From Halorhabdus amylolytica (lineage in GTDB: Archaea > Halobacteriota > Halobacteria > Halobacteriales > Haloarculaceae), in the NCBI RefSeq assembly GCF_004944975.1, contig NZ_SPQG01000001.1, positions 429,116 to 493,115 of the forward strand: a stretch of 64,000 nucleotides of DNA. Reading direction: 5' to 3'. Positions 1 to 64,000 of the stretch are shown here, in pieces; within the stretch, counting starts at the first letter, position 1, and every line of letters starts with the position of its first letter. Below the pieces are notes generated by a model. The model had not been told where the DNA came from and ran no database searches. It worked only from the letters and a program-made list of their open reading frames with translations. The translations under genes and the position numbers were made by a program.

Positions 1-2
1 AC

Positions 3-257
3 CTCCGTGTACTCAACTCCTACTGGGTCGGCGAGGACGGCAGCCAGAAGTGGTTCGAAGTGATCCTCGTGGATCCGAACCACCCCGCGATCGAGAACGA
101 CGACGACCTCAACTGGATCTGCGACGACGACCACGCCGAACGGGCGCTTCGCGGCCTGACGAGCGCGGGCAAGCGCAACCGCGGCCTCGACGTCCGTGGA
201 AAGGGTGCCGAACACACTCGTCCGAGCAACAGTAGCGATCGCAACCGCGCGAAGTAA
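3..257 (+). CDS. rpl15e: 50S ribosomal protein L15e, C-terminal part
   Basis: This is the 3' part of a gene that begins before the window. It encodes the last 84 residues of archaeal L15e, a large-subunit protein with no bacterial equivalent. The visible segment begins [20 protein letters not shown] and goes on through VDPNHPAI to the basic tail [18 protein letters not shown]. These stretches are conserved in archaeal and eukaryotic L15e. The acidic insert [15 protein letters not shown] is typical of halophile adaptation. It converges on rps7, with about 130 bases between the two stop codons. Identity is certain from these motifs; the start cannot be seen. Confidence 0.93.
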
Positions 258-386
258 TCCGACGGTTTTCGCGGATCGGTTTCGAAACTCCCGATAGCGA
301 CTGGTGATTGCACTGTCGGTAAATCAGTGAGTGTTGGAACTCGGAACGAAGATCGAATCAAAACGACGAAAACAGCGAGACAACAG

Positions 387-995
387 TTATCGCGCGGCGG
401 CCGCGACGCGTTCTTTCTCCTCTTTCTGGTTGACGGCGTAGGTAGAGACGTCGTTGTTAGCGGCGCCAATCAGTTGCCCGGCGAGGGCCTCCTCGGCGTC
501 GGTCGGCGTCTTGAAGGAGTCGTTGTAGACGCCTTCCGCGAGGAACTTCAGTGCCTGGTCGACGCGCCGTTGCGGGGAGATGTCGACGGCCTTGGGGACG
601 GAGATCCCACCATACTTGAGTCGGACAGTCTCCTCGCGGGGAGCGCTGTTCTCGATCGCACGGACGAGCACCTGGATCGGATTCTCGTCGGTACGCTCGT
701 GGACGATCTCGAAGGCCTCCCGGACCATTCGGGTGGTTTGCTGTTTCTTGCCCGTGTTCTCGTCGGTCTGCATGAGACGGTTGATCAACCGCTCGACGAT
801 GGAGATCTCGGATTTCTGGAACTGTTTGGTGGCGTGACGACCCATCGTGTGGGCGATGGGCGTGATCGTGACGTACCGTTCGGTCGAAGGATCCTGGAAC
901 TCGATGTCGTCGGTCGACCAGCGACCGAACAGTTTCGCACCAGTCGCGCCCCCATCGCCGTCGGATTCGGACTCTGAGTCTGTCTCGGCACTCAT
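387..995 (-). CDS. rps7: 30S ribosomal protein S7
   Basis: S7 is the primary assembly protein of the small-subunit head and contacts 16S rRNA and the E-site tRNA. The 202-residue product has the archaeal length, longer than bacterial S7 because of an acidic N-terminal extension of about 25 residues. Family motifs are present: VERLINRLMQT, NPIQVLVRAIENSAPREE, and the C-terminal part with KTPTDAEEALAGQLIGAANN. It starts 2 bases after the rps12 stop codon, so the two are almost certainly co-transcribed. In most haloarchaea the EF-2 gene follows; here the next gene is the convergent L15e. Confidence 0.97.
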   Translation of the reverse strand: MSAETDSESESDGDGGATGAKLFGRWSTDDIEFQDPSTERYVTITPIAHTMGRHATKQFQKSEISIVERLINRLMQTDENTGKKQQTTRMVREAFEIVHERTDENPIQVLVRAIENSAPREETVRLKYGGISVPKAVDISPQRRVDQALKFLAEGVYNDSFKTPTDAEEALAGQLIGAANNDVSTYAVNQKEEKERVAAAAR

Positions 996-997
996 GG

Positions 998-1426
998 TTA
1001 TCGCACCGGTTTCTCGGCGTTGCCGCGGACGAGTTCGATCATCGAGACACCGTTGACCTTCTCGACCTTGTAGTTGACCCCGGAGAGGTCACCCATCGCG
1101 CGACCCTTCGCGCCGCCGATACCCGCGATGGTCACCTCGTCGTGCTCGTCGATGAACGAGATAGCACCGTCGCCGGGACAGAACGCCGTGACCTGTTTAC
1201 CGTTCTTGATCAACTGGACCCGGACACACTTCCGGATCGCCGAGTTGGGCTGTTTGGCCTCGATGCCGACCTTCTCTAAGACGATGCCGCGACCCTGGGG
1301 GGCACCCTCGAGAGGATCGGACTTTGCCCCGAGCCCGCGCTCCCGTCGGGCGTACTTCGAGTCGGACCACCGGTGTTGCTGGCGGTCCTTCTTGAGTTTG
1401 CGTGCGGCGTACTTGCCGTTTGCCAT
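998..1426 (-). CDS. rps12: 30S ribosomal protein S12
   Basis: S12 lies at the decoding centre and controls accuracy; it is the classic streptomycin target. The 142-residue protein carries the universal motif [20 protein letters not shown] around residues 58-77, then [18 protein letters not shown]. The basic N-terminus [13 protein letters not shown] is archaeal. The gene is first in a two-gene unit with rps7. A TATA-like CTTAAG about 30 bases upstream of the ATG suggests a nearly leaderless transcript of its own. In typical haloarchaea rps12 follows nusA directly; here about 4 kb of other genes separate them. Confidence 0.97.
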
Positions 1427-1450
1427 AGTGACCGTGGATACCCCGTGAAG

Positions 1451-1462
1451 CTACTTAAGCGT
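1451..1462 (-). promoter_or_regulatory. Probable TATA box of rps12-rps7
   Basis: Read on the minus strand, GCTTAAGTAG is centred about 30 bases upstream of the rps12 ATG. Haloarchaeal transcription starts about 26 bases downstream of such a box, so the mRNA would be nearly leaderless. This matters because the displaced rps genes need their own promoter here. Confidence 0.5.
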
Positions 1463-1606
1463 CTTCTTTTCGACGCCAGACCAGAGGACATCGCAGTCTC
1501 GAGGAAACGACGGCAGCGACAACTGTCGACATCAAATTATCTTGTTTGATACTGCTGGGATAATCTTTACGCGAGTACCTGAAAGATACTGTGACAGAGA
1601 TCATTG

Positions 1607-4048
1607 ATGGGAAAGTTCGGCGCTGCCTGGCGGACAATCGAACGACGGTTGCCGAACAGGATTCGAAAGCGGTACGTGCGAAAGTTTCTTGTCGTGGCCG
1701 TAATCGTCTCGATTCTGGTGCTCACGCTGGGTGTGTACACCCAGATGACCGTCTCGGCAGAACTCACCGAGAACCGCAACGAGCAGTTACGGGCTGCGGC
1801 GGAAATGACGGCGGACAACGTCGAGCAATGGCTGGCACAGAAGAGCGGGCAAGCCCGATCGCTCTCGAAGAATCCGTCGATCGCGGACAGTGATTCGACG
1901 TCGCAGTCGGTCGAAATCGCCTTACAACAGGAAAATCTCTCCACCAGCGATAGTCTCCTTGCCATCCACTATATCAATCCCACAACCGAGAAGATCCTCC
2001 AGAGTACCGAGAAACGGTTCGAGAACGCGTCGCTCAAGTCCCGGAATCTTCGATGGGGGACCTCATCCGAGGGGTTAGGACTGAAGGGGATCGGTCGTGA
2101 CAACGCCGGAGCCATGGAGGTATACACAGTCGACAACGAGTCACGGATCGCTTTCGGGAGGGCGACACAGAGCTTTACGCGCGCCGTCGTTATGGTATAC
2201 AGTCTCGATGCGCGCAGCGAACAGTTCCGGAACGTAATCGACAACGGGACGACTGAGGTCGTCTCGACGTCGGGACGGGTGATGATACCGTCGAACGAAA
2301 GTACTGCCCTGACGAAGGTCGACAGCGAGATCAACGCCACCGTCTTGAGGCGGAGTGATAACATCTCGAGTGGCATCATCAATCGCGGTGACGAGTTGCT
2401 CGCCTTCGCCGCGGTCAAAGGAACCGACTGGGTCGCCCTCAAACACGTGCCAACGGCCAACGCCTACGCGCTCAAGCGCACAGTCCAACAGCATCTGATC
2501 GTCCTGTTGGGCACGGCGTTGCTCGGCCTGGGCGTCTTGGCGGCGTTCGTCGGCCGCGACGTCATGCCGAAGATCGAGGCGATCAGCGAGGGCGCGGGCA
2601 AAATCGCCAGCGGGAACCTGGACGTGGAGATCGATGATGAAGGGCGTATCGACGAGGTCGGCCAAGTCAGAGATGCATTCAGGGAGACGACAAACTATTT
2701 ACGGACAGTCGCTTCCCAGGCCGACGCCCTGGCACGCCAGGACTTCGATGATCCGGCTCTCGAGGAAGACGTCCCGGGCGAACTCGGGGAGTCCTTGGAC
2801 ACGATGCGAGCAGACCTCCAGGAGTCCATCGAGGAGATCGAGGCTGCCAGGGAACGGGCCCAGGCGTCCAGAAAAGAGGCCGAGGCGATGGCTCAGTCCC
2901 TCCAACGACAGGCCAACGAATTCAGCAAAGTCATGGCCGAAACAGCCGAAGGCGACCTCACCCAGCGCCTGGACGAGGACGTCGACAACGACGCGATGGC
3001 AGAGGTCGCCACCGCCGCGAACGAGATGCTCGCACAGCTCCAGACCACCCTCGAGGACGTGCGGGCGTTCGCCGAGGACGTCGATAGCTCCGCAGAAGAC
3101 GTCGCAGCGAGCGCAAACGAAGTCCAGCGAGTCAGCGAAGACGTCAGCGAATCGGTCCAGGAGATCGCCGGGGGTGCCGATCGTCAGGATGAGACCGTCA
3201 AGAACGCCTCCGAGGAATTGACTGATCTCTCCGCCGCCATCGAGGAGGTTGCCTCCTCGGCCGATGAGGTCGCCCAGAAATCCCAGCGGGCGGCCGACCT
3301 CGGCGAGACTGGCAGCGAGTACGGTGCCGACGCCCTCGCGGAGATGGATGCCGTCGAATCGCAGGCCGAAACGACCATCGAAGAGGTCGAACGGCTCGAG
3401 AGCGCCATGGACGAGATCGGCGACATCGCCGGTCTGATCGACGAGATCGCCGATCAGACGAACATGCTGGCGTTGAACGCTTCCATCGAGGCCGCCCGCG
3501 CGGGCGAGGCCGGCGAGGGCTTCGCCGTCGTCGCCGACGAAATCAAGCAACTGGCCCAGGAGACCAGCGATGCGACCGGCGACATCGAGGCTCGCATCGC
3601 GGAGGTCCAGGACACGACCGAGCACGTCGTCGAGGACATGTACGACGTCGGCGACAGCGTCACCGAGGGCATCGACGCCGTCGAGGACGCCGTCTCCGTA
3701 CTCGAAGACCTCGTCGAGCAAGTCGAGGAGGCCAACGTCGGAATCCAGTCGATCAACGACGCTACTGACGACCAGGCGTCCTCGACCGAGGAGGTCGTAG
3801 CGATGATGGACGAAGTCGGGTCGATCAGCGAACAGACGGCCCGCGAGGCCGAGTCGGTCTCGGCCGCCGCCGAGGAACAGACCGCCTCGATCACGGAAGT
3901 CAGCGAACAGATCCAGTCGCTGTCGGACCGTTCCGGCGAATTGCGCGACGCCGTCGCCCAGTTTCAACTCGATGATATAGAGTTACACACCGGCGTTGAC
4001 ACAGCAAATGGCCAAGACGCTGCTGCCGACGGCGGCAGGCAGGATTGA
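1607..4048 (+). CDS. Halobacterial transducer / methyl-accepting chemotaxis protein
   Basis: A Htr-type transducer of 813 residues that should relay an external signal to CheA/CheW. A basic N-terminus leads into a membrane helix at about 26-46, an extracellular sensor region to about 290 (probably Cache-like), and a second helix at about 296-317. A HAMP region and long coiled coil follow. The signalling tip [20 protein letters not shown] lies near residues 614-633, with [15 protein letters not shown] after it. The C-terminal coiled coil holds further methylation-like helices. The in-frame TTG at 1604 directly precedes ATG 1607; I chose the ATG. No che genes are nearby. It lies opposite in strand to the rpo and rps genes and separates them. 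The ligand is unknown. Confidence 0.93.
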
Positions 4049-4099
4049 TCGGCGAAACACGTCGTCTTTCGAGTGATTTACTGTCTGCGAGCTGGTATT

Positions 4100-5257
4100 T
4101 CACAACCCCAGACCGGTACTGTATTCCAGTGTTCCGAATCCGGGACCCAGCGACGCTTCATCGAGATTTCGCCCGTCGACGCGACCTGCAAGTCCAGCCA
4201 TGCGAAACATGAACTCGTTGTAACTCCAGTGAGACGCTACCTGGCCACCGAGTCGCTCGCGTTCGAGCCAGTTGCGCGCGTGGCCGTAGGTCCGGGCGAC
4301 GAAACTCACGTAATCGCCGTCGTCGTTCTCGACACGAACGTCGAAGTCAGGATGTGCACCGGTATCCACCAATGGTTCGATCGTGACCCGATCGAACTCG
4401 ACGTGGCCGCCGGATCCCCAGTGCCAGAATCCGGACTGTCTGAGCGGGATCGTCAGCCGTTCGAGTCGGTTCGAGGAGAAGAACTTGTATCCCCGTCTGA
4501 ACAGTTGCGGACCGACGAACGGGACCATTGTGGAAAACGACGTGCCGTCCGGGAAGATGGCCCAGATCCACTTCCAGGGGAACAGCGGCATGTCGAAACA
4601 CACGCGCTGGAAGTAACACGAACCGGACAGTGTCTCTTCCCCGTCGGGGAGATCGAACCGTCCCTCGAAATCCATCTGCCGCAACGCGACGACCTCGACA
4701 CCACCCAGCGGTGTATCGATGTCCAGTGAGTGATGCGGGGCAGTCATCTTCGAGTCGAGTGCACTCCACGCCTCGAACTCCGCCTCGACGTCCTCGCCGA
4801 GAACCTCTGCTTCCAGTCCGATGGGTCTATCCGAGAGGGCAGTCATCTCGCTCCCGCGTCTGGTGCCGTCTTCGTCTTCTGCCCAGGCTTCGAGACGCTG
4901 GTCCTCCTGAGAGAGAACTGCCTCGGCTGGCTGCCTGACGATATGATCGTGGATCTGGTCGTCGTCGCCGGCCCATCCGACCGTCGTGGCGTTGAACCGG
5001 TCGACACCCGCAGAAACGGGCCGGTCCAGATCCATTCCCTGTGCCGAAAGCCCGTTGACCCGACACTGGTCTCCCACACAGGCAGCGATCGAGAACATGA
5101 GCTGTCGTGGGCCGTATCCCGCCTCGCCCTCGGGGAACAACAGAAAGAACCACCAGGACGAAGAGGCCCAGTTCTGCCGATCCGGGTTCTGGGACCAAAT
5201 TTTGTCGAAGACACGCTGGTGCTCGGCCACCGACCGATCCGAGAAATCATCAGTCAT
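4100..5257 (-). CDS. Conserved protein of unknown function, possible CrtC/AttH-like beta-barrel fold
   Basis: A 385-residue soluble protein with no signal peptide or membrane helix. It is rich in Trp, Phe and Gly, with alternating polar and aromatic stretches that suggest beta structure. A Trp-rich segment NWASSSWWFFLLFPEG lies at about residues 29-44, a second, FDMPLFPWKWIWAIFPDG, in the middle, and the C-terminus has SYNEFMFRMAGLAG and GFGTLEYS. Such Trp/Phe pairs recall the lipocalin-like CrtC/AttH hydratase family, but that is only a resemblance. The ATG at 5257 (MTDDFSDRS) is preferred over an upstream in-frame start because the extra 28 residues look non-coding. It lies downstream of nusA in the same direction and converges on the transducer. 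Confidence 0.7.
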   Translation of the reverse strand: MTDDFSDRSVAEHQRVFDKIWSQNPDRQNWASSSWWFFLLFPEGEAGYGPRQLMFSIAACVGDQCRVNGLSAQGMDLDRPVSAGVDRFNATTVGWAGDDDQIHDHIVRQPAEAVLSQEDQRLEAWAEDEDGTRRGSEMTALSDRPIGLEAEVLGEDVEAEFEAWSALDSKMTAPHHSLDIDTPLGGVEVVALRQMDFEGRFDLPDGEETLSGSCYFQRVCFDMPLFPWKWIWAIFPDGTSFSTMVPFVGPQLFRRGYKFFSSNRLERLTIPLRQSGFWHWGSGGHVEFDRVTIEPLVDTGAHPDFDVRVENDDGDYVSFVARTYGHARNWLERERLGGQVASHWSYNEFMFRMAGLAGRVDGRNLDEASLGPGFGTLEYSTGLGL

Positions 5258-5425
5258 CGATCGTACTTGCCGGTCGGTTCGCCCGATAAAGCGTGCATCG
5301 ATTTCGAAAGCTCCACACTCGACGTCGACCTCGTTCAGCACCGCAGTTCAGCAAGTGACCAGTTCTTCTGACAGCAGTGAGGTCGTCGAGTCCGACAGAC
5401 GACACCAATCCGAGAGATAGTTCGG

Positions 5426-5860
5426 TTACGTCTCGACCAGTTCGATGTCGTCGATATCGAAATGTCGGGCTGCGAGTTCGCGCGCGAGTTCGATCCGTCG
5501 GCCGTCCGCGCCGATGGCAGCGCCGATATCGCGCTCGTCGACATCCGCGACGGCGACGGGGCCATCCGGGCCGTCCTCGATGGTCACATCGTGGACGGCC
5601 GCCGGCGCGAGGGCGTTGGCGACGAAGTCCTCGGGCGTGGGCGCGTCCTCGAGGAGTGTGACGTCACGGCCGATGCGTTCTTCGATCCGTTCGACTGTCT
5701 GTCCGTCCTTGCCAATCGCCTTCCCGATTTCACCAGCCGCGACGACGAAGGCGACGCGATCGTGGTCGTCGTCGAACAGACAGTCACGGACCGTCACGTC
5801 GGCGACGCTCTCGACCAGCGCGATGGCCTGCCGTTCGGCATCCGAAAGCGAGATCGTCAT
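5426..5860 (-). CDS. nusA: NusA-like transcription elongation/termination factor
   Basis: Archaeal NusA has only the two KH RNA-binding domains of bacterial NusA. The 144-residue product shows both: the GxxG loops lie in GKAIGKDG (about 46-53) and GAAIGADG (about 113-120). It is expected to bind nascent RNA and modulate RNA polymerase. It begins 3 bases after the rpoA'' stop codon and closes the polymerase operon. In related genomes rps12 follows directly; here the gene of unknown function at 4100-5257 does. Confidence 0.95.
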   Translation of the reverse strand: MTISLSDAERQAIALVESVADVTVRDCLFDDDHDRVAFVVAAGEIGKAIGKDGQTVERIEERIGRDVTLLEDAPTPEDFVANALAPAAVHDVTIEDGPDGPVAVADVDERDIGAAIGADGRRIELARELAARHFDIDDIELVET

Positions 5861-5863
5861 GCG

Positions 5864-7093
5864 TCAGTCGGCGGTGTGACTACCCATCCGGAGGTCGACA
5901 TCACCGGTGCCGAGTTTGATCGGCTTCCCGACGATGACGTTCTCCGTGACGCCGTTGAGATCGTCGATCTCTCCGTGGACCGCGGCATCCAACAGGTGGG
6001 AAACGGTGACTTCGAAGGCCGCCCGTGCCAGCACGGAGTCTTTGCTGCCGGAGATGCCGTGTCGGCCGATGGACTCGATGACCCCGCGGTTGGTCATGAT
6101 GTCCGCGACGAGCATCAGGTGGCGGATGTTCACGTCGTCTAAGCCCTGTTCTTCGAGAGTGTTCATCGTCTCGTCGATGATGGCCTCGCGGGCGGCCTCG
6201 ACGCCGAGATTGCTGTAAATCTCGTGGATGTTGTTGCAGGTCGTCCGCGAGGCGTCGACGCCCTCGATACCGAGGACATCACCGAAGGCCGACCCCTCCG
6301 TATAGAGGACGAACTCCTCGCGGCCCTCCTCGAGTTCCTCCTTGCGGATGACGACCCGTGAGATGTCTTCGATCCCCTTGAAGACGATCTCCCGGAGCTC
6401 CTCGACCAGTTGGAGGAGATCCCGGTAGGACGGCTCCTCGGGGCCGAACTGGATGAGTGTCTCCTTGCGCTGGGTCTCGACGCCCAGTTGAGTCTCGATG
6501 ATCCCCGCGATTTCCTCGGCGACTGCGTCGACGCTGTCGGCGGTCGGCCACCGTTCCTCGAGGGTGTCGGGATTGAGGTCGATCTGGACGAGCATATCCG
6601 CGACGTTCGTCGAGACGTCCCCCAGCGCGAGGATCCGCGTCGCCTCGATCTTCCAGACGACCTCGTGGGCGCGCTCGCGCTCGGTGGCGTACTCGTCCTC
6701 CAGATGGACGGTCATCATCGGCGTGTCGGGCTCCTTGCGGGCGTCGACCAGCTCGATGAGCCGCGGCAGTCCCTGCGTGACGTCGATCTCGGCGACGCCC
6801 GCGTAGTGGAACGTGTTCATCGTCATCTGCGTTCCGGGTTCCCCGATCGACTGCGCCGAGACCGTCCCGACCGGATCGAGGGGATCGACACGCGTGTCGA
6901 GGTAGCGCGACTCGACAGCCGTCGCGATCTCGTCGGCCTGTTCGACGGTGACGCCGTCGCGATCCTCGATCGTCTCGTAGACGCGGGTTTTCAGCCGCCG
7001 GGGCAGGTCGGTGTCCTCGACGACCGCAGCGACATCAGTGTCGACGGCGTCAAAGCGGTTCGTCGGGTCGTACTCGGTAAATTCCTGACTCAT
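5864..7093 (-). CDS. rpoA2: DNA-directed RNA polymerase subunit A'' (Rpo1C)
   Basis: This is the C-terminal portion of the largest polymerase subunit, which archaea encode as a separate gene. The 409 residues include the trigger-loop region [20 protein letters not shown] at about residues 76-95, followed by [17 protein letters not shown]. Later come the jaw and clamp segments, with [16 protein letters not shown] and [12 protein letters not shown]. This gene is an intein host in some archaea; the motif here is uninterrupted. Its first base overlaps the last base of the rpoA' stop codon, so translation is coupled. Confidence 0.98.
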
Positions 7094-10000
7094 CAGTCGT
7101 CACCCTCCGCGAGCCAGCGCTCGTCGGCGTGTTCGGAGATGTTCGTCGGCCGGGCTTCCCGACCGAGGAACTCCATCTTCTCCTCGTCGTCTTCGAACTC
7201 GGCGTCGACGATGCGGTCGGCGATCGCCTCGACGTCGATGTCGTGATCCTCACTCGAGGAGACGTTCACCGGCGAGGTGCCGTCCTCGCCGAACTCGAAC
7301 TGGACGATGTCGTCGCCGGTGTCCCTGACGGTGCCGTCGTACTGGGTCTCCAGTTCCGAGAGAGCGTTGATGAGCCGTCGCTGGAGGTATCCGGACTTGG
7401 AGGTCCGGACGGCCGTGTCGACCAGCCCCTCCCGGCCACCCATGGCGTGGAAGAAGAACTCCTTGGGATCCAGACCCTCCCGATAGGAGTGCTCGACGAA
7501 GCCGTGAGCATCCGCCGAGAGGTCGTTCGGTTTGAAGTGGCTGAGCGTCCGGTCTTCATAGCCACGGTTAATCCGCTCGCCGCGGACTGCCTGCTGGCCG
7601 ACACAGCCGGCCATCTGGGTCAGGTTCAGCATCGACCCACGGGCACCGGAGTCGGCCATCACGACTGCCGGGTTCTCCTCGCCGAAGTGGTCCTCGGCGA
7701 TGTCACCCGCGCTGTCACGGGCCTGGCCGAGCGTCTGCATGATCTTCATCTCCAGGGTCTCATCGACAGTTCGGCCGGGCAGCGATTCGAGATCGCCCTG
7801 CTCGTAGGTGTCGATAAGTTCCTGGACGCGTTCGTAGGCGTTGTCAATGGCTTCGTCGACCTGCTCGACGGCCGCGGGCGGGATCGACTCGTCGTCGATC
7901 CCGATCGAGAACCCGAAGTGCATGATCGTCCGGACCGCCAGTGTCGAGACTTCGTTGATGAAGATCCGCGCACGCGTCTTGTCGTAGACCTTCGCGATCG
8001 TGTCGACGATGTCGCCGCCGAAGGCACCGACTGCGCTGTCGTCGATCGTTCCCTCGACGAGCTGGCCGTCCTCGATGAGGACATCGTCACCGGCCTCGCT
8101 CGTGAATTCCAGGTCCAGATCGTCCGGAAGCAGTTCCGAGAAGATCGATCGGCCGGTCCAGTAGGCCTGGCCGTTCTCCTGACCGTCCGGCTCCGGGAGC
8201 TCGTCGACGCTGGTCGCCCGCAACAGGTCCAGGGCCTGTGTCTCGTTGAACGTGGGGTTCTGGTGGGTCAGCAGGTACATCGCGGTAACGTGGTCCTGGA
8301 TCGCACCGACGATGTTCTCGCCAAAGCGCGGGCTGAGCATCTGCTCCTGGACGCGCATCAGCACGCGGGCCTCCGCACGGGCCTCCTCGTTCTGGAGGGC
8401 GTGCATGTTCATCTCGTCGCCGTCGAAGTCGGCGTTATAGGGCGGGCAGACGACGGTGTTCAACCGGAAGGTCTTGTAGGGCATCACCACGACCTCGTGG
8501 GCCATGATGGACATCCGGTGGAGCGAGGGCTGGCGGTTGAAGATGATTATGTCGCCGTCGACGAGGTGTCGTGCGACCTCCCAGCCAGGTTCGACTTTCT
8601 CGGCGAGTTCCTCGCAGTTCTTCTCGGTGACTTTCAGTCGGCGGCCGTCGGGCCGGCGAACGTAGTTGGCACCCGGATGTGCCTCGGGCCCGTTGGCGAC
8701 GTACTGGCGAGCCTCGTCGAGATTCCGCTCGTTGACGTTCATCGTCTGGGTCATCTCACTGGCGACTCGGTCGGGGACGCCGACCTCGTTCAGCGAGAGG
8801 GTGGGGTCCGGCGAGATGACCGTCCGGGCGGAGAAGTTGACACGTTTCCCGGACAACGACCCACGGAAGCGTCCCTCCTTGCCTTTCAGGCGCTGGGAGA
8901 GCGTCTTCAGCGGCCGCCCCGAGCGATGGCGGGCCGGCGGCGTCCCGCTAATCTCGTTGTCCATGAACGTGGTGACGTGGTACTGCAGCAGTTCCCAGAG
9001 GTCCTCGATGATCAACTGGGGGGCGCCGGCTTCGCGATTCTCCATGAACCGCTGGTTAATCCTGATGATGTCGACCAGCTTGTGGGTGAGATCGTCCTCG
9101 CTACGCTGGCCGTTGTCGAGCGTAATCGACGGCCGCGCGGTGACCGGCGGGACCGGCAGCACCGTGAGGATCATCCACTCCGGCCGGGAGCGTTCGGGGT
9201 TGATCCCGATAGCTCCGACATCCTCGTCGGGAATCTCCTCGAACCAGTCCCGGATGTCTGAGGGCATCAGCTTGTCCATGTCCTCATCGAGCAAGTACGA
9301 GCGGGTACTCTCGATGTCCAGTTGCTCGCCTAAGTGCTCCTCGAGATCGTTGAACCGATTCAGGGCCTTACCGATCTCCTGTAACGCGGAGATGTCGTTT
9401 CGGTCGGGCCGGTAGGTCCCCGAGAGCAGCTCCCGGATACGAGCGGCATCGAACGCGTCGTCGATGGCCTCTGCGAGTTCGTCCGGCGTGACGGGTTCGC
9501 CCTCCGGCGGGTCCATCGCCATGCTGAGTCGCTCCTCGATCTCCGGGTGGGGCACCTCGATGATCTCGTAGTAGGTCGTCGGTTTCTCGTGTTTGATGTC
9601 GAATTGCTTGGCCCCACAGTAGGGACACCGGCTGGCCGAGCGGGCCTGCCTGATGGCCGACTTCAACACGTCGTCTAAGTCGTCACCGAGTTCGCGTGTC
9701 CGCCGGAGTTGCTGACGGAACTCGCGTTTTTTCTCCTCGGCGGCAGCCTCGGCCGCCTCCAGATCGACGTTGCCATCGCCGTCGGTGAACTTCGAGGCGT
9801 CGACGGCGGTCAACCGCGAACACTCCCGGCAGGTGCCACGGAGCAGTCGCCGGATGAGCTTCGAGAACCCGACGTGGATCACGGGCGCGGCGAGTTCGAT
9901 GTGCCCGAAGTGGCCATTACAGGCCCCTGAATGCTTACCGCACGTCTTACACTCCAGACCGGGATCGATCACGCCCAGCCGAGGGTCCATCAGTCCCATG

Positions 10001-10134
10001 TCGATCGGGAACCCGTCGTCGTCGTAGGTGTCGGCGGTGATTACCTTCGTCGCGCTCATCTCCCGGTACTCCTCGGGATCCATCAGCCCGAAGCTGATCT
10101 CCCCGATCGCCTTGGGTGATTGTCCTGTCGACAT
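7093..10134 (-). CDS. rpoA1: DNA-directed RNA polymerase subunit A' (Rpo1N)
   Basis: The N-terminal part of the largest subunit, 1013 residues, carrying the active-site magnesium motif [12 protein letters not shown] at about residues 567-578. Zinc-binding residues appear in [17 protein letters not shown] (about 59-75) and again in CRECSRL and CPYCGAKQF. The clamp and rudder region includes [20 protein letters not shown], close to the universal sequence. The gene lies between rpoB' and rpoA'' with intergenic distances near zero. No intein or frameshift is visible. A very long antisense reading frame here is a GC-rich shadow. Confidence 0.98.
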
Positions 10135-10135
10135 G

Positions 10136-11962
10136 CTAGACTGCGTCCTCCAGTTCGATCCGCGGAGCGATTCCCAGGGCCTTCATCTCGTCTAAGAGGA
10201 GTTTGAACGCGTAACTCATCTCGACCTCGTGGACGTCGGTCTCCTCCTCGCAGTTCGGACAGTAGACGCGGCGTTGATCGACGTTCTCGACGGCGGTCAT
10301 GCCACACTGTCCGCAGACGTTGATCCACTCCTGGTCGGATTCGTCGAGCAGGCGCTCCTTGAGAGTCAAAGCAGCACCGTGTCCGATAAACACGTCCCGT
10401 TCCATCTCGCCGATCCGGAGGCCGCCCTCGCGGGCGCGGCCCTCGGTCGGCTGTCGGGTCAGCACCTGTACCGGACCACGTGAGCGGGCGTGGATCTTGT
10501 TCGAGACCATGTGGTAGAGTTTCTGATAGAAGATGGTCCCGACGAAGATCTCGGCCTCGATCTTCTCGCCGGTGATGCCCGAGTACATGACCTCCTTGCC
10601 AGAGGACTTGAACCCGTGTTCCTCCAGGGAGTCCCGGAGGTCCTCCTCGTCCTCGCCGGTGAAGGCGGTACCGTCGACGCGACGACCCTCCAGGGCGCCG
10701 ACCTTGCCGCCGATCATCTCCAGGATGTGCCCGACGGTCATCCGGGAGGGCAGTGCGTGCGGGTTGAGGATCAGATCAGGGACAACACCCTCCTCAGTGA
10801 AGGGCATGTCCTCCTGGGGGGCGATGTGACCGACGACCCCCTTCTGACCGTGTCGTGAGGCGAACTTGTCGCCCAGTTCGGGGATGCGTTCGTCCCGTAC
10901 CTTGACCTTCGAGAGCTTCGAGCCGTCCTCACCCTCCATGAGGGTGACGGTGTCGACCACGCCGCTCTCTCCCGAGCGCATGGTGACACTGGTCTCGCGA
11001 CGTTTCTGTGGGCTGAGGCCGCCCATGTCGTCCGGCTCTTCGAGGAACCGCGGCGGCGAGGTCTTCCCGAGCAGGACGGCGTTCTCGTCGACTTTCGTCT
11101 CGGGGTTGACCAGGCCGTCCTCGTCGAGGTGGGTATAAGCGTCCTCGCCACGGGCGCCACGGACCTCGTCGTCCGGGATCTCGAAGCGATCCTCCTGGCC
11201 GCCAGGGTAGCGGCGTTCCTCTCCCTCGTAGGTCCGGAAGAAGTGCGAGCGCGCGAGCGCACGCTCGACCGACCCCTCGTTCATGACGAGTGCGTCCTCG
11301 ATATTGAACCCCTCGTAGGACATGACCGCGACCGTGAAATTCTGGGCCGCGGGCCGGTCGTCGTAACCGATCTGTTCGGTGGTCTGGGTCTTGACCATCG
11401 ATAGCTGGGGGTAGTGCAGCAGGTGCTGGCGCGTGTCCGGACGGACCCGGTAGTTCGCACTCGGCAGCCCCAGGCTCTGCTTGATCATCCCCGACCCCAT
11501 CGTAATCCGCGGGCTGGCGTTGTGCTCGGGGTAGGGGATCATCCCCGCGCCGATTCCGAAGATAAGCTGTGGATCGACCTCGAGGTGAGTGTGTTCCTCG
11601 GAGAGTTCATCGGAGTCGACAGCGACGTAGATGTCCTCCTCCTCCTCGGCATCGATGAACTCGACGTAGCCGCGATCGACGAGGTCCTCGAAGGAGAGGT
11701 CGCCCTCCTGGACGGCCACTATCTCCTCGTCGGAGACGAGCGGCTCGCCGTCCCGGACGACCAATAGCGGGCGACGGGCCCGGCCGGCGTCGGCGTTGAT
11801 GATGACTTCTTCGGTCCGGTCTTTCACTGAGACGTTGACCATCTCACTGACCTCGCCGCGGCGGCGGGCCTCTCTGACCTGATCGGCGAGCTGTTCCGGT
11901 TCGGGATGGGTCCCGACGAGACTTCCGTTGACGTAGACTTTGGCTTCGCGTCCCTGACTCAT
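10136..11962 (-). CDS. rpoB1: DNA-directed RNA polymerase subunit B' (Rpo2C)
   Basis: The C-terminal portion of the second-largest subunit, 608 residues. The conserved [15 protein letters not shown] lies at about 362-376, and the zinc site [20 protein letters not shown] at about 549-568 is completed by NC. The end [11 protein letters not shown]-like segment (here [17 protein letters not shown]) contacts A'. Splitting of B into B'' and B' is typical of haloarchaea and methanogens. It follows rpoB'' and precedes rpoA' with one base between each pair. Confidence 0.98.
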
Positions 11963-11963
11963 G

Positions 11964-13529
11964 TTAATCGTCGGCGGGCTGTTGTGCGCCTGTTTCGATA
12001 GCGGGGATGCCCTGTACCCCCATCTCGGCGAGCGTGTGTTTCAGATCGCGTTCGTCCTCGACGTGCTGGGAAAGTTCCATCGCCTGCGCGAAGTTCTTCA
12101 CCAGCCCACAATTGGGTCCCTCCGGCGTCTCGGAGGGACAGATCCGTCCCCATTGCGTGGCGTGGAGGTCCCGCGCCTCGAAGTGAGGCTGGCTGCGACT
12201 GAGCGGCGATCGCAGGCGTCGAAGGTGGCTCAGCACACCCATGTAGTCGGTTCGGTCGACCAGTTGTGAGACACCAGAACGGCCGCCGACCCAGTTGCCG
12301 GTCGCCAGCGGGTGTTCGAGCCGTTCGGTCAGCACGTCCGACCGGACGACCGTCGAAACCGACAGCTGACGGTTGCGCATGTTTGCGCGTTCGAGCTGGT
12401 ACTTCACGTCGCGTGCCAGCTTGTTCAGCGCCGTCCGGAAGAGGTCCCGCATCAGGTCCCCCGAGACTTTCAGACGCTTGTTGGCGTAGTGGTCCTTGTC
12501 GTCGCTCTCCCGACGGTCGAGGGCGAGTTCGAAACACGCCTCGGCCATCCGACAGAGGTAGTAGGCCTTGTTGATCCGAACCTCCTCCTCGTCGATGCCC
12601 TCCTCGTGGAGGTGCGGCAGGAGATACCGGTCGATGACGTAGTTGGCCCGTTTGAGCTGGTAGTTCTTGCCCTGGCCGGAGGCGACGCGCTTGCCCAGCG
12701 CCTCGATGGCCCCTTCCTGGGACTGGACCTCGGCGGCCTCTAAGTTCTCCAGCATGAACTTCACGATCTCCGGGTCGTCGCTAACCCGGTGGACAATCTC
12801 CTCGTCGCTTTCGAGACCGAGTGCCCGCACGAGCGTAACGAAGTTGACCGATCCCGAAACGCTGGGGAACGACACTTCGAGCAGGCCGTCACGGGTACGT
12901 TCGGTCAATACCAGTGCGCGATAGCCACGACGCTGACTGAAGGTCTTGGCGACCTGGATCTCGTCGCCGTACTTCGAATCGTACTCCGCGAGGATCTTGT
13001 TCGGCGCGAGGTCCTCGCTGGTCATCAACACGCGTTCGGAGCCGTTGACGATGAAGTAGCCGCCGGGGTCGGCGGGGTCCTCACCGATGTCGATGAGTTC
13101 CTCGTCGGTGAACCCGGCGATGTTACACTTGTTCGAGCCGACCATGATCGGCATGCGACCGACCTTGGTCTCGGTCTGGTCGACGACCCGCTCTTCCTCT
13201 TCCTCGCCGCCCTTGACGATCGCCATCTCCATGAAGACGGGTGCGGCGTAGGTGATGTTCCGGAGGCGAGCCTCCTGGGGGTACAGCAGTTCCTCGCTGC
13301 CGTCGGCCTCTCGAACCCGTGGAGTCACTATTCGGACATCGCCGAGTTCGACCCAGACGGGCTCTTCACCCTCCTTGTCGCCGATGTCGGTGTCGATGGT
13401 CGCCTTCTCGTCGACGACCTCCTGCATGCCCCGGTCGAGGAAGGCGTTGAACGACCGGAAGTGGTGTTCGGCGAGTCGATCCCTCGAGAAGTATTCGCGC
13501 GAGATTGCGCGGCGGTCTTCCGTTTCCAT
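11964..13529 (-). CDS. rpoB2: DNA-directed RNA polymerase subunit B'' (Rpo2N)
   Basis: The N-terminal part of the second-largest subunit, 521 residues from the ATG at 13529 ([15 protein letters not shown]). That start fits the family length and sits one base after the rpoH stop codon; an upstream in-frame extension would run into rpoH. Recognisable segments are [20 protein letters not shown] (about 164-183), [18 protein letters not shown], and the C-terminal [20 protein letters not shown], which includes the conserved [14 protein letters not shown]. It forms the protrusion, lobe and part of the fork of the enzyme. Confidence 0.97.
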
Positions 13530-13530
13530 G

Positions 13531-13758
13531 TTATGTAACGACGAGTCGATACACCACGGCGGTGTCGGTTGTTCGTGAATCACGGACGATCTTGACCACG
13601 TCACCGACCTCGGCGTCGTCGGGCAACGCCGGATCGGCGCGTTTGATCTTCGGCAGGTCCGTCCGTTTGATGTCGTACTCAGCGAGCACGTCCTCGAGTT
13701 CTTCGTCCTCGAGGACGGTGTGTTCCGGGACGAATTCGTGTTGGCTTACGTCTACCAT
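13531..13758 (-). CDS. rpoH: DNA-directed RNA polymerase subunit H (Rpo5)
   Basis: A 75-residue subunit matching archaeal RpoH and the C-terminal domain of eukaryotic RPB5. It contains [29 protein letters not shown] and [10 protein letters not shown], the family signature. It assembles at the downstream DNA-entry jaw. It is the first gene of the operon, as in other haloarchaea. The mRNA leader just before the ATG contains a run of alternating CA. Confidence 0.97.
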
Positions 13759-13832
13759 GTGTGTGTGCGTGGGTTTGCCGGGCTGGAGAAGGTGGCTGTC
13801 ACGAGATACTACAGGAGTTTACTTGCGGGACG

Positions 13833-13842
13833 CATTTAACGC
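13833..13842 (-). promoter_or_regulatory. Possible TATA box of the rpo operon
   Basis: Minus-strand GCGTTAAATGCG is the best TATA-like match upstream of rpoH. It would give a leader of about 50 bases, long for a haloarchaeon. A second candidate, AAGTAAACTCC, is closer to the gene, so the choice is uncertain. Confidence 0.3.
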
Positions 13843-14063
13843 TTATCAAAGCCGCGCGCAACAGCTATTGACGAGCGGGCGAACAGTACCCGTGGGTACG
13901 CAAACCAGGGATAAAGGTGTTCTGATCGGGGGATACACTCTCGGCCGGAAACTCAGACAGCAAGCCACGTCAGGAGGATGGACGATCGATACTTTTGCCG
14001 ATCCCTGCAAACACGACAGATCACCCCACGGGAGTGACCGACAGCCCGGGTCCGTTTGGAAAG

Positions 14064-14073
14064 TCTTAATACT
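14064..14073 (+). promoter_or_regulatory. Probable TATA box of tRNA-Asp
   Basis: TCTTAATACT is centred about 33 bases before the mature tRNA 5' end, the expected place for an archaeal tRNA promoter with a short 5' leader. Confidence 0.5.
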
Positions 14074-14101
14074 GGCACCGGGATACGATGGGGTGTAGCA
14101 A

Positions 14102-14174
14102 GCCCGGATGGTGTAGTGGCCCATCATACGACCCTGTCACGGTCGTGACGCGGGTTCAAATCCCGCTCCGGGCG
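14102..14174 (+). tRNA. tRNA-Asp (GTC)
   Basis: A complete 73-base tRNA. The acceptor stem GCCCGGA pairs with TCCGGGC, and G is the discriminator base. The anticodon stem CGACC/GGTCG encloses loop CTGTCAC, giving anticodon GTC (14136-14138). The T arm GCGGGTTCAAATCCCGC is canonical. CCA is not encoded and no intron is seen. The last 24 bases recur 152 bases downstream, the pattern left when an element integrates into a tRNA 3' end. Confidence 0.97.
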
Positions 14175-14326
14175 CTTCTCTGAATTCAACTCTGTGAGCG
14201 ACCGCCCGAGCGTGTCGCGAGCATCCGAATTGCTGTGTGCGCTCACGAGGGATTTGAATCACGCGAGACGCAGCGCGAACGGAGTGAGCGACCGTCTCGC
14301 AACGGGTTCAAATCCCGCTCCGGGCG
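14151..14326 (+). repeat. 24-bp direct repeat of the tRNA-Asp 3' end with nested palindrome
   Basis: Bases 14151-14174, the 3' end of tRNA-Asp from the T arm onward, are repeated exactly at 14303-14326. The second copy has no anticodon or D arm and is not a tRNA. In front of it lies a nested inverted repeat. The outer arms GGGATTTGAA (14249-14258) and TTCAAATCCC (14307-14316) include part of the T-arm copy. The inner arms GCGAGACG (14263-14270) and CGTCTCGC (14293-14300) are also perfect. The pattern fits a relic attachment site; an alternative is a haloarchaeal intergenic palindrome that spreads by duplication. Confidence 0.75.
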
Positions 14327-14555
14327 TCCCAGTTTTTGTTTAGGTTCTACCCTTAAGAGTGGGTTTCACGGACCTAAAGCGGCTGTACCTGCCTTTCTCC
14401 AGTAGCCCGATTTCGCTCTAACGAGTGCCGTCCCACCGACCCACCCTCCCGGTTGTACGGGGCGAGATAACCCGACGATCCCTTCGCGGGGTGACGTCGG
14501 GCTTAGGCCGGCCCGTCCAGCCGCCACAAGCGAGGTAGAGGGCATTCTTCATGCG
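14327..14555. other. Intergenic region with possible insertion-element debris
   Basis: No gene is supported. It begins with a T-rich stretch directly after the tRNA-Asp end repeat, then an imperfect hairpin CCCTTAAGAGTGGG, and runs into the transposase remnant at 14556. It may be remains of one or more insertion elements, but no intact terminal inverted repeat was found. Confidence 0.35.
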
Positions 14556-14900
14556 GTGTGGGGGGTTGCGGTCGAGGGGACAGATATCCCGGTTGATCAG
14601 CGTGACGAGGACGCCGACTGGAACGACGATCACACAGAAGACGACTACTACTACGACTACGGTTGCTGTGTCGTCACCGCGGCACACGACATTCCGGTCG
14701 CAGCAGCGTTCACTCCGGCGAAGAAGGTCGATGAGGAGACGGCGATGTGCGTCACACGTGACGCGCTCGGCGTTGACACCCCACGCTGGTTCCTCGGTGA
14801 TTCCGAGTTCGACATGCTACCGAAGACACTACATCCTCAGTTTCAGCAACAGGAAGGGAAACCACTGATGACCCAAAGCTGGAGTGCTTGTGGGGAGTAA
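14556..14900 (+). pseudogene. Degenerate transposase fragment
   Basis: A reading frame of 114 residues that resembles an internal piece of a DDE transposase family common in haloarchaea. Telltale segments are DYYYDYGCCVVTAAHDIPVA, a catalytic-core beta strand followed by PVAAAFTPAKKVDEETAM, and VDTPRWFLGDSEFDML, where GDSEFD would hold the second catalytic Asp. Both ends are missing, and after DML the sequence no longer looks like the family. No terminal inverted repeats or target duplications are visible. It is best read as a dead insertion-sequence relic beside a tRNA integration site. Confidence 0.65.
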
Positions 14901-14942
14901 CGGAGGAAGAGTCAATAACTATCGCCCATTCCTTGGACATCC

Positions 14943-15938
14943 ATGACCGCGACCGAGACAACCTTTCTGACGAGCGATGGAGTTGCAGGGCTGGCGACGC
15001 CCGCTGAGTACGTCGACGCTGTCCGAGAAGGATACCGGCAGCGAGGCGACGGTGCCCCCGCCGAACCGCGAACGACGCTGGAGGCCGACGATCCGCCCGG
15101 AATGCTCACGGGATACCTGGCGATCCTGCCCGAAACGGGCGTGATGGGCGGGTACACCTACGCCGCGGGCTTCGGTGAGCGGGACGCCCACTTCGTCCTG
15201 CCAGTGTTCGACGCCGAGTCCGGCGATCCCCTGGCCGTCTTCGACGGCGCGAGTCTGAACCCCCTCAAGACGGGTGCCGTCGGTGCCGTCGGCGTCGATG
15301 CGCTCGCTCGCAATGACGCCTCGCGAGTTGGACTGTTCGGCAGTGGCTCCCAGGCGCGGGGCCAGCTGCGAGCAGTCGTGACAGTCCGTGATCTCGATCA
15401 CGTGTCCGTCTACTCTCCGACACCTGACCACCGCCGATCCTTCGCCGAAGAGATGAACGGTCGTCTCGACGCGACCGTGACGGCGGTCGAAGAACCAGAG
15501 CAGGCAGTAACCGACTCGGATATCGTGATCACGGCGACACAGGCGAGCGAACCCGTCTTTGACGGTGAGTGGCTGGAGCCGGGGACCCACGTCACGGCGA
15601 TGGGCCAGTATCATCCCGAGAAACGCGAGATCGATGCGCGGACGGTCGCCCGATCGACGTACGTGCCTGATCTGCGTGCCCGCCTCGAACAGGACGCCGG
15701 AGCGTTCATGCTTGCAAGGGAAGAAGGAGCGGTCGGCGACGATCACGTCCATGCCGAACTCGGCGACGTCGTTGCCGGGAACGCACCGGGCCGGACGGGC
15801 GACGACGAGATCACCGTCTTCGACAGCGGTGGGACGGCTATCGAGACGGTCGCCGCGGCCGGGATGCTCTACGAGCGGGCGCGAGAATCGGAACTCGGCG
15901 AGACCATTACGTTCGCGCCCGCCAGCGAGGCGATGTAA
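14943..15938 (+). CDS. Ornithine cyclodeaminase / mu-crystallin family NAD(P)-dependent enzyme
   Basis: A 331-residue protein of the ornithine cyclodeaminase/alanine dehydrogenase family. Members deaminate or reductively aminate amino acids using NAD(P). The Rossmann nucleotide-binding motif is GLFGSGSQARGQLRAV at about residues 116-131. Other family signatures are GGYTYAAGF, SLNPLKTGAVGAVG, SDIVITATQASEPVFDGEWL and GTHVTAMGQYHPEKREID. The substrate cannot be assigned; archaeal relatives include alanine dehydrogenases. Its stop codon directly abuts that of the convergent protease gene with no intervening base. Confidence 0.88.
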   Translation: MTATETTFLTSDGVAGLATPAEYVDAVREGYRQRGDGAPAEPRTTLEADDPPGMLTGYLAILPETGVMGGYTYAAGFGERDAHFVLPVFDAESGDPLAVFDGASLNPLKTGAVGAVGVDALARNDASRVGLFGSGSQARGQLRAVVTVRDLDHVSVYSPTPDHRRSFAEEMNGRLDATVTAVEEPEQAVTDSDIVITATQASEPVFDGEWLEPGTHVTAMGQYHPEKREIDARTVARSTYVPDLRARLEQDAGAFMLAREEGAVGDDHVHAELGDVVAGNAPGRTGDDEITVFDSGGTAIETVAAAGMLYERARESELGETITFAPASEAM

Positions 15939-17009
15939 TCAGAGGTACGGCGCGAGACCGAGCGCCTCGACGATCGACAATCCGCTCGCCAGCGCGCCGA
16001 CGAGATACCCAGCGATCACGCCACTGTTCAACAGCGGGAGACCGGCGTGAGCCCGCCCTTTCAGGACCATCCACAACAGGATCGCCAACCCGACGAAGGT
16101 CCCGATCATCGCCGTGACCGCCGGGAGTGCGGTGCTGAACCCACCCACGCCGATCGTCGGGATCGAGGCCGGCGCGAAGAAGGCCGCCGACGCGACCAGT
16201 ACTGTGGGGACGACGGCGTCGCCGAGGCCGATGAACAGGGCGTCCCGTTCCTCGATCGGATCTCCCTCCTCGTCGGCGCCATGTGATCCGTCAACTCCGG
16301 TGGCCATCTCGTCGTCCGCGGGATCGTTCGCAGTCGACAATCCGTCGTCCGCGGAATCGTCCTCGTCCGAAGGCTCTCCGTCCATCGGCCCGTCGTCGTC
16401 GATGAACGAATAGCCGAGCGTCGTCGGCGCGACCAACACGACGGGGACGTTCAGATCCATCACGCCGGAGGCAAGCGAGAGCATGTGTTCGGTGCCGTAG
16501 ACGCTGATCGCGTCGTAGACCGCCAGGATGGACAACAGGACCAGGGCCGGGAACACGCCGAAAGTGATGCCGAACAGTCCGGCCGCGCCCGCGCCCATGA
16601 TCGCCCCAGTCACGTCGATGACGTACCATTCCGGATAGACGAGCAACCCGATCCCGAGCGCGATCGCGCCGGCCACCGCGAGGCCGTGGACGCCACCGCC
16701 GACCGGCAGCGTCACCACCGGTGGGAGAAGCATGGAGAAGACGATCCAGGCGATGTAGACGCCAGTGAGAACGATCAGCCCACGGATCGACCAGTCAGCG
16801 TTGTACCGGAACGCGGCGAGCATGACGCCGGTCATCACGAGGATCGCGAGAATGTACAGCAGGCTGTTCGTCGGATCCTGTGGGTCCTCGACTGGCTGGA
16901 GGCCGGCGCTCTTCAGCGGTTCGACAAGCGCCAGCGCGCCGAGTTGCACAGCCAGAAAGATCGCAACGATGACGGAGACGGCCAGCCACAGCCCCGGATT
17001 CCGATCCAT
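15939..17009 (-). CDS. Presenilin-like intramembrane aspartyl protease (PSH family)
   Basis: A 356-residue multi-helix membrane protein of the presenilin/signal peptide peptidase class (family A22). The two catalytic Asp residues lie in YDAISVYGTEHM (YD motif) and GLGDAVVP (GxGD motif). A C-terminal GLPLLNSG corresponds to the PAL motif. An acidic loop of about 60 residues, full of Asp, Glu and Ser, separates the two catalytic helices, as is common in halophile members. It should cut membrane-spanning segments; substrates are unknown. Gar1 and SRP19 genes lie upstream on the same strand. Confidence 0.88.
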   Translation of the reverse strand: MDRNPGLWLAVSVIVAIFLAVQLGALALVEPLKSAGLQPVEDPQDPTNSLLYILAILVMTGVMLAAFRYNADWSIRGLIVLTGVYIAWIVFSMLLPPVVTLPVGGGVHGLAVAGAIALGIGLLVYPEWYVIDVTGAIMGAGAAGLFGITFGVFPALVLLSILAVYDAISVYGTEHMLSLASGVMDLNVPVVLVAPTTLGYSFIDDDGPMDGEPSDEDDSADDGLSTANDPADDEMATGVDGSHGADEEGDPIEERDALFIGLGDAVVPTVLVASAAFFAPASIPTIGVGGFSTALPAVTAMIGTFVGLAILLWMVLKGRAHAGLPLLNSGVIAGYLVGALASGLSIVEALGLAPYL

Positions 17010-17079
17010 GTCGCGTCGAAGTCACGGCGGCGGAAAAACGATTCCGTTCCTGTCGAGCCTTCAGCCCCGACCCTGTTCG

Positions 17080-17307
17080 TTACCGGGCGTATAACGTTTC
17101 GCCGACGAGCGTCGGCACGTGGACGTCCTCGGCGGGTGTGACCGCGAGGTACGGTCGCTCGATGGGACCGAAAACGTCCACGACGCGGCCGACCGTTTCC
17201 AGGGATTCGTCGATGACTTCGGTCCCAATGTCGGGGTGCGTCTCGTCCTCACAACGAAGGACGGCCACGCCCTGGGCGACCCCCCGGACCTCGCCGGCCC
17301 GGCGCAT
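17080..17307 (-). CDS. gar1: H/ACA ribonucleoprotein subunit Gar1-like
   Basis: A 75-residue small beta-barrel protein of the Gar1 family, part of the H/ACA complex that guides pseudouridylation with Cbf5, Nop10 and L7Ae. It shows [33 protein letters not shown] and ERPYLAVTP, the RNA/Cbf5-binding barrel pattern. The ATG at 17307 overlaps the SRP19 stop codon in an ATGA arrangement, and a GTG lies just before it. The overlap indicates translational coupling. Confidence 0.88.
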   Translation of the reverse strand: MRRAGEVRGVAQGVAVLRCEDETHPDIGTEVIDESLETVGRVVDVFGPIERPYLAVTPAEDVHVPTLVGETLYAR

Positions 17308-17585
17308 CACTCGCGGAGCGCGGCGACGTAGGCCGCCACGGCCCCCAAGAGGTCACTCTTTGTCGCGTCCTCGGCGTCTTTGACTAGCACTCGCCCGCGG
17401 GGTTCGTACTCGCGTGGATAGGTCTTCTCGCGTTCGATCACCGCGTCGTATCCCACCTGCTGGACCGCCTGTGCGATCTCCTCGACCGTCGGATCCTCGA
17501 CCGCCAGATCCCCAGAGACGCGCCGGCCCTCACTGCGCGTGAGGTCGGCGTCCAGCGCCGCCGGCCAGATGACGTTCTCGACCAT
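17307..17585 (-). CDS. srp19: Signal recognition particle 19 kDa protein
   Basis: SRP19 binds 7S RNA and prepares it for SRP54 binding during co-translational targeting. The 92-residue archaeal form is shorter than the eukaryotic protein. [20 protein letters not shown] is the conserved N-terminal RNA-binding segment, and [14 protein letters not shown] follows later. It leads the gar1 gene and overlaps it. The presenilin-like protease lies downstream, so two membrane-targeting or processing functions sit together. Confidence 0.94.
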
Positions 17586-17617
17586 GGCAGGGTGTCGTCG
17601 GCCCAGGGGTAAACGCC

Positions 17618-19195
17618 TTACTGGTCGCGCGCACCGATCTCCTCGAACGCCCCCACCACCGTGTCGAGATCGAGCGGCTTGACCAGTTCGGCGGCACGAT
17701 CGAGCGGCTCCCGTCGATCAGTCCCACGATCGGGACGCCCGATGCCGGCGTCCGCAAAGACCCCCTCCAGAAACGCCTGGCGAACCGTCGCGCTCTCGAA
17801 ACACCCGTGGAGATACGTCCCGAGCACCGGTCCGCTCGCAGCGCTCTCCGGGCCGATCGGTCGCGGGATGTCCTCGGACACGGCTGTCTCCCCCATGTGG
17901 ATCTCGTATCCCGAGACCGTGCCAGTGGCAGCCGCGATCGGCCCGATGCCGCTGATCTCGTAGGTCGCCGCAGTCACGCGCTTCTCGGACCCAAAGTACG
18001 TCTCGACGGGAAGCAATCCAAGTCCGGAAACCACCCCCGTCTCAGTCGTGCTCTCGACACCGACGTTCCGGAGACATTCACCGAGCATCTGGTAGCCCCC
18101 ACAGATCCCGACGATCGGCCCCGCGAAGTCTCTGATCACGTCAGCCAGCCGCGCGTTCCGTAGCGCGAGCAAGTCGTCGACGGTATTCTTCGTCCCGGGG
18201 AGAACCAGCGCGTCAACGCCTGTAGTTCCGCTGTCGAGCGGCAGGAACGTGACGCGGACGCCGGGTTCGCGGGCCAGCGGCGCCAGGTCGGCCACGTTCG
18301 AGAGATGCGGGAGTCGCGGGACGCCGATCGTGACGCTGGTGTCCGGTGGCACGCCGTCACCCTCGCCCCAGGTTCCGCGTTCGCCCGCCGCCGGCAGCGA
18401 GAGACTGTCCTCCTCGGGCAATCCCGGGTCGTCGTGGGACAGGACGGCAAGGACGGGGACACCCGTCCGCTCTTCGATCGCCTCGACGCCGGGTTCGAGC
18501 AACGAACGATCGCCGCGGAACTTGTTGATCACCAGCCCGGTCACCCGCTCGCGGAGGTCCCCTGGCAGCAGTTCGATCGTCCCATAGAGACTGGCGAAGA
18601 CGCCGCCGCGTTCGATGTCGCCGACGAGCACGATTGAGGCGTCGGCAAACCGGGCGGTCTCGACGTTCGCCAGGTCGCGATCCTGGAGGTTGATCTCGGC
18701 GATCGATCCCGCGCCCTCGGCGACGATCACGTCGTGGCGGGTGGCGAGCCGTTGGTGGGCCTCGCGGGCGGCCCGACGGGCACGTTCCCAGTGGTCCTCG
18801 TAGTACGTCCCTGCGGAGAAGTGTCCCACGGCCTCGCCGTCGACGATCAGTTGACTCTCGCCGTCACCCCGAGGTTTGAGCAGCACTGGATTGTGGTCGG
18901 TCGTCGGCACGACGCCAGCGGCACGGGCCTGGACGTACTGTGAGATCCCGATCTCGCCGTAGGTGTCCGGATCGCCGTCGGTCGGCTCGTCGTCTGTTGA
19001 CTCGCCGGCACTCGTCTCGATGGTGTCCCCGACCGCCCCTGGCTTGAATCCCACACGGGCGTTGTTGCTCATGTTCTGGGCCTTGAACGGCGCCACAGAG
19101 ATGCCACGATCGGCCAGTCGCCGACAGAGCCCGGCGACGATCGTGCTCTTGCCGACGTGGCTGGCCGTCCCGGCGACGAGGACTGTTTTCGCCAT
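17618..19195 (-). CDS. cbiP: Cobyric acid synthase
   Basis: CbiP/CobQ adds four amide groups to adenosylcobyrinic acid a,c-diamide using glutamine and ATP. The 525-residue protein has the synthetase domain with P-loop [10 protein letters not shown] (about 9-18) followed by [11 protein letters not shown]. Its C-terminal type-1 glutamine amidotransferase domain has the nucleophile in [13 protein letters not shown] and a later His in GTYLHGCFE. An acidic insert near residues 58-75 ([13 protein letters not shown]) is a halophile feature. It is last in the minus-strand cobalamin cluster, after the adenosyltransferase. Confidence 0.96.
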
Positions 19196-19215
19196 AGTTT
19201 ACGGGTTCGAATCCA

Positions 19216-19968
19216 TCAATACTCGGTTCCCTTCCGCGCCGGGTGTCCCGCCTCTAACGGGTGGACCTGCTTCTCGACGTGACTGAGCAGGTCGGCTTCC
19301 CCTTCGAGGTACTTCGGGTACTCGTGGCCACCGGTCAAGACGAGTTCCAGTCCCTCCGGTTTCTCCGCGATCAGGCCGAGGACGTCCTCAGGGTCGATCA
19401 GGTCCCGGTTGGCCGCGTACAGCACCTCGTCAAGGATCAGCATGTGGACGCCGTCATCGGGATCGTCGTCGGGATCGAAGGGCGTCGTCAGATCGCTTTC
19501 GGCCGTGGCTTCGACGATCTCCCGGGCGCGTTCGAGCGCCGCTCGCGCCCGTGCGGCGTGCTCGTCGTCCTCGGTGTCGTCCATGAAGCCGTGCCAGCCG
19601 ACGTGACCGGTGTTCTCGATCGTGTACCCGGGGACGTGTGCGATCGCGTTGAACTCCCCGCGGACGCCCTCGACCGAGGGGGTCCCACCCTTCATAAACT
19701 GGAGGACGTGAACGCGATAACCGTGGCCGGCCGCACGCAGGCCCATCCCCAGGCTGGCTGTCGTCTTGCCCTTTCCATCACCCCACCACGCCTGGAGGAG
19801 GCCGAACGCCTCCGGCGCGGCAGGTTTGATCGCCTCGACGTCCGGAACGGCATCGGGTTCCGGTTCGTCGACCGTGTCGTCGGTCGTCAACTCCTCGCCT
19901 CGACGAGTCGTCGAATCTTCTCCCTGGTCAGCTGTCGATCCCTCGCCGTCAGTGGTATCTCGTGTCAT
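19216..19968 (-). CDS. cobO: Cob(I)yrinic acid a,c-diamide adenosyltransferase
   Basis: CobO (also called CobA or BtuR) transfers the adenosyl group of ATP to the reduced corrinoid. The P-loop lies in WWGDGKGKTTASLG (about 61-74), and LMLILDEV-type Walker B appears as HMLILDEVLYAANR. About 50 acidic and Ser/Thr-rich residues precede the domain, an extension absent from bacterial relatives. Its first four bases overlap the end of cbiA, indicating coupled translation. It acts between CbiA and CbiP, matching gene order. Confidence 0.95.
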   Translation of the reverse strand: MTRDTTDGEGSTADQGEDSTTRRGEELTTDDTVDEPEPDAVPDVEAIKPAAPEAFGLLQAWWGDGKGKTTASLGMGLRAAGHGYRVHVLQFMKGGTPSVEGVRGEFNAIAHVPGYTIENTGHVGWHGFMDDTEDDEHAARARAALERAREIVEATAESDLTTPFDPDDDPDDGVHMLILDEVLYAANRDLIDPEDVLGLIAEKPEGLELVLTGGHEYPKYLEGEADLLSHVEKQVHPLEAGHPARKGTEY

Positions 19969-21269
19969 CGTGATCGCTCCAGAAGCGTGTCGAACGCGCC
20001 GCTCTCGGCGTGGACGTGAGCGTAGGTCCCCAGCGTGTCGTACTCGCGGAGGCCGTCGCGCCCGTCGGCGATCCCTTCGCCGTCCACATCGAACGCCAGT
20101 GCTGCGTCGCCGTCGAGAGTGGTCGTCGAGTAGTGGAACTCGTGACCCCGCAACGTGTCGCCGGCATCCCCGATCGGCGTTCGTCGACCGACCGTCAACT
20201 CCACGTGGCCCAGCGCCTGGTATCGCTCCCGCATCTCGACGGTCGCCGGAAGGACTCCTGCCATATCGTGAGTCTCGCCGTCAGTCGTCGTCAGCGATTC
20301 CGCGAGCACCATGAATCCACCACACTCACCGTAGATGGGAAGGCCCTGGGCTGCCTTCTCGGCGAGAGTGGCAAGTGCCGGGCCCCCGGCCAGTTCCGCG
20401 GCGAAGCGTTCGGGATACCCGCCGGGCAGGTAGACAGCGTCAGCCTCGGGGATGTCGTCGCCGGCGACCGGCGAGAACGTGACGAGTTCGCCGGCGGCGG
20501 CCAGTCGCTGCCTGACCGCCGGATAGACGAACCGGAACGCCCGATCACGGGCCACCGCGACGCGCGGTTCCTCTCCGGCCCCAACGGTCTGCCGCGGTCC
20601 GGGATCGGGTGCGGGCTCGTCGGTGATCTCTCGAAGTCGCTCGATCCGGAGGTGGGCCCCCGCCCGATCGAGAGCCGCCTCGGATATCGCCGCCTCTTCA
20701 CCGAGGTGGAGTCCCAGGTGTCGATCGGAAATCTCCAGGTCCGAGTCGGGCAGGATCCGACCGCAATATTCGAGTTCGGATGGGAGTGCCTCGCGGATCG
20801 ACCGCTCGTGGCTGCCGCCGTGGGCCTGCTGTGCGATCACGCCCGCGACGCGAACGTCCAGCCCGTTTCGTTGCGCGTACGCCCGAAAGCCCAGCGCCGT
20901 CGCCGCGACGCTCTCGGCCCCGGCACTGGCGTCCACGACGAGGACGACCGGGAGATCCAGGGTCGCGGCCACGTCAGCGGTGCTACAACGCCCGCCGTCG
21001 TACAGCCCCATCACGCCCTCCACGACGCAGACGTCACCCTCGCCGCGGTGGTAGTTCCGACACAGTCCATCCTCGCCTTCGAGCCATGTGTCGAGCGTCC
21101 GAGAGGGCCGATCGACCACGGTCTCGTGATGGCTCGGGTCGATGAAGTCCGGTCCTGCTTTGGCGGGCTGGACGGATAACCCTTCACGCTGGAACGCCTG
21201 CATGACTGCCAGTGTGGCGACCGTCTTGCCCACGCCCGAGGCCGTCCCCCCGACGATCAGCCCCTTCAC
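19965..21269 (-). CDS. cbiA: Cobyrinic acid a,c-diamide synthase
   Basis: CbiA amidates the a and c side chains of cobyrinic acid, the first committed step in this window. The 434-residue protein starts at GTG 21269 (VKGLIVGGTASGVGKT), which places the P-loop at residues 7-16; an upstream in-frame extension reads like non-coding sequence. The C-terminal amidotransferase domain holds LPIYGECGGFMVLAES with the catalytic Cys. The start overlaps the end of cbiZ by four bases. Confidence 0.95.
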   Translation of the reverse strand: MKGLIVGGTASGVGKTVATLAVMQAFQREGLSVQPAKAGPDFIDPSHHETVVDRPSRTLDTWLEGEDGLCRNYHRGEGDVCVVEGVMGLYDGGRCSTADVAATLDLPVVLVVDASAGAESVAATALGFRAYAQRNGLDVRVAGVIAQQAHGGSHERSIREALPSELEYCGRILPDSDLEISDRHLGLHLGEEAAISEAALDRAGAHLRIERLREITDEPAPDPGPRQTVGAGEEPRVAVARDRAFRFVYPAVRQRLAAAGELVTFSPVAGDDIPEADAVYLPGGYPERFAAELAGGPALATLAEKAAQGLPIYGECGGFMVLAESLTTTDGETHDMAGVLPATVEMRERYQALGHVELTVGRRTPIGDAGDTLRGHEFHYSTTTLDGDAALAFDVDGEGIADGRDGLREYDTLGTYAHVHAESGAFDTLLERSR

Positions 21270-21991
21270 GGCTCGAACACCTCCGCACGCTCGATTGTGA
21301 CATCCCCGTGTTCGGCGTCGGCGACGCTGCCAGGCGGCTCCCGGTCGTCGTACCGCGACCGGAAACTCGCCGTGATCGCCTCCCGGACGCACGCTCTCGT
21401 CGCGCGACCGACGGGCGTGGCGCTTCCCGTGTACCGGGCGGACTCTCCGGCTGGATCGGAAGCGACGACGATAGCATCACTCGTCGTCCCGGTGAATCCA
21501 GCGAGTTCGAGAAGCGTTGCCGTCCGCGCCTCGGCGGCGATAGCGACCAGGTTCGCCATCCCCGCATCGGTCAACGCGTGCGTCGTCCCGACGAAGAGGT
21601 TGACCGTGCCGGGTCGCGGCGGTCCGTCCGGTCGGTCGATGTCCTCGGCGTCGACCCGCCGCTCGTCGGGGTCGAACAACAACGTCGTGGGGTTCGAGAG
21701 TCCGACAGTGGCGAGGACGGTGACAGGAGCGGCCCGGGCTCCTGTCGCATGGCGCTGGTCGACGCCTGTCAGCAGGACCGGTCCCTCCGCCGCGTCGAAC
21801 CCGGCCTTGTCGAGTCGCTGTTCGACATCCACCCGGATGTTCGTCGGGTTCCAGCCCTCCGGGACCGTACAGTTGAAAGCCACGTCCGCCCGACAGAACC
21901 CGCCGTCCCAGCCCGTCGAGAGCCACCGGGTTTCCGGACGGGCGACTCGAAGGATGTCTTCGGATCGCGTCGTCTCGAAGCATTCAGACAT
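21266..21991 (-). CDS. cbiZ: Adenosylcobinamide amidohydrolase
   Basis: CbiZ cleaves adenosylcobinamide to adenosylcobyric acid, which allows archaea to remodel scavenged corrinoids. The 241-residue protein shows family segments VARPETRWLSTGWDGG, FNCTVPEGWNP, LLTGVDQRHATGAR and GTVNLFVGTTHALTDAGMAN. Its position among de novo genes and beside BtuCDF says that the cluster handles both synthesis and salvage. It overlaps cobD upstream and cbiA downstream. Confidence 0.93.
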   Translation of the reverse strand: MSECFETTRSEDILRVARPETRWLSTGWDGGFCRADVAFNCTVPEGWNPTNIRVDVEQRLDKAGFDAAEGPVLLTGVDQRHATGARAAPVTVLATVGLSNPTTLLFDPDERRVDAEDIDRPDGPPRPGTVNLFVGTTHALTDAGMANLVAIAAEARTATLLELAGFTGTTSDAIVVASDPAGESARYTGSATPVGRATRACVREAITASFRSRYDDREPPGSVADAEHGDVTIERAEVFEP

Positions 21992-22994
21992 CCGCGAACA
22001 CCTCCAGCGTCCGGTCGGTCGCCGCCCGGTCTCGCACGGCGATTCTGACGTGATCGTCCAGTCCCCGGAAGGTGCGTGCGTCCCGGAGAGCGACGCCGTG
22101 TTCGGCCGCGGTGTCGAGTACCGCGTCGACGCCCGGATCGTCGACTTCCACCAGCAGGAACGGCGCCGCCGACGGGTAGATGTCGAACCGATCGCCCAGT
22201 CCGTCCCGAAGACGCTGGCGTTCCCGACGGACTCGACGACGGGTCGCCGTGACGAATCCCGATTGACGCATGCAATACCGGCCAGTCGAAAGCGCCGGAG
22301 AACTCACGTTCCAGGGCCGTCGGGCCGCGAGCATCGCTTCGCGCATCTCGTCGGTCGCGACCGCGAAACCGGCGCGGATCCCGGGCAGACCGAACAGCTT
22401 CGTCAGCGAGCGTGCGACTGTCACGCCCGGCGCCCCGGCAAGTGACACCTCCTCGGTGAACCCGAGGAACGCCTCGTCGAGAAGTAAGTGCGTGTCGGAC
22501 TTGCGGCACCGCTCGGCGAATGCAACCAGGTCCTCGCGGGCATAGAGCCTCCCGGTCGGGTTGTTCGGGTGACAGACGATCGCCAGCGCGTGATCGGCTG
22601 GGTCGACAGTGAGGACTTCTTCGTGGGCAACGAACGACGGGTCGGCCCCCTGCAGTCGCGCCTCCCTGGCGTAGGACCCGAAACTCGGCGCGGGAACGAG
22701 GACGGAGTCGCCCGGGTCGACCGCGAGGTCGATGGTCAACCTGATCGCCGCCAGGCCACCCGGTGTCGGGACGACCGCCCCCGGATCACAGTCGACGTAC
22801 TCGGCGGCCGCCTCCCGGTAGGCATCCGGCGGTTCGGTTGGGTAACGTTGGGCGTCATGGAAGGCTTCCCGGTAGACGTTTTCGACGCCATCGGGTGTTC
22901 GAGCGTTGACGTTCGCACTCAGGTCCAGCACGTCCGGGTCGTCGCTGCCGCCGTGTTCGACGCGGCCGACGTCGCGGGCCCGGTCGCGATTCAC
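21984..22994 (-). CDS. cobD: Threonine-phosphate decarboxylase
   Basis: A fold-type I PLP enzyme of the aminotransferase class I/II family, 336 residues. In this setting it is CobD, which decarboxylates threonine phosphate to aminopropanol phosphate, the linker of the nucleotide loop. The PLP lysine lies in SLTKLFGLPGIRAGFA (about residues 195-210), and HPNNPTGRLY and LLDEAFLGF are conserved. Histidinol-phosphate aminotransferase is the close alternative on sequence alone; context decides. GTG start overlapping the cobT stop codon. Confidence 0.88.
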   Translation of the reverse strand: MNRDRARDVGRVEHGGSDDPDVLDLSANVNARTPDGVENVYREAFHDAQRYPTEPPDAYREAAAEYVDCDPGAVVPTPGGLAAIRLTIDLAVDPGDSVLVPAPSFGSYAREARLQGADPSFVAHEEVLTVDPADHALAIVCHPNNPTGRLYAREDLVAFAERCRKSDTHLLLDEAFLGFTEEVSLAGAPGVTVARSLTKLFGLPGIRAGFAVATDEMREAMLAARRPWNVSSPALSTGRYCMRQSGFVTATRRRVRRERQRLRDGLGDRFDIYPSAAPFLLVEVDDPGVDAVLDTAAEHGVALRDARTFRGLDDHVRIAVRDRAATDRTLEVFADV

Positions 22995-23995
22995 GACGGG
23001 GCCCCCAGCAGTCGGTCGTACAGTGTCACAGTTCGATCACGGACTGCGTCCAGGTCGATCCCGCGTCGCCGCGCCAGAGTGAGTCCACCACCCATCCCGA
23101 CGCCCTCCTTGCCCTCGCCGGCCGCGAATCGCTCGATCCCGGCGTGTCCACAGTCCTCGAACTCGGGGTCGGTCGCCGTCAGCGAGAGGTCCAGCGCATC
23201 GGCCGTCGTCTCGACGCTCGCCGTGGGATCGTCGGCGACGTAACTGGTCGTGGCGAGTTCGAGCGGCGCCTCAATCCCGGCGTGGCGGACCAGCGAAGCA
23301 GCCGCGATAAGTTGTGTCCCGCCGGCGAGCGTGACTGACGTCCCCGCCGACAACGCGCCCGCGACCAACCCCGCGACGCTCGCGAGCACGGGATCGCCCT
23401 GCGAGCGGACGGCCCGCCGGGGGTCGCCGGCCAAATCGCCCGTCTCGAATCCGCTCTCGGCGAGACCCGCCTCGACGACTGCTCCCTTTCGCTCTGTGGG
23501 GTTCTCCGGCAACGACGAGGAGACAGACAGATCGACGCCGAGCGCCCGGGCGACACCCAACGCAGTGGTCGTCCCGCCGGGGATCGTCTCGCCGACGTAC
23601 AGCCGATCGTCCGACTTGCTCGCGAGATCCTCGCCGATCGTCCGGGAGCGGTCCCAGATCGCCCCGGCGTTCGGGACCGGTTCCGCCGTCCGCGCGTCGC
23701 CACCCGAATCCGAGGCGACGGATCGCGTCGTGATCCCCGGCTCGACCGCCATTCCGGCATCAATCACTTCGACCTCGAACCCGACGAGTTCGCGGACGGC
23801 CCGAGTGACGAGTGCCGGGGTCGGACACCCGCTCGGACTGACCGGAACGGTCGGCGCGTCGATCGGTTTCCCTTCGAGGAGGATCTCCGCGTCAGCCGTC
23901 GGTGTCGTCCTCATCGCCCCCGGATCGGCCCCGGCGGCACTGATCCCCTCGATCCGTGCCGTCTCGGTCGTCCCGGCGACCAGCACGAACGTCAC
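22991..23995 (-). CDS. cobT: Nicotinate-nucleotide-dimethylbenzimidazole phosphoribosyltransferase family protein (archaeal CobT)
   Basis: A 334-residue member of the archaeal CobT-like family that activates the lower-ligand base as its alpha-riboside phosphate. Typical segments are VAGTTETARIEGISAAGADP at the N-terminus, VSPSGCPTPALVTRAV, YVGETIPGGTTTALGVARAL, and AGGTQLIAAASLVRH. The base used cannot be read from the sequence. It starts with GTG inside the cobY stop region and is followed by cobD with a similar overlap. Confidence 0.9.
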   Translation of the reverse strand: MTFVLVAGTTETARIEGISAAGADPGAMRTTPTADAEILLEGKPIDAPTVPVSPSGCPTPALVTRAVRELVGFEVEVIDAGMAVEPGITTRSVASDSGGDARTAEPVPNAGAIWDRSRTIGEDLASKSDDRLYVGETIPGGTTTALGVARALGVDLSVSSSLPENPTERKGAVVEAGLAESGFETGDLAGDPRRAVRSQGDPVLASVAGLVAGALSAGTSVTLAGGTQLIAAASLVRHAGIEAPLELATTSYVADDPTASVETTADALDLSLTATDPEFEDCGHAGIERFAAGEGKEGVGMGGGLTLARRRGIDLDAVRDRTVTLYDRLLGAPS

Positions 23996-24558
23996 GGAAT
24001 CACTCCCGAGCGAAGGAGGGCCTGGGCGATCCGTGCATCGCGAACCCGGTTGACGTTGACTGCAAGCCGCGGGTTCTCGAAGACGACACGTCGATCATTG
24101 GCGCTTTCCGCGATCACGTTGACACCTGCGGGGGCGATATCCGGCTCGTCAGGGATCGTCGTGTCGTTGCTTACACCGTACTGTCGTTTGCTCTCTGTCG
24201 GAACACATACTGTCATTGAACTACCTTCGAAGGAATTGCTGATCGAATCGACCGTTTTTCCGTCGAGTAACGGCAGATCGGCAGCGACGGTCAGGGCCGG
24301 TGGTTCGACCCGTTCGAGCGCGTACTGGAGATCGGCGACGTACCCCTCGCCCGGTGCGTCGATCGTCGGCAGCGTGACGTGCGCTCGGGTTCGCGGGGCG
24401 TGTGGGGATGTGACGGCGTAACACCGTTCGATCGAACTCGCCGCGAGCGCGTCGACGACGCGATCGACCAGCGGCCGCCCATCGATCTCGACGAGTGGTT
24501 TCTCCCGGTCGAGATCGAGACGGGTCCCGCGACCGCCACACATCAGGAGAGCGTCCAC
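23992..24558 (-). CDS. cobY: Adenosylcobinamide-phosphate guanylyltransferase
   Basis: CobY is the archaeal replacement for bacterial CobU and transfers GMP to adenosylcobinamide phosphate. Starting at GTG 24558 gives 188 residues, beginning VDALLMCGGRGTRLD with the nucleotidyltransferase signature, then KPLVEIDGRPLVDRVV, DLPLLDG and NVNRVRDARIAQAL near the end. The in-frame sequence upstream is Arg-rich and overlaps cobS, so it is a shadow. The stretch around 24090-24270 uses more A- and T-ending codons than the rest of the gene. Confidence 0.92.
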   Translation of the reverse strand: MDALLMCGGRGTRLDLDREKPLVEIDGRPLVDRVVDALAASSIERCYAVTSPHAPRTRAHVTLPTIDAPGEGYVADLQYALERVEPPALTVAADLPLLDGKTVDSISNSFEGSSMTVCVPTESKRQYGVSNDTTIPDEPDIAPAGVNVIAESANDRRVVFENPRLAVNVNRVRDARIAQALLRSGVIP

Positions 24559-25283
24559 GCGATCACCCCCGCGTGCAGTCCGACGACCCGGGCGAGTTCC
24601 GCGGTCGCACCCATGACGTCGCCGTCGACGCCGCCGAGCGTCCGCCTGGCCCACAGGACGGTCGGTACGGTACAGGCCAGCGCCGCAGCGCCTGCGACGA
24701 ACGCCGACGGATGCGGCCACGTCAGCAGGACCGCGGGGACGGCGACGGCGACCGGGGCGATCACGTTTCGGGGATCGAGACGGCCGGTGAACTGTGCGCC
24801 AAGGCCGTCGTGGGTGGCGGTCCCGAGACACGTCGCGAGCGCGACGGCACCCTTCGCCCCAACTTCGGCCGCAACGACGATCAGGACAGCACGCGCCGGG
24901 AACTGTGCCAGCGCGTATCCCGCTGTCGTCAGTGCGACGAAGACGAGTGCGACGCCGGCAACCGCGCCGACGCCGACGGTCGTATCGGCCAGCACCTCGC
25001 GACGGCGTTCACGATCGCCGTGAACGACGGCCGCGTCGCCCAGGTCGGCCACCCCGTCGAGGTGATTGATCCCAGTCAGTACATACAGCCAGGCGACGAA
25101 TCCGAACGCCGCGGTGGCGGGCGGGACGGGCGCGAGCAACGGGAGCACCGCCAGGCCGCCGATCAGGTACCCGACCAGCGGGAACGTCGCCGGTCGCGAC
25201 CGGAAGGCGTCCCACGCGGCCTCGTCGTGACCCAACGGCAACCGCGTGAGGAAACCCACCGCGCCGCGGATCGCGTTCAACAT
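24543..25283 (-). CDS. cobS: Adenosylcobinamide-GDP ribazoletransferase (cobalamin synthase)
   Basis: CobS joins adenosylcobinamide-GDP with the alpha-riboside (phosphate) in the membrane, the final assembly step. The product from ATG 25283 has 246 residues with about six membrane segments. The acidic catalytic motif GINHLDGVADLGDA lies at about 71-84, and VGAKGAVALATCLGTATHDG later. The ATG lies within the last codons of cbiB, an overlap of seven bases. An upstream in-frame extension is antisense-like and rejected. Confidence 0.93.
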   Translation of the reverse strand: MLNAIRGAVGFLTRLPLGHDEAAWDAFRSRPATFPLVGYLIGGLAVLPLLAPVPPATAAFGFVAWLYVLTGINHLDGVADLGDAAVVHGDRERRREVLADTTVGVGAVAGVALVFVALTTAGYALAQFPARAVLIVVAAEVGAKGAVALATCLGTATHDGLGAQFTGRLDPRNVIAPVAVAVPAVLLTWPHPSAFVAGAAALACTVPTVLWARRTLGGVDGDVMGATAELARVVGLHAGVIAWTLS

Positions 25284-26251
25284 GGCGAGACCCCCACGAC
25301 GAGCGCGAGCGCGTTCGGGGTGAACCGGACGCTCGCGAGGATAACGGCGACGAGTCCAGCGATCGCGCCCGCGATTGCGACGATCCGGACAGCCAGGATG
25401 GCCCCATCCACGTCCGGCAGTTCCGCGTCCGGGTTCAGAACGTAGACGCCGGGCTTCTCCAGGCGGACGTCCAGGACGGCGCCGAGCGTCGCCATCGGCC
25501 ACCCGGAGTTGGGCGAGGGCGGCGCGTCCTGCCATCGTCGTGCGCTCCGGAACGCGGACGGATCGCGTGCGGCCACTGCGATGAGGATCGCCGAGAGTCG
25601 AGCGGGGAACCACATCACGAGGTCGTCCAGGCGTGCGCTCGCCCAGCCGATCGGTTTCCCGTGATAACCCAGCATCGAATCGAGCGTGTTGAGGGCCTTC
25701 ACCCAGACCGCGGCGGCGACGCCGACCGACAGCGACAGTTGCGATCCCAGGACGAACGCCGAGAGCGGGGCCACGAACCCGTCCGCGAGGTTCTCTGCCA
25801 GGCTCTCGACGGCCCCGCTTCGGAGTTGTCCGGGGGAAAGAGACGTCGGGTCCCGGCCCACGAGGGCGAGAATAGCCTCGCGGGCGCGCTCGATGTTGGT
25901 CTCGCTGGCGTCGATCACCTCCCGGGCGCTGACCAGAAGGCGACGCAGACTGATCGTGCTGAATAACAAGAGGGCAGCGAGAATCGACCCTGCGAACGAC
26001 GGGAGGGACGCGATCGTCACCGACGTGAGACCGGCCACGCCTGCGGGGGCGAGTACTGCGACGAGGACGCCGACGAGCCGCGGCGTCGGCCACTCCCGAT
26101 CGAGAAGAGCGATCGCTCGCCCGAACAGGGCAACGGGGTGGATCGACTCCGGTACCTCGCCGACCGTGGCGTCCAGTGCGAGTGCGACGACGACACACAG
26201 CGGTGGCTCGACGCGGAACGCGAGTCCGGCGATCGCCACCCCACCACTCAT
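25277..26251 (-). CDS. cbiB: Adenosylcobinamide-phosphate synthase
   Basis: CbiB amidates adenosylcobyric acid with aminopropanol (phosphate) to form adenosylcobinamide (phosphate). It is a polytopic membrane protein of 324 residues. Conserved segments are ALALDATVGEVPESIHPVAL, LVGRDPTSLSPGQLRSGAVE, ESLAENLADGFVAPLSAFV and LNTLDSMLGYHGKPIGWASA. It starts three bases after the btuF stop codon and its end overlaps cobS. Confidence 0.94.
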   Translation of the reverse strand: MSGGVAIAGLAFRVEPPLCVVVALALDATVGEVPESIHPVALFGRAIALLDREWPTPRLVGVLVAVLAPAGVAGLTSVTIASLPSFAGSILAALLLFSTISLRRLLVSAREVIDASETNIERAREAILALVGRDPTSLSPGQLRSGAVESLAENLADGFVAPLSAFVLGSQLSLSVGVAAAVWVKALNTLDSMLGYHGKPIGWASARLDDLVMWFPARLSAILIAVAARDPSAFRSARRWQDAPPSPNSGWPMATLGAVLDVRLEKPGVYVLNPDAELPDVDGAILAVRIVAIAGAIAGLVAVILASVRFTPNALALVVGVSPC

Positions 26252-26254
26252 ATC

Positions 26255-27403
26255 TCAGCGGCTCCTGGCGAGCGCTCCAACGCCGACCAGCGCGAGAATC
26301 GCCGTCACGACGCCGAATCCGGGACCGGACGTCGATGTCGTGTCCGTGGCCGTCCCGAAGGTCTGGTTGGTCTCGAGTGTGACTGACTCGTCAGTGGTCC
26401 TTCCAGCAACCGTTTCCGTCGTGGCTTCGCGGTCACACACTGGCGAGGAGACGGAAGACGGATCGACGGTCACATTCGTGGTCGTCTCGGGGTGGAACGC
26501 CGTGGCCATCGTCTCCAACGGCTGGACCACACGCGGTCCCGGCTGGTGCATGAAGTTCCGTTCGACGCGAAGGACCTGACCCTCCTGGATCGCGGTCGTC
26601 CTGTTGATCTCGGGGCCTGACGGGACCTCGACCCCCGACGGGACGACGATCCAGTCGGGATCCTCGTTGACGATCACTTCAGTGTTGATGATGTCGTATT
26701 CGCTGATGTTAGCGGCGGTGGCGACGTTCTCTCCACCGGCCGCGTCGATGACGTCGCCGATAAACGTCTCCGATCCGGCCGTGTAGCCGCCACCCAGCGT
26801 GTAGAGGACTGTCGGTCGCTGTTCGTCCTCGGTCGCCGCCCGGTACGCTTCGAGCGTCGCCTGTGTCCGGGCACCCACCTCGCGAGCGGCGTCGTACTCG
26901 CCGACGAGTCGACCCGTCAGGTGCGTCTTCTCGACGACGTCGGCGATCGAGGCCGCCTGTTCGAAGCGATAGACCGTCAACCCCGCGTTCCTGAGTTTCT
27001 CGACGGCGTCCTCACTGACCACGTTCGGCGCGAGCACGAGGTCGGGTTTGAGACCGACGATCCTCTCGATCTGCGGTTGCCCTTGCTCGTTGACGACATT
27101 CTCCTTGTCCGTCGAACCGTCGAGATACTCGGTGTGATACCTGACGGGCATCCCGACCACCTTGTCCTGAGCCCCGATCTCCCACATCACCTGGGCGGCA
27201 CTGGGCGCGAGAACGACCACGTCCTCGGGTTCCTCCTCGACAGTCACCGTCGCCCCGTTGGCGTCGGTGACCTCGATCGGATAGGCGCAATCGACGGTCG
27301 TCGGGCTTCCGTCGGGCTGACCGGCGGCGGGACCGAGGCCCGCCCCGACCAGCCCGGCGATCAATACGACCGCGGCGAGGACGCCGACGGCAGTTCGCCT
27401 CAT
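26255..27403 (-). CDS. btuF: ABC transporter substrate-binding protein, BtuF-like, PGF-CTERM anchored
   Basis: A 382-residue secreted binding protein for a corrinoid or similar metal chelate. A Sec-type signal covers about residues 1-30. The periplasmic-binding fold has EEPEDVVVLAPSAAQVMWEI and IERIVGLKPDLVLAPNVV. After a Thr/Ser-rich linker, the C-terminus ends with GPGFGVVTAILALVGVGALA plus Arg residues, a PGF-CTERM signal that archaeosortase ArtA processes to anchor proteins. I chose ATG 27403 over GTG 27409. It heads the minus-strand cobalamin operon and diverges from btuC across about 40 bases. Confidence 0.9.
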   Translation of the reverse strand: MRRTAVGVLAAVVLIAGLVGAGLGPAAGQPDGSPTTVDCAYPIEVTDANGATVTVEEEPEDVVVLAPSAAQVMWEIGAQDKVVGMPVRYHTEYLDGSTDKENVVNEQGQPQIERIVGLKPDLVLAPNVVSEDAVEKLRNAGLTVYRFEQAASIADVVEKTHLTGRLVGEYDAAREVGARTQATLEAYRAATEDEQRPTVLYTLGGGYTAGSETFIGDVIDAAGGENVATAANISEYDIINTEVIVNEDPDWIVVPSGVEVPSGPEINRTTAIQEGQVLRVERNFMHQPGPRVVQPLETMATAFHPETTTNVTVDPSSVSSPVCDREATTETVAGRTTDESVTLETNQTFGTATDTTSTSGPGFGVVTAILALVGVGALARSR

Positions 27404-27424
27404 GTACACCCGCTGTGAGCTTGT

Positions 27425-27441
27425 TCAATAAGTACTTACCT
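27425..27441. promoter_or_regulatory. Compact divergent promoter between btuF and btuC
   Basis: The 39 bases between the two start codons contain a perfect palindrome TAAGTACTTA (27429-27438) within the AT-rich run TTCAATAAGTACTTACCTAA. Both TATA elements must lie here or inside the neighbouring gene, so the palindrome overlaps promoter space for both directions and could be an operator. This is inference from position and symmetry. Confidence 0.4.
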
Positions 27442-27442
27442 A

Positions 27443-28564
27443 ATGCAACTCAACTTTCCTCCGATGCGGTTCGGGACGCGACTCCTCGGCTGGTCGGGCG
27501 GGCTACTGGCAGCCCTGTTCGGTGTGATCGTGGCGAGCGCAGCGATCGGGCCGGTCACCCTCGACGTGATGGCGGTAGCCAAAGCGACGCTCAACGCTAT
27601 CGGGGTTCCGGCGGGACTGGCCATCGGTATCGAGGAAGGGGGGCTGGCAGGTATCACGATCCCCACGCCGACAGTCGACGTGAGTTACGCCTATCCCTTC
27701 ACCTTCGAGGTTCCGGGAACGGCGGAGACGATCGTCCGGCAGGTACGACTGCCCCGCATCGCCCTCGGTGCGGTCGTGGGCTTCGCGCTGGCCTCGGCGG
27801 GGGCGGTCATGCAGGGCTTCTTCCGGAACCCGATGGCTGACCCGTCGATAATAGGCGTCTCTTCGGGGGCTGCTCTGGGTGCCGTCGCGACGATCGCGTT
27901 CCCGGTTGCCATCCCGCTGGGCCTCCAGACGGCCGCGTTCGTCGGCGCACTGGTGGCCGCCTTTGCGGTGTACGCGATCGCGACCGAGAACGGGCGGACG
28001 CCCGTCGCCACGCTGTTGCTCGCGGGCGTTGCCGTCCAGACGTTCCTCGGCGCGGTGATCTCCTATACGCTCTTACAGGCCGGCGAGAGTTTGGATCGGG
28101 CAGTCTTCTGGCTGATGGGTCACCTCAACAACAGCACGTGGGCCGAGGTCGAGGTGACGCTCCCCCTCGCCGTGCTCACCTTCGGCGGGTTACTCGCGTA
28201 CGCCCGGGATCTCAACGTCCTCATGCTCGGCGAGGAGGATGCCCGGACAGTCGGGATCGCAGTCGAGCGGACCAAGCGCGTCCTGCTGGCGCTGTCGAGC
28301 ATCGTCACTGCCGCGGCGGTCGCCGTCGCGGGCGTCATCGGCTTCGTCGGATTGATCGTCCCGCACGTCATGCGCCTGCTCGTCGGCCCGGACCACCGGA
28401 TCCTCCTGCCGACCAGTGCGTTGGCGGGAGCGACCTTCCTCGTCGCGACCGACACGCTCGCGCGCTCGGGTCCCGCGGAGTTGCCCGTCGGGATCGTCAC
28501 CGCTGTGCTTGGCGCCCCCTTCTTCCTCTATCTGCTGACCAGACGGGAGGTACACGAACTGTGA
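27443..28564 (+). CDS. btuC: Cobalamin ABC transporter permease, BtuC-like
   Basis: A FecCD/BtuC-family permease, 373 residues with about ten membrane helices. Family signatures are RQVRLPRIALGAVVGFALAS, GFFRNPMADPSIIGVSSGAA, and GVIGFVGLIVPHVMRLLVGP near residue 300, the cytoplasmic coupling region. Its stop codon overlaps the btuD start. Together with BtuF and BtuD it forms an importer; its place inside the cobalamin cluster points to corrinoids rather than siderophores. Confidence 0.93.
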   Translation: MQLNFPPMRFGTRLLGWSGGLLAALFGVIVASAAIGPVTLDVMAVAKATLNAIGVPAGLAIGIEEGGLAGITIPTPTVDVSYAYPFTFEVPGTAETIVRQVRLPRIALGAVVGFALASAGAVMQGFFRNPMADPSIIGVSSGAALGAVATIAFPVAIPLGLQTAAFVGALVAAFAVYAIATENGRTPVATLLLAGVAVQTFLGAVISYTLLQAGESLDRAVFWLMGHLNNSTWAEVEVTLPLAVLTFGGLLAYARDLNVLMLGEEDARTVGIAVERTKRVLLALSSIVTAAAVAVAGVIGFVGLIVPHVMRLLVGPDHRILLPTSALAGATFLVATDTLARSGPAELPVGIVTAVLGAPFFLYLLTRREVHEL

Positions 28565-29820
28565 CCGAACACACGATCACGCTGGAAGCCGTCTCGACCG
28601 CCCTCGGCGGGGTCGACGTGCTTGAGGACGTGTCGCTGTCGGTCGACCGCGGCGAGTTCCTCGGTCTCGTCGGCCCGAACGGGGCGGGAAAGACCACGCT
28701 CCTCCGGACGATCAACGGCGTCCTTGAGCCGGACGCGGGGACTGTCCGTCTGGGCGACGAACCGATCGACAGGCTGACCGCCCGTGAGGTCAGTCGACAC
28801 GTCGCGACGGTCCCACAGGACACCTCGGTCGCCTTCGAGTTCTCCGTCGAAGACGTCGTCCGGATGGGTCGGACGCCGTACCGTTCGCGAACAGATATCG
28901 TCGCCGACGATGCGGATCGGGACGCCATCGAACGGGCGCTCGAACGGACGGCGATGCTCGACCTGCGGGATCGCTCTATCGCCGCGGTCAGCGGCGGCGA
29001 GCGCCAGCGAGCGTTCGTCGCCCGGGCGCTGGCACAGGACACGCCGGCCCTGGTGCTCGACGAGCCGACCGCCAGCCTCGACATCAACCATCAGGTGCAA
29101 GTGCTGGAACTCGTTGCCGACCTCGTCGACGAGGGGAAAACGGCCATCGCCGCGATCCACGACCTGGATCTCGCCGCCCGCTACTGTGACCGGTTGGCGT
29201 TACTCGCCGACGGATGTCTGCAAGCTATCGGCGATCCCGAGACCGTCCTGACGGACGATCACCTCCAGCCAGCATTCGAGACGCGGACGGCGGTCACGCC
29301 CGACGCCGTCACCGGCGCGCCGAGCGTGACCGCTATCGCCGACCCGCCCCGTGATCGCGACGCCCACGTCCACGTTCTGGGTACCGGCCCAACGGCCGCC
29401 CGCGCCATCACGAAGCTCTGGCAGGCCGGCTTCGACGTGACTGCCGGCCCGCTCCCCACGGGCGACACCGCCCTGTCGGTCGCCCGCGAACTCGACGTCG
29501 AGGCGATCGAGTCGCCCCCGCTCGCCGGTCTCGATGAAGATACGCTCCGGGAAGCACGCGAGCGCTGCCACAGCGCAGACGCGACGATCCTGGCCGACCC
29601 CGTGATCGGTCCGGACAGGCACGTCCTCGACCTCGCCGACGCCAGCGATCGTCCGCTCCTCGTCGGGACGCATCCTTTCGACGAGCGCAACCGGGCGGGC
29701 GAACGGGCACGAGAGCGGTATCGGGAACTCGAATCGCGGGTGACGACGGCGTCGATACACGGGCTGGTTCCGGCGGTCGTCGAATCGACGATCCCCGCGA
29801 CGGCGCCTGCCGACGACTAA
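28561..29820 (+). CDS. btuD: Cobalamin ABC transporter ATP-binding protein, BtuD-like, with C-terminal extension
   Basis: The ATPase of the BtuCDF importer. Starting at GTG 28561, within the btuC stop region, gives 419 residues. The Walker A motif GPNGAGKTT lies at about 38-46, signature VSGGERQRAF at about 142-151, and Walker B LVLDEPTAS shortly after. Bacterial BtuD is about 250 residues. Here some 150 more follow from about residue 265, beginning HVHVLGTGPTAARAITKLWQ and resembling a small Rossmann-like alpha/beta domain. The extension may sense a ligand; its function is unknown. Confidence 0.92.
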   Translation: MTEHTITLEAVSTALGGVDVLEDVSLSVDRGEFLGLVGPNGAGKTTLLRTINGVLEPDAGTVRLGDEPIDRLTAREVSRHVATVPQDTSVAFEFSVEDVVRMGRTPYRSRTDIVADDADRDAIERALERTAMLDLRDRSIAAVSGGERQRAFVARALAQDTPALVLDEPTASLDINHQVQVLELVADLVDEGKTAIAAIHDLDLAARYCDRLALLADGCLQAIGDPETVLTDDHLQPAFETRTAVTPDAVTGAPSVTAIADPPRDRDAHVHVLGTGPTAARAITKLWQAGFDVTAGPLPTGDTALSVARELDVEAIESPPLAGLDEDTLREARERCHSADATILADPVIGPDRHVLDLADASDRPLLVGTHPFDERNRAGERARERYRELESRVTTASIHGLVPAVVESTIPATAPADD

Positions 29821-29900
29821 TACGGATTATTGTAGATTGTTTCCGGATGACGCCGACCCGGGGGTCGACGGATACCGGTACATCACGACAATAATCCGTA
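29821..29900. repeat. 13-bp perfect inverted repeat after btuD
   Basis: TACGGATTATTGT (29821-29833) starts right after the btuD stop codon, and its exact complement ACAATAATCCGTA lies at 29888-29900. The 54 bases between show no gene. The site lies between convergent btuD and the MaoC-like gene. It could be a bidirectional terminator, a protein-binding site, or the ends of an 80-bp MITE-like element. Confidence 0.6.
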
Positions 29901-29930
29901 TGAGTGACGTCCCGTTCCGGCGAAAGCGGT

Positions 29931-30374
29931 TCACTCCACGGGCTCGCGTCGCGCGAACAGCCCCTCGACGATCATCGAGAGGACGACCTCGCCCTCACCG
30001 TTCGTGGTCGTCACCGCCAGGTCCACCCGGCCGCGTTCCTCGTCGAAGGGCACTCGATCCACGACCTCGATCTCCGCGGCGAGTTCGTCGCCCGGGTGGA
30101 CCGGCGTCGGCCAGCGTAGGTCCTCGACGCCGAGACCGGCCAGGACCGCCGCATCGGCCAGGATCGCTTCGACCATGAGACGCATCGTCACGGCGGCAGT
30201 GTGCCAGCCGCTCGCGATCACTTCATCGAACAAACTCCCGTCGGGGTTGTCCTCGACGTGCATCGGCAGGGGGTCGAACTTCTCGGAGAAAGCGACGATC
30301 TCTTCCCCGGTCACGGTCCGCGGACCGGCCGTCCAGCCGTCACCGACGGCGAAGTCCTCGTAGTAAAACGTCAT
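29931..30374 (-). CDS. MaoC-like (R)-specific hydratase/dehydratase family protein
   Basis: A 147-residue single hot-dog-fold protein of the MaoC family, which hydrates enoyl-CoA thioesters. Visible family segments are EIVAFSEKFDPLPMHVED, where Asp and His form the catalytic pair, SGWHTAAVTMRLMVEA, and RWPTPVHPGDELAAEIEVV. The substrate cannot be given; archaeal members serve polyhydroxyalkanoate or acyl-CoA metabolism. No biosynthetic partner lies beside it. It converges on btuD and is downstream of coxB on the same strand. Confidence 0.85.
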   Translation of the reverse strand: MTFYYEDFAVGDGWTAGPRTVTGEEIVAFSEKFDPLPMHVEDNPDGSLFDEVIASGWHTAAVTMRLMVEAILADAAVLAGLGVEDLRWPTPVHPGDELAAEIEVVDRVPFDEERGRVDLAVTTTNGEGEVVLSMIVEGLFARREPVE

Positions 30375-30414
30375 TGTCGCGTTGTCCGGGACGACAGAGG
30401 AAAAGCGACCTGAA

Positions 30415-31128
30415 TCACGCCGACTGTTCGTCGAGCCAGTCCTGGAAGTCGTCCTGGCTCATGACCTCGACAGTCCCTAGCATGCCCGAGTGGCCGGCCC
30501 CACAGTACTCCGCACAGTAGAGCTGGTGGGCACCGGTCTTCGTGGGTTCGGTCGTCAGATAGTTCGCCTGCCCGGGGAAGGCGTCCTGTTTCAGGCCCAG
30601 TCCGGGGACGTGGAAAGAATGCAACCAGTCCTTGGAGGTGATGTTCAGCCGGACCTCACGATCGACCGGGAGCACCATCGTCCCTCTCGTCGTCACGTTG
30701 TGTTCGGGGTATTCGAACGTCCAGCTGTACTTCTGGGCGACGACATCGACCTCCAGCGCGTCGCCATCCTCTGTGGCGTCGACACCCGTCGAAGTGACGT
30801 GCTCGTCGGCGAGGACGCCGTAGGAGGCGATACCGACGAACAACAGGACGACCGCGGTCGCGACCGTCCAGGTGATCTCAAGCCGGCGGTTCTCCCGGGT
30901 CGGTTTGGGCTCGTCGACCTTGCCGGCACGGTAGCGCCAGACGGTGTAGACGAGGATCCCCTCGACCAGCAGCGTGATGGGAATGGCGACCGCCAGCAGT
31001 TCGTAGTTGAGCCCCCAGATGAGTCCGTCCGTCGTGGAGGCGCCCGACTGGGCGGCCACGGGATGGACGAGCGTCGCCAGCCCCGAAAGCGTGAGGACGG
31101 CGACCAGCCCGGTACGCGTCTCGGTCAT
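30415..31128 (-). CDS. coxB: Cytochrome c oxidase subunit II
   Basis: CoxB carries the CuA centre that passes electrons into the heme-copper oxidase. From ATG 31128 the product has 237 residues: an N-terminal hydrophobic segment (signal or first helix), two helices near LLAVAIPITLLVEGILVYTV and VATAVVLLFVGIASYGV, then the cupredoxin domain. Its CuA ligands lie in YCAEYCGAGHSGM near the C-terminus, plus an upstream His in WLHSFHVPGLG. Other in-frame ATGs exist at 31167 and 31230. Subunit I is not in this window. The CtaA-CtaB fusion nearby makes its heme. Confidence 0.93.
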   Translation of the reverse strand: MTETRTGLVAVLTLSGLATLVHPVAAQSGASTTDGLIWGLNYELLAVAIPITLLVEGILVYTVWRYRAGKVDEPKPTRENRRLEITWTVATAVVLLFVGIASYGVLADEHVTSTGVDATEDGDALEVDVVAQKYSWTFEYPEHNVTTRGTMVLPVDREVRLNITSKDWLHSFHVPGLGLKQDAFPGQANYLTTEPTKTGAHQLYCAEYCGAGHSGMLGTVEVMSQDDFQDWLDEQSA

Positions 31129-31222
31129 ACCCGGACTTCGAGACAGCCAGTCATAAAGAGCGTTCATCCGGCGAATTTCGGCGATTCCTCGCGTACGTGC
31201 CGATCGGATTCCATCGAGAAAC

Positions 31223-31286
31223 GACTTCACTCCTCTAGAATGACCCGGACGACGGACTTCACTCCTCTAGAATGACCCGGACGACG
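31223..31286. repeat. 32-bp tandem duplication at the end of a histidine kinase gene
   Basis: Bases 31223-31254 and 31255-31286 are identical. The second copy contains the last codons of the kinase (VVRVILEE and stop). The first copy lies just beyond the stop codon, so the gene's 3' end has been copied once into the spacer before coxB. The frame of the kinase is unaffected. It looks like a recent slippage or repair event. Confidence 0.9.
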
Positions 31287-32998
31287 TTGCCACGCGGTTC
31301 GTTCGCGTCGAACTCCAGACGGCCACCGGATCGCCTGACGACCAGCGAGACGAACCACAATCCGAGCCCACGGCTGTGGTTCAGCGGGTCGATCGCGCTC
31401 TCGTCGGTCATGACATCGACTTCCATGTCCGGAATATCCGGGCCGTTGTCGCCGACCTCGATCACGACTGTGTCGTCCTCGGAAACGACATCGACAGTCA
31501 CCTCGGGGTTGGGATCGTCGGCGTGGACGACCGCGTTCTCGACGAGTTCGATCACCGCCCCCGACAGGTACGTGGAGGCTTTGATGGGGGCAGTCGGCGG
31601 CGTAGACGACGAGATCCGGGCATCGGGATACCGCTCGCGGACGGTCCCGACGGCGTCAATCACGACCGCCACCACGTCGATGCGTTCACGGTGCGGTGCG
31701 TCCGCGAGCAGGCTCGTGATCCGACGTTCCTTCTCGAAGGTATCGAGCACCGCGTCGCTCGTCTCGAGTATCTTGCTGGCGTGTGTCCGGGCGGTAACGT
31801 CACCTTCCGATTCGATCATTTCGGCGTGTCCCGTGATGACGTTGAGACTGTTGCGTGCGTTGTGCCGGAGGATCCGGTCGATCTTGCCTAACTGATTGAT
31901 GCGCTCGTGCCGTTCGGTGATGTCCCGGATCGTCGACCCGTAGCCCCGGACCTCGCCGTCGACACCTCGCAGTGGATAGTACCGGACATCGAGAAATCTG
32001 GTCCCGAGATCCGGGTGGTCGCGAACCGTCTCGTACTGGAGGGGTTCCCCGGCCAGGACGCGATCGACGTGTTCTTCGAGGCGATCGTATGCGTCGGAAG
32101 CGAGGACGTCCGCCAGCGATCGCCCCTCGATGGTTGCCTGATCGACATCGTGATAGGCACAGTATCGCTCGTTGGCGAAGAGAAACCGCCGATCGGCGTC
32201 GAGCGCCGCCAGCAAGTCCGTCGAACTCTCGACGGCTTGCTCGTAATTGCGAAGCCGTTTCTGTATTCGCCGGACATCACTGACGTCCCTGACGATCAGG
32301 ACGGCCGCAGGCCGTTCGACCCACTCGGTCGACTGGGCGGACACCTCGACAGGAAACGATCCCGCTGGACCCTCGAGGGTTCCGGCGGCGGCCTCGAGTG
32401 TTCGCTCACCGTTCGTGACAGCAGCGAGTCGCTTCTCGTCGAGTCGAACGCTCTCGATGGTTAGCGTTCCGGGGAAGGCCTCGTCGATGACGTGTTCGCG
32501 GCGTTCCGCCCCGAGGAATTCTAGCAGGCGCGTGTTGGCGAACACGTAGCGACCGTCTTGGACGATCGCTATCGCATCCCGTGCCGCATCGAGATGGATT
32601 GCTGCCCGGGCTTGTGCTGCGAGCCGGTCCCGTTTCGCGCGGTAATGCTCGACTGCCTCCTCGACCAGGGTCGGGAGTCGAGCCGAGTCGGCCGCCTCGG
32701 TGAAAGTGTCGGTCGCACCCGCGGCCACTGCCCGCCGGGCCGCCTCGCCGGCAGCGAACAACATGACCGGCAAGTCGGGTTCCCGGGACCTGATCGCCTC
32801 CAGCAACGCGACGCCGTCGATCGCCGGCGGATCGTGATCTGCGATCACACACTCGACACCGCCGTATCGATCGAAGTCCCTGATGGCCGTCTCGATCGAG
32901 GTCACGGCCGAGACGTCGATCCGATCGTTCGTTTCCAGGGCGTGAGTCGCGCCGTCGGTCGCGACTGCGAGGACGTGGATCGGATCGGGGTGAGTCAT
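31259..32998 (-). CDS. PAS-domain sensor histidine kinase with N-terminal receiver-like domain
   Basis: A cytoplasmic kinase of 579 residues. The first 120 residues resemble a receiver domain, with VECVIADHDPPAIDGVALLE holding the probable phospho-acceptor region. Two PAS domains follow (about 135-235 and 245-365; for example AILIVRDVSDVRR and GSTIRDITERHE close them). The dimerisation helix has the His in RILRHNARNSLNVITGHAEM. The ATPase domain shows ELVENAVVHA, GDNGPDIPD and SRGLGLWFVSLV. The signal is unknown and no cognate regulator is adjacent. Its 3' end is tandemly duplicated. Confidence 0.9.
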   Translation of the reverse strand: MTHPDPIHVLAVATDGATHALETNDRIDVSAVTSIETAIRDFDRYGGVECVIADHDPPAIDGVALLEAIRSREPDLPVMLFAAGEAARRAVAAGATDTFTEAADSARLPTLVEEAVEHYRAKRDRLAAQARAAIHLDAARDAIAIVQDGRYVFANTRLLEFLGAERREHVIDEAFPGTLTIESVRLDEKRLAAVTNGERTLEAAAGTLEGPAGSFPVEVSAQSTEWVERPAAVLIVRDVSDVRRIQKRLRNYEQAVESSTDLLAALDADRRFLFANERYCAYHDVDQATIEGRSLADVLASDAYDRLEEHVDRVLAGEPLQYETVRDHPDLGTRFLDVRYYPLRGVDGEVRGYGSTIRDITERHERINQLGKIDRILRHNARNSLNVITGHAEMIESEGDVTARTHASKILETSDAVLDTFEKERRITSLLADAPHRERIDVVAVVIDAVGTVRERYPDARISSSTPPTAPIKASTYLSGAVIELVENAVVHADDPNPEVTVDVVSEDDTVVIEVGDNGPDIPDMEVDVMTDESAIDPLNHSRGLGLWFVSLVVRRSGGRLEFDANEPRGNVVRVILEE

Positions 32999-33211
32999 TG
33001 TCTCATCTACTCAGTGAGATCGTCGAGAGGAAACGACACGCAACGACTGCCGACGACATCACATGGGTGACAGACGGTGGGTGGATGGATGACTCTTTGG
33101 ACGAGCAGAGCCCGAAACCGACGATCGGATCCCATCCTGTTCCGTCCCACTGTGAGCAGTCACTCGGGGTCCGACATCGACAAACGCGACAAGTGTTGCA
33201 TCGGGGGGAAG

Positions 33212-33238
33212 CCTAAGTATCACCCGGAACGGAGGTGA
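33212..33238 (+). promoter_or_regulatory. TATA-like box and strong ribosome binding site before ctaA-ctaB
   Basis: CCTAAGTA (33212-33219) is a plausible TATA box. GGAGGTGA (33231-33238) is a near-perfect match to the 16S 3' end and overlaps the GTG at 33235. A second in-frame GTG at 33250 lies 11 bases behind it. The strong site therefore argues that translation may start at 33250 rather than 33235. Confidence 0.45.
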
Positions 33239-34674
33239 AACGAGAACCAGTGTTACGGAACCGGATCGACGACGTCCCGCTGTCGACGCTGCTCGCCGGG
33301 ACGATCGTCGGCGTCTATCTGCTCGTCATCGCGGGGGCAACAGCTTCCATCGCCGACGCCGCCGCGACCTGTTCGACCTGGCCGGGATGTGGTATCCCCT
33401 CTGAAGCATCGCCGGCGCTGCTGGTCGCCTGGGGCCACCGGCTACTCGCCGCGGTCGTCGGTGTCGCGGTACTGGTGAGTGCGATCGTCGGCTTCCGGCG
33501 CGTCTCGAGTCGTCGGGTCCGGGCCGCCCTCGCCGTCGCCGTCGTGCTCTTTCCGGTCCAGGTCGCCCTGGGAGCCGTCGTGACGGTCACCGGTGCCGCC
33601 GGGATCTCGCCGGCCGTCCACCTCGGAGTGGCGATGAGCATCTTCGGGGCGCTCGTGTTCGCGCTGGCCTGGCACCTCGAAGCCGAGTACGGCGACCCGG
33701 ACGACCGATCCGTGAACCGACCGAGTCCCGACCCGGCGCCCGAGGGAGAGTTCACAGACGGTGGCACCGCGTCGGGCGTTCGACCGGATCGCGGACCCAT
33801 CGGGGAGATCATCGCGACCGTCCGGGCGTACATCAGCCTGACCAAACCGCGACTGATGTGGCTGCTCTGTCTCGTCGCCTCGGCGGGGATGGCCCTGGCT
33901 GCGGCGGGCGGGCGGGCGTTGACGACCGGGACAGTGCTCGCGACGCTTTCGGGTGGCGTACTCGCCATCGGCGCCAGCGGCACGTTCAACCACGTCCTCG
34001 AACGAGACCGGGACAAACGGATGGAACGCACGTCGGACCGGCCAGTCGCAACCGATCGCGTCCCGATCCCCAACGCCGTGACGTTCGGCGTCGCGCTGGC
34101 GACCCTATCGCTTGCCGTCTTCGCGTCGATCAACCTGCTTGCGGCCGCGCTCGGCCTCTCGGCGATCCTCTTCTACAGCGTCGTCTACACCCTCCTTCTC
34201 AAGCCCAACACGGTCCAGAATACCGTCATCGGCGGCTTCGCGGGGGCGCTCCCGGCACTGATCGGCTGGGTCGCCGTCACAGGCGCGTTCGGTGTGCCCG
34301 GCCTCGCACTGGCAGGGATCGTCTTCCTGTGGACGCCCGCGCACTTCTACAACCTGGCGCTGGCCTACCGCGAGGACTACGAGCGCGGCGGCTTCCCGAT
34401 GATGCCCGTCGTCCACGGCGCGACGGTCACGCGCAAACACATCCTGCTGTACCTCGGCGCCACGTTGCTGGCTGCGAGCGGACTCGCTGCGATAGCGAAC
34501 CTTGGCGTCCTCTACGGAGCGACCGTCGCGGCCGTCGGCGCCGTCTTCCTCTGGGCCGTCCTGGCCCTGCACCGCGAGCGAACGACGGACGCGGCCTTCC
34601 GGGCCTTCCACGCCTCGAACGCCTTCCTCGGGGCCTTGCTGGTCGCGGTCGTGATCGACGCCATGATCGTATGA
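33235..34674 (+). CDS. ctaB: Heme A synthase - heme O synthase fusion (CtaA-CtaB)
   Basis: A 479-residue fusion. The first ~155 residues are a half-length, four-helix CtaA-like unit with conserved His residues (AWGHRLLAAVV, SPAVHLGVAM) and the Cys pair CSTWPGCG. A ~40-residue acidic linker follows. The remaining ~280 residues are protoheme IX farnesyltransferase, with LTKPRLMWLLCLVASAGMA and the prenyl-diphosphate motif NHVLERDRDKRMERTSDRP. It farnesylates heme B to heme O and probably oxidises it to heme A for the oxidase. The start is GTG at 33235 or 33250. Confidence 0.92.
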   Translation: MKREPVLRNRIDDVPLSTLLAGTIVGVYLLVIAGATASIADAAATCSTWPGCGIPSEASPALLVAWGHRLLAAVVGVAVLVSAIVGFRRVSSRRVRAALAVAVVLFPVQVALGAVVTVTGAAGISPAVHLGVAMSIFGALVFALAWHLEAEYGDPDDRSVNRPSPDPAPEGEFTDGGTASGVRPDRGPIGEIIATVRAYISLTKPRLMWLLCLVASAGMALAAAGGRALTTGTVLATLSGGVLAIGASGTFNHVLERDRDKRMERTSDRPVATDRVPIPNAVTFGVALATLSLAVFASINLLAAALGLSAILFYSVVYTLLLKPNTVQNTVIGGFAGALPALIGWVAVTGAFGVPGLALAGIVFLWTPAHFYNLALAYREDYERGGFPMMPVVHGATVTRKHILLYLGATLLAASGLAAIANLGVLYGATVAAVGAVFLWAVLALHRERTTDAAFRAFHASNAFLGALLVAVVIDAMIV

Positions 34675-35381
34675 GTACTGTCACGCTCCCGCGATCGCTT
34701 CCCCTCCCGTCCCGCGAGACGCTCGTCTGGGGCGCGCTGCTCGTCAACACCGAGGCACTACTGATAGGAGGATACCTGCTCGTCAGCGAGAGTCAGTTGT
34801 TGAACCTGGCCGCCCTCCGGCTGTACGCCTATCCGTTCGTCTGGATCAACGTCTCACTGTGGGCACTTGTCCGCGTCAGACCGCCCGCCACACCCACTCG
34901 CCGTCGACTGATCGCTGGCACACTTGCCGCCGGATACTTGCTCGTGTTGTCGTATCTGGGAGGACTGGTCTCGCTGGCCGGGTCGAGCGGATTCGACGTC
35001 TCGGTCAACGCTCTGACGATCCCGCCCGGCTGGGGTCCAACGGTCGTGATCGACGCCGCCGGAGGGGTCATGGTGACGGCGATCCCGTTCAAAGTGCTGG
35101 GATACGTCACGCTGTCGTATCTCGTCTACGCGATGGTCGTGCAAGCGGCTGGATTCGTTCCAGCCATCCTGGGGCTGTTCTCGTGTGTCTCCTGTGTCTG
35201 GGCCGCGGTAGTCGTTCCGTTGACGGGGGCTATCGGCGGATCGACGGCGCTCGCGGGAATGGTCTATGCCGGGGGATACGACCTCTCGACGGCCGTGTTC
35301 GTCCTCGCAGTCCTGCTTTTGGCCTGGCGGCCGTCGTTCTCGACGCTGAACCGGATCACTTTAGGGGGTTCCTCGGGGTGA
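34671..35381 (+). CDS. Conserved haloarchaeal membrane protein downstream of ctaB
   Basis: A 236-residue protein with about six hydrophobic segments, starting at ATG 34671, which overlaps the ctaB stop codon as ATGA. An upstream in-frame stretch inside ctaB is a shadow. One segment reads GLFSCVSCVWAAVVVPLTGA, containing CVSC, which could bind a metal or form a disulfide. Position between heme A synthesis genes and an ABC exporter suggests a role in oxidase or heme maturation, but I do not recognise a characterised family. Confidence 0.8.
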   Translation: MSTVTLPRSLPLPSRETLVWGALLVNTEALLIGGYLLVSESQLLNLAALRLYAYPFVWINVSLWALVRVRPPATPTRRRLIAGTLAAGYLLVLSYLGGLVSLAGSSGFDVSVNALTIPPGWGPTVVIDAAGGVMVTAIPFKVLGYVTLSYLVYAMVVQAAGFVPAILGLFSCVSCVWAAVVVPLTGAIGGSTALAGMVYAGGYDLSTAVFVLAVLLLAWRPSFSTLNRITLGGSSG

Positions 35382-35388
35382 ACGGATC

Positions 35389-36357
35389 GTGACGGACGCT
35401 ATCGTCGCCGAAGATGTCCGACGGACCTACGGAGACACCGCGGCGCTGTCCGGTGTCTCGCTGACTGTCGCGGCGGGCGAGGTCTTTGCACTGGTCGGCC
35501 CCAACGGCGCGGGCAAGACCACGCTGGTTCGGGCGCTCACGGGCACGACCGACTACGAGGGCGGAGTCGCGCTGTTCGGTGAGGACCCACGGACGTTCGA
35601 TCGTTCCCGGCTGGGGCTGCTCCCCCAGGACTTCACGCCCCACGAACGACTGACTGCACGGGAGTTGATCGCGTACTACGCCGGACTCTACGACGACGCA
35701 CACACGCCGGGACGGATTCTGACGGACGTGGGGCTAACCGACAGCGCCGAAACGGCATACGAGGACCTCTCCGGTGGCCAGCAGCGCCGAGTCTGCGTCG
35801 GCACGACACTGGTGAACGATCCTGACCTCCTGATCCTCGACGAGCCGACCACCGGGATCGATCCGGCGGGTCGACGACGGCTGTGGGAGCTACTGGAGGA
35901 GTTGGCCGCCGCAGGGACGACAGTGGTGCTGACGACTCACTACATGGCCGAAGCCCAGCGGCTGGCCGACCGCGTCGGACTACTCGCCGAGGGAGAACTC
36001 GTCGCCGTCGACAGTCCGGCTGCTCTGATCGACGCCCACGGCGGCGAGACGCGGCTGACGATCGAGACGACCCCGGCACCCGGGTCGCTCGATCTCGACC
36101 TGGGCTACCGGACGGCGACGACCGACGACGAACTACTCGTCTCCGACGTCCCGCCGACCGAGATCGGGACGATCGTCGAGGAGCTGTCCGAGGAGGGTAT
36201 CGAAGCCGAGTCGTTGTCCTGGATGGAGCCGACACTCGAAGATGTCTATCTCGAACTTACCGGCCAGGCCCTCGGACGTGGTGGAGAAGTACTGGCGGAA
36301 GACGACGAACAGACGACCGGATCGACGAGGACATCGGCGGTAGAGGTGAAACAGTGA
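35389..36357 (+). CDS. ABC transporter ATP-binding protein
   Basis: A 322-residue ABC ATPase of the drug/NosF-type exporter class. Walker A GPNGAGKTTLVRAL lies at about 37-50, signature LSGGQQRRV near 130, Walker B LLILDEPTTGIDPAG, and the switch His in TTHYMAEAQRLADR. After about residue 220 a C-terminal domain common to this class extends to the end. It starts at GTG 35389, eight bases after the preceding gene. The permease follows with an overlap. Cargo is unknown; the gene neighbourhood suggests terminal-oxidase maturation. Confidence 0.9.
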   Translation: MTDAIVAEDVRRTYGDTAALSGVSLTVAAGEVFALVGPNGAGKTTLVRALTGTTDYEGGVALFGEDPRTFDRSRLGLLPQDFTPHERLTARELIAYYAGLYDDAHTPGRILTDVGLTDSAETAYEDLSGGQQRRVCVGTTLVNDPDLLILDEPTTGIDPAGRRRLWELLEELAAAGTTVVLTTHYMAEAQRLADRVGLLAEGELVAVDSPAALIDAHGGETRLTIETTPAPGSLDLDLGYRTATTDDELLVSDVPPTEIGTIVEELSEEGIEAESLSWMEPTLEDVYLELTGQALGRGGEVLAEDDEQTTGSTRTSAVEVKQ

Positions 36358-37145
36358 GTTTTTCGGGTCGGGTCGCGAGCGAGACGCGAGCGGCCGGGAA
36401 AGCGTTCCTCCGTCGCCGGACAGCCGTGTTCTTCACGTTTCTCTTTCCACTCCTGATCGTCGGGATCTTCGGCGTGTTGATCCAGACGCGGCCGACCGGC
36501 GGCGGCCTGTTCACGGAATCGCCGGCCTACTACGTCCCGGGCTATCTCGCCGTCGTCGTGCTGTTCACGCCCCTCTCACGGGTGGGAAGCGAGGTCGCAC
36601 GCCACCGGGAGGGCAATCGCTTCGAGAAGTTGGCGACGACACCCCTCTCGCGGGTCGAATGGCTCGCCGCCCAGACGCTGGTGAACGTCCTGATCATCGG
36701 GGCTGCGGCCGTACTCATCCTGGTCGTGATGGTCCTCGGGACCGGCGCCGAGATCGCCCTGTCGCCCCTGCTTGGGGTCTTCCTCGCGCTGGGCGTCGCG
36801 CTGTTCTGTGCGGTCGGTGCGATAATCGGGAGCCTGGCGGACTCCCAGGACGGCGTGATCTCGGCGAGCAACGGGATCGCGATACCCCTCCTGTTCCTCT
36901 CGGAGACGTTCGTCCCGCCGTATCTGTTGCCCGAGTGGTTCCGGCCGGTGATGGACCTCTCGCCGCTTTCGTACTTCTCGCGGGGCGTCCGCGCGGTCGT
37001 GGATCCACCCGGTGCTGGCGTCGACGGCGTGGTCGTCGCCACCTGGCCGAGTGGTCCCGACCCGCTGTTCAATCTCGCCGTGCTCGCCGTGCTCGCGGCA
37101 GTCGCGTTCGCGGTGGGCGCGATCGCACTCCCACGCACTGATTGA
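36354..37145 (+). CDS. ABC-2 type transporter permease
   Basis: A 263-residue permease with about six membrane helices, starting at GTG 36354, which overlaps the ATPase stop codon. Family features are the N-terminal amphipathic region AGKAFLRRRTAVFFTFLFPL, VARHREGNRFEKLATTPLSR, and LLFLSETFVPPYLLPEWF with MDLSPLSYFSRGVR. It pairs with the ATPase just upstream. The in-frame sequence before the GTG is an Arg-rich shadow. Confidence 0.9.
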   Translation: MSFSGRVASETRAAGKAFLRRRTAVFFTFLFPLLIVGIFGVLIQTRPTGGGLFTESPAYYVPGYLAVVVLFTPLSRVGSEVARHREGNRFEKLATTPLSRVEWLAAQTLVNVLIIGAAAVLILVVMVLGTGAEIALSPLLGVFLALGVALFCAVGAIIGSLADSQDGVISASNGIAIPLLFLSETFVPPYLLPEWFRPVMDLSPLSYFSRGVRAVVDPPGAGVDGVVVATWPSGPDPLFNLAVLAVLAAVAFAVGAIALPRTD

Positions 37146-37194
37146 TGGCGTGGCGATAGCAACGCAGTCTCAGAGATGATAACGGACGGGGGAG

Positions 37195-37204
37195 CGTTTA
37201 GTAG
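37195..37204 (+). promoter_or_regulatory. Probable TATA box of the membrane histidine kinase
   Basis: CGTTTAGTAG is centred about 25 bases upstream of the first of two adjacent ATG codons (37224 and 37227), so the transcript would be leaderless or nearly so. Confidence 0.5.
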
Positions 37205-37223
37205 CCCCAAAACGAACTGGTAA

Positions 37224-38465
37224 ATGATGTTGGAGTGGCGAAGGGAATCGACGTCAGTCGATGACACTGTCCCGCTGGTGATTCTCGGTAGCGGCGGGAC
37301 CCTTCTCGGGTGGTCGTTGCTCGAACTGGTCGGATTGTTCGCGGTCGGTTCCCCGGTGGCCTCCGAGCCGCGATACCTGATCGGATACGTCACGCACGTC
37401 CCGGCCTCTCTCGGACTCGTATGGGGCGGGAAATGGCTTCGGGAGAGTGATCTCCGCCCGAAGTACTACCGGTCGATCACGACGTACTGTGCCGTGGGAG
37501 GGATCGGGTTTCTCGTCTTCAACGTTGGGCTCATGAGTTTCTTCCCGTCGGAATCAATCTGGCTCACGATCAACTGGATGCGATGGGCACTGTCGCTGGG
37601 CCTGATTGTCGGGCTATACATCGGTATCGCACAGGCGCGGACGATCTTTCACACACTCGCGGCGGAGCGTCAATCGATCCGTGCGGAGCACCTGGAACGA
37701 CAGCGGGACCTCGTCGACGATATGAACAGTATCCTGCGCCACGAGGTACTCAACGCCACGCAGACGATCCTCGGGACCGTCGAACTGCTCCAGGACGAGA
37801 GCAAGCCGATCGATCCCGAAGACGAGCGTCTCGAACGAGTACGCCGCCAGGGCGAAGAGTTGACTCACGTGATCCGGGACGTCCGCTCGTTGTTGCATAC
37901 GATGCAGGACGATCGAGAACTGAAGCCTGTAAATCTGACCGAGGTCCTCCGTTCGGAGGTCAGGAAAGTACGGGACCGTCATCCGACAGTCGATATCGAC
38001 GTGACCGTTCCGGAAGCGATCACTGTCCAGGGGGACGAACTGCTCGGGCGTGTCTTCGGAAACCTGCTCGCTAACGCTGTCGAACACAACGATCCGGAGG
38101 ATGTCCGGATACGGGTGGCCGGGACCGTCCGGGACGGATCCGCCGTCGTCAGGATCGAGGACGACGGCGACGGCATTCCGGAGCGAAGACTCGACATGCT
38201 GTTCGAACGTCCTCAACACGGTGATCACGGTCTTGGGCTGTACATCGTCAGTAAACTCCTCGACAGTTACGGCGGCTCGGTCGACGTGGTGACGACCGGA
38301 GACGAAGGGACGACGATCGAGGTCACGTTGCCGCTCGCTCATCGGACGGAGACCCAACCGAACACATTCGATGACGACCCGAACGACGAACACACGACAG
38401 AAATAGCGTCGATGGACGATACCGCTCGGGCAGAGCGAACGGACCGACCCGACACGGATAGTTAA
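37224..38465 (+). CDS. Membrane-bound sensor histidine kinase
   Basis: A 413-residue kinase with an N-terminal domain of about five membrane helices (residues ~18-140) and no large extracellular part, resembling 7TM-type or quinone-sensing haloarchaeal kinases. The phospho-acceptor His lies in NSILRHEVLNATQTILGTVE at about 168-187. The ATPase domain shows NLLANAVEHNDPED, EDDGDGIPER and HGLGLYIVSKLLDSYGGS. The hydrophilic tail of ~40 residues is acidic. There is no response regulator nearby. It lies between the ABC exporter and fumarase. Confidence 0.9.
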   Translation: MMLEWRRESTSVDDTVPLVILGSGGTLLGWSLLELVGLFAVGSPVASEPRYLIGYVTHVPASLGLVWGGKWLRESDLRPKYYRSITTYCAVGGIGFLVFNVGLMSFFPSESIWLTINWMRWALSLGLIVGLYIGIAQARTIFHTLAAERQSIRAEHLERQRDLVDDMNSILRHEVLNATQTILGTVELLQDESKPIDPEDERLERVRRQGEELTHVIRDVRSLLHTMQDDRELKPVNLTEVLRSEVRKVRDRHPTVDIDVTVPEAITVQGDELLGRVFGNLLANAVEHNDPEDVRIRVAGTVRDGSAVVRIEDDGDGIPERRLDMLFERPQHGDHGLGLYIVSKLLDSYGGSVDVVTTGDEGTTIEVTLPLAHRTETQPNTFDDDPNDEHTTEIASMDDTARAERTDRPDTDS

Positions 38466-38468
38466 ACC
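38457..38468 (+). promoter_or_regulatory. Probable TATA box of fumC
   Basis: ATAGTTAAACC overlaps the stop codon of the preceding kinase gene and is centred about 30 bases before the fumC ATG, giving a nearly leaderless mRNA. Confidence 0.55.
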
Positions 38469-38493
38469 CCTGGCGCAAGTCTGGTCGAATGCA

Positions 38494-39906
38494 ATGACCG
38501 ACGACGAGGATTACCGGATCGAAACGGACAGTCTGGGCGAAATGGAAGTGCCCGCAGATGCCTACTGGGGTGCACAGACCCAGCGCGCGATCGAGAACTT
38601 CCCGATCAGCGACCAGCGCTTCGGCCGGCGATTCGTCCGCGCGCTGGGCGTCGTCAAGAAGGCCGCCGCACAGGCCAACCGGGACCTGGGTCGACTCGAC
38701 GACGAGACGGCCGACCCCATCGTCGCCGCCGCCGAGGAAGTCATCGCCGGCGACCACGACGACCAGTTCCCCGTCGACGTCTTCCAGACGGGATCGGGTA
38801 CCTCGACGAACATGAACGCCAACGAGGTGCTCGCCAATCGCGCGACCGAGATCGCGGGCGGCGAGATGGGCTCCCGCGAGATCCACCCCAACGACCACGT
38901 CAACTACGGCCAATCGAGCAACGACGTGATCCCGACGGCGATGCACGTCGCCGCCCTGGAGGCCGTCGAGCGTGACGTGTTGCCGGCTCTGGAGACCTTG
39001 CGGGAGGAACTCCAGGCCAAAGAAGCAGCGTTCGACGACGTGGTCAAGACCGGCCGGACGCATCTCCAGGACGCGACGCCGATCCGACTGGGCCAGGAGT
39101 TCTCGGGCTATCGAACGCAAGTCGAGAAAGGGATCGCCCGGGTCGAAGATTCGAGTGAACGCCTAGAGGAACTGGCGCTGGGTGGAACCGCGGTGGGGAC
39201 TGGTCTGAACACCCACCCGGAGTTCCCCGAACTCGCTGCGGAATACATCGCCGAGGAGACGTTGCTCCCGTTCCGAGAGGCTGACAACCACTTCGAGGCC
39301 CAGGCCGCCCACGACGCGATGAGCGAGGCCCACGGCGCCCTCCGAACGGTCGCGGGTTCGCTGCACAAGATCGCAAACGATCTCCGCCTGCTGGCTTCAG
39401 GTCCACGCAACGGCCTCGGAGAAATCGACCAACCCGAGAACCAGCCCGGCTCCTCGATCATGCCCGGGAAGATCAATCCGGTCGTCGCCGAGTCGGTCAA
39501 TCAGGTCTACGCGCAGGTCGTCGGCAACGACGCCGCCGTTTCGACGGGCGCGGCCAACGGCCAGATCGACTTGAACCTCTATAAGCCCGTGATCGCGAAG
39601 AACTTCCTCCAGTCGGCGGACATTCTCGCCAACGTCAGTGGCACCTTCGCGACGAAGTTCGTCGCGAAACTCGAGGTCGACCGCGAGCACTGCGAGGAGC
39701 GCGTCGAACAGAGCATGGCCCTGGCGACGGCACTCAACCCGGCTATCGGCTACGACAAGGCCGGCGAAGTCGCCAAGGAAGCGATGGCCTCAGGCAAGAC
39801 GATCCGCGAAGTCGCTATCGAGAAGGGGTATCTCACCGAGGAGGAAGCAGCGGACGTGCTGGACCCGGCGAAAATGACCGAACGCGTCATCCTCGGCGAA
39901 GAGTGA
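38494..39906 (+). CDS. fumC: Class II fumarate hydratase
   Basis: FumC interconverts fumarate and malate in the citric acid cycle. The 470-residue protein has the superfamily signature GSSIMPGKINPVVAESVNQV at about 321-340, with the catalytic Ser loop. Also present are GSGTSTNMNANEVLANRA, HPNDHVNYGQSSND and KTGRTHLQDATPIRLGQEF, which supply active-site residues. It is a homotetramer in known cases, does not use iron-sulfur clusters, and has the normal family length. It converges on the lipoprotein gene. Confidence 0.96.
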   Translation: MTDDEDYRIETDSLGEMEVPADAYWGAQTQRAIENFPISDQRFGRRFVRALGVVKKAAAQANRDLGRLDDETADPIVAAAEEVIAGDHDDQFPVDVFQTGSGTSTNMNANEVLANRATEIAGGEMGSREIHPNDHVNYGQSSNDVIPTAMHVAALEAVERDVLPALETLREELQAKEAAFDDVVKTGRTHLQDATPIRLGQEFSGYRTQVEKGIARVEDSSERLEELALGGTAVGTGLNTHPEFPELAAEYIAEETLLPFREADNHFEAQAAHDAMSEAHGALRTVAGSLHKIANDLRLLASGPRNGLGEIDQPENQPGSSIMPGKINPVVAESVNQVYAQVVGNDAAVSTGAANGQIDLNLYKPVIAKNFLQSADILANVSGTFATKFVAKLEVDREHCEERVEQSMALATALNPAIGYDKAGEVAKEAMASGKTIREVAIEKGYLTEEEAADVLDPAKMTERVILGEE

Positions 39907-39915
39907 CGCTGTGGA

Positions 39916-40755
39916 TCACGTCGGGGGAGAGCCAGTCGTGCCGTCGGCAGTCCGGTTTTCGGCAGCCTGGACCCAGTTCGGCTGTTCGAGATCTACGTCG
40001 CCGAGACGTTCGAACGTACCCCGGTAGCGGAACGTCTCGTTTTCCTCCCCGTTAGATAGCGTGTACCGAGCCGAGAGGTTTCGGACGAGTCCGGAGGGGG
40101 TGACGGTGGCTGTCACCGAGTAGTCCCACTCGTCGCCCCCACTCATCGATCGTAGCTCGGTGCCAACCAACCGATAATACCGGTCACCCCCGACCGTTAC
40201 CGGCCGAACGTCGACCGACGTGACGTTCAGATATCGTCGGACGGGATCGACCGTGTGGTTTCGTATCCGGCTGCCATCGCCGGAGATGGGCGTCCGATTG
40301 TACTGCATCTCCTCCGAATTGAACACTTTCGCGCGGACGTAACGATGGGTTCCGTCGGCATACTCCGAATACCGAGTGTAGAAAAGAAGGGTGTTGTTCG
40401 TCCGATTGACTCCCTCGTCCGTGTCCCGATAGAAGAACGTGTCGTTCACATAGACGATCTTCTCGTAGGTGCTGACCTTCGTCGATATGCTCCCCGTCTC
40501 CCCGGATCGGCCGTGCGTCTCCCGCCAGACGAAGGACCGATCCTCGACCGCGTTGCGATGAGCATCGACCAACACCGTCACGTCGAGACGGCCGTCGGCC
40601 CAGACGCCCGGTGCGACCGTCGCTCCCGGCCCGTCCGCGGGAACGTCTGTCGGAACCGGAGCGGGGGTCAAGGTCTCAGTCTCCGTCGAGCCGTCGATAG
40701 CGCTACACCCGACAAAGGACAGGAGCACCACGACAGCCAGGACATGCCACCGCAT
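39916..40755 (-). CDS. Putative lipoprotein of unknown function
   Basis: A secreted 279-residue protein. From ATG 40755, the signal MRWHVLAVVVLLSFVGCSAI ends with a lipobox-like FVGC, so the Cys would be lipidated. A Thr/Pro/Glu-rich spacer follows, then a beta-rich region with many Tyr, such as YEKIVYVNDTFFYRDTDEG and YYRLVGTELRSM. Haloarchaea have many such proteins with an outer-membrane-lipoprotein-sorting-like fold, but I do not assign a function. An upstream in-frame extension is rejected because it would bury the signal peptide. Confidence 0.82.
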   Translation of the reverse strand: MRWHVLAVVVLLSFVGCSAIDGSTETETLTPAPVPTDVPADGPGATVAPGVWADGRLDVTVLVDAHRNAVEDRSFVWRETHGRSGETGSISTKVSTYEKIVYVNDTFFYRDTDEGVNRTNNTLLFYTRYSEYADGTHRYVRAKVFNSEEMQYNRTPISGDGSRIRNHTVDPVRRYLNVTSVDVRPVTVGGDRYYRLVGTELRSMSGGDEWDYSVTATVTPSGLVRNLSARYTLSNGEENETFRYRGTFERLGDVDLEQPNWVQAAENRTADGTTGSPPT

Positions 40756-40881
40756 ACCACATACTGAGATAGCCAGCCACAAAAACGCGTGGAGATCGGC
40801 AACGAGTGACGACGGACGCCGGCCGGGAGTACGGAGGTGACAACGGAGCGTTTTTCCCCGCTGCCGTGTCACTGCCCGGTA

Positions 40882-42777
40882 ATGACTGAGGAGTTCGACT
40901 ACGACGATCTGGGGCTAGTCGCCGGGCTTGAGATCCACCAGCAACTCGACACGGCGACGAAACTGTTCTGTGACTGCCCGACGACGCTCCGCGAACCCGA
41001 GGAATCGACGAAGACAATCACGCGGTACCTCCACCCGACGAAGAGCGAACTGGGTGAACTCGACGAGGCGGCCCTCGAGGAGAGTCAGGTCGAGCGCGAG
41101 TTCGAATACCTCGCCTACGACTCGACGTGTCTGGTCGAGGCCGACGACGAGCCACCCCACCGGGTCGACGAGGAGGCGATGGCCGTCGCCCTGGAGATCG
41201 CCCAGTTGCTCGATATGCGCGCCGTCGACGAGGCTCACGTGATGCGCAAACTCGTCATCGACGGCTCGAACACCTCCGGCTTCCAGCGCACCATGATGGT
41301 GGCGACCGGCGGCGAGATCGAGACCAGCGAGGGACCGGTCGGCGTCGAGGACCTCATGCTCGAAGAGGAGAGCGCCCAGCGCGTCGAAGAGACCGAGACG
41401 GGCGTCCGATACAGCCTCGATCGCCTCGGTATCCCCCTGGTCGAGATCGGTACCGATCCGGACATCCGTTCGCCAGCCCAGGCCCAGGAAGCCGCCGAAC
41501 GGATCGGGATGCTGTTACGCTCGACCGGCCAGGTCCGGCGCGGGCTGGGAACGATCCGCCAGGACGTCAACGTCTCGATCGCCGAGGGCGCCCGCGTCGA
41601 GATCAAGGGTGTCCAGAGCTTAGAGGACATCGAGGACATCGTCCGCAACGAAGTGGGACGGCAGGTCGCGCTCCTCGACATCGCCGACGAATTGGCCGAC
41701 AGGGACGCGACCGTCGGCGATCCCCAGGATGTCACCGACGTCTTCGAGGGGACCGACAGCGGCGTCATCCGGGGCGCACTCGACGATGGCGGCGAAGTGT
41801 GGGCCGTCCCCCTGCCGGGCTTCGGCGGTGTGGTCGGCCGCGAGATCCAGCCCGACCGCCGCCTCGGAACGGAGTTCTCCGATCACGCCAAGCGCCACGG
41901 GGCCGGCGGGATCTTCCATACCGACGAACTCCCGGCCTACGGCGTCACCGAAGCCGAGGTCGAGGCGCTGGCCGAGGCCGTCGGTCTCGGTCCGGGGGCC
42001 GTCGTCGGTGACGACGCCACGGACGCAGTCGCCATCGTCGCCGACGCGCCGGAGACCGCAGCGCAGGCGATCGAGGCGGTGGCCGAACGCGCCGAAACCG
42101 CGATGGACGGCGTCCCCGAAGAAACCCGTGACGCCACCGAGGAGGCGACGACGCAGTACCTCCGGCCGTTGCCCGGTGCGGCCCGGATGTACCCCGAGAC
42201 GGATGTCCCGCCGGTCGAACCCGATCCCAGCGAGGTCGAGACACCCGAACTCCTCACCGAGAAGACCGAGCGCTACCGGGAGGAGTACGACCTCGACGCT
42301 GGCCTGGCCGAACAGGTCGCCTACGGGAAGCGGTGGGAACTGTTCGAAGAAGCCCTCGGGTCAGGGGTCGACGCCACACTGGCTGCCCAGACGGTCGAAT
42401 CGACCGTCACCGAGATCCGACGGGACGGCGCGCCGGTCGAGAAACTCACCGACAAGCACTTCCGGGAGGTTTTCTCGCTGCTGGCCGAGGACGAACTCGC
42501 CAAGGAAGGCGTCCCGGACCTGCTTTCCGCACTCGCGGAGAACCCGGCTCTCAGCGCCGAAGAGGCGGCCGAACAGGAAGACCTCGGAAGCGCCGGCGAG
42601 GACGAAGTCCGCGAGGCAGTCGTCAGAGTCGTCGAGCGCAACGCCGAGCAGGTCGAAGCGGAGGGCATGGGTGCCTTCTCCGGGCTGATGGGCGAGTGCA
42701 TGGGCGAACTCCGGGGGAAAGCCGACGGCGACGTGGTCAGCGACGTGCTCCGCGAGGAGATCCAGAAACGCGCCTGA
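40882..42777 (+). CDS. gatE: Glutamyl-tRNA(Gln) amidotransferase subunit E
   Basis: GatE with GatD converts misacylated Glu-tRNA(Gln) to Gln-tRNA(Gln), the archaeal route. From ATG 40882 (MTEEFDYDDLGLVAGLEIHQ) it has 631 residues. The cradle domain contains DCPTTLREPEES, VMRKLVIDGSNTSGFQRTMM and GLGTIRQDVNVSIAEGARVE. An AspRS-like insertion near 290-420 is the archaeal hallmark that separates it from GatB. The YqeY-like tail ends with FSGLMGECMGELRGKADGD. GatD is not in this window. Confidence 0.96.
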   Translation: MTEEFDYDDLGLVAGLEIHQQLDTATKLFCDCPTTLREPEESTKTITRYLHPTKSELGELDEAALEESQVEREFEYLAYDSTCLVEADDEPPHRVDEEAMAVALEIAQLLDMRAVDEAHVMRKLVIDGSNTSGFQRTMMVATGGEIETSEGPVGVEDLMLEEESAQRVEETETGVRYSLDRLGIPLVEIGTDPDIRSPAQAQEAAERIGMLLRSTGQVRRGLGTIRQDVNVSIAEGARVEIKGVQSLEDIEDIVRNEVGRQVALLDIADELADRDATVGDPQDVTDVFEGTDSGVIRGALDDGGEVWAVPLPGFGGVVGREIQPDRRLGTEFSDHAKRHGAGGIFHTDELPAYGVTEAEVEALAEAVGLGPGAVVGDDATDAVAIVADAPETAAQAIEAVAERAETAMDGVPEETRDATEEATTQYLRPLPGAARMYPETDVPPVEPDPSEVETPELLTEKTERYREEYDLDAGLAEQVAYGKRWELFEEALGSGVDATLAAQTVESTVTEIRRDGAPVEKLTDKHFREVFSLLAEDELAKEGVPDLLSALAENPALSAEEAAEQEDLGSAGEDEVREAVVRVVERNAEQVEAEGMGAFSGLMGECMGELRGKADGDVVSDVLREEIQKRA

Positions 42778-42801
42778 TCGGTCCGACCGACGACCACCCA
42801 C

Positions 42802-43251
42802 ATGTACTCACGCGCCCACGCCGCCATCTCGCTTCTCGTCGCGTCCGCACTCGTCCTCACCCGGGACGCCGTCGTCGCCGGCGAGCCGACGCTCCACCCC
42901 GCGCTCGCGATGGCTTACGGCGTCGCCCTGGGTGTGTTGATCGATCTCGATCACTTCGCGCTCGCGTGGATGCTCTCGGGCAGTCTCGCTCCACTCCGAC
43001 GGGTCCTCAAGGCACCCTGGATCGTCGTCACTGATCCCGGATCGATCTTCGAGACTGCCGATCTCGGCCCGTACCACCGGCTGATCAGCCACGTCGTCAT
43101 CGCTGGCGTTCTGGTACCCGTGATCTGGCTTGCCGTCGATCCGTTCGTCGGTCTCCTCTCGGCGGGAGTGCTGTACGCACATCTGCTCGCCGACTTGATC
43201 GCAGATCTACGGACCTTCGAGACGATCCCGCGTGACGAACGGCGATCCTAA
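42802..43251 (+). CDS. Small membrane protein, possible YdjM/DUF457-like metal-dependent hydrolase
   Basis: A 149-residue protein with about four hydrophobic segments. It has His/Asp pairs typical of the YdjM-type membrane hydrolases: SRAHAAISLLV at the start, GVLIDLDHFALAWML in the middle, PYHRLISHVVIAGV, and LYAHLLADLIAD at the end. Enzyme activity in this class is predicted, not shown. Its stop codon overlaps the stop codon of the convergent trmJ gene. Confidence 0.7.
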   Translation: MYSRAHAAISLLVASALVLTRDAVVAGEPTLHPALAMAYGVALGVLIDLDHFALAWMLSGSLAPLRRVLKAPWIVVTDPGSIFETADLGPYHRLISHVVIAGVLVPVIWLAVDPFVGLLSAGVLYAHLLADLIADLRTFETIPRDERRS

Positions 43252-43961
43252 TCCTCCAGTTTCTGCTCGACGCGGCGAAAGAGCCCACGGAGCGTCCGGA
43301 CTTCCCGCCCGGTGGGGTGGGCGCGGCCGATCACCCGACGGAAGAGCCGGCCGGCCTTCGACCGCTTCTCTTCGGGATGGTCGATCGCCGTCAGAAAGCT
43401 CCCGAACTGGTCGTGTAACCCCTCGATGGCGGGTTGGTCGGCCCGGTCGGTGATCTCGGGGAGTTGGGTCTCCTCGACCGTCAACTCCCGGAGTTCGTAG
43501 AGGACGATCGTGGCGGCCTGGCCCAGGTTCAGGACGGGATAGTCGCTGCTGGCGGGGATCGAACAGATTTGATCGACTTCGGCGAGTTCCTCGTTAGTCA
43601 GACCGACATCCTCGCGGCCGAAGACCAGACACACGTCGCTGTCGACGCCCTGGAGTTCGTCGGCGAGTTCCTGGGGCGTCACGAAGGGATACCGGACGTG
43701 CTTGGTGGCGTCCTCGTTGGTGATCGCCGTCGTGGCGACGGTGTGGTAGTTCTCGGCGAGTTCCTCGAAAGTCACCACGTCGGCCTCGGGCAGGACATCC
43801 TCGCGGGCCTGACCAGCGAACCCGTAGGCTTCACCGTCGGGATCGAGTTCGGGCGGGTCGACCAGTTTGAGGTCGGTCAGCCCGAAGTTCTTCATCGCTC
43901 TGGCGATCGTGCCGACGTTCCCTGGGGTCTGAGCATCGACAACGGCGACGCTGACAGTCAT
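43248..43961 (-). CDS. trmJ: tRNA (cytidine/uridine-32-2'-O)-methyltransferase TrmJ
   Basis: A SPOUT-class 2'-O-methyltransferase of 237 residues. Starting at ATG 43961 gives MTVSVAVVDAQTPGNVGTIA, the N-terminal motif with the invariant Asn. The knot motifs are DVCLVFGREDVGLTNEEL and SIPASSDYPVLNLGQAATIV. The C-terminal basic/helical part (RRVIGRAHPTGREV) helps tRNA binding and dimerisation. The ATG overlaps the stop codon of the upstream gene as ATGA. The in-frame upstream stretch is a shadow. Confidence 0.93.
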   Translation of the reverse strand: MTVSVAVVDAQTPGNVGTIARAMKNFGLTDLKLVDPPELDPDGEAYGFAGQAREDVLPEADVVTFEELAENYHTVATTAITNEDATKHVRYPFVTPQELADELQGVDSDVCLVFGREDVGLTNEELAEVDQICSIPASSDYPVLNLGQAATIVLYELRELTVEETQLPEITDRADQPAIEGLHDQFGSFLTAIDHPEEKRSKAGRLFRRVIGRAHPTGREVRTLRGLFRRVEQKLED

Positions 43962-44482
43962 ATGTCCAGATCGAGGTCGCTCAGATTGACGTCCAGCGCC
44001 TCGCGTTCGCTCTCGTCCATCTCTTCCAGTTCCGCCTCGAGGGACTGGATCTCGGGGTCGAACGCTGGGAGTCGATCGGGCGCCTCCTCGACGTGGTCGA
44101 TCCCGCTGTAGCCCGCCGGGGCACGGCCGCCGTCGTCGAACCACGCCTGGAAGGCGTTTGCCATCTCCCTGGTCCCCGCCATGTCTTCGCCACCCGTTTC
44201 CCGGAACCAGTAGAGGAAATCACTTTCGTGGGCGTCACAGAGCAACACCTCGCCCATGGGTTCGCCGTAGACGATCGACCCGACGTTACACTGTTCGATC
44301 GCGTTATCTCCATGCTCGATATAGCAGGCGTCACAGGGTTCGCCGACGAGCGCGGTCAATCGGAGAATCCGCTCGCGTTCGTCCGGGGGCATCTCGGTCA
44401 GCGGCTTCAACGACCCGTCTTCCTCGAACACTGCGTCCTCCTCGAAGCGCCAGCCGCGCAATCCGATCGAGACCTTGGCCAT
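43958..44482 (-). CDS. Conserved haloarchaeal protein of unknown function upstream of trmJ
   Basis: A 174-residue acidic protein from ATG 44482 (MAKVSIGLRGWRFEEDAVFE). Three Cys/His clusters, GEPCDACYIEH, IEQCNVGS and VLLCDAHESDF, suggest a bound zinc ion. The C-terminal half is rich in Asp and Glu. I do not recognise a characterised family. It overlaps trmJ by four bases. Its frame is by chance continuous with a truncated MinD-like gene upstream, so an automatic call could fuse the two into a false chimera. Confidence 0.8.
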   Translation of the reverse strand: MAKVSIGLRGWRFEEDAVFEEDGSLKPLTEMPPDERERILRLTALVGEPCDACYIEHGDNAIEQCNVGSIVYGEPMGEVLLCDAHESDFLYWFRETGGEDMAGTREMANAFQAWFDDGGRAPAGYSGIDHVEEAPDRLPAFDPEIQSLEAELEEMDESEREALDVNLSDLDLDI

Positions 44483-44528
44483 GTCTCCAGTACTCGCCTG
44501 TGGAACAAAAAGAGCGTGCTGTCGGTCG

Positions 44529-44821
44529 CTACCCAGACAGTTCGGCCGCCAGATAGACCGTCTCGTCGGATCGCTGTGCGGTGATGACGCCGACGCCAGG
44601 GACGCCCACACGCCCTTCGCGATCGAGGCCACGTTCGTCTCCCCGTCCAGGGCGGCGATGGTCGGTTCACGGTCGACGTCCGCCACCGTGTGTAAGTCCG
44701 GGCACTGTCTGTCGGCATCGACTGCGACGGTCGGTCTGCCACGGTCAGCAAAGGCCTCGGCGAGGCCAAGCGTCACCGTCGTCTTTCCATACCCACCTTT
44801 CGCCCCGGCAATCGCGATCAT
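44529..44821 (-). pseudogene. Truncated, frameshifted MinD/ParA-like ATPase
   Basis: The first ~60 residues are a clear MinD/ParA N-terminus: MIAIAGAKGGYGKTTVTLGL with the deviant Walker A motif KGGYGKTT, then VAVDADRQCPDLHTVAD. After about ETNVASIA the frame loses the pattern. In a neighbouring frame VGVPGVGVITAQRSDETVYL continues to AELSG and a stop codon at 44529. The total length, 293 bases, is not a multiple of three, so one small indel would restore a protein of about 97 residues. That is still far shorter than the usual 200-260, so an internal deletion is also likely. Confidence 0.65.
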
Positions 44822-44870
44822 ACCGGGATTTGTCCCCTCTTCGCTTTTGAACCGGGACCCGATCGTTCAG

Positions 44871-45038
44871 TCACTCGATCGCGTGGACGTCCTCGCCCTC
44901 GCAGTCGGGGCAGGTCTCGTAGGGCGTGAAGAATTCGGCGTCGCAATCGCCACAGCGGTGGGTCGGCGCCGAGGCGTTCTCGGTGGCGTCCTGCTTGAAA
45001 GACTCGACCTTCCGGCCGAGATTCTCGAACAATCCCAT
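44871..45038 (-). CDS. Small zinc-ribbon protein (CxxC pair)
   Basis: A 55-residue protein, MGLFENLGRKVESFKQDATE at the start, ending with a zinc ribbon HRCGDCDAEFFTPYETCPDC followed by EGEDVHAIE. Two CxxC knuckles about 13 residues apart make a compact zinc site. An alternative ATG at 45044 would add two residues. Similar one-domain zinc-finger proteins are abundant in haloarchaea; a few have been linked to stress or biofilm phenotypes. It lies between the MinD remnant and another zinc-ribbon gene. Confidence 0.8.
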   Translation of the reverse strand: MGLFENLGRKVESFKQDATENASAPTHRCGDCDAEFFTPYETCPDCEGEDVHAIE

Positions 45039-45131
45039 AGACATGAAACGGTGGCGACCGGCAAAAACGTGGCCCTCCGTCGAGCGACGAACTGACCGTG
45101 TTCAAGCCGAACACACCCGACAGCCCGAAAA

Positions 45132-45578
45132 CTACTCGGCCCGTTCGACCCCCAGCGCACGTAGTTCATCGAGCGTCCGACCCTCGAAAGAATCCTCCAG
45201 CAGGCCGACCAGAACGACGAGTCCGAGTGCGCGCCGGTCGGTCTCCGGAAGATCGGTGTCAGGAGAGAGGTCCCGATCCAGGGCGCCGAGATCCTCGTCG
45301 TCGACGTCGATCAGATCCGAGAGGGCAAGCGTCTCGACTTCCGCGAGATAGGAAAGGTCAGCGACGGCGCCAGCCAGGTCAGCACAGAGACCCTCGTGGT
45401 AAGCACTCGACGGGTCGAGCGGGCGCGCACCGTGACGGACTCCCTGAAGATACTGGACCGACGACCGACGGAGAAACCCCTCCCGTTGTTCCGCCTCGTC
45501 GGACAGCCGTTCGCCACAGCGATCGCAGAACCGCGCCGCCTCGTCCGAATCGGCCCCACAGTAGGGACACTCGATCAT
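45132..45578 (-). CDS. Zinc-ribbon protein with helical acidic domain
   Basis: A 148-residue protein with an N-terminal zinc ribbon, IECPYCGADSDEAARFCDRC (residues ~2-21), then GERL. The remaining ~120 residues are acidic and predicted helical, with no further recognised motif. The N-terminal layout is common to regulators and membrane-associated proteins of many functions. Function unknown. Confidence 0.8.
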   Translation of the reverse strand: MIECPYCGADSDEAARFCDRCGERLSDEAEQREGFLRRSSVQYLQGVRHGARPLDPSSAYHEGLCADLAGAVADLSYLAEVETLALSDLIDVDDEDLGALDRDLSPDTDLPETDRRALGLVVLVGLLEDSFEGRTLDELRALGVERAE

Positions 45579-45853
45579 ACGTCGCCGTTCGATCTACCAC
45601 GTCAATTGCCTTTCGACGGCCGAAACCACTAATATTCTTCACGATGAATGATTATATATGCCCGGGCCAGAGGCTGTCCGGAAATATCTGGTCGCAAATG
45701 CGTCCGGAGGAGGCGACAGCAGCGTTCCCGCTGGCATTCCGGAGTCGTCGCCTCCCCTGAGCTGCCGTCCAGAAGGGGGGTGGGGGCCTCTCGACGGACG
45801 GTGAGTGTTTTCCGGGCGGGAAGGGTTTAGTGCCGGGGACCGAAACAGGGGAC
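45579..45853. other. Intergenic region between divergent genes
   Basis: No credible gene. An AT-rich island near 45630-45660, including GATTATATATGCCC, looks like promoter DNA. A TTTAGT box at 45826-45831 is placed for leaderless transcription of the plus-strand gene that starts at 45854. Confidence 0.45.
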
Positions 45854-46510
45854 ATGGACCAGCCGGACGATTCCGGGGAATTGCCGGGGATGCTCGTCGA
45901 GGAGTACCTCGAGCGGGAGGCGGGCGTCCGCGCCCTGCTCGACGACCTCGAGCGGCAGGCACTGGAGGGGGACCACGAGGAGGTCCGCGAACGCGTCCGG
46001 GGGCTCGCCGAGGAAAACCGGAGCGTTTTCTTCACCGTCGCGTTGAGCCTGACCGGCTCGGCGCAGTTCTTCGGGGACGTCGAGGCCCAGTTGGACGTCA
46101 CGGCGGCCGATCGGTTGCGCGACCTGGCCGACACCTATCCCGCGTTGGCGGAGCCCTTCAGCGTCGTCCGCAACGAGCAGGCCCGCGACCGCCACAATCC
46201 CGTCACCGGCCTGGAGACGACGACGAGCTACCACGCCGAGGAGGCACTGCCGCTCATCCGCTACACCGTCAGATCGGGAGACGTCGACCTTTACGAGGGA
46301 TGTGAATCGCCCGAGGAGGTGCTGGGCGTCGCCACGCAGTTCGTCCGCTCGACGACCGATGCCCTGGAAGCCGCGATGGACGACGACTTCTCGGTCAACA
46401 CCGAGGAGCTGAGCAACCTGATCGATCGCCGGGAGGAACTGGAGTCCGAACTCGACCGTTTGCGGGGCCAGATCGACGAACTCCGACGGCGGCCGATCGG
46501 CGACAAATGA
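45854..46510 (+). CDS. Conserved hypothetical protein with coiled-coil end
   Basis: A soluble, strongly acidic protein of 218 residues. From ATG 45854 it runs MDQPDDSGELPGMLVEEYLE and is mostly predicted alpha-helical. The last ~35 residues, NLIDRREELESELDRLRGQI and following, form a heptad pattern typical of a coiled coil. I do not recognise the family. A GTG at 45830 is in frame, but the TATA box at 45826-45831 overlaps it, so the ATG is preferred. Confidence 0.75.
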   Translation: MDQPDDSGELPGMLVEEYLEREAGVRALLDDLERQALEGDHEEVRERVRGLAEENRSVFFTVALSLTGSAQFFGDVEAQLDVTAADRLRDLADTYPALAEPFSVVRNEQARDRHNPVTGLETTTSYHAEEALPLIRYTVRSGDVDLYEGCESPEEVLGVATQFVRSTTDALEAAMDDDFSVNTEELSNLIDRREELESELDRLRGQIDELRRRPIGDK

Positions 46511-46520
46511 GGGAACGGCG

Positions 46521-47630
46521 TCAGCTCTCTAGCGCGTCGAGCAACCGATCGACGTCCTCGGCGGTGTTGAACGCGTGGACCGACGCGCGAACGGCGTCGG
46601 GATACGGTAGTGATCGAACGATCACGTCCGCCTCCGCGAGTCGTTCGACCGTCGCCTCGGGATCTTCGGCGTCGAAGGTGACCAGGCCCGACTCGTACTC
46701 CCGCGGGCTGATGAGTCGCTCCTCCAATCCTGCTTTCAGGCGATCTGTCAGCTGTTCGATCCTGGCCTGGACGGTATCCATCCCGATGGCCTCCAGCAAG
46801 TCGATCGATGCGGCCAGGCCGACGTGGGGTGTTGGCGAGGTCGTCCCGAGTTCGAATCGCTGGCAACCGGCTTTGTACTGGTAGGGCGATCCGGTAGGAT
46901 CCTCGACGCCCCGGTAGCCGATCTGTCGCGGTGTGAGCACGTCGATGGCGTCGGGAGAGACGTACAGAAAGCCCGCACCCATGGGGCCGAGCAACCACTT
47001 GTGGCCCGACCCGGCGACGAAGTCCGCACCCCACGCGTCGAGATCGACAGGTCGCTGGCCCGGCGACTGCACGGCGTCGATCAGGACGCGCGCTCCCGCT
47101 TCGTGAGCGATTTCGACTGCCTCTTCGACGGGAAGCCGGGTCCCGTGACTCCAGGTAATCGAACTCATCGCGAGCAAGCGGGCATCCGTGACGGCGTCCC
47201 GGAGGTCGTCGAGATCGATGCGTCCGTCGGTCGTTTCGAGAGTACGTACCTCGACGCCGTGCAGATCAGCCATGCGCTCGAAGGGGAGAACGCCGGCCGG
47301 GTGTTCGAGATCCGTCCGGACGATCACGTCCCCCGGTTCCCAGTCGATCGAGGCGGCGATCAGGTTGATCCCCTCGGCCGTGCTTCCCGTGAGTGCGATC
47401 GTCTCCGCCGGGACTGAGAAGAAGTCGGCGATCGTCTCGCGGACGGCTTCGTAGGTGTCCCAGGCGTGGGGGTACATCCCCTCGGAAACGGGCGCTTCGA
47501 AGTTGTGATACTCCAGCCAGTCAGTCACCGCCTCGACGACCGGCCGCGGCGCGGGGCTGCTCGCGCCGGTGTTGAGATAGGCGACCTCGTTCGTGACGGG
47601 CATGCCGGCGCGGAGTTCCTCCGGGTCCAT
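46521..47630 (-). CDS. Class V aminotransferase / cysteine desulfurase-like PLP enzyme
   Basis: A 369-residue PLP enzyme of the NifS/CsdA-like class V group. It has LNTGASSPAPRPVVEAV near the N-terminus, ITWSHGTRLPVEEAVEIAH, DAVQSPGQRPVDL with the PLP-contacting Asp, and the lysine in VAGSGHKWLLGPMGAGFLYV. A Cys-containing active-site loop typical of true desulfurases is not evident, so an isopenicillin-epimerase-like or other lyase/transaminase role is equally possible. Confidence 0.88.
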   Translation of the reverse strand: MDPEELRAGMPVTNEVAYLNTGASSPAPRPVVEAVTDWLEYHNFEAPVSEGMYPHAWDTYEAVRETIADFFSVPAETIALTGSTAEGINLIAASIDWEPGDVIVRTDLEHPAGVLPFERMADLHGVEVRTLETTDGRIDLDDLRDAVTDARLLAMSSITWSHGTRLPVEEAVEIAHEAGARVLIDAVQSPGQRPVDLDAWGADFVAGSGHKWLLGPMGAGFLYVSPDAIDVLTPRQIGYRGVEDPTGSPYQYKAGCQRFELGTTSPTPHVGLAASIDLLEAIGMDTVQARIEQLTDRLKAGLEERLISPREYESGLVTFDAEDPEATVERLAEADVIVRSLPYPDAVRASVHAFNTAEDVDRLLDALES

Positions 47631-47770
47631 GATCGAACGAAGGAACGGAAGGTACGTGAACCCGGCGGAGGGGGAGAGCCGGGATAACGAGGATCCGCGA
47701 AATCAGGCGACCCGGAGGTGGCGGTGTCCTGCGGAGCCAGGCGACCGGAGAGTGGCGACGGTTCACGGAC

Positions 47771-48121
47771 TCAGGCGATTGTGAGAGTGACGACCAGCGT
47801 CCCGAACCCGACGGCGAGCAACGCGCCGGCGAGGTGGCCTGCCGCGTTGGCAAGCGCCCGGCGTCGCCGGCCCGTCTCATAGAGCCGGACGGTCTCGAAG
47901 GCGAACGTCGAGAAGGTCGTGAACGCGCCACAGAACCCGGTTCCCAGGGCCAGTGCGACCGGTTCACCGACCGGCGCGGCGACGATGGCCCCGAGCAGGA
48001 AACTCCCGAGGACGTTGACCGCGAAGGTATCGGCGTGCTTGCGTTCCAATCGCTCCCCGACAGCGTGGCGGGCGAGCGCCCCGAACGTCCCGCCGACGCC
48101 GACAAGAACGGCGGGATTCAC
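47771..48121 (-). CDS. crcB: Fluoride channel subunit CrcB/Fluc
   Basis: A 116-residue membrane protein with four helices, half of a dual-topology-type fluoride channel. It has GGTFGALARHAVGERLE near the start, VNVLGSFLLGAIV and the signature GTGFCGAFTTFSTFAFETV. It starts with GTG overlapping the stop codon of a second crcB. Two divergent copies usually form a heterodimer of opposite orientation, which exports fluoride. Confidence 0.94.
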   Translation of the reverse strand: MNPAVLVGVGGTFGALARHAVGERLERKHADTFAVNVLGSFLLGAIVAAPVGEPVALALGTGFCGAFTTFSTFAFETVRLYETGRRRRALANAAGHLAGALLAVGFGTLVVTLTIA

Positions 48122-48504
48122 GCGATCATCCCCCTGGTGACGGCCCGGCCGGCGAGGACGCCGGCGATCCCGAGCGCGTAGTTCGCGAGGACGTTCCCGA
48201 CCGCCCAGGCCGGCGAGAGCGAGGCCGTCTGGACGGCGAAGGTGCTGTAGGTAGTGAACGATGAGAGAAAGCCCGTCCCGACGATCAACCGGGTCTCCGT
48301 CGACAACATGTCGGCGAGGCGCGCCTCGTAGAGGACGACCCCGAGCGCGAAACTACCCAGGGCGTTTGCCGCCAGCGTCCCGACGACGGCGTCGGGCAGC
48401 CCGGCGGCGAGTGCGTACCGCAGGATCGCCCCAGCAAACCCACCGATGGCGACGAGGATCACCGGTTCGGCGCGTTCGAGTGCGTGTGTCCTGCCGGTCG
48501 TCAT
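48118..48504 (-). CDS. crcB: Fluoride channel subunit CrcB/Fluc, second copy
   Basis: A 128-residue four-helix paralogue of the following gene. Signatures are AIGGFAGAILRYALAAGLPD, AANALGSFALGVVLYEA and GTGFLSSFTTYSTFAVQTA. It is translated just before its partner with overlapping stop and start codons. No fluoride riboswitch consensus was recognised in the 62 bases upstream, though ACCTG/CAGGT there forms a short hairpin (48516-48528). Confidence 0.94.
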   Translation of the reverse strand: MTTGRTHALERAEPVILVAIGGFAGAILRYALAAGLPDAVVGTLAANALGSFALGVVLYEARLADMLSTETRLIVGTGFLSSFTTYSTFAVQTASLSPAWAVGNVLANYALGIAGVLAGRAVTRGMIA

Positions 48505-48566
48505 CGATCGTGGCTACCTGCGGCAGGTATTCCCGTGTTTCGAAGTCGACTGGCCACCCGCCCCGC

Positions 48567-48668
48567 TCACGCCCGACGGCCGCCACACTCACTCCAGCCA
48601 CAGTCCGGACAGAACGGACAGCCCCCGGAGGGGTGGACGCGTTCGCTCCCGCAGTCCGGGCAGGTCAC
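48567..48668 (-). CDS. 33-residue zinc-ribbon microprotein
   Basis: A very short gene coding for six cysteines in zinc-knuckle order: VTCPDCGSERVHPSGG, then CPFCPDCGWSECGG. The pattern CxxC...CxxCxxC...C resembles the C-terminal zinc ribbon of larger enzymes such as adenosylcobalamin-dependent ribonucleotide reductase. The GTG start overlaps the TGA of the preceding gene as GTGA, so translation would be coupled. It sits between that gene and crcB, all on one strand. Supported by the cysteine spacing and overlap, not by length. Confidence 0.6.
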   Translation of the reverse strand: MTCPDCGSERVHPSGGCPFCPDCGWSECGGRRA

Positions 48669-48931
48669 ACCTCACCTCTCCGGTCGAGGTCCTTGTCGTA
48701 GGGGCCGACGCGATCGCGGAGGGACACACGTTCGCGAGGGATCAGGCGATCCTCCCGGACGTCACGCAACCGGTCGAACACCCCATCGGTGCTGTCCATC
48801 CGGGCACAGGTGCGACACCAGAAGTGGTGGTTCGTCGGCTCCCACGTCGTGTGTCCGTTCGGGCACCTGAAGCGCCACCTGTCGGTCCGATCCTCGATGT
48901 TGACGGTCGCGACGGCCTCGTCGTCGGGCAT
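48665..48931 (-). CDS. Small zinc-finger protein of unknown function
   Basis: An 88-residue protein from ATG 48931 (MPDDEAVATVNIEDRTDRWR). A likely zinc site is RCPNGHTTWEPTNHHFWCRT plus CARM, giving CxxxH and CxxC elements. The C-terminal half is basic-acidic mixed and helical. I do not recognise the family. Its stop codon overlaps the start of the 33-residue microprotein. Confidence 0.75.
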   Translation of the reverse strand: MPDDEAVATVNIEDRTDRWRFRCPNGHTTWEPTNHHFWCRTCARMDSTDGVFDRLRDVREDRLIPRERVSLRDRVGPYDKDLDRRGEV

Positions 48932-49041
48932 GTCCACCCGAGACTGACGGACGGGGGACTAAAGAATCGTATCCTGCAGCGGAGTGAAAGTGGAACTGGT
49001 CCAGTGAAGCGCGCGAGCGAAGCGAACGCGTTTCACTGCGA

Positions 49042-49192
49042 GCGGGCCAACGGCCCGCGAGCAGGTGTTTTTGGCCCAGATTTTTGCAAGTCGAGCAGGA
49101 CCGGCGGTCCCGCTGACCATGCGAACGGACGCTTCGCGTCCGTGAGCAGAAGGGGTTCCCGCAGGTCGCCCTTGGCGACCGAGGTAACCCCT
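49042..49192. repeat. Row of five perfect hairpins downstream of tRNA-Ile
   Basis: In 151 bases there are five perfect inverted repeats. Four have three-base loops: GCGGGCC/GGCCCGC (49042-49058), GGACC/GGTCC (49098-49110), ACGGACGC/GCGTCCGT (49125-49143) and GGTCGCC/GGCGACC (49164-49180). The last is enclosed by AGGGGTT/AACCCCT (49151-49157 and 49186-49192). There is no credible gene. The array lies 22 bases beyond the tRNA 3' end, between the tRNA and the small zinc-finger gene. It could be structured RNA or an intergenic palindromic element. Confidence 0.85.
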
Positions 49193-49213
49193 CGCAGTAA
49201 AAAGGTGGAATAG

Positions 49214-49287
49214 TGGGCCAAGCCGGATTTGAACCGGCAGCCTCCCGGTTATCAGCCGAGCGCTCAACCTGATTGAGCTATTGGCCC
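49214..49287 (-). tRNA. tRNA-Ile (GAT)
   Basis: A 74-base tRNA on the minus strand. The acceptor stem GGGCCAA pairs with TTGGCCC and A is the discriminator. The anticodon loop CTGATAA gives GAT (49251-49253). The T arm GCCGGTTCAAATCCGGC is canonical. No intron and no encoded CCA. It is flanked downstream by the hairpin array. Confidence 0.96.
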
Positions 49288-49317
49288 AGGTGAGCGCATC
49301 AGGGCGTACCGGAGGGG

Positions 49318-49329
49318 TACCATTAAGCG
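49318..49329 (-). promoter_or_regulatory. Probable TATA box of tRNA-Ile
   Basis: Minus-strand CGCTTAATGGTA is centred about 36 bases upstream of the mature tRNA 5' end, consistent with an archaeal tRNA promoter and a short leader. Confidence 0.5.
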
Positions 49330-49366
49330 TTTCTTTTCGACGGCAGTCCCCGGATCCGCCTGACAG

Positions 49367-49939
49367 TTACGTCCGGCGGTCGTCGTCGGCGTCGTCGACA
49401 TCCCGTGCCTCGCCGATGTCGCGCACGTCCCCCTCGCTACCTGGACCGGGCCCACCGGGACCACCCGAACCGCCGCCAGGGCCGTTCGGCCCGCCAGCGC
49501 CGCCGAGATTCACGTCCTCGTCGCCTGGAAAACCGCCGACGTAGACCGATCCAGTGGCGAACCCGCCAGTCTTCTTGTCGATGTAAGGCGTGACGACCCA
49601 CTTCTTCAGCGCGACGCGAACGGGGTAGCGCGTCGGCGGGAGGACGAAGATGAAGCCGATCACGTCCGTCACGAGCCCAGGAGTGAGCAGGAACGCGCCG
49701 GCGACCAGCAAGAGCGCGCCGTCGAGCAGTTCGTCGGTCGGCGAATCGCCCTGAACAGCCTTGCGCTGGATCTTCGCGAGGGTGTGTCTCCCCTCCGCGC
49801 GGACGAGCATCAACCCCACCAGTCCCGTAAGAACGACCAGCGCGATCGTCGGGACGAAGCCGATGTGGGTGCCGATCCCGACGAGCAACAGCATGTCCAG
49901 CAGCGGGATCAAGAGTAAGACTGCGATGAGCCGGAACAT
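49367..49939 (-). CDS. FxsA family membrane protein
   Basis: A 190-residue protein. From ATG 49939 it begins MFRLIAVLLLIPLLDMLLLV and has the FxsA-family run of membrane helices, with LVGLMLVRAEGRHTLAKIQR and DGALLLVAGAFLLTPGLVTD. The C-terminal ~60 residues are Gly/Pro-rich (GGAGGPNGPGGGSGGPGGPG) and then acidic, an added low-complexity tail. FxsA relieves phage T7 exclusion in E. coli when overproduced; its normal role is unclear. An in-frame extension upstream lacks support. Confidence 0.88.
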   Translation of the reverse strand: MFRLIAVLLLIPLLDMLLLVGIGTHIGFVPTIALVVLTGLVGLMLVRAEGRHTLAKIQRKAVQGDSPTDELLDGALLLVAGAFLLTPGLVTDVIGFIFVLPPTRYPVRVALKKWVVTPYIDKKTGGFATGSVYVGGFPGDEDVNLGGAGGPNGPGGGSGGPGGPGPGSEGDVRDIGEARDVDDADDDRRT

Positions 49940-50003
49940 GCCCGGCCGTACCGTCCCGGGACCCAAACACTTTTCGAGGACGTTCGGTCCTGCCGCGAAA
50001 ACG

Positions 50004-50987
50004 TCAGAACCCGCCAGCACCGTTCGTCTGCGGATCGGGGTTGCCCACCGGATGCTCGCCGTTCCCGTCGATCTCCGCCTGCAGATCGGAGAAGCGGGCG
50101 ATCCGTTCGGCGTGGGCGTTGTGCTGATGGATCGACTCGTCGTTGGACTGCTCCATCCGGATCACGGCATCGTCGTCCATCTCGGGAAAACGCTCGACGA
50201 CGCCCTCGGCCATCGACCGGACGCAGTCCTCGACAAACTTGGCGTCTGAGTGGGCCTCGAAGGTCATGTGGTCCTCGTCGGGTCGCTTCGCGAGATTGTA
50301 GATCCGGGCGCTCATCGACTCGCGGGCGATCTCGATAAGTTCCCGGAGATCGACGCCGGGCGAGCCGTTGCACTCGACGGTGAGTGTCGCGTGGCCGCGC
50401 TGGGAGTGACCCGGTTGGGGAACTTCCTCGAGGAACTCTTCGACGGTTCCATCGTCGACGCCCAGATCGGAGAGAGTTTCACGGGCACGAGCCTCACTCA
50501 TCCCCTGTGAGCAGGGACAGACTGTCATGCCAGTGACGCGGGCACCGATCTCCTCGCGCGTTCCGTCTTCGGTTGCCGTGGCGGAGGCGACGATGTCGGC
50601 GGTACTCTGGGTCGGCTTGTCCGTCGCTGGCGTGCGGTCGCGAGTGACGTATTCGGCTTCCATGCGGACCTCCGCCCGGTCGGTGTAGTCGTGTTTCGAG
50701 AGGAGACGCTCGGCGGCATCGCCACAGACGTCCTCGACGCGGTAATCGGTATGGCTGACCGCTGCCTCAAGCGTCTCGTCGACGACCTCCATGTTCCGGC
50801 TCATGTCCGCACCCTTCCGCCAGTCCGGCAGGTCGACGAAGACGTCGAACTCGGCCATCAGGACGATCGGGCGGCGATCCTCGCGGGCGATCTTGAGCAA
50901 CTTTTCGACGCCGGTGACGCCGACGCGGTTGAGCCCGACAGTCACGTCCGGACTGTCGGCCTGTACGTCCGGGAGTTGCTTGCTCAT
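50004..50987 (-). CDS. mptA: GTP cyclohydrolase MptA (FolE2 family)
   Basis: MptA converts GTP to a cyclic dihydroneopterin phosphate for pterin cofactors (folate-like, tetrahydrobiopterin, archaeosine precursor) in archaea. The 327-residue protein has [40 protein letters not shown] with the metal Cys, [20 protein letters not shown], and [20 protein letters not shown]. It is an iron-dependent type distinct from FolE1. It is monocistronic between fxsA-like and methyltransferase genes. Confidence 0.93.
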
Positions 50988-51058
50988 TCGACTCTGTATA
51001 GGGCTGAATCGCGGTTAGGGCTTTCGAAAGGGGTGGCGATGTCCGGACGCGAGTGGCG

Positions 51059-51739
51059 TCACGGAACGACGCCAACGGTCAACAGCGTACCGTGCTCGCG
51101 GTAGTGTTCGAGCATCGCCTCGCGGGACTCCCAGTCCTCGGTCGGAAAGGCGTCTGCGGACGGGATCTCGACCTCGCGGTCCGGGATGCGGTCCTGCTCG
51201 GCGACGTGAAAGCCCGCCGCCCGGAAGGCTTCGCGGTACTCCGCCCGCGACCAGCGGGTCATCTCGATGTCGACGTATTCGTCCCACTCGGCGGTGTAGG
51301 GATTGTCTGCGACGTAGTCGACCGCACAGTAGAAGGTCCCACCCGACCGCAGGACGCGGCGGAGTTCCGCGAGGGCGTCGACGGGATCGGTCGCGTAATA
51401 GATGGCCTCCATCGAAAAGGCGTGATCGACGCTGTCGCTCTCGAAGGGCAGCGACTGGAAGTCCCCCACAAGAAAGCCCACGCGCGGGTCGTCAGTGTAG
51501 GTGCTGGCGTTGTGAGCCATCCGGATCGAGCCGTCCAGTCCGTACGCGCGGCTGGCACCGGCAGCCTCCCGCAGTGCGCGGGCGGCGTAGCCGCTGCCAC
51601 AGCCCAGATCCAGTATCACGTCGCCGTCCTCTACAGGCATGCGTTCGAGGGCGTGTTTGGCGGTGTGCCAGTGGCGCTCTTCCATGCCCTGGTCGCGGCC
51701 GTCGGCGGCCCACTCGTCGAAGGCGTCGCTGACGCTCAT
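51059..51739 (-). CDS. Class I SAM-dependent methyltransferase
   Basis: A 226-residue Rossmann methyltransferase. SAM motif I is VILDLGCGSGYAARAL at about 41-56; VGFLVGDFQSLPFESDSVDH covers motif II/III; FSMEAIYYATDPVDALAELR is a later motif. The layout resembles UbiE/MenG-like small-molecule methyltransferases. The substrate is not evident. Confidence 0.87.
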   Translation of the reverse strand: MSVSDAFDEWAADGRDQGMEERHWHTAKHALERMPVEDGDVILDLGCGSGYAARALREAAGASRAYGLDGSIRMAHNASTYTDDPRVGFLVGDFQSLPFESDSVDHAFSMEAIYYATDPVDALAELRRVLRSGGTFYCAVDYVADNPYTAEWDEYVDIEMTRWSRAEYREAFRAAGFHVAEQDRIPDREVEIPSADAFPTEDWESREAMLEHYREHGTLLTVGVVP

Positions 51740-51874
51740 ATCCCCACTGCGAGCGGGACGGCCAAAACCGGTTCGTCTCGGCGATCACCCGCCCAGAAGA
51801 CTGCACGACGAGTGATCCGGTCACTGTCGTCTCCGTCCGGAAAGATACAACCGGCTCGCCCGCGGAGGAGACCC

Positions 51875-52297
51875 ATGGCTCGACGGAACCGCTACCAGCT
51901 CGCAGACACGGCCCAGCAGGTCGTCGGTGGGTTCCTGCTGGCGGGGCCGTTCGTGGTCACCGAGGAGGTCTGGATGCTGGCCAGCGAGATGACTCGGTGG
52001 CACGCGGTCGCGACGGCCGTTCTCGTCGCCGTCATCGGCTACGGCGCGCTCTATCAGGCCGACGACGACCGCGATCCCGACACCGAGGCGGAGGTGGTGG
52101 GCCTCCCCGTGCGGTTTCTCTCCCTGCTCGGCGTCGCGTTCGGATCGGTCGCAGTGCTGGCGTTGCTATTGAACGCGCCAGCGTCGTTCCTCGGTGCCGA
52201 GAGTACGGCCACCCAGGTCGCGACCACGCTCAAAGTGGTTAGCGTGGGCGCGATTTTCAGCGTCGTCGGGGCCGCGACGGCCGATAGCATCTTCTGA
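51875..52297 (+). CDS. DUF2391-like integral membrane protein
   Basis: A 140-residue membrane protein with about four helices, starting at ATG 51875 (MARRNRYQLADTAQQVVGGF). The N-terminal helix carries GPFVVTEEVWMLASEM, and later helices are LSLLGVAFGSVAVLALLLN and VVSVGAIFSVVGAATADSIF. It resembles the DUF2391 family, whose function is not known. An upstream in-frame stretch antisense to the methyltransferase is a shadow. Confidence 0.78.
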   Translation: MARRNRYQLADTAQQVVGGFLLAGPFVVTEEVWMLASEMTRWHAVATAVLVAVIGYGALYQADDDRDPDTEAEVVGLPVRFLSLLGVAFGSVAVLALLLNAPASFLGAESTATQVATTLKVVSVGAIFSVVGAATADSIF

Positions 52298-52315
52298 ATC
52301 GGATCGAGCCAGCAC

Positions 52316-52325
52316 CCTTAAGAGC
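52316..52325 (+). promoter_or_regulatory. Probable TATA box of the following gene
   Basis: CCCTTAAGAG lies about 30 bases upstream of ATG 52351, as expected for a nearly leaderless haloarchaeal transcript. Confidence 0.45.
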
Positions 52326-52350
52326 GAGCCAGTCCCCTCTCAGAGCAGAG

Positions 52351-52929
52351 ATGGACTACGCGCTGGCGATCGACGGCGCACCGGAGACGATCCCGGCCGG
52401 GACGGGCGTGTTGCTGGTCCACCCCAGCACCGCCGAGACCGACCGCGTCGATACCGACTTCCTCAAGACAGACACCGATCAGTTCCTAGTCGTCTCGACG
52501 CGGACGAGCGCCCGGGAGGTCACCCAGAAGCTCGAACACTACGAGGTCGAAGAATCGAAAGCCACGATCTTGGACGCTCTCTCGGTAGAACGCGGATACA
52601 CCCGTCGCCAGAGTGACGACGTCAGGTACGTCTCCGCACCCGACGACCTGGAGGGGATCGTCGAGCAAACCCGACAGTTCCTCGCGGAGACCGACGGCAA
52701 GCGACGGATCAGTCTCGATTCACTGACCGAGTTGATCTACTACACTGACGTCGAGCGGACGATAGCGGCCACCGCGGAACTCCTGGATCTGCTCGCCGAA
52801 CACGACGCTGTCGGCCTCTTTCATCTGGCTGGGGGCGTCCACGACGAGGACGTCGTCGCCGACTTCCGCAAGCGCTTCGACGGCGTCGTGGAACTCGACC
52901 CCGACGGGACGACGACGGCCACATTCTGA
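52351..52929 (+). CDS. KaiC/RecA-like fold protein without P-loop (HTR-like)
   Basis: A 192-residue protein with an alternating alpha/beta pattern like a degenerate RecA/KaiC-type domain. VLLVHPSTAETDRVDTDFLK starts near residue 20, QFLVVSTRTSAREVTQKLE follows, and ISLDSLTELIYYTDVERTIA resembles the Walker B region. No Walker A motif is present, so ATP hydrolysis is unlikely. Haloarchaeal relatives are often labelled HTR-like. Function unknown. Confidence 0.72.
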   Translation: MDYALAIDGAPETIPAGTGVLLVHPSTAETDRVDTDFLKTDTDQFLVVSTRTSAREVTQKLEHYEVEESKATILDALSVERGYTRRQSDDVRYVSAPDDLEGIVEQTRQFLAETDGKRRISLDSLTELIYYTDVERTIAATAELLDLLAEHDAVGLFHLAGGVHDEDVVADFRKRFDGVVELDPDGTTTATF

Positions 52930-53045
52930 ACAACTGGGGCCGTGAACCGACCGACCTTTCTGTTGGGCGTCGTATATTTTGTGACGAAGCGGGCGAGAGT
53001 TGATCACACACCCATCAGTAGGTAATTGGTAACATACTCCACGTC

Positions 53046-53104
53046 ATGAGTACTCATTCCATATCACCAATAGTTAAGGTTCGGGACATACACAGAGTGT
53101 ATGT
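53046..53104 (+). promoter_or_regulatory. Palindrome, TATA box and start-site inverted repeat of a zinc-finger gene
   Basis: Three elements precede ATG 53105. ATGAGTACTCAT (53046-53057) is a perfect 12-bp palindrome. TAGTTAAG (53071-53078) is a likely TATA box, about 14 bases further on. ACATACAC-AGA-GTGTATGT (53086-53104) is an 8-bp inverted repeat that covers the expected transcription start and abuts the ATG. Operators on both sides of the TATA box would suit tight repression; the second could instead fold in the mRNA. Confidence 0.5.
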
Positions 53105-53263
53105 ATGCCGGAATGCCAGAACTGCGGTTCGTTCGTAACCGCTGCATACGCTCGTGTTTTCACGCCCAACGGTGTGGATCAACCGCGGGTGTGTCCGCAG
53201 TGCGAGGACAAGATCCGCGATGGCGCGGACGTCAGGGAAGCGCGCTCGACTCGGCGGGGGTAG
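53105..53263 (+). CDS. Small haloarchaeal zinc-finger protein (DUF7563-like)
   Basis: A 52-residue protein beginning MPECQNCGSFVTAAYARVF, with a second knuckle VCPQCEDKIRDG, so a two-CxxC zinc ribbon. The basic end (REARSTRRG) could contact nucleic acid. A similar protein is encoded at 56740-56889; both share CxxCG near the N-terminus and the ARVF segment. The ATG at 53101 is out of frame. Function unknown. Confidence 0.82.
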   Translation: MPECQNCGSFVTAAYARVFTPNGVDQPRVCPQCEDKIRDGADVREARSTRRG

Positions 53264-53302
53264 ATCGGCGACCGGTATCTCGATCCGACGTAAGCCCTCC
53301 CG

Positions 53303-54607
53303 TCACGGGAGTGCGTCCGTGACGATCCCGCTTGCCTCTTCGAATATCACCCGGGAACGGTCCTGATCCCGGGCTTCTGCCGTGATTCGGACGAGCGGCT
53401 GGGTGCCGCTCGCTCTCACGAGGAACCAGCCGTCACCGAGGTCGACGCGCACGCCGTCCAGCGTCGTGACGTCCTCGTAGGTCGATCTGACCCGACCACG
53501 GACGTGTTCCATCACCGCCGCTTTCTCCTCAACCTCGATGCTGTCGCGGTGGAGCGGATAGCTCTCGACCTCGGCGACCCGCTCGCTGAGGGGGCGCTCG
53601 GCGACGAGTTCGACGAGTTTCGCGGCTGCGAGCGGACCGTCCGGGCACAGCGCCACGTCCGGCCAGATCCAGGCGCCGCTGGGTTCGCCACCGAAGACCA
53701 CGTCCGGATTACTGGCTCGCTCGGCGACGTAGACGTCGCCGACGCGCGTCCGCTCGACGTCGATGTTGTCGCGGGCGAGGTAATCATCGACCGCCAGGCT
53801 GGTGTTCAGCGGTGCAGCGATCTTCTCGCCCGGTTCGGCCGCAGCCCGTGCCAGGATCGCCAGCAGCGTGTCCCCGGCCACGAACTCGCCGTCTTCCGTG
53901 GCCGCACGCATCCGGTCGGCATCGCCGTCATGTGCGATCCCGACAATGCCCGACTCACCGGCGAGCGCCGCGAGCGACTGGCAGTGCTCGGCGGTGGGCT
54001 CGCTCAACCGACCCGGGAACGACCCGTCCGGCTGGGCGTTCAGCGTCTCGAATTCACACCCCAGTTCCGAGAGCGCCTCGGCACTGACGCCGCCGGCACC
54101 GTTGCCCAGGTCCAAGACGATTTCGGGCGGGTTCGTCACGTCGACGGCGTCGAGAATGGCTTCGACGTGTTCGGGAGTGGCGTCACGGCGTTCGCAGTCG
54201 CCGATCGCGTCCCACGGTCGCAAGTCCGTGACGCCATCGTCGATCCGCCGCGCGATCTCCTCCTGGCGCGGTGCGTCGAACGCCTGGGTCGTCGGCTGCC
54301 AGAGTTTGATGCCGTTGTCCGGCGGCGGGTTGTGCGAAGCCGTGATTACCGCGCCCGCGTCGGCCCCCTCCCAGCGGACCGCCCTGGCGACCGTCGGGGT
54401 CGCCGCCATCCCGAGATCGATCACGTCGGTCCCGGACTCCCTGAGTCCTGCAGCGAGTGCGTCCACCAGTACTTCCCCGCTCTCCCGTGGATCGCGACCG
54501 ACGACCACGCGGCCCGCGTCGACGCCAAGCGCTCGTCCGACCCGCAAGGCCAGGTCGGCAGTGACCGTCTCGCCGACCGGGCCGCGGATGCCGCTCGTTC
54601 CGAACAT
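53303..54607 (-). CDS. glmM: Phosphoglucosamine mutase / phosphomannomutase family protein
   Basis: An alpha-D-phosphohexomutase of 434 residues. The start MFGTSGIRGPVGETVTADLA is typical; the phosphoserine is in GAVITASHNPPPDNGIK; the Mg site is IAHDGDADRMRA; the sugar-binding loop is FGGEPSGAWIWPD; and the phosphate-binding site near the end is VRASGTQPLVRI. GlmM makes glucosamine-1-phosphate for UDP-GlcNAc; phosphomannose or phosphoglucose cannot be excluded by sequence alone. Confidence 0.9.
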   Translation of the reverse strand: MFGTSGIRGPVGETVTADLALRVGRALGVDAGRVVVGRDPRESGEVLVDALAAGLRESGTDVIDLGMAATPTVARAVRWEGADAGAVITASHNPPPDNGIKLWQPTTQAFDAPRQEEIARRIDDGVTDLRPWDAIGDCERRDATPEHVEAILDAVDVTNPPEIVLDLGNGAGGVSAEALSELGCEFETLNAQPDGSFPGRLSEPTAEHCQSLAALAGESGIVGIAHDGDADRMRAATEDGEFVAGDTLLAILARAAAEPGEKIAAPLNTSLAVDDYLARDNIDVERTRVGDVYVAERASNPDVVFGGEPSGAWIWPDVALCPDGPLAAAKLVELVAERPLSERVAEVESYPLHRDSIEVEEKAAVMEHVRGRVRSTYEDVTTLDGVRVDLGDGWFLVRASGTQPLVRITAEARDQDRSRVIFEEASGIVTDALP

Positions 54608-54626
54608 ACCGTAGCCTCGCCGACCG

Positions 54627-54638
54627 GATACAAAAATC
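54627..54638 (-). promoter_or_regulatory. Possible TATA box of glmM
   Basis: Minus-strand ATTTTTGTATCC is centred about 26 bases before the glmM ATG, giving a leaderless transcript. Confidence 0.35.
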
Positions 54639-54669
54639 GTCCGTCGCGGGGTCGATCACCTGTCGACTC

Positions 54670-55377
54670 CTACCGCCACGTGTCGGTGTCGGATTCCTCA
54701 CCGAACTCCCCTTTCGCCTGGCGTGAAGCGGGCCAGAGTACCAGCACCACCACGCCGACGTAGAAGAGTCCGACGATCACGAGGACGGCCGTCCCCGGAA
54801 CGCCACCGACGGCCGCCGTGCCGACCGGCCCTTTCGAGGGATCGCCAAAGACGGTCAGTCGGATGACCCAGGCGGCCAGCAACACCGAGAGCAGCGGGGC
54901 GTACACGCGCCGGAGTCGACGCGCGATCGCCTCTCTGGTCGGTGTCTTGATCGTCGGTTCCCGCAGGTCCTCGCTCAACAGTTCTCGCCAGTTGGGTTGC
55001 TCGGCGCCCTCCGGATCGAGCGCGTTCGCGAAAACGTTCTCCTCGAAGAGCCGTACCCGCGATCGCCAGACGTCGTAAATACGATACCGCCGTGCCTCGA
55101 TTCCCAGGAAGACGACCATCATCCCCATACCGACCAGCAGGACGTAATGCGGTCGCGAATCACCCGAGAACGCCCACGTGAGCAGCGTTGCCGTCAGTAC
55201 GACCGCCCAGTTGGTGGTCCGGTCGATCCGTGTCCGCCAGGCGGTCGTCCGTCCGAGTTCGCCGCGATAGGCGTGGCCCATCAGTGAGAGGAAGTCCGAC
55301 CGGTCGGTCGCCGCCTCACCGGCGACTTCCCGCTCTGCCGGCGATTCCGGGTCGAAATCCTCGGGTGGCGTCGTCAT
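54670..55377 (-). CDS. DUF2270 family membrane protein
   Basis: A 235-residue protein from ATG 55377 (MTTPPEDFDPESPAEREVAG). After an acidic head comes FLSLMGHAYRGELGRTTAWR and then two adjacent helices (NWAVVLTATLLTWAFSG, PHYVLLVGMGMMVVFLGIEA), the charged ARRYRIYDVWRSRVRLFEEN, and two more helices near the C-terminus. This layout fits the DUF2270 family. Function unknown. An extension to 55449 is in frame but unlikely. Confidence 0.85.
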   Translation of the reverse strand: MTTPPEDFDPESPAEREVAGEAATDRSDFLSLMGHAYRGELGRTTAWRTRIDRTTNWAVVLTATLLTWAFSGDSRPHYVLLVGMGMMVVFLGIEARRYRIYDVWRSRVRLFEENVFANALDPEGAEQPNWRELLSEDLREPTIKTPTREAIARRLRRVYAPLLSVLLAAWVIRLTVFGDPSKGPVGTAAVGGVPGTAVLVIVGLFYVGVVVLVLWPASRQAKGEFGEESDTDTWR

Positions 55378-55491
55378 GTCTCCCGTTTCTCCCGGAGGAC
55401 GGGTAAAACCGACTGCCGGGAGGAATTTCTCGACCGGCACAGTAGTCACTGGGGACTGTCGCGGCCAAAAAACCGGAAAGAACCTCGCGAC

Positions 55492-55659
55492 TTACAGGTC
55501 GCGCGGCTGGACGGTCTTGCGGTCGTTCTCCTCGGCACGTCGTGCGGCGTCCTCGAGCAGTTCCTCGACTTCCTCGTCGAGGGCACCGTAGAAGTCCGAG
55601 GCGACGTTCATGTCATCGAGCGCTTCCTTGACGGCGGCTTTGACGATTAGGTCTGCCAT
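55492..55659 (-). CDS. Small DUF1931/histone-fold-like protein
   Basis: A 55-residue acidic protein (MADLIVKAAVKEALDDMNVA at the start) resembling the short haloarchaeal DUF1931 group. The helix pattern, with LIVKAAVKEALDD, FYGALDEEVEELLEDAARRA and a final RKTVQPRDL, matches the core of a histone-fold pair, where TVQPRDL parallels the TVKAEDI-type strand of histones. At this length only one fold is possible, and acidity argues against simple DNA wrapping. A TATA box is well placed for a leaderless transcript. Confidence 0.82.
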   Translation of the reverse strand: MADLIVKAAVKEALDDMNVASDFYGALDEEVEELLEDAARRAEENDRKTVQPRDL

Positions 55660-55683
55660 ACACGGATGTCTTCCGATGGGTTG

Positions 55684-55691
55684 TTTATAAA
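55684..55691 (-). promoter_or_regulatory. TATA box of the DUF1931-like gene
   Basis: TTTATAAA is a near-perfect archaeal TATA box on the minus strand, centred about 28 bases upstream of the ATG at 55659; the transcript would be leaderless. Confidence 0.7.
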
Positions 55692-55899
55692 CGTTCCCAA
55701 TTCTATCCGCTCTCGGCGGGGCTGAAGGGGGTCTGAGCCGAGTGCAAGGATCGGCAACTGATCGAACGACCCCGACGATCGGCACCTGGGGGTGCCAGGT
55801 AGACGGGATGTGTCCGCGACGAGCCCCCGACCAGAGTCGAGGGCAACCCGTTTTGGGACGATCAATGGGTAGGAGTACTTCCGGCCCGGAGGGCGGGAC

Positions 55900-56697
55900 A
55901 TGCGCGAGACTCTCGAAGCCCTCGCGGCAGGTGAACTGAGCGTCGCGGCCGCCCAGGCCCGGCTAGCCGGGTACGCCGAGAACGACGGGGGACGCTTCGA
56001 CGCTGCGCGCCAGTCCCGAGCCGGTGTCCCGGAGGCGATCCTGGGCGACGGCAAGACGCCGTCGGAGGTCGCGTCACTGGCCGCCACGGCGGTCGAGACG
56101 ACCGACCGGGCGATCGCGACCCGGGTCGACGACGAACAGGTGGCGGCGATCCGCCGACAACTTGCCGACGAACATCCCGACGCCCGACTCCGCTGGGACG
56201 AGCGTTCGAACGTGCTGGTCGCCCGCGATCCCGACTTCGACCCTCCACGTCTGGACGCGACAGTAGGGATTGTCACCGCAGGCACCTCCGACGCGGTTCC
56301 GGCCGGCGAGGCCGCAGCGATCGCCGGCGAGATGGGCGCCCGCATCTACCGCATCGAGGACGTGGGCGTCGCGAGCATCGCTCGTCTGCTCGACCGACTC
56401 GAAGAACTCCGGGAACTCGACGTACTGATCGTTGCCGCCGGCCGCGAGGGTGCGCTCCCGACTGTCGTTGCCGGGCTCGTCGACGCTCCGGTGATCGGTC
56501 TGCCCGTCTCGACGGGATACGGCCACGGCGGCGAGGGCGAGGCGGCGCTGTCGGGCATGTTACAGTCCTGTACTGCGCTGTCGGCCGTCAACGTCGACGC
56601 CGGCTTCACCGCCGGCGCCCAGGCCGGCCTGATCGCTCGCCGACTCGACGCAGCCCGCGGCAATACTTCCCAGGGACCGACCGTTCATGTTGATTGA
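55900..56697 (+). CDS. larB: LarB family protein, pyridinium-3,5-biscarboxylic acid mononucleotide synthase
   Basis: LarB carboxylates nicotinic acid adenine dinucleotide, the first step to the nickel-pincer nucleotide cofactor. The 265-residue protein has an N-terminal helical region (ETLEALAAGELSVAAAQARL) and a PurE-like domain with TVGIVTAGTSDAVPAGEAAA, IVAAGREGALPTVVAGL and VIGLPVSTGYGHGGEGEAAL. LarC and LarE, needed for the complete cofactor, are not in the window, nor a lactate racemase. Confidence 0.93.
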   Translation: MRETLEALAAGELSVAAAQARLAGYAENDGGRFDAARQSRAGVPEAILGDGKTPSEVASLAATAVETTDRAIATRVDDEQVAAIRRQLADEHPDARLRWDERSNVLVARDPDFDPPRLDATVGIVTAGTSDAVPAGEAAAIAGEMGARIYRIEDVGVASIARLLDRLEELRELDVLIVAAGREGALPTVVAGLVDAPVIGLPVSTGYGHGGEGEAALSGMLQSCTALSAVNVDAGFTAGAQAGLIARRLDAARGNTSQGPTVHVD

Positions 56698-56739
56698 TCA
56701 CGTATCCCACCTGTTGGCCTTCACGGCCGACGGTGCCCA

Positions 56740-56889
56740 ATGCCCGACTGCAACCACTGCGGCGCGCACGTCTCCGAGCGCTTCGCCCGAGTGTTCGCCG
56801 ACGCAAAGGGGCGACTGCACGCCTGCCCGGACTGTGCGGCCAACGCCGGCATCGCCGAGACGGCGCGACGTCGCGCCGCCCACGTCTGA
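56740..56889 (+). CDS. Small haloarchaeal zinc-finger protein (DUF7563-like), second copy
   Basis: A 49-residue protein, MPDCNHCGAHVSERFARVFA, with a second knuckle ACPDCAANAG. It is a paralogue of the gene at 53105-53263, sharing the CxxCG and ARVF pattern but with a different C-terminus. It sits between larB and a GIY-YIG gene on the same strand, 42 bases after larB. Function unknown. Confidence 0.8.
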   Translation: MPDCNHCGAHVSERFARVFADAKGRLHACPDCAANAGIAETARRRAAHV

Positions 56890-56902
56890 GGCGTCCCCAT
56901 AG

Positions 56903-57175
56903 ATGGCCGAGGCGCACTTCGTGTACGTCCTCCGGTGTGCCGACGACACGCTGTACACCGGCTACACGACCGACCCCGAGCGGCGCGTCCGCGAACACGA
57001 CACTGGCGACGGCGCGAAGTACACCCGCGGCCGAACCCCCGTCGAACTCGTCCATCTGGAGCGCTTCGACGCCCGATCGGACGCCCAAACCCGGGAGTAC
57101 GCGATCAAACAGCTCACTAAAGCGGACAAGGAATCGCTGATCGACGACTCGACCGTCGACTTCGACCGCCGTTGA
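56903..57175 (+). CDS. GIY-YIG nuclease superfamily protein
   Basis: A 90-residue single-domain protein of the YhbQ/UPF0213 type. The GIY-YIG motif is the pair HFVYVLRCADDTLYTGYTTD at residues 5-24, followed by the Arg of PERRVREHDTG and KYTRGRTPVELV. The final helix TREYAIKQLTKADKESLI is also typical. Activity on DNA is predicted. It lies 13 bases after the small zinc-finger gene and may be co-transcribed. Confidence 0.9.
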   Translation: MAEAHFVYVLRCADDTLYTGYTTDPERRVREHDTGDGAKYTRGRTPVELVHLERFDARSDAQTREYAIKQLTKADKESLIDDSTVDFDRR

Positions 57176-57199
57176 AGCGACCCCGGGGCGGATCAACAC

Positions 57200-57580
57200 T
57201 TAGGTCCCCAGGACGCCCGCGTACCGGCGATCGTTGATACGGCGGATGTCGAACCCAAGTGACGCATAGAACGGAGCCACGTCCCTGTCGAACTCGGCGA
57301 CCAGTCGCTCGCGATCGCGAGCCGCGTTCGCGACCAGCGCGGAACCGATCCCCCTGTCACGGCGGCGTCGACGGACGGCGATAGCTACGATCTCGTCGCC
57401 GTCGAGGACACATGCACCGAGGACGCGCTCGGGATCGTCGGCCGGAACAGCCACAAACACGTCGCCCGCAGTCGCCAGATCGCGGACCCGTTCGTAGTCA
57501 GTCTCCAATACCGCCCCGTCGAGGACGTTCATGACGGCAGACAGTTCCGCAACCGTTGCTGTCCGGACAGTAACGCCCAT
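57200..57580 (-). CDS. GNAT family N-acetyltransferase
   Basis: A 126-residue GNAT protein. The acetyl-CoA motif is VAVRRRRRDRGIGSALVANA with the R-x-x-G-I-G/A loop at about residues 68-87. The first half has VRTATVAELSAVMNVLDGAV and VFVAVPADDPERVLGACVL. The substrate is unknown. Its ATG overlaps the stop codon of the ubiquitin-like gene before it (TAATG), so translation is coupled. Confidence 0.88.
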   Translation of the reverse strand: MGVTVRTATVAELSAVMNVLDGAVLETDYERVRDLATAGDVFVAVPADDPERVLGACVLDGDEIVAIAVRRRRRDRGIGSALVANAARDRERLVAEFDRDVAPFYASLGFDIRRINDRRYAGVLGT

Positions 57581-57780
57581 TACCCGCCCTTGACGAGCCG
57601 CAACACCTGCACGTGCTCGGCTTCGACATTCCCGTCTTCCGGAACGGGTTGGCCGTCGACCAGCACCGTCGCTTCGTGAGGGCTGACCTCGACCCCGGAG
57701 AGCAGGTCCGCATAGGTCGCTTCCGGCTCGACCTCCACGTCGCGTTCGTCCTCGCCGACGACCTCGACCGTGACGCGCAT
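57580..57780 (-). CDS. samp2: Ubiquitin-like small archaeal modifier protein SAMP2-type
   Basis: A 66-residue beta-grasp protein, MRVTVEVVGEDERDVEVEPE at the start, with TVLVDGQPVPEDGNVEAEHV in the middle and the C-terminal RLVKGG. The Gly-Gly tail is the site activated by UbaA. Haloferax SAMP2 has the same length and nearly the same layout; it is joined to proteins and supplies sulfur for tRNA thiolation. The ATG at 57780 gives the canonical size. A GNAT gene follows directly. Confidence 0.92.
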   Translation of the reverse strand: MRVTVEVVGEDERDVEVEPEATYADLLSGVEVSPHEATVLVDGQPVPEDGNVEAEHVQVLRLVKGG

Positions 57781-57841
57781 ACTCGTGGGTTCGGCCGGAC
57801 GGGCATGAGCGCTTCGGGCGAGACAGTTCCTTCTCGCATGC

Positions 57842-57849
57842 TTTATCCC
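57842..57849 (+). promoter_or_regulatory. TATA box of rfcS
   Basis: TTTATCCC lies about 27 bases upstream of the rfcS ATG at 57872, indicating leaderless transcription. Confidence 0.6.
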
Positions 57850-57871
57850 GACCGGGACCGACCCACTAACC

Positions 57872-58852
57872 ATGAGCGAGGCCGAGCCTGCCCGGGCGGG
57901 TCGGGGGGAAGTCTGGATAGAGAAGTACCGCCCCCAGTCACTCGAAGACATCGCGGGTCACGAGGCGATCGTCGACCGACTCCGGAGTTACGTCTCCCGG
58001 AACGACCTCAGCCACATGCTGTTCGCCGGGCCAGCAGGAACGGGAAAAACCACCGCGGCCATGGCTATCGCCAAGGAACTGTACGGCGAGGAGTGGGAGG
58101 AGAACTTCCTGGAACTCAACGCAAGCGACGAGCGGGGAATCGACGTGGTGCGCGACCGGGTGAAGTCCTTCGCACGCACGTCGTTTGGCGGACATGATTA
58201 CAGAATTATATTCCTTGACGAGGCCGACGCACTTACCGCAGATGCTCAATCTGCTCTTCGCCGGACAATGGAGCAATTCTCGAACAACGTCCGGTTCATC
58301 CTGTCGTGTAACTATTCAAGTCAGATAATTGATCCGATTCAGTCTCGCTGTGCTGTTTTCCGCTTCTCGCCGCTTGCAGACGACGCCGTCGCGGAGACGA
58401 TTTGGACCATCGCCGAAGAGGAGGGCATCGAGATCACCGACGACGGCATGGAGGCGCTGGTGTACGTCGCCGACGGGGACATGCGCAAGGCGATCAACGG
58501 CCTGCAGGCCGCGTCGATGTCCGGGGATCGGGTCGACGAAGAGGCCGTCTTCGAGATCACCTCGACCGCCCGACCGGAGGAGATCCGCGAAATGGTCGAG
58601 CGTGCGCTCGACGGTGATTTCACCGCCGCGCGATCCCAGCTCGACACCTTGCTGACCGAGGAGGGGATCGCGGGCGGCGACATCATCGATCAACTGCACC
58701 GCTCGGTCTGGGAATTCGGACTGGACGACGACGCCGCGGTACGGATCCTCGATCGGATCGGCGAGGCCGACTACCGTATCACGGAGGGCGCGAGCGAGCG
58801 GATTCAACTCGAAGCGTTGCTGGCGTCGTTAGCGCTCGAAGACGACGAGTAG
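57872..58852 (+). CDS. rfcS: Replication factor C small subunit
   Basis: RfcS is the AAA+ motor of the clamp loader that places PCNA on DNA. The 326-residue protein has Walker [12 protein letters not shown] at about 51-61, Walker B FLDEADAL near 114-121, and the SRC motif in [12 protein letters not shown]. The lid and collar domains complete the normal length. Residues ~105-169 are encoded by a stretch of clearly lower GC with unusual codons (AGA, ATA, ATT, GAT, CAA, TCT), unlike both flanks. The protein sequence there is fully conserved in type. Confidence 0.96.
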
Positions 58853-59269
58853 CCGGAATTGAGTTACGTGGCGGTCGGTGCCAGGGTCGTGAGGCTTCTC
58901 GGAACTGCTCCAACGACGATGTTCGGATGTGTTGAATCCGCCGTGATCGATACAGAGAGTGCAGTCAGGACGGCGGACGTTTTTTATGTAAAATCTGCTG
59001 AACTAATCACTCAGTGCGGATACAAACTGAACACGAGACCCTGACCGACGACGCAGACACTGAGGAAGATATGTGGGGACCATCGAAGAGCCAGCCGAGA
59101 TGGGTAACCGGGGCGATAAGTTGCCACCAGAACGACAGAACTTACTCAGTGCGACCGGAACGTAGTCTCCGGCCGAGAGACGAATAATTGTGCGAAAATC
59201 ATCACAAAGAGTACTTCTGTGAACGCCACGGCTAATCGCGTTCAGACAGCGGTCGAGAAGGAATAGCAG
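58853..59269. other. Intergenic region between rfcS and the nuclease-like island
   Basis: About 415 bases of lower GC than rfcS, with no convincing gene. A T-run, GTTTTTTATG (58979-58988), may end the rfcS transcript. Short frames such as MGNRGDKLPPERQNLLSATG are present near 59100, but they match nothing I know. It may be the edge of the inserted island. Confidence 0.45.
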
Positions 59270-60337
59270 CTATTCCGGACTCTCGTCTTCTTCACACTCC
59301 GCGTCCGCATCTTCCGACTCTTCATCGTCATCGTTTTTGTCGCCTCCACCATCGTCAACAATCCTCTCATCGCCGTCATTGGCCAATGCCCCATCCGGCA
59401 CTATATTGAGGGTAGTCTGCCGCTCATCCGGAATATGATCTTCCTCAACGTCATCTAGAACTTCCTCAACACGCTGATCACGAACCGTCTGGACGATGCT
59501 CAACACCTCGGAGATATGGTCTCGTGAGAACTCATACGTTAAGTCCTCAACGTGATTGCAAGCGTCGATCTCCGTCAGATAGTACAGCACACGGTTCACT
59601 CGTTGTGGGGGAACGTTGAACGTCGGCGCGAAGTGATTACGAATCTGGTTCACGTTCACCTCTACCGTGTCGTCGTACCCAACTGCTTGCTCGCCCCAGA
59701 TCCCACAGACAGCGACAGCCAAAATTTCTTTCTCCATCTGCTCCGTCAACACAAACTCTTCCTTCGGATTCTCAGGCAGCTCAATCCCATCGTCAAATCG
59801 GTGTTGGAGACGTCCAGACTCGAAGCTTCCAGCAACACAACGCAACAACCCACCAAAGTCTTGGGTTAGCACCGCTGCTTTCTGTTCAAGGTGTTCAAGC
59901 TGCTCTTGGCAGTTCTCCCATTCGTCTCTGCACTGTTCAACCCATGCTTCATCGATATCATGATACACGATACAACGGTCGATGGTTTGCACTTCACCAT
60001 CGTACGGGGTTTTGTCCCGAACATCCGCTGCTTCCAATTCTTCCTCTACTCCATCAATAGTGAGCCGGTTGCAGCGCTCCATCTGCGCTATGTCTCGGTC
60101 TCGGATGTTGTCACCAGATTTGACCTCTACAAGCAAGCACGTATCCCCGTCATACAGTACAAAATCAGGCCTGGCCACAACACCGGCGTACGGATCGTCG
60201 ATCTCGCCGAACTTGATGGGAGCACGCCATCCGTGGTCAGCCAGACAAGGGGACGCGCGAGCTGTAAGAGCACTGTAGAATAGATTGTAGGTTTGTTTCT
60301 CTCTCAATTGCCGATCCACCTCTGGCGCTCCTGACAT
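59270..60337 (-). CDS. PD-(D/E)XK nuclease-like protein, second gene of a two-gene island
   Basis: A 355-residue protein. RPDFVLYDGDTCLLVEVKSG (about residues 57-76) has the PD...ExK spacing of restriction-like nucleases, where Asp58 and the E-V-K pair would bind metal. A YNLFYSALT segment precedes it. After a helical linker, VNVNQIRNHFAPTFNVPPQR and following residues resemble a winged-helix. The last ~45 residues are almost all acidic. It lies 5 bases after the preceding gene on the same strand. Composition is AT-richer than the neighbours. A restriction/defence or repair nuclease is plausible; no family is recognised. Confidence 0.75.
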   Translation of the reverse strand: MSGAPEVDRQLREKQTYNLFYSALTARASPCLADHGWRAPIKFGEIDDPYAGVVARPDFVLYDGDTCLLVEVKSGDNIRDRDIAQMERCNRLTIDGVEEELEAADVRDKTPYDGEVQTIDRCIVYHDIDEAWVEQCRDEWENCQEQLEHLEQKAAVLTQDFGGLLRCVAGSFESGRLQHRFDDGIELPENPKEEFVLTEQMEKEILAVAVCGIWGEQAVGYDDTVEVNVNQIRNHFAPTFNVPPQRVNRVLYYLTEIDACNHVEDLTYEFSRDHISEVLSIVQTVRDQRVEEVLDDVEEDHIPDERQTTLNIVPDGALANDGDERIVDDGGGDKNDDDEESEDADAECEEDESPE

Positions 60338-60342
60338 CGATA

Positions 60343-61500
60343 CTAGGGTGAGGCAACCGGATTCTCGACTTTCTCTTGTGAGTACGTCGAGTCGTACTCG
60401 AATATCTTCTGCACGATATCTCGCAGACTCATCGTTGTCGCAGTCTCACGCGGATAGACGATGACATCGGGGCCTTCAACGGCAAGATCGAAGATCTCAT
60501 CGTGATGCGTGTCGTACACCCGGAGCGTATCTCGCTCGCGTTCCCCGAACCGGTACTGATTGCTGTTCAGAACGTTCTCCTTGAGTTCCTCAAGCAACGA
60601 CTTGTCTACCTCCGCATCACGATCCGGGTCAGTTAGCTCAATCGCAGTAAACCCATCTACGGAAAATCCACTCTCAGTACTTCTGTGGGTTGACGCGTGT
60701 TCGACTTCGAAGCTGGCTTTGTCCAGTTCTTGGTACTCCTCTGAGACACTCAAAAGTGTGTCTACAGCTTTGTCCTGCGAGCCTTGAACGACAGACTGTA
60801 GCGAGAGCCGGCCATCGTTGCTACTGGAGCCTTGGATAGCCGCTGTGGGACTGTTCGTTTGATCGAACTCAATCCGGGTCGGCTTCGCATCGAAGTATCT
60901 TTCCGCTTTCTCAAGGTCTTCCTCGCGCCCACCATGGAAGCGGAGAGTAGCTTGTCGTTCGGCGTACGGAGCGTGGTATTTTGCCGTAAATCCGGAGATA
61001 TAGGAGTCTTGAATCACATCCTCATCGGTAACATCATCCAGATGACCTGACGAGAGATACAGTCGTTCGACTTGCGGGAGGTACTTAATTAGGTTCTCTA
61101 TTGTCTTCTTCCGCCACTTCTGTCGAACAGTCGTGAGCACCCAGATATACTCTCCCTGAGTGATCCAGACGGAATCGTCGGTGCGCGACTTCTTTGGGAC
61201 GGTAACGCTGACGATCGCCGTGTCGTCACCGAGAAGTTCCTCTGAGAACGTATGCTTCTTGACGAATTTTTTGGCGTGGCCACGCACCCGTTCGCTTTGG
61301 GTGATGTGGTTAATGTGGTCGTCAAGCAACCCTATCTCGAATCCCTTGTTGTCCAACAGATATAGGTTAAGATCGGTAGAGCTCCCGCTCCGGTGTTCCT
61401 TGTCCTCGTGGTCTTCTTCCGAGGTAGCGACGTGTTCGATGAGCTCACGGAGGATCTCTCGTTTGCTCATTTCACGGTACCGGTCGGGATCAAGATTCAT
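60343..61500 (-). CDS. Protein of unknown function, first gene of a two-gene island
   Basis: A 385-residue hydrophilic protein without signal peptide or membrane segment. The N-terminus MSKREILRELIEHVATSEED is helical and acidic. The middle contains basic stretches, such as HAKKFVKKHTFSEELLGDD and VRQKWRKKTIENLIKYLPQV, and mixed alpha/beta segments (DGFTAIELTDPDRDAEVDKS; YDTHHDEIFDLAVEGPDVIV). Basic patches may bind nucleic acid. I recognise no domain. It is the promoter-proximal gene, followed after 5 bases by the nuclease-like gene. Confidence 0.72.
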   Translation of the reverse strand: MNLDPDRYREMSKREILRELIEHVATSEEDHEDKEHRSGSSTDLNLYLLDNKGFEIGLLDDHINHITQSERVRGHAKKFVKKHTFSEELLGDDTAIVSVTVPKKSRTDDSVWITQGEYIWVLTTVRQKWRKKTIENLIKYLPQVERLYLSSGHLDDVTDEDVIQDSYISGFTAKYHAPYAERQATLRFHGGREEDLEKAERYFDAKPTRIEFDQTNSPTAAIQGSSSNDGRLSLQSVVQGSQDKAVDTLLSVSEEYQELDKASFEVEHASTHRSTESGFSVDGFTAIELTDPDRDAEVDKSLLEELKENVLNSNQYRFGERERDTLRVYDTHHDEIFDLAVEGPDVIVYPRETATTMSLRDIVQKIFEYDSTYSQEKVENPVASP

Positions 61501-61767
61501 AGTGCTGGATTGATATCGGGTATTTCTGATTCCGCCTTTTTACATCCGAGGGTTTTCGCTCTCCTTATATAGTTGTTTGTGAAACACGCTCATAGTTGTC
61601 AGCCCCACACTGAAAGTAGAATCCGGGGTGCCTCGGTCATTTCTCGACGTCACGCAATTCTTCCGAGAACGGCTTCCCCTTGTTGGGCATTATGCTTGGT
61701 ACACGGCGAGTAACAATAGCTACCAGGGAGGAGCGAGTTCAATCTATTGCTTTTGTGCTACTCTCTA
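61501..61767. other. Intergenic region upstream of the two-gene island
   Basis: No convincing gene. It contains the island's promoter near 61565-61572 and otherwise AT-richer sequence that extends to the tspO stop codon. Short frames such as one containing RERLPLVGHYAWYTASNNSY near 61660 may be debris of an older gene, but I cannot identify it. Confidence 0.4.
61563..61575 (-). promoter_or_regulatory. Probable promoter of the two-gene island
   Basis: Minus-strand AACTATATAAGGA is a good TATA box, centred about 69 bases upstream of the ATG at 61500. The mRNA would have a leader of roughly 40 bases, unlike the leaderless pattern of most genes in the window. Confidence 0.55.
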
Positions 61768-62271
61768 TCAGTTGAGCCACCACAGACTCGCGTTCAGGAC
61801 GGCGGCGAAGGACACCCACGCGAGATACGGGACCAGAAGCAGAGCGGCGCGACGGTCGACGCGATCGAATGCGACGATCGTCCCGACGATGGCGAGCCAC
61901 AGGGCAACGATCACGACGAGGCCGAGCGCCGGCGATCGCGCGCCGAAGAAGGCCGCCGACCACGCGACGTTCAGAACGAACTGTCCGGCGAACGCGAGAA
62001 GGGCGATCCGGACCGGACGCTCGGTGGCGTCGGCCCGCCAGACGAGCCAGAGGGCAACGCCCATGAGCGCGAACAGGGCGGTCCAGACGGGTCCGAACAC
62101 CCACGATGGTGGATTGAAAGGCGGTTTCGCCAGGCCGTCGTACCATGCGCCCAGTCCCATCACGGTGAAGACGCTCCCGCTCGCGCCGACGAGTTCACAG
62201 GCGAGAACGCTCGCCAGCAACGACGTCCGGGGCCGACGGTCCGGGAGCGTTCCCAGCTGTCGGGTGTCCAT
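61768..62271 (-). CDS. tspO: TspO/MBR family protein
   Basis: A 167-residue membrane protein with five helices. Typical segments are GLGAWYDGLAKPPFNPPSWV with FGPVWTALFALMGVALWLVW, FAGQFVLNVAWSAAFFGARS and VPYLAWVSFAAVLNASLWWL. TspO proteins bind porphyrins and similar tetrapyrroles and influence their turnover. With heme and corrinoid genes elsewhere in the window this is a loose thematic link only. It diverges from alaS. Confidence 0.93.
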   Translation of the reverse strand: MDTRQLGTLPDRRPRTSLLASVLACELVGASGSVFTVMGLGAWYDGLAKPPFNPPSWVFGPVWTALFALMGVALWLVWRADATERPVRIALLAFAGQFVLNVAWSAAFFGARSPALGLVVIVALWLAIVGTIVAFDRVDRRAALLLVPYLAWVSFAAVLNASLWWLN

Positions 62272-62351
62272 AACGACGGGTATCGAAGCGAGTGCAGAAA
62301 CCGTTTCCGGGGCTGAGACGCTCAGAACGGACCGAAGGCCCCCTTCGGAAC

Positions 62352-62360
62352 TGATTTAGG
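62352..62360 (+). promoter_or_regulatory. Probable TATA box of alaS
   Basis: TGATTTAGG is centred about 31 bases upstream of ATG 62388, giving a nearly leaderless mRNA. Confidence 0.45.
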
Positions 62361-62387
62361 CTCGGACGGGCCACACTAACCCAACGA

Positions 62388-64000
62388 ATGAGCGACCTCG
62401 AGGAGGAATACCGGCTCGAGTATTTCGAGGAGCACGGGTTCCATCGCAAACAGTGTCCGGAGTGTGGGGACCACTTCTGGACGCTCGACCCCGAGCAGGA
62501 GACCTGTGGTGAGCCGCCGTGTGACGAGTACAGCTTCATCGACGACGCCGGGTTCGAGGCGGAATTCGAACTGGGCGAGATGCGCGAGGCGTTCCTCTCC
62601 TTTTTCGAGGAACGCGATCACGAACGTATCGAGCCCTATCCAGTCGCTGCCAACCGCTGGCGCGACGACGTGTTGCTGACCCAGGCCTCGATCTACGACT
62701 TCCAGCCGCTGGTCACGTCGGGGACGACGCCACCGCCGGCCAACCCCCTGACGATCAGCCAGCCCTGCATCCGGATGCAGGACATCGACAACGTCGGCGT
62801 GACGGGCCGCCACACCATGGCTTTCGAGATGATGGCCCACCACGCCTTCAACGCCCGCGAGGACATCGACGATCCGGGCCAATACGCCTACGAGGGCGAA
62901 GTCTACTGGAAGGAAGAGACAGTCGCCTACTGCATGGAACTGTTCGAGGAACTCGGGGCCGACCCCGCCGAAGTCACGCTGATCGAGGATCCGTGGGTCG
63001 GCGGGGGCAACGCAGGGCCGGCCTTCGAGGTCATCTACAAGGGGGCCGAACTGGCGACGCTCGTCTTCATGCAGTTCGAAGCCGACCCCGACGGGGAATA
63101 CGAGATGAAAGACGGCAACCGCTACAGCCCGATGGACACCTACATCGTCGACACGGGCTACGGGCTAGAACGGTGGACGTGGGTGAGCCAGGGCACGCCC
63201 ACGGTCTACGAGGCCGTCTACCCCGAAATGATCGACTTTCTCACGGATAACGCGGGGATCGACCACACCTCCGAGGAGGAGGCGATCGTCCACAAAGCCG
63301 CGAAACTCGCCGGCCGGATGGACATCGACGAGGCCAAGGATGTCGAAGCGGCACGGGACGATATCGCCGCCGAGATCGGTGTCGAGACCGATCGTCTCCG
63401 CGAATTGGTCGAACCCCTCGAATCTATCTACGCCATCGCGGATCACTCCAGAACGCTCGCGTACATGCTGGGCGACGGGATCGTCCCGAGCAACATCGGG
63501 ACGGGCTACCTCGCGCGAATGGTCCTCCGGCGCACCAAGAGACTGGTCGACGACGTCGGCGTCGACGCGCCGATGGACGAACTCGTCGACATGCAGGCCG
63601 AGCGCCTGGGCTATTCGAATCGCGATACGATCCGGGATGTCGTCCGTACGGAGGTCGAACGCTATCGCGAGACCCTCGAACGCGGCCGGCGTCGGGTCGA
63701 ACAGTTGGCCGAGGAGTACGAAGACAGCGACGACCCGATCCCGGGCGCCGAACTCGTCGAGCTATACGACAGCCACGGTATCCAACCGGACATGGTTGCT
63801 GAAATCGCCGCCGAACGCGGCGTCGACGTGGACGTGCCCGAGGACTTCTACTCGGCGGTTGCCGAGCGCCACGAGGCGACCGATGCCGGCGCTGACAGCG
63901 AGGAAGCGACGAGCCACGGGGAACGGCTTGTCGACCTCCCCGAGACGGAGCGCCTCTATTACGACGATCAGGAGCGCATGGAGTTCGAGGCGGTCGTCCT
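62388..64000 (+). CDS. alaS: Alanyl-tRNA synthetase, N-terminal part
   Basis: AlaRS attaches alanine to tRNA-Ala. The window holds the first 537 residues; the gene continues beyond the end. The archaeal zinc-binding head is [20 protein letters not shown] with GEPPC. Class II motifs follow: [20 protein letters not shown] (motif 1 region), [20 protein letters not shown] (motif 2), and [19 protein letters not shown] (motif 3). The domain after residue 340 contains [19 protein letters not shown] and [20 protein letters not shown]. Editing and C-terminal domains are not visible. Confidence 0.97.

Follow-up and report, generated by a model that had tools for sequence, protein, structure and literature searches.

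The gene pair that separates rfcS from tspO in the haloarchaeon Halorhabdus amylolytica raises two questions, namely how it came to lie there and what its products do. The locus falls within a stretch of 64,000 nucleotides (contig NZ_SPQG01000001.1, positions 429,116 to 493,115), hereafter referred to as the window, and a preliminary description made from the letters alone had read the pair as a foreign cassette combining a PD-(D/E)XK nuclease-like protein (gene B) with an unrecognised partner (gene A), possibly serving defence. The features of the locus, together with the defence genes found near other loci of the same family, are collected in Table 1.

Table 1. Coordinates of the A/B locus in the window, followed by defence genes near A/B at other loci
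Feature	Position	Strand	Remarks
Inserted segment between rfcS and tspO	58847..61767	.	~2.92 kb; blastn breaks, spacing, GC
Gene A	60343-61500	minus	385 aa; first operon gene; unrecognised partner protein
Gene B	59270-60337	minus	355 aa; second operon gene; PD-(D/E)XK nuclease-like
Upstream region of A	61501..61672	minus	TATA box (61565-61571) and TGTTTCACAAACA element
C-terminal domain of A, ~residues 257-377	60370..60732	minus	profile matches, E 1e-11 to 1e-4
Putative PD...ExK catalytic motif of B, P57-K73	60119..60169	minus	invariant in 21/21 main-clade homologues
Possible winged-helix region of B, ~residues 199-285	59483..59743	minus	low-confidence model and weak Pfam matches
Degenerate PIP-box position of B, QTTLNIVP, residues 307-314	59396..59419	minus	alignment, motif count
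Acidic C-terminal tail of B, residues 315-355	59273..59395	minus	mainly in the window's subclade
L095			type IIG restriction enzyme, 0.4 kb from A/B
L031			DrmD/SNF2-like and type IIG genes
L027			DrmMI/type IIG
L022			DUF499, N-6 methylase, SoFic
L029			DUF499 gene adjoining B
L019			MkoA-like protein
L091			Ppl/LmuB-like protein

Gene layout and insertion between rfcS and tspO

The two genes share the minus strand, with 5 bases between the stop codon of A and the ATG of B. A single TATA element precedes A, and the gap ahead of B is too short for a promoter of its own, in agreement with the common TATA box described earlier. The AT-richness noted for the pair was likewise confirmed, the insert containing 51.9% GC (0.519) against 64.3% for the window, with lower GC3 in A (0.61) and B (0.55) than in the neighbouring rfcS (0.77) and tspO (0.83). 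Among the neighbours described as housekeeping genes, rfcS is backed by homologues; the names tspO and alaS come from inspection of the sequence. The region upstream of A is conserved with locus L027 of G135, a genome from another family, and more weakly with loci L092, L019 and L020. The TGTTTCACAAACA element in this region was considered as a conserved operator palindrome and rejected, being present in the window and not family-wide.

In the same-genus genome G004, rfcS and tspO are spaced by 12 bp, representing an empty site, and blastn identity with the window stops at 58846 and 61768 (against L142 8296/8306). That all close relatives might carry the pair, which would have spoken for an ordinary resident of the locus, was checked and found not to be the case, as neither A nor B was present in any of the six congeners (0/6). 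The protein identities were inverted in rank: A and B of G135 are 87% and 86% identical to those of the window with RfcS at just 70%, whereas in G014, which belongs to the window's own family, RfcS is 77% identical and A 52%. The DNA similarity between the window and G135 covers 59253-61672, comprising both genes and ~170 bp upstream. The empty site, the inverted identity ranks and the DNA match with G135 indicate that a unit of roughly 2.4 kb has evidently moved by horizontal transfer, and the foreign nature claimed for the cassette is borne out by the first two of these observations. No obvious target-site duplication or terminal inverted repeats were found at the ends of the insert.

As a separate observation on the neighbouring gene, rfcS of several relatives (L115-L118 in G003 and G005, G074:C232 and G024:C12) contains in-frame interruptions near residues 61 and/or 123, resulting in open frames of 842-1608 aa; these interruptions look like inteins.

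Distribution and co-inheritance of the pair

A profile search of 391 genomes of the class uncovered B in 24 genomes; 23 of these carry full A, and in the remaining one, G391, A is partial and the fragments of A and B are located on separate contigs. Besides these genomes, the pair is found on five plasmids, and pHME505 of Haloferax mediterranei carries a member. About 6% of haloarchaea carry A/B, with many copies being chromosomal. Haloarcula pelagica YJ-61-S features two divergent copies, one on each of two plasmids (NZ_CP126163.1 and NZ_CP126164.1; L021 and L022). At every intact locus (29/29, plasmids included) A directly precedes B with a spacing of -4 to +5 bp, which certified that the pairing seen in the window is kept elsewhere. 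No third gene is conserved across the loci.

Among 345 genomes sampled across the phylum, full-length A was confined to haloarchaea. A search of IMG/VR viral contigs by short peptide patterns, which may miss distant relatives, returned no relative. The phage collection gave no match for A; for B it gave one marginal partial match in a Rhodobacter phage (E 0.03, 27% identity over 37% of B), regarded as chance. A second weak match to B in G088 (L035) was discarded too, being short and poor and yielding no B-like gene.

The trees of A and B have 22 of 25 splits in common with a patristic correlation of r 0.96, and dN/dS ranges from 0.04 to 0.17 for both genes among pairs unsaturated at synonymous sites. 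A and B are inherited together, and both are under purifying selection.

Incomplete copies were also observed. A truncated B remnant, corresponding to residues 91-196 with 53% identity, is flanked by ISH8 and gvpM on pNRC200 of Halobacterium NRC-1 (NC_002608.1, L026:8001-8318), the same match being present in pNRC100, and gene A was not found there. Frameshifts reflecting either decay or sequencing error were seen in B of G024 near the start (L030:9988-10090) and in B of G414 before the C-terminal fifth (L100:8800-9750).

Defence genes are located near A/B at no fewer than 7 of the 28 other loci; as this is a plain count with no random-locus baseline, such neighbourhoods are no more than suggestive. 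Many loci, the window's included, have housekeeping neighbours, and others are surrounded by plasmid genes.

Sequence features of B and A

No family match for B was obtained in Pfam, NCBIfam, PHROGs, PADLOC or PDB, and the best PADLOC score of the window's B (E 0.021) is not convincing. The stretch RPDFVLYDGDTCLLVEVKSG, representing residues 56-75 of B, holds the PD...ExK motif. E13, Y17, D58, E71-x-K73, Q85 and Y125 are invariant in all 21 main-clade sequences, in which 27 positions are invariant or nearly so. The invariance of D58, E71, K73 and Q85 (21/21) means that the motif is no chance match, and the claim of a PD...ExK nuclease motif in B stands. In addition, E13, Y17, D58, E71, K73, G75, Q85, I123 and Y125 were lost together in one clade of seven sequences (L032/L099 and L103-L107), which keeps N18, F43, P57, L165, G184, E204, L254, C260 and F270 in 7/7; no comparable joint loss was found in other B clades. 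Since invariance combined with joint loss in one clade is the pattern expected of a PD-(D/E)XK active site, the assignment of B as a probable PD-(D/E)XK nuclease is well supported at the level of sequence. AlphaFold modelling of B from 3 sequences reached a pLDDT of 37.7; the order of elements would be compatible with an alpha-beta core, at a confidence too low to establish one.

A winged helix, which might bind DNA, is possible in B, as suggested by the low-confidence AlphaFold secondary structure and sub-threshold Pfam matches to wHTH families. Single weak matches to KH_TffA, PD-T4-9_A, HEC-02B and Trans_reg_C were rejected as chance: the weak Pfam matches are confined to few family members, and the weak PADLOC matches, scored on the window's proteins only, are short or weak.

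The clade without catalytic residues complicates the idea of a nuclease that cuts invaders as the function of the whole family. L100 (G414, with the frameshifted B) groups with this clade, and B is devoid of catalytic residues in 8 of 29 pairs. The comparison of L032 with L099 gave a dN/dS of 0.05, reflecting strong purifying selection, which argues that the pair retains a function there in the absence of catalytic residues and, with the 8/29 count, that cutting is not the universal function. Conversely, the 21/21 catalytic invariance of the main clade suggests that selection maintains cutting across most of the family, the window's copy included. At L032:11862-12704 and L100:11159-12001, a 281 aa protein that probably spans the membrane is encoded directly upstream of A on the same strand, and fragments of its gene occur at L099.

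In most B proteins the C-terminus consists of an acidic stretch and, after it, Q-x-x-h-x-(D/E)-F or a close variant of this motif, which often makes up the very last residues. The QxxhxxFF-type motif is the published archaeal PIP motif (PMC4929162). Its full form is present in 3 B tails against 0.01 expected, the strict form QxxhxxF/Y in 11 of 29 against 0.24 expected (with a maximum of 3 in 5000 shuffles), and a loose PIP motif in 17 of 29 against 0.66 expected. RFC-L of the window's genus ends in QTGLGDFV, the same form as the ends QSSLGDF and QAGLQEFF in B, and the PIP-like tail is mostly retained in the clade without catalytic residues. These features make it likely that the B family binds the PCNA clamp via its tail. 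The window's own B does not match QxxhxxF/Y: its QTTLNIVP has the Q and the L and no aromatic residue. Q307 is invariant in 21/21 main-clade homologues, and the window's subclade keeps the Q and in most members the L, with the aromatic residue absent, for which reason clamp binding by this particular copy appears doubtful. The long acidic tail mentioned in the preliminary description is real in the window's B but is confined mainly to its subclade, most homologues ending in QxxLx(D/E)F; the PIP-box-like C-terminus and the clade without nuclease residues had both escaped that description.

A also gave no family match in Pfam, NCBIfam, PHROGs, PADLOC or PDB, in line with its being called unrecognised, and the best PADLOC score of the window's A (E 0.0015 over 37 residues) is not convincing. 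Twenty residues of A are invariant in 29 homologues, and 25 near-invariant residues of the main clade persist where B is without catalytic residues, so that A represents the constant member of the pair. AlphaFold modelling of A from 3 sequences gave a pLDDT of 36, likewise too low to establish a fold. The C-terminal ~120 residues are homologous to small stand-alone haloarchaeal proteins in ~30 genomes, including the own genome of the window (G000:C21:251804-252130, L109). These stand-alone proteins are mostly ~130-220 aa long, and in L033 and L034 the gene is situated directly downstream of a dnaJ-like gene; no Pfam match was obtained for the one tested.

Candidate functions of the pair

To our knowledge, few defence systems of archaea other than CRISPR and restriction-modification are understood in detail. 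Septu and Gabija are two-gene defence systems that contain a nuclease, and A/B resembles systems of this type as a compact, mobile and sporadic two-gene nuclease cassette with some loci near defence genes, but differs from them in having neither a convincing PADLOC family score nor a matched ATPase domain in A or B. Shedu (SduA, PF14082) employs a PD-(D/E)XK nuclease in defence as a single gene; PF14082 was absent from Pfam scans of every B homologue (E up to 1), and Shedu is present in 3 of 174 haloarchaea. KwaB (PF16162), the partner protein in the two-gene defence system Kiwa, resembles A in length; A was rejected as a KwaB protein with an hhalign probability of 0.1% against PF16162 and no Pfam match. 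Nuclease-based mobile defence candidates are already known, and the A/B pair is without a family name in the libraries searched; neither the pair nor its likely clamp link was found described in a literature search.

The pair is a sporadic, mobile gene set conserved as a unit, as is characteristic of defence systems. For a co-inherited pair of this kind, with a putative nuclease bearing a clamp-binding-like tail, the best explanation is a two-gene conflict module that moves horizontally among haloarchaea and in which the nuclease acts on replicating DNA and A serves as sensor or guide, a reading that we favour with somewhat less than an even chance of its being right. B would be a DNA nuclease of PD-(D/E)XK type, possibly with a winged helix for binding DNA, and the PIP-box-like peptide would dock most B proteins on the sliding clamp PCNA, directing their action to DNA under replication. 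A, encoded first in the tight operon, may determine the time or place of B's action. Where the catalytic residues have been lost, B might act by binding, for example as a replication block, or together with another nuclease; in the window's B, which keeps the catalytic residues and has a degenerate PIP box, clamp binding may be weak or lost. Such a module would most likely be directed against viruses or plasmids. The nuclease fold and activity, PCNA binding, the sensing role of A and the defence function are what we infer here. Of the overall reading first given to the locus, the foreign cassette, the PD-(D/E)XK active site and the unrecognised partner have held up, together with a strict A/B pairing elsewhere that extends to plasmids and, at some loci, to the vicinity of defence genes, and defence itself has to be phrased conditionally.

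Tails resembling a PIP box typically occur on factors of repair and replication, B is under strong purifying selection and many loci are without defence neighbours, all of which would fit an accessory module of DNA repair or recombination, in which B is a PCNA-linked, structure-specific nuclease acting like NucS on damaged or mismatched DNA, A is its loading partner, and carriage on plasmids and islands reflects a condition-dependent benefit. NucS/EndoMS, an archaeal RecB-family nuclease with a C-terminal PIP motif, is indeed like B in its PD-(D/E)XK type and in the PIP-like tail of most B homologues. The nuclease part, however, is N-terminal in B and C-terminal in NucS, and the haloarchaeal NucS proteins compared in full length have no PIP tail. 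Identity of B with NucS was rejected, with no profile similarity (hhalign probability 0.2%) and no Pfam match to NucS_C (PF01939). NucS is common, exceeding the cut-off in 21 of the 30 genomes sampled, and is not coupled to A, whereas B has a sporadic distribution and always comes with A. The carriage by a mere ~6% of haloarchaea and 0/6 congeners, the horizontal movement and the loss of catalytic residues in one B clade argue in the same direction and leave a repair module unlikely.

The presence of five copies on plasmids, with one strain carrying two of them on separate plasmids, and the compact operon with A ahead of B would instead agree with a maintenance module of plasmids or islands, either of toxin-antitoxin type, with B as a toxic nuclease and A as antitoxin, or as an incompatibility device against competing replicons. 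This explanation is improbable as well, given that many copies are chromosomal, that both proteins are long for a toxin-antitoxin pair, and that the clade without nuclease residues still maintains both genes, contrary to what a nuclease toxin predicts. A pair concerned with regulation or with the inhibition of replication, B serving mainly to bind DNA and PCNA and the nuclease being ancestral and dispensable, would account for the purifying selection (L032/L099), the mostly retained PIP-like tail and the 25 conserved A residues of that clade but is at odds with the strict invariance of the catalytic residues in 21/21 main-clade B proteins, and is quite unlikely.

The conflict module can be specified further as an archaeal immune system in which a nuclease docked on PCNA and under the control of A would cut virus and plasmid DNA, or stall it, during replication, one lineage having become a non-cutting, clamp-binding blocker; in this full form the proposal is tentative and rather unlikely. 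Because a member of the pair resides in the culturable Haloferax mediterranei, its function is directly testable. If clamp docking is true, A/B would provide a nuclease of defence type that is led to its target by PCNA, and the B clade that naturally lacks catalytic residues would serve as a ready separation-of-function set. With its movement between haloarchaeal families and plasmids, and a probable nuclease that in most relatives bears a clamp-binding-like tail, the pair is a good candidate for a new system of defence or plasmid competition.
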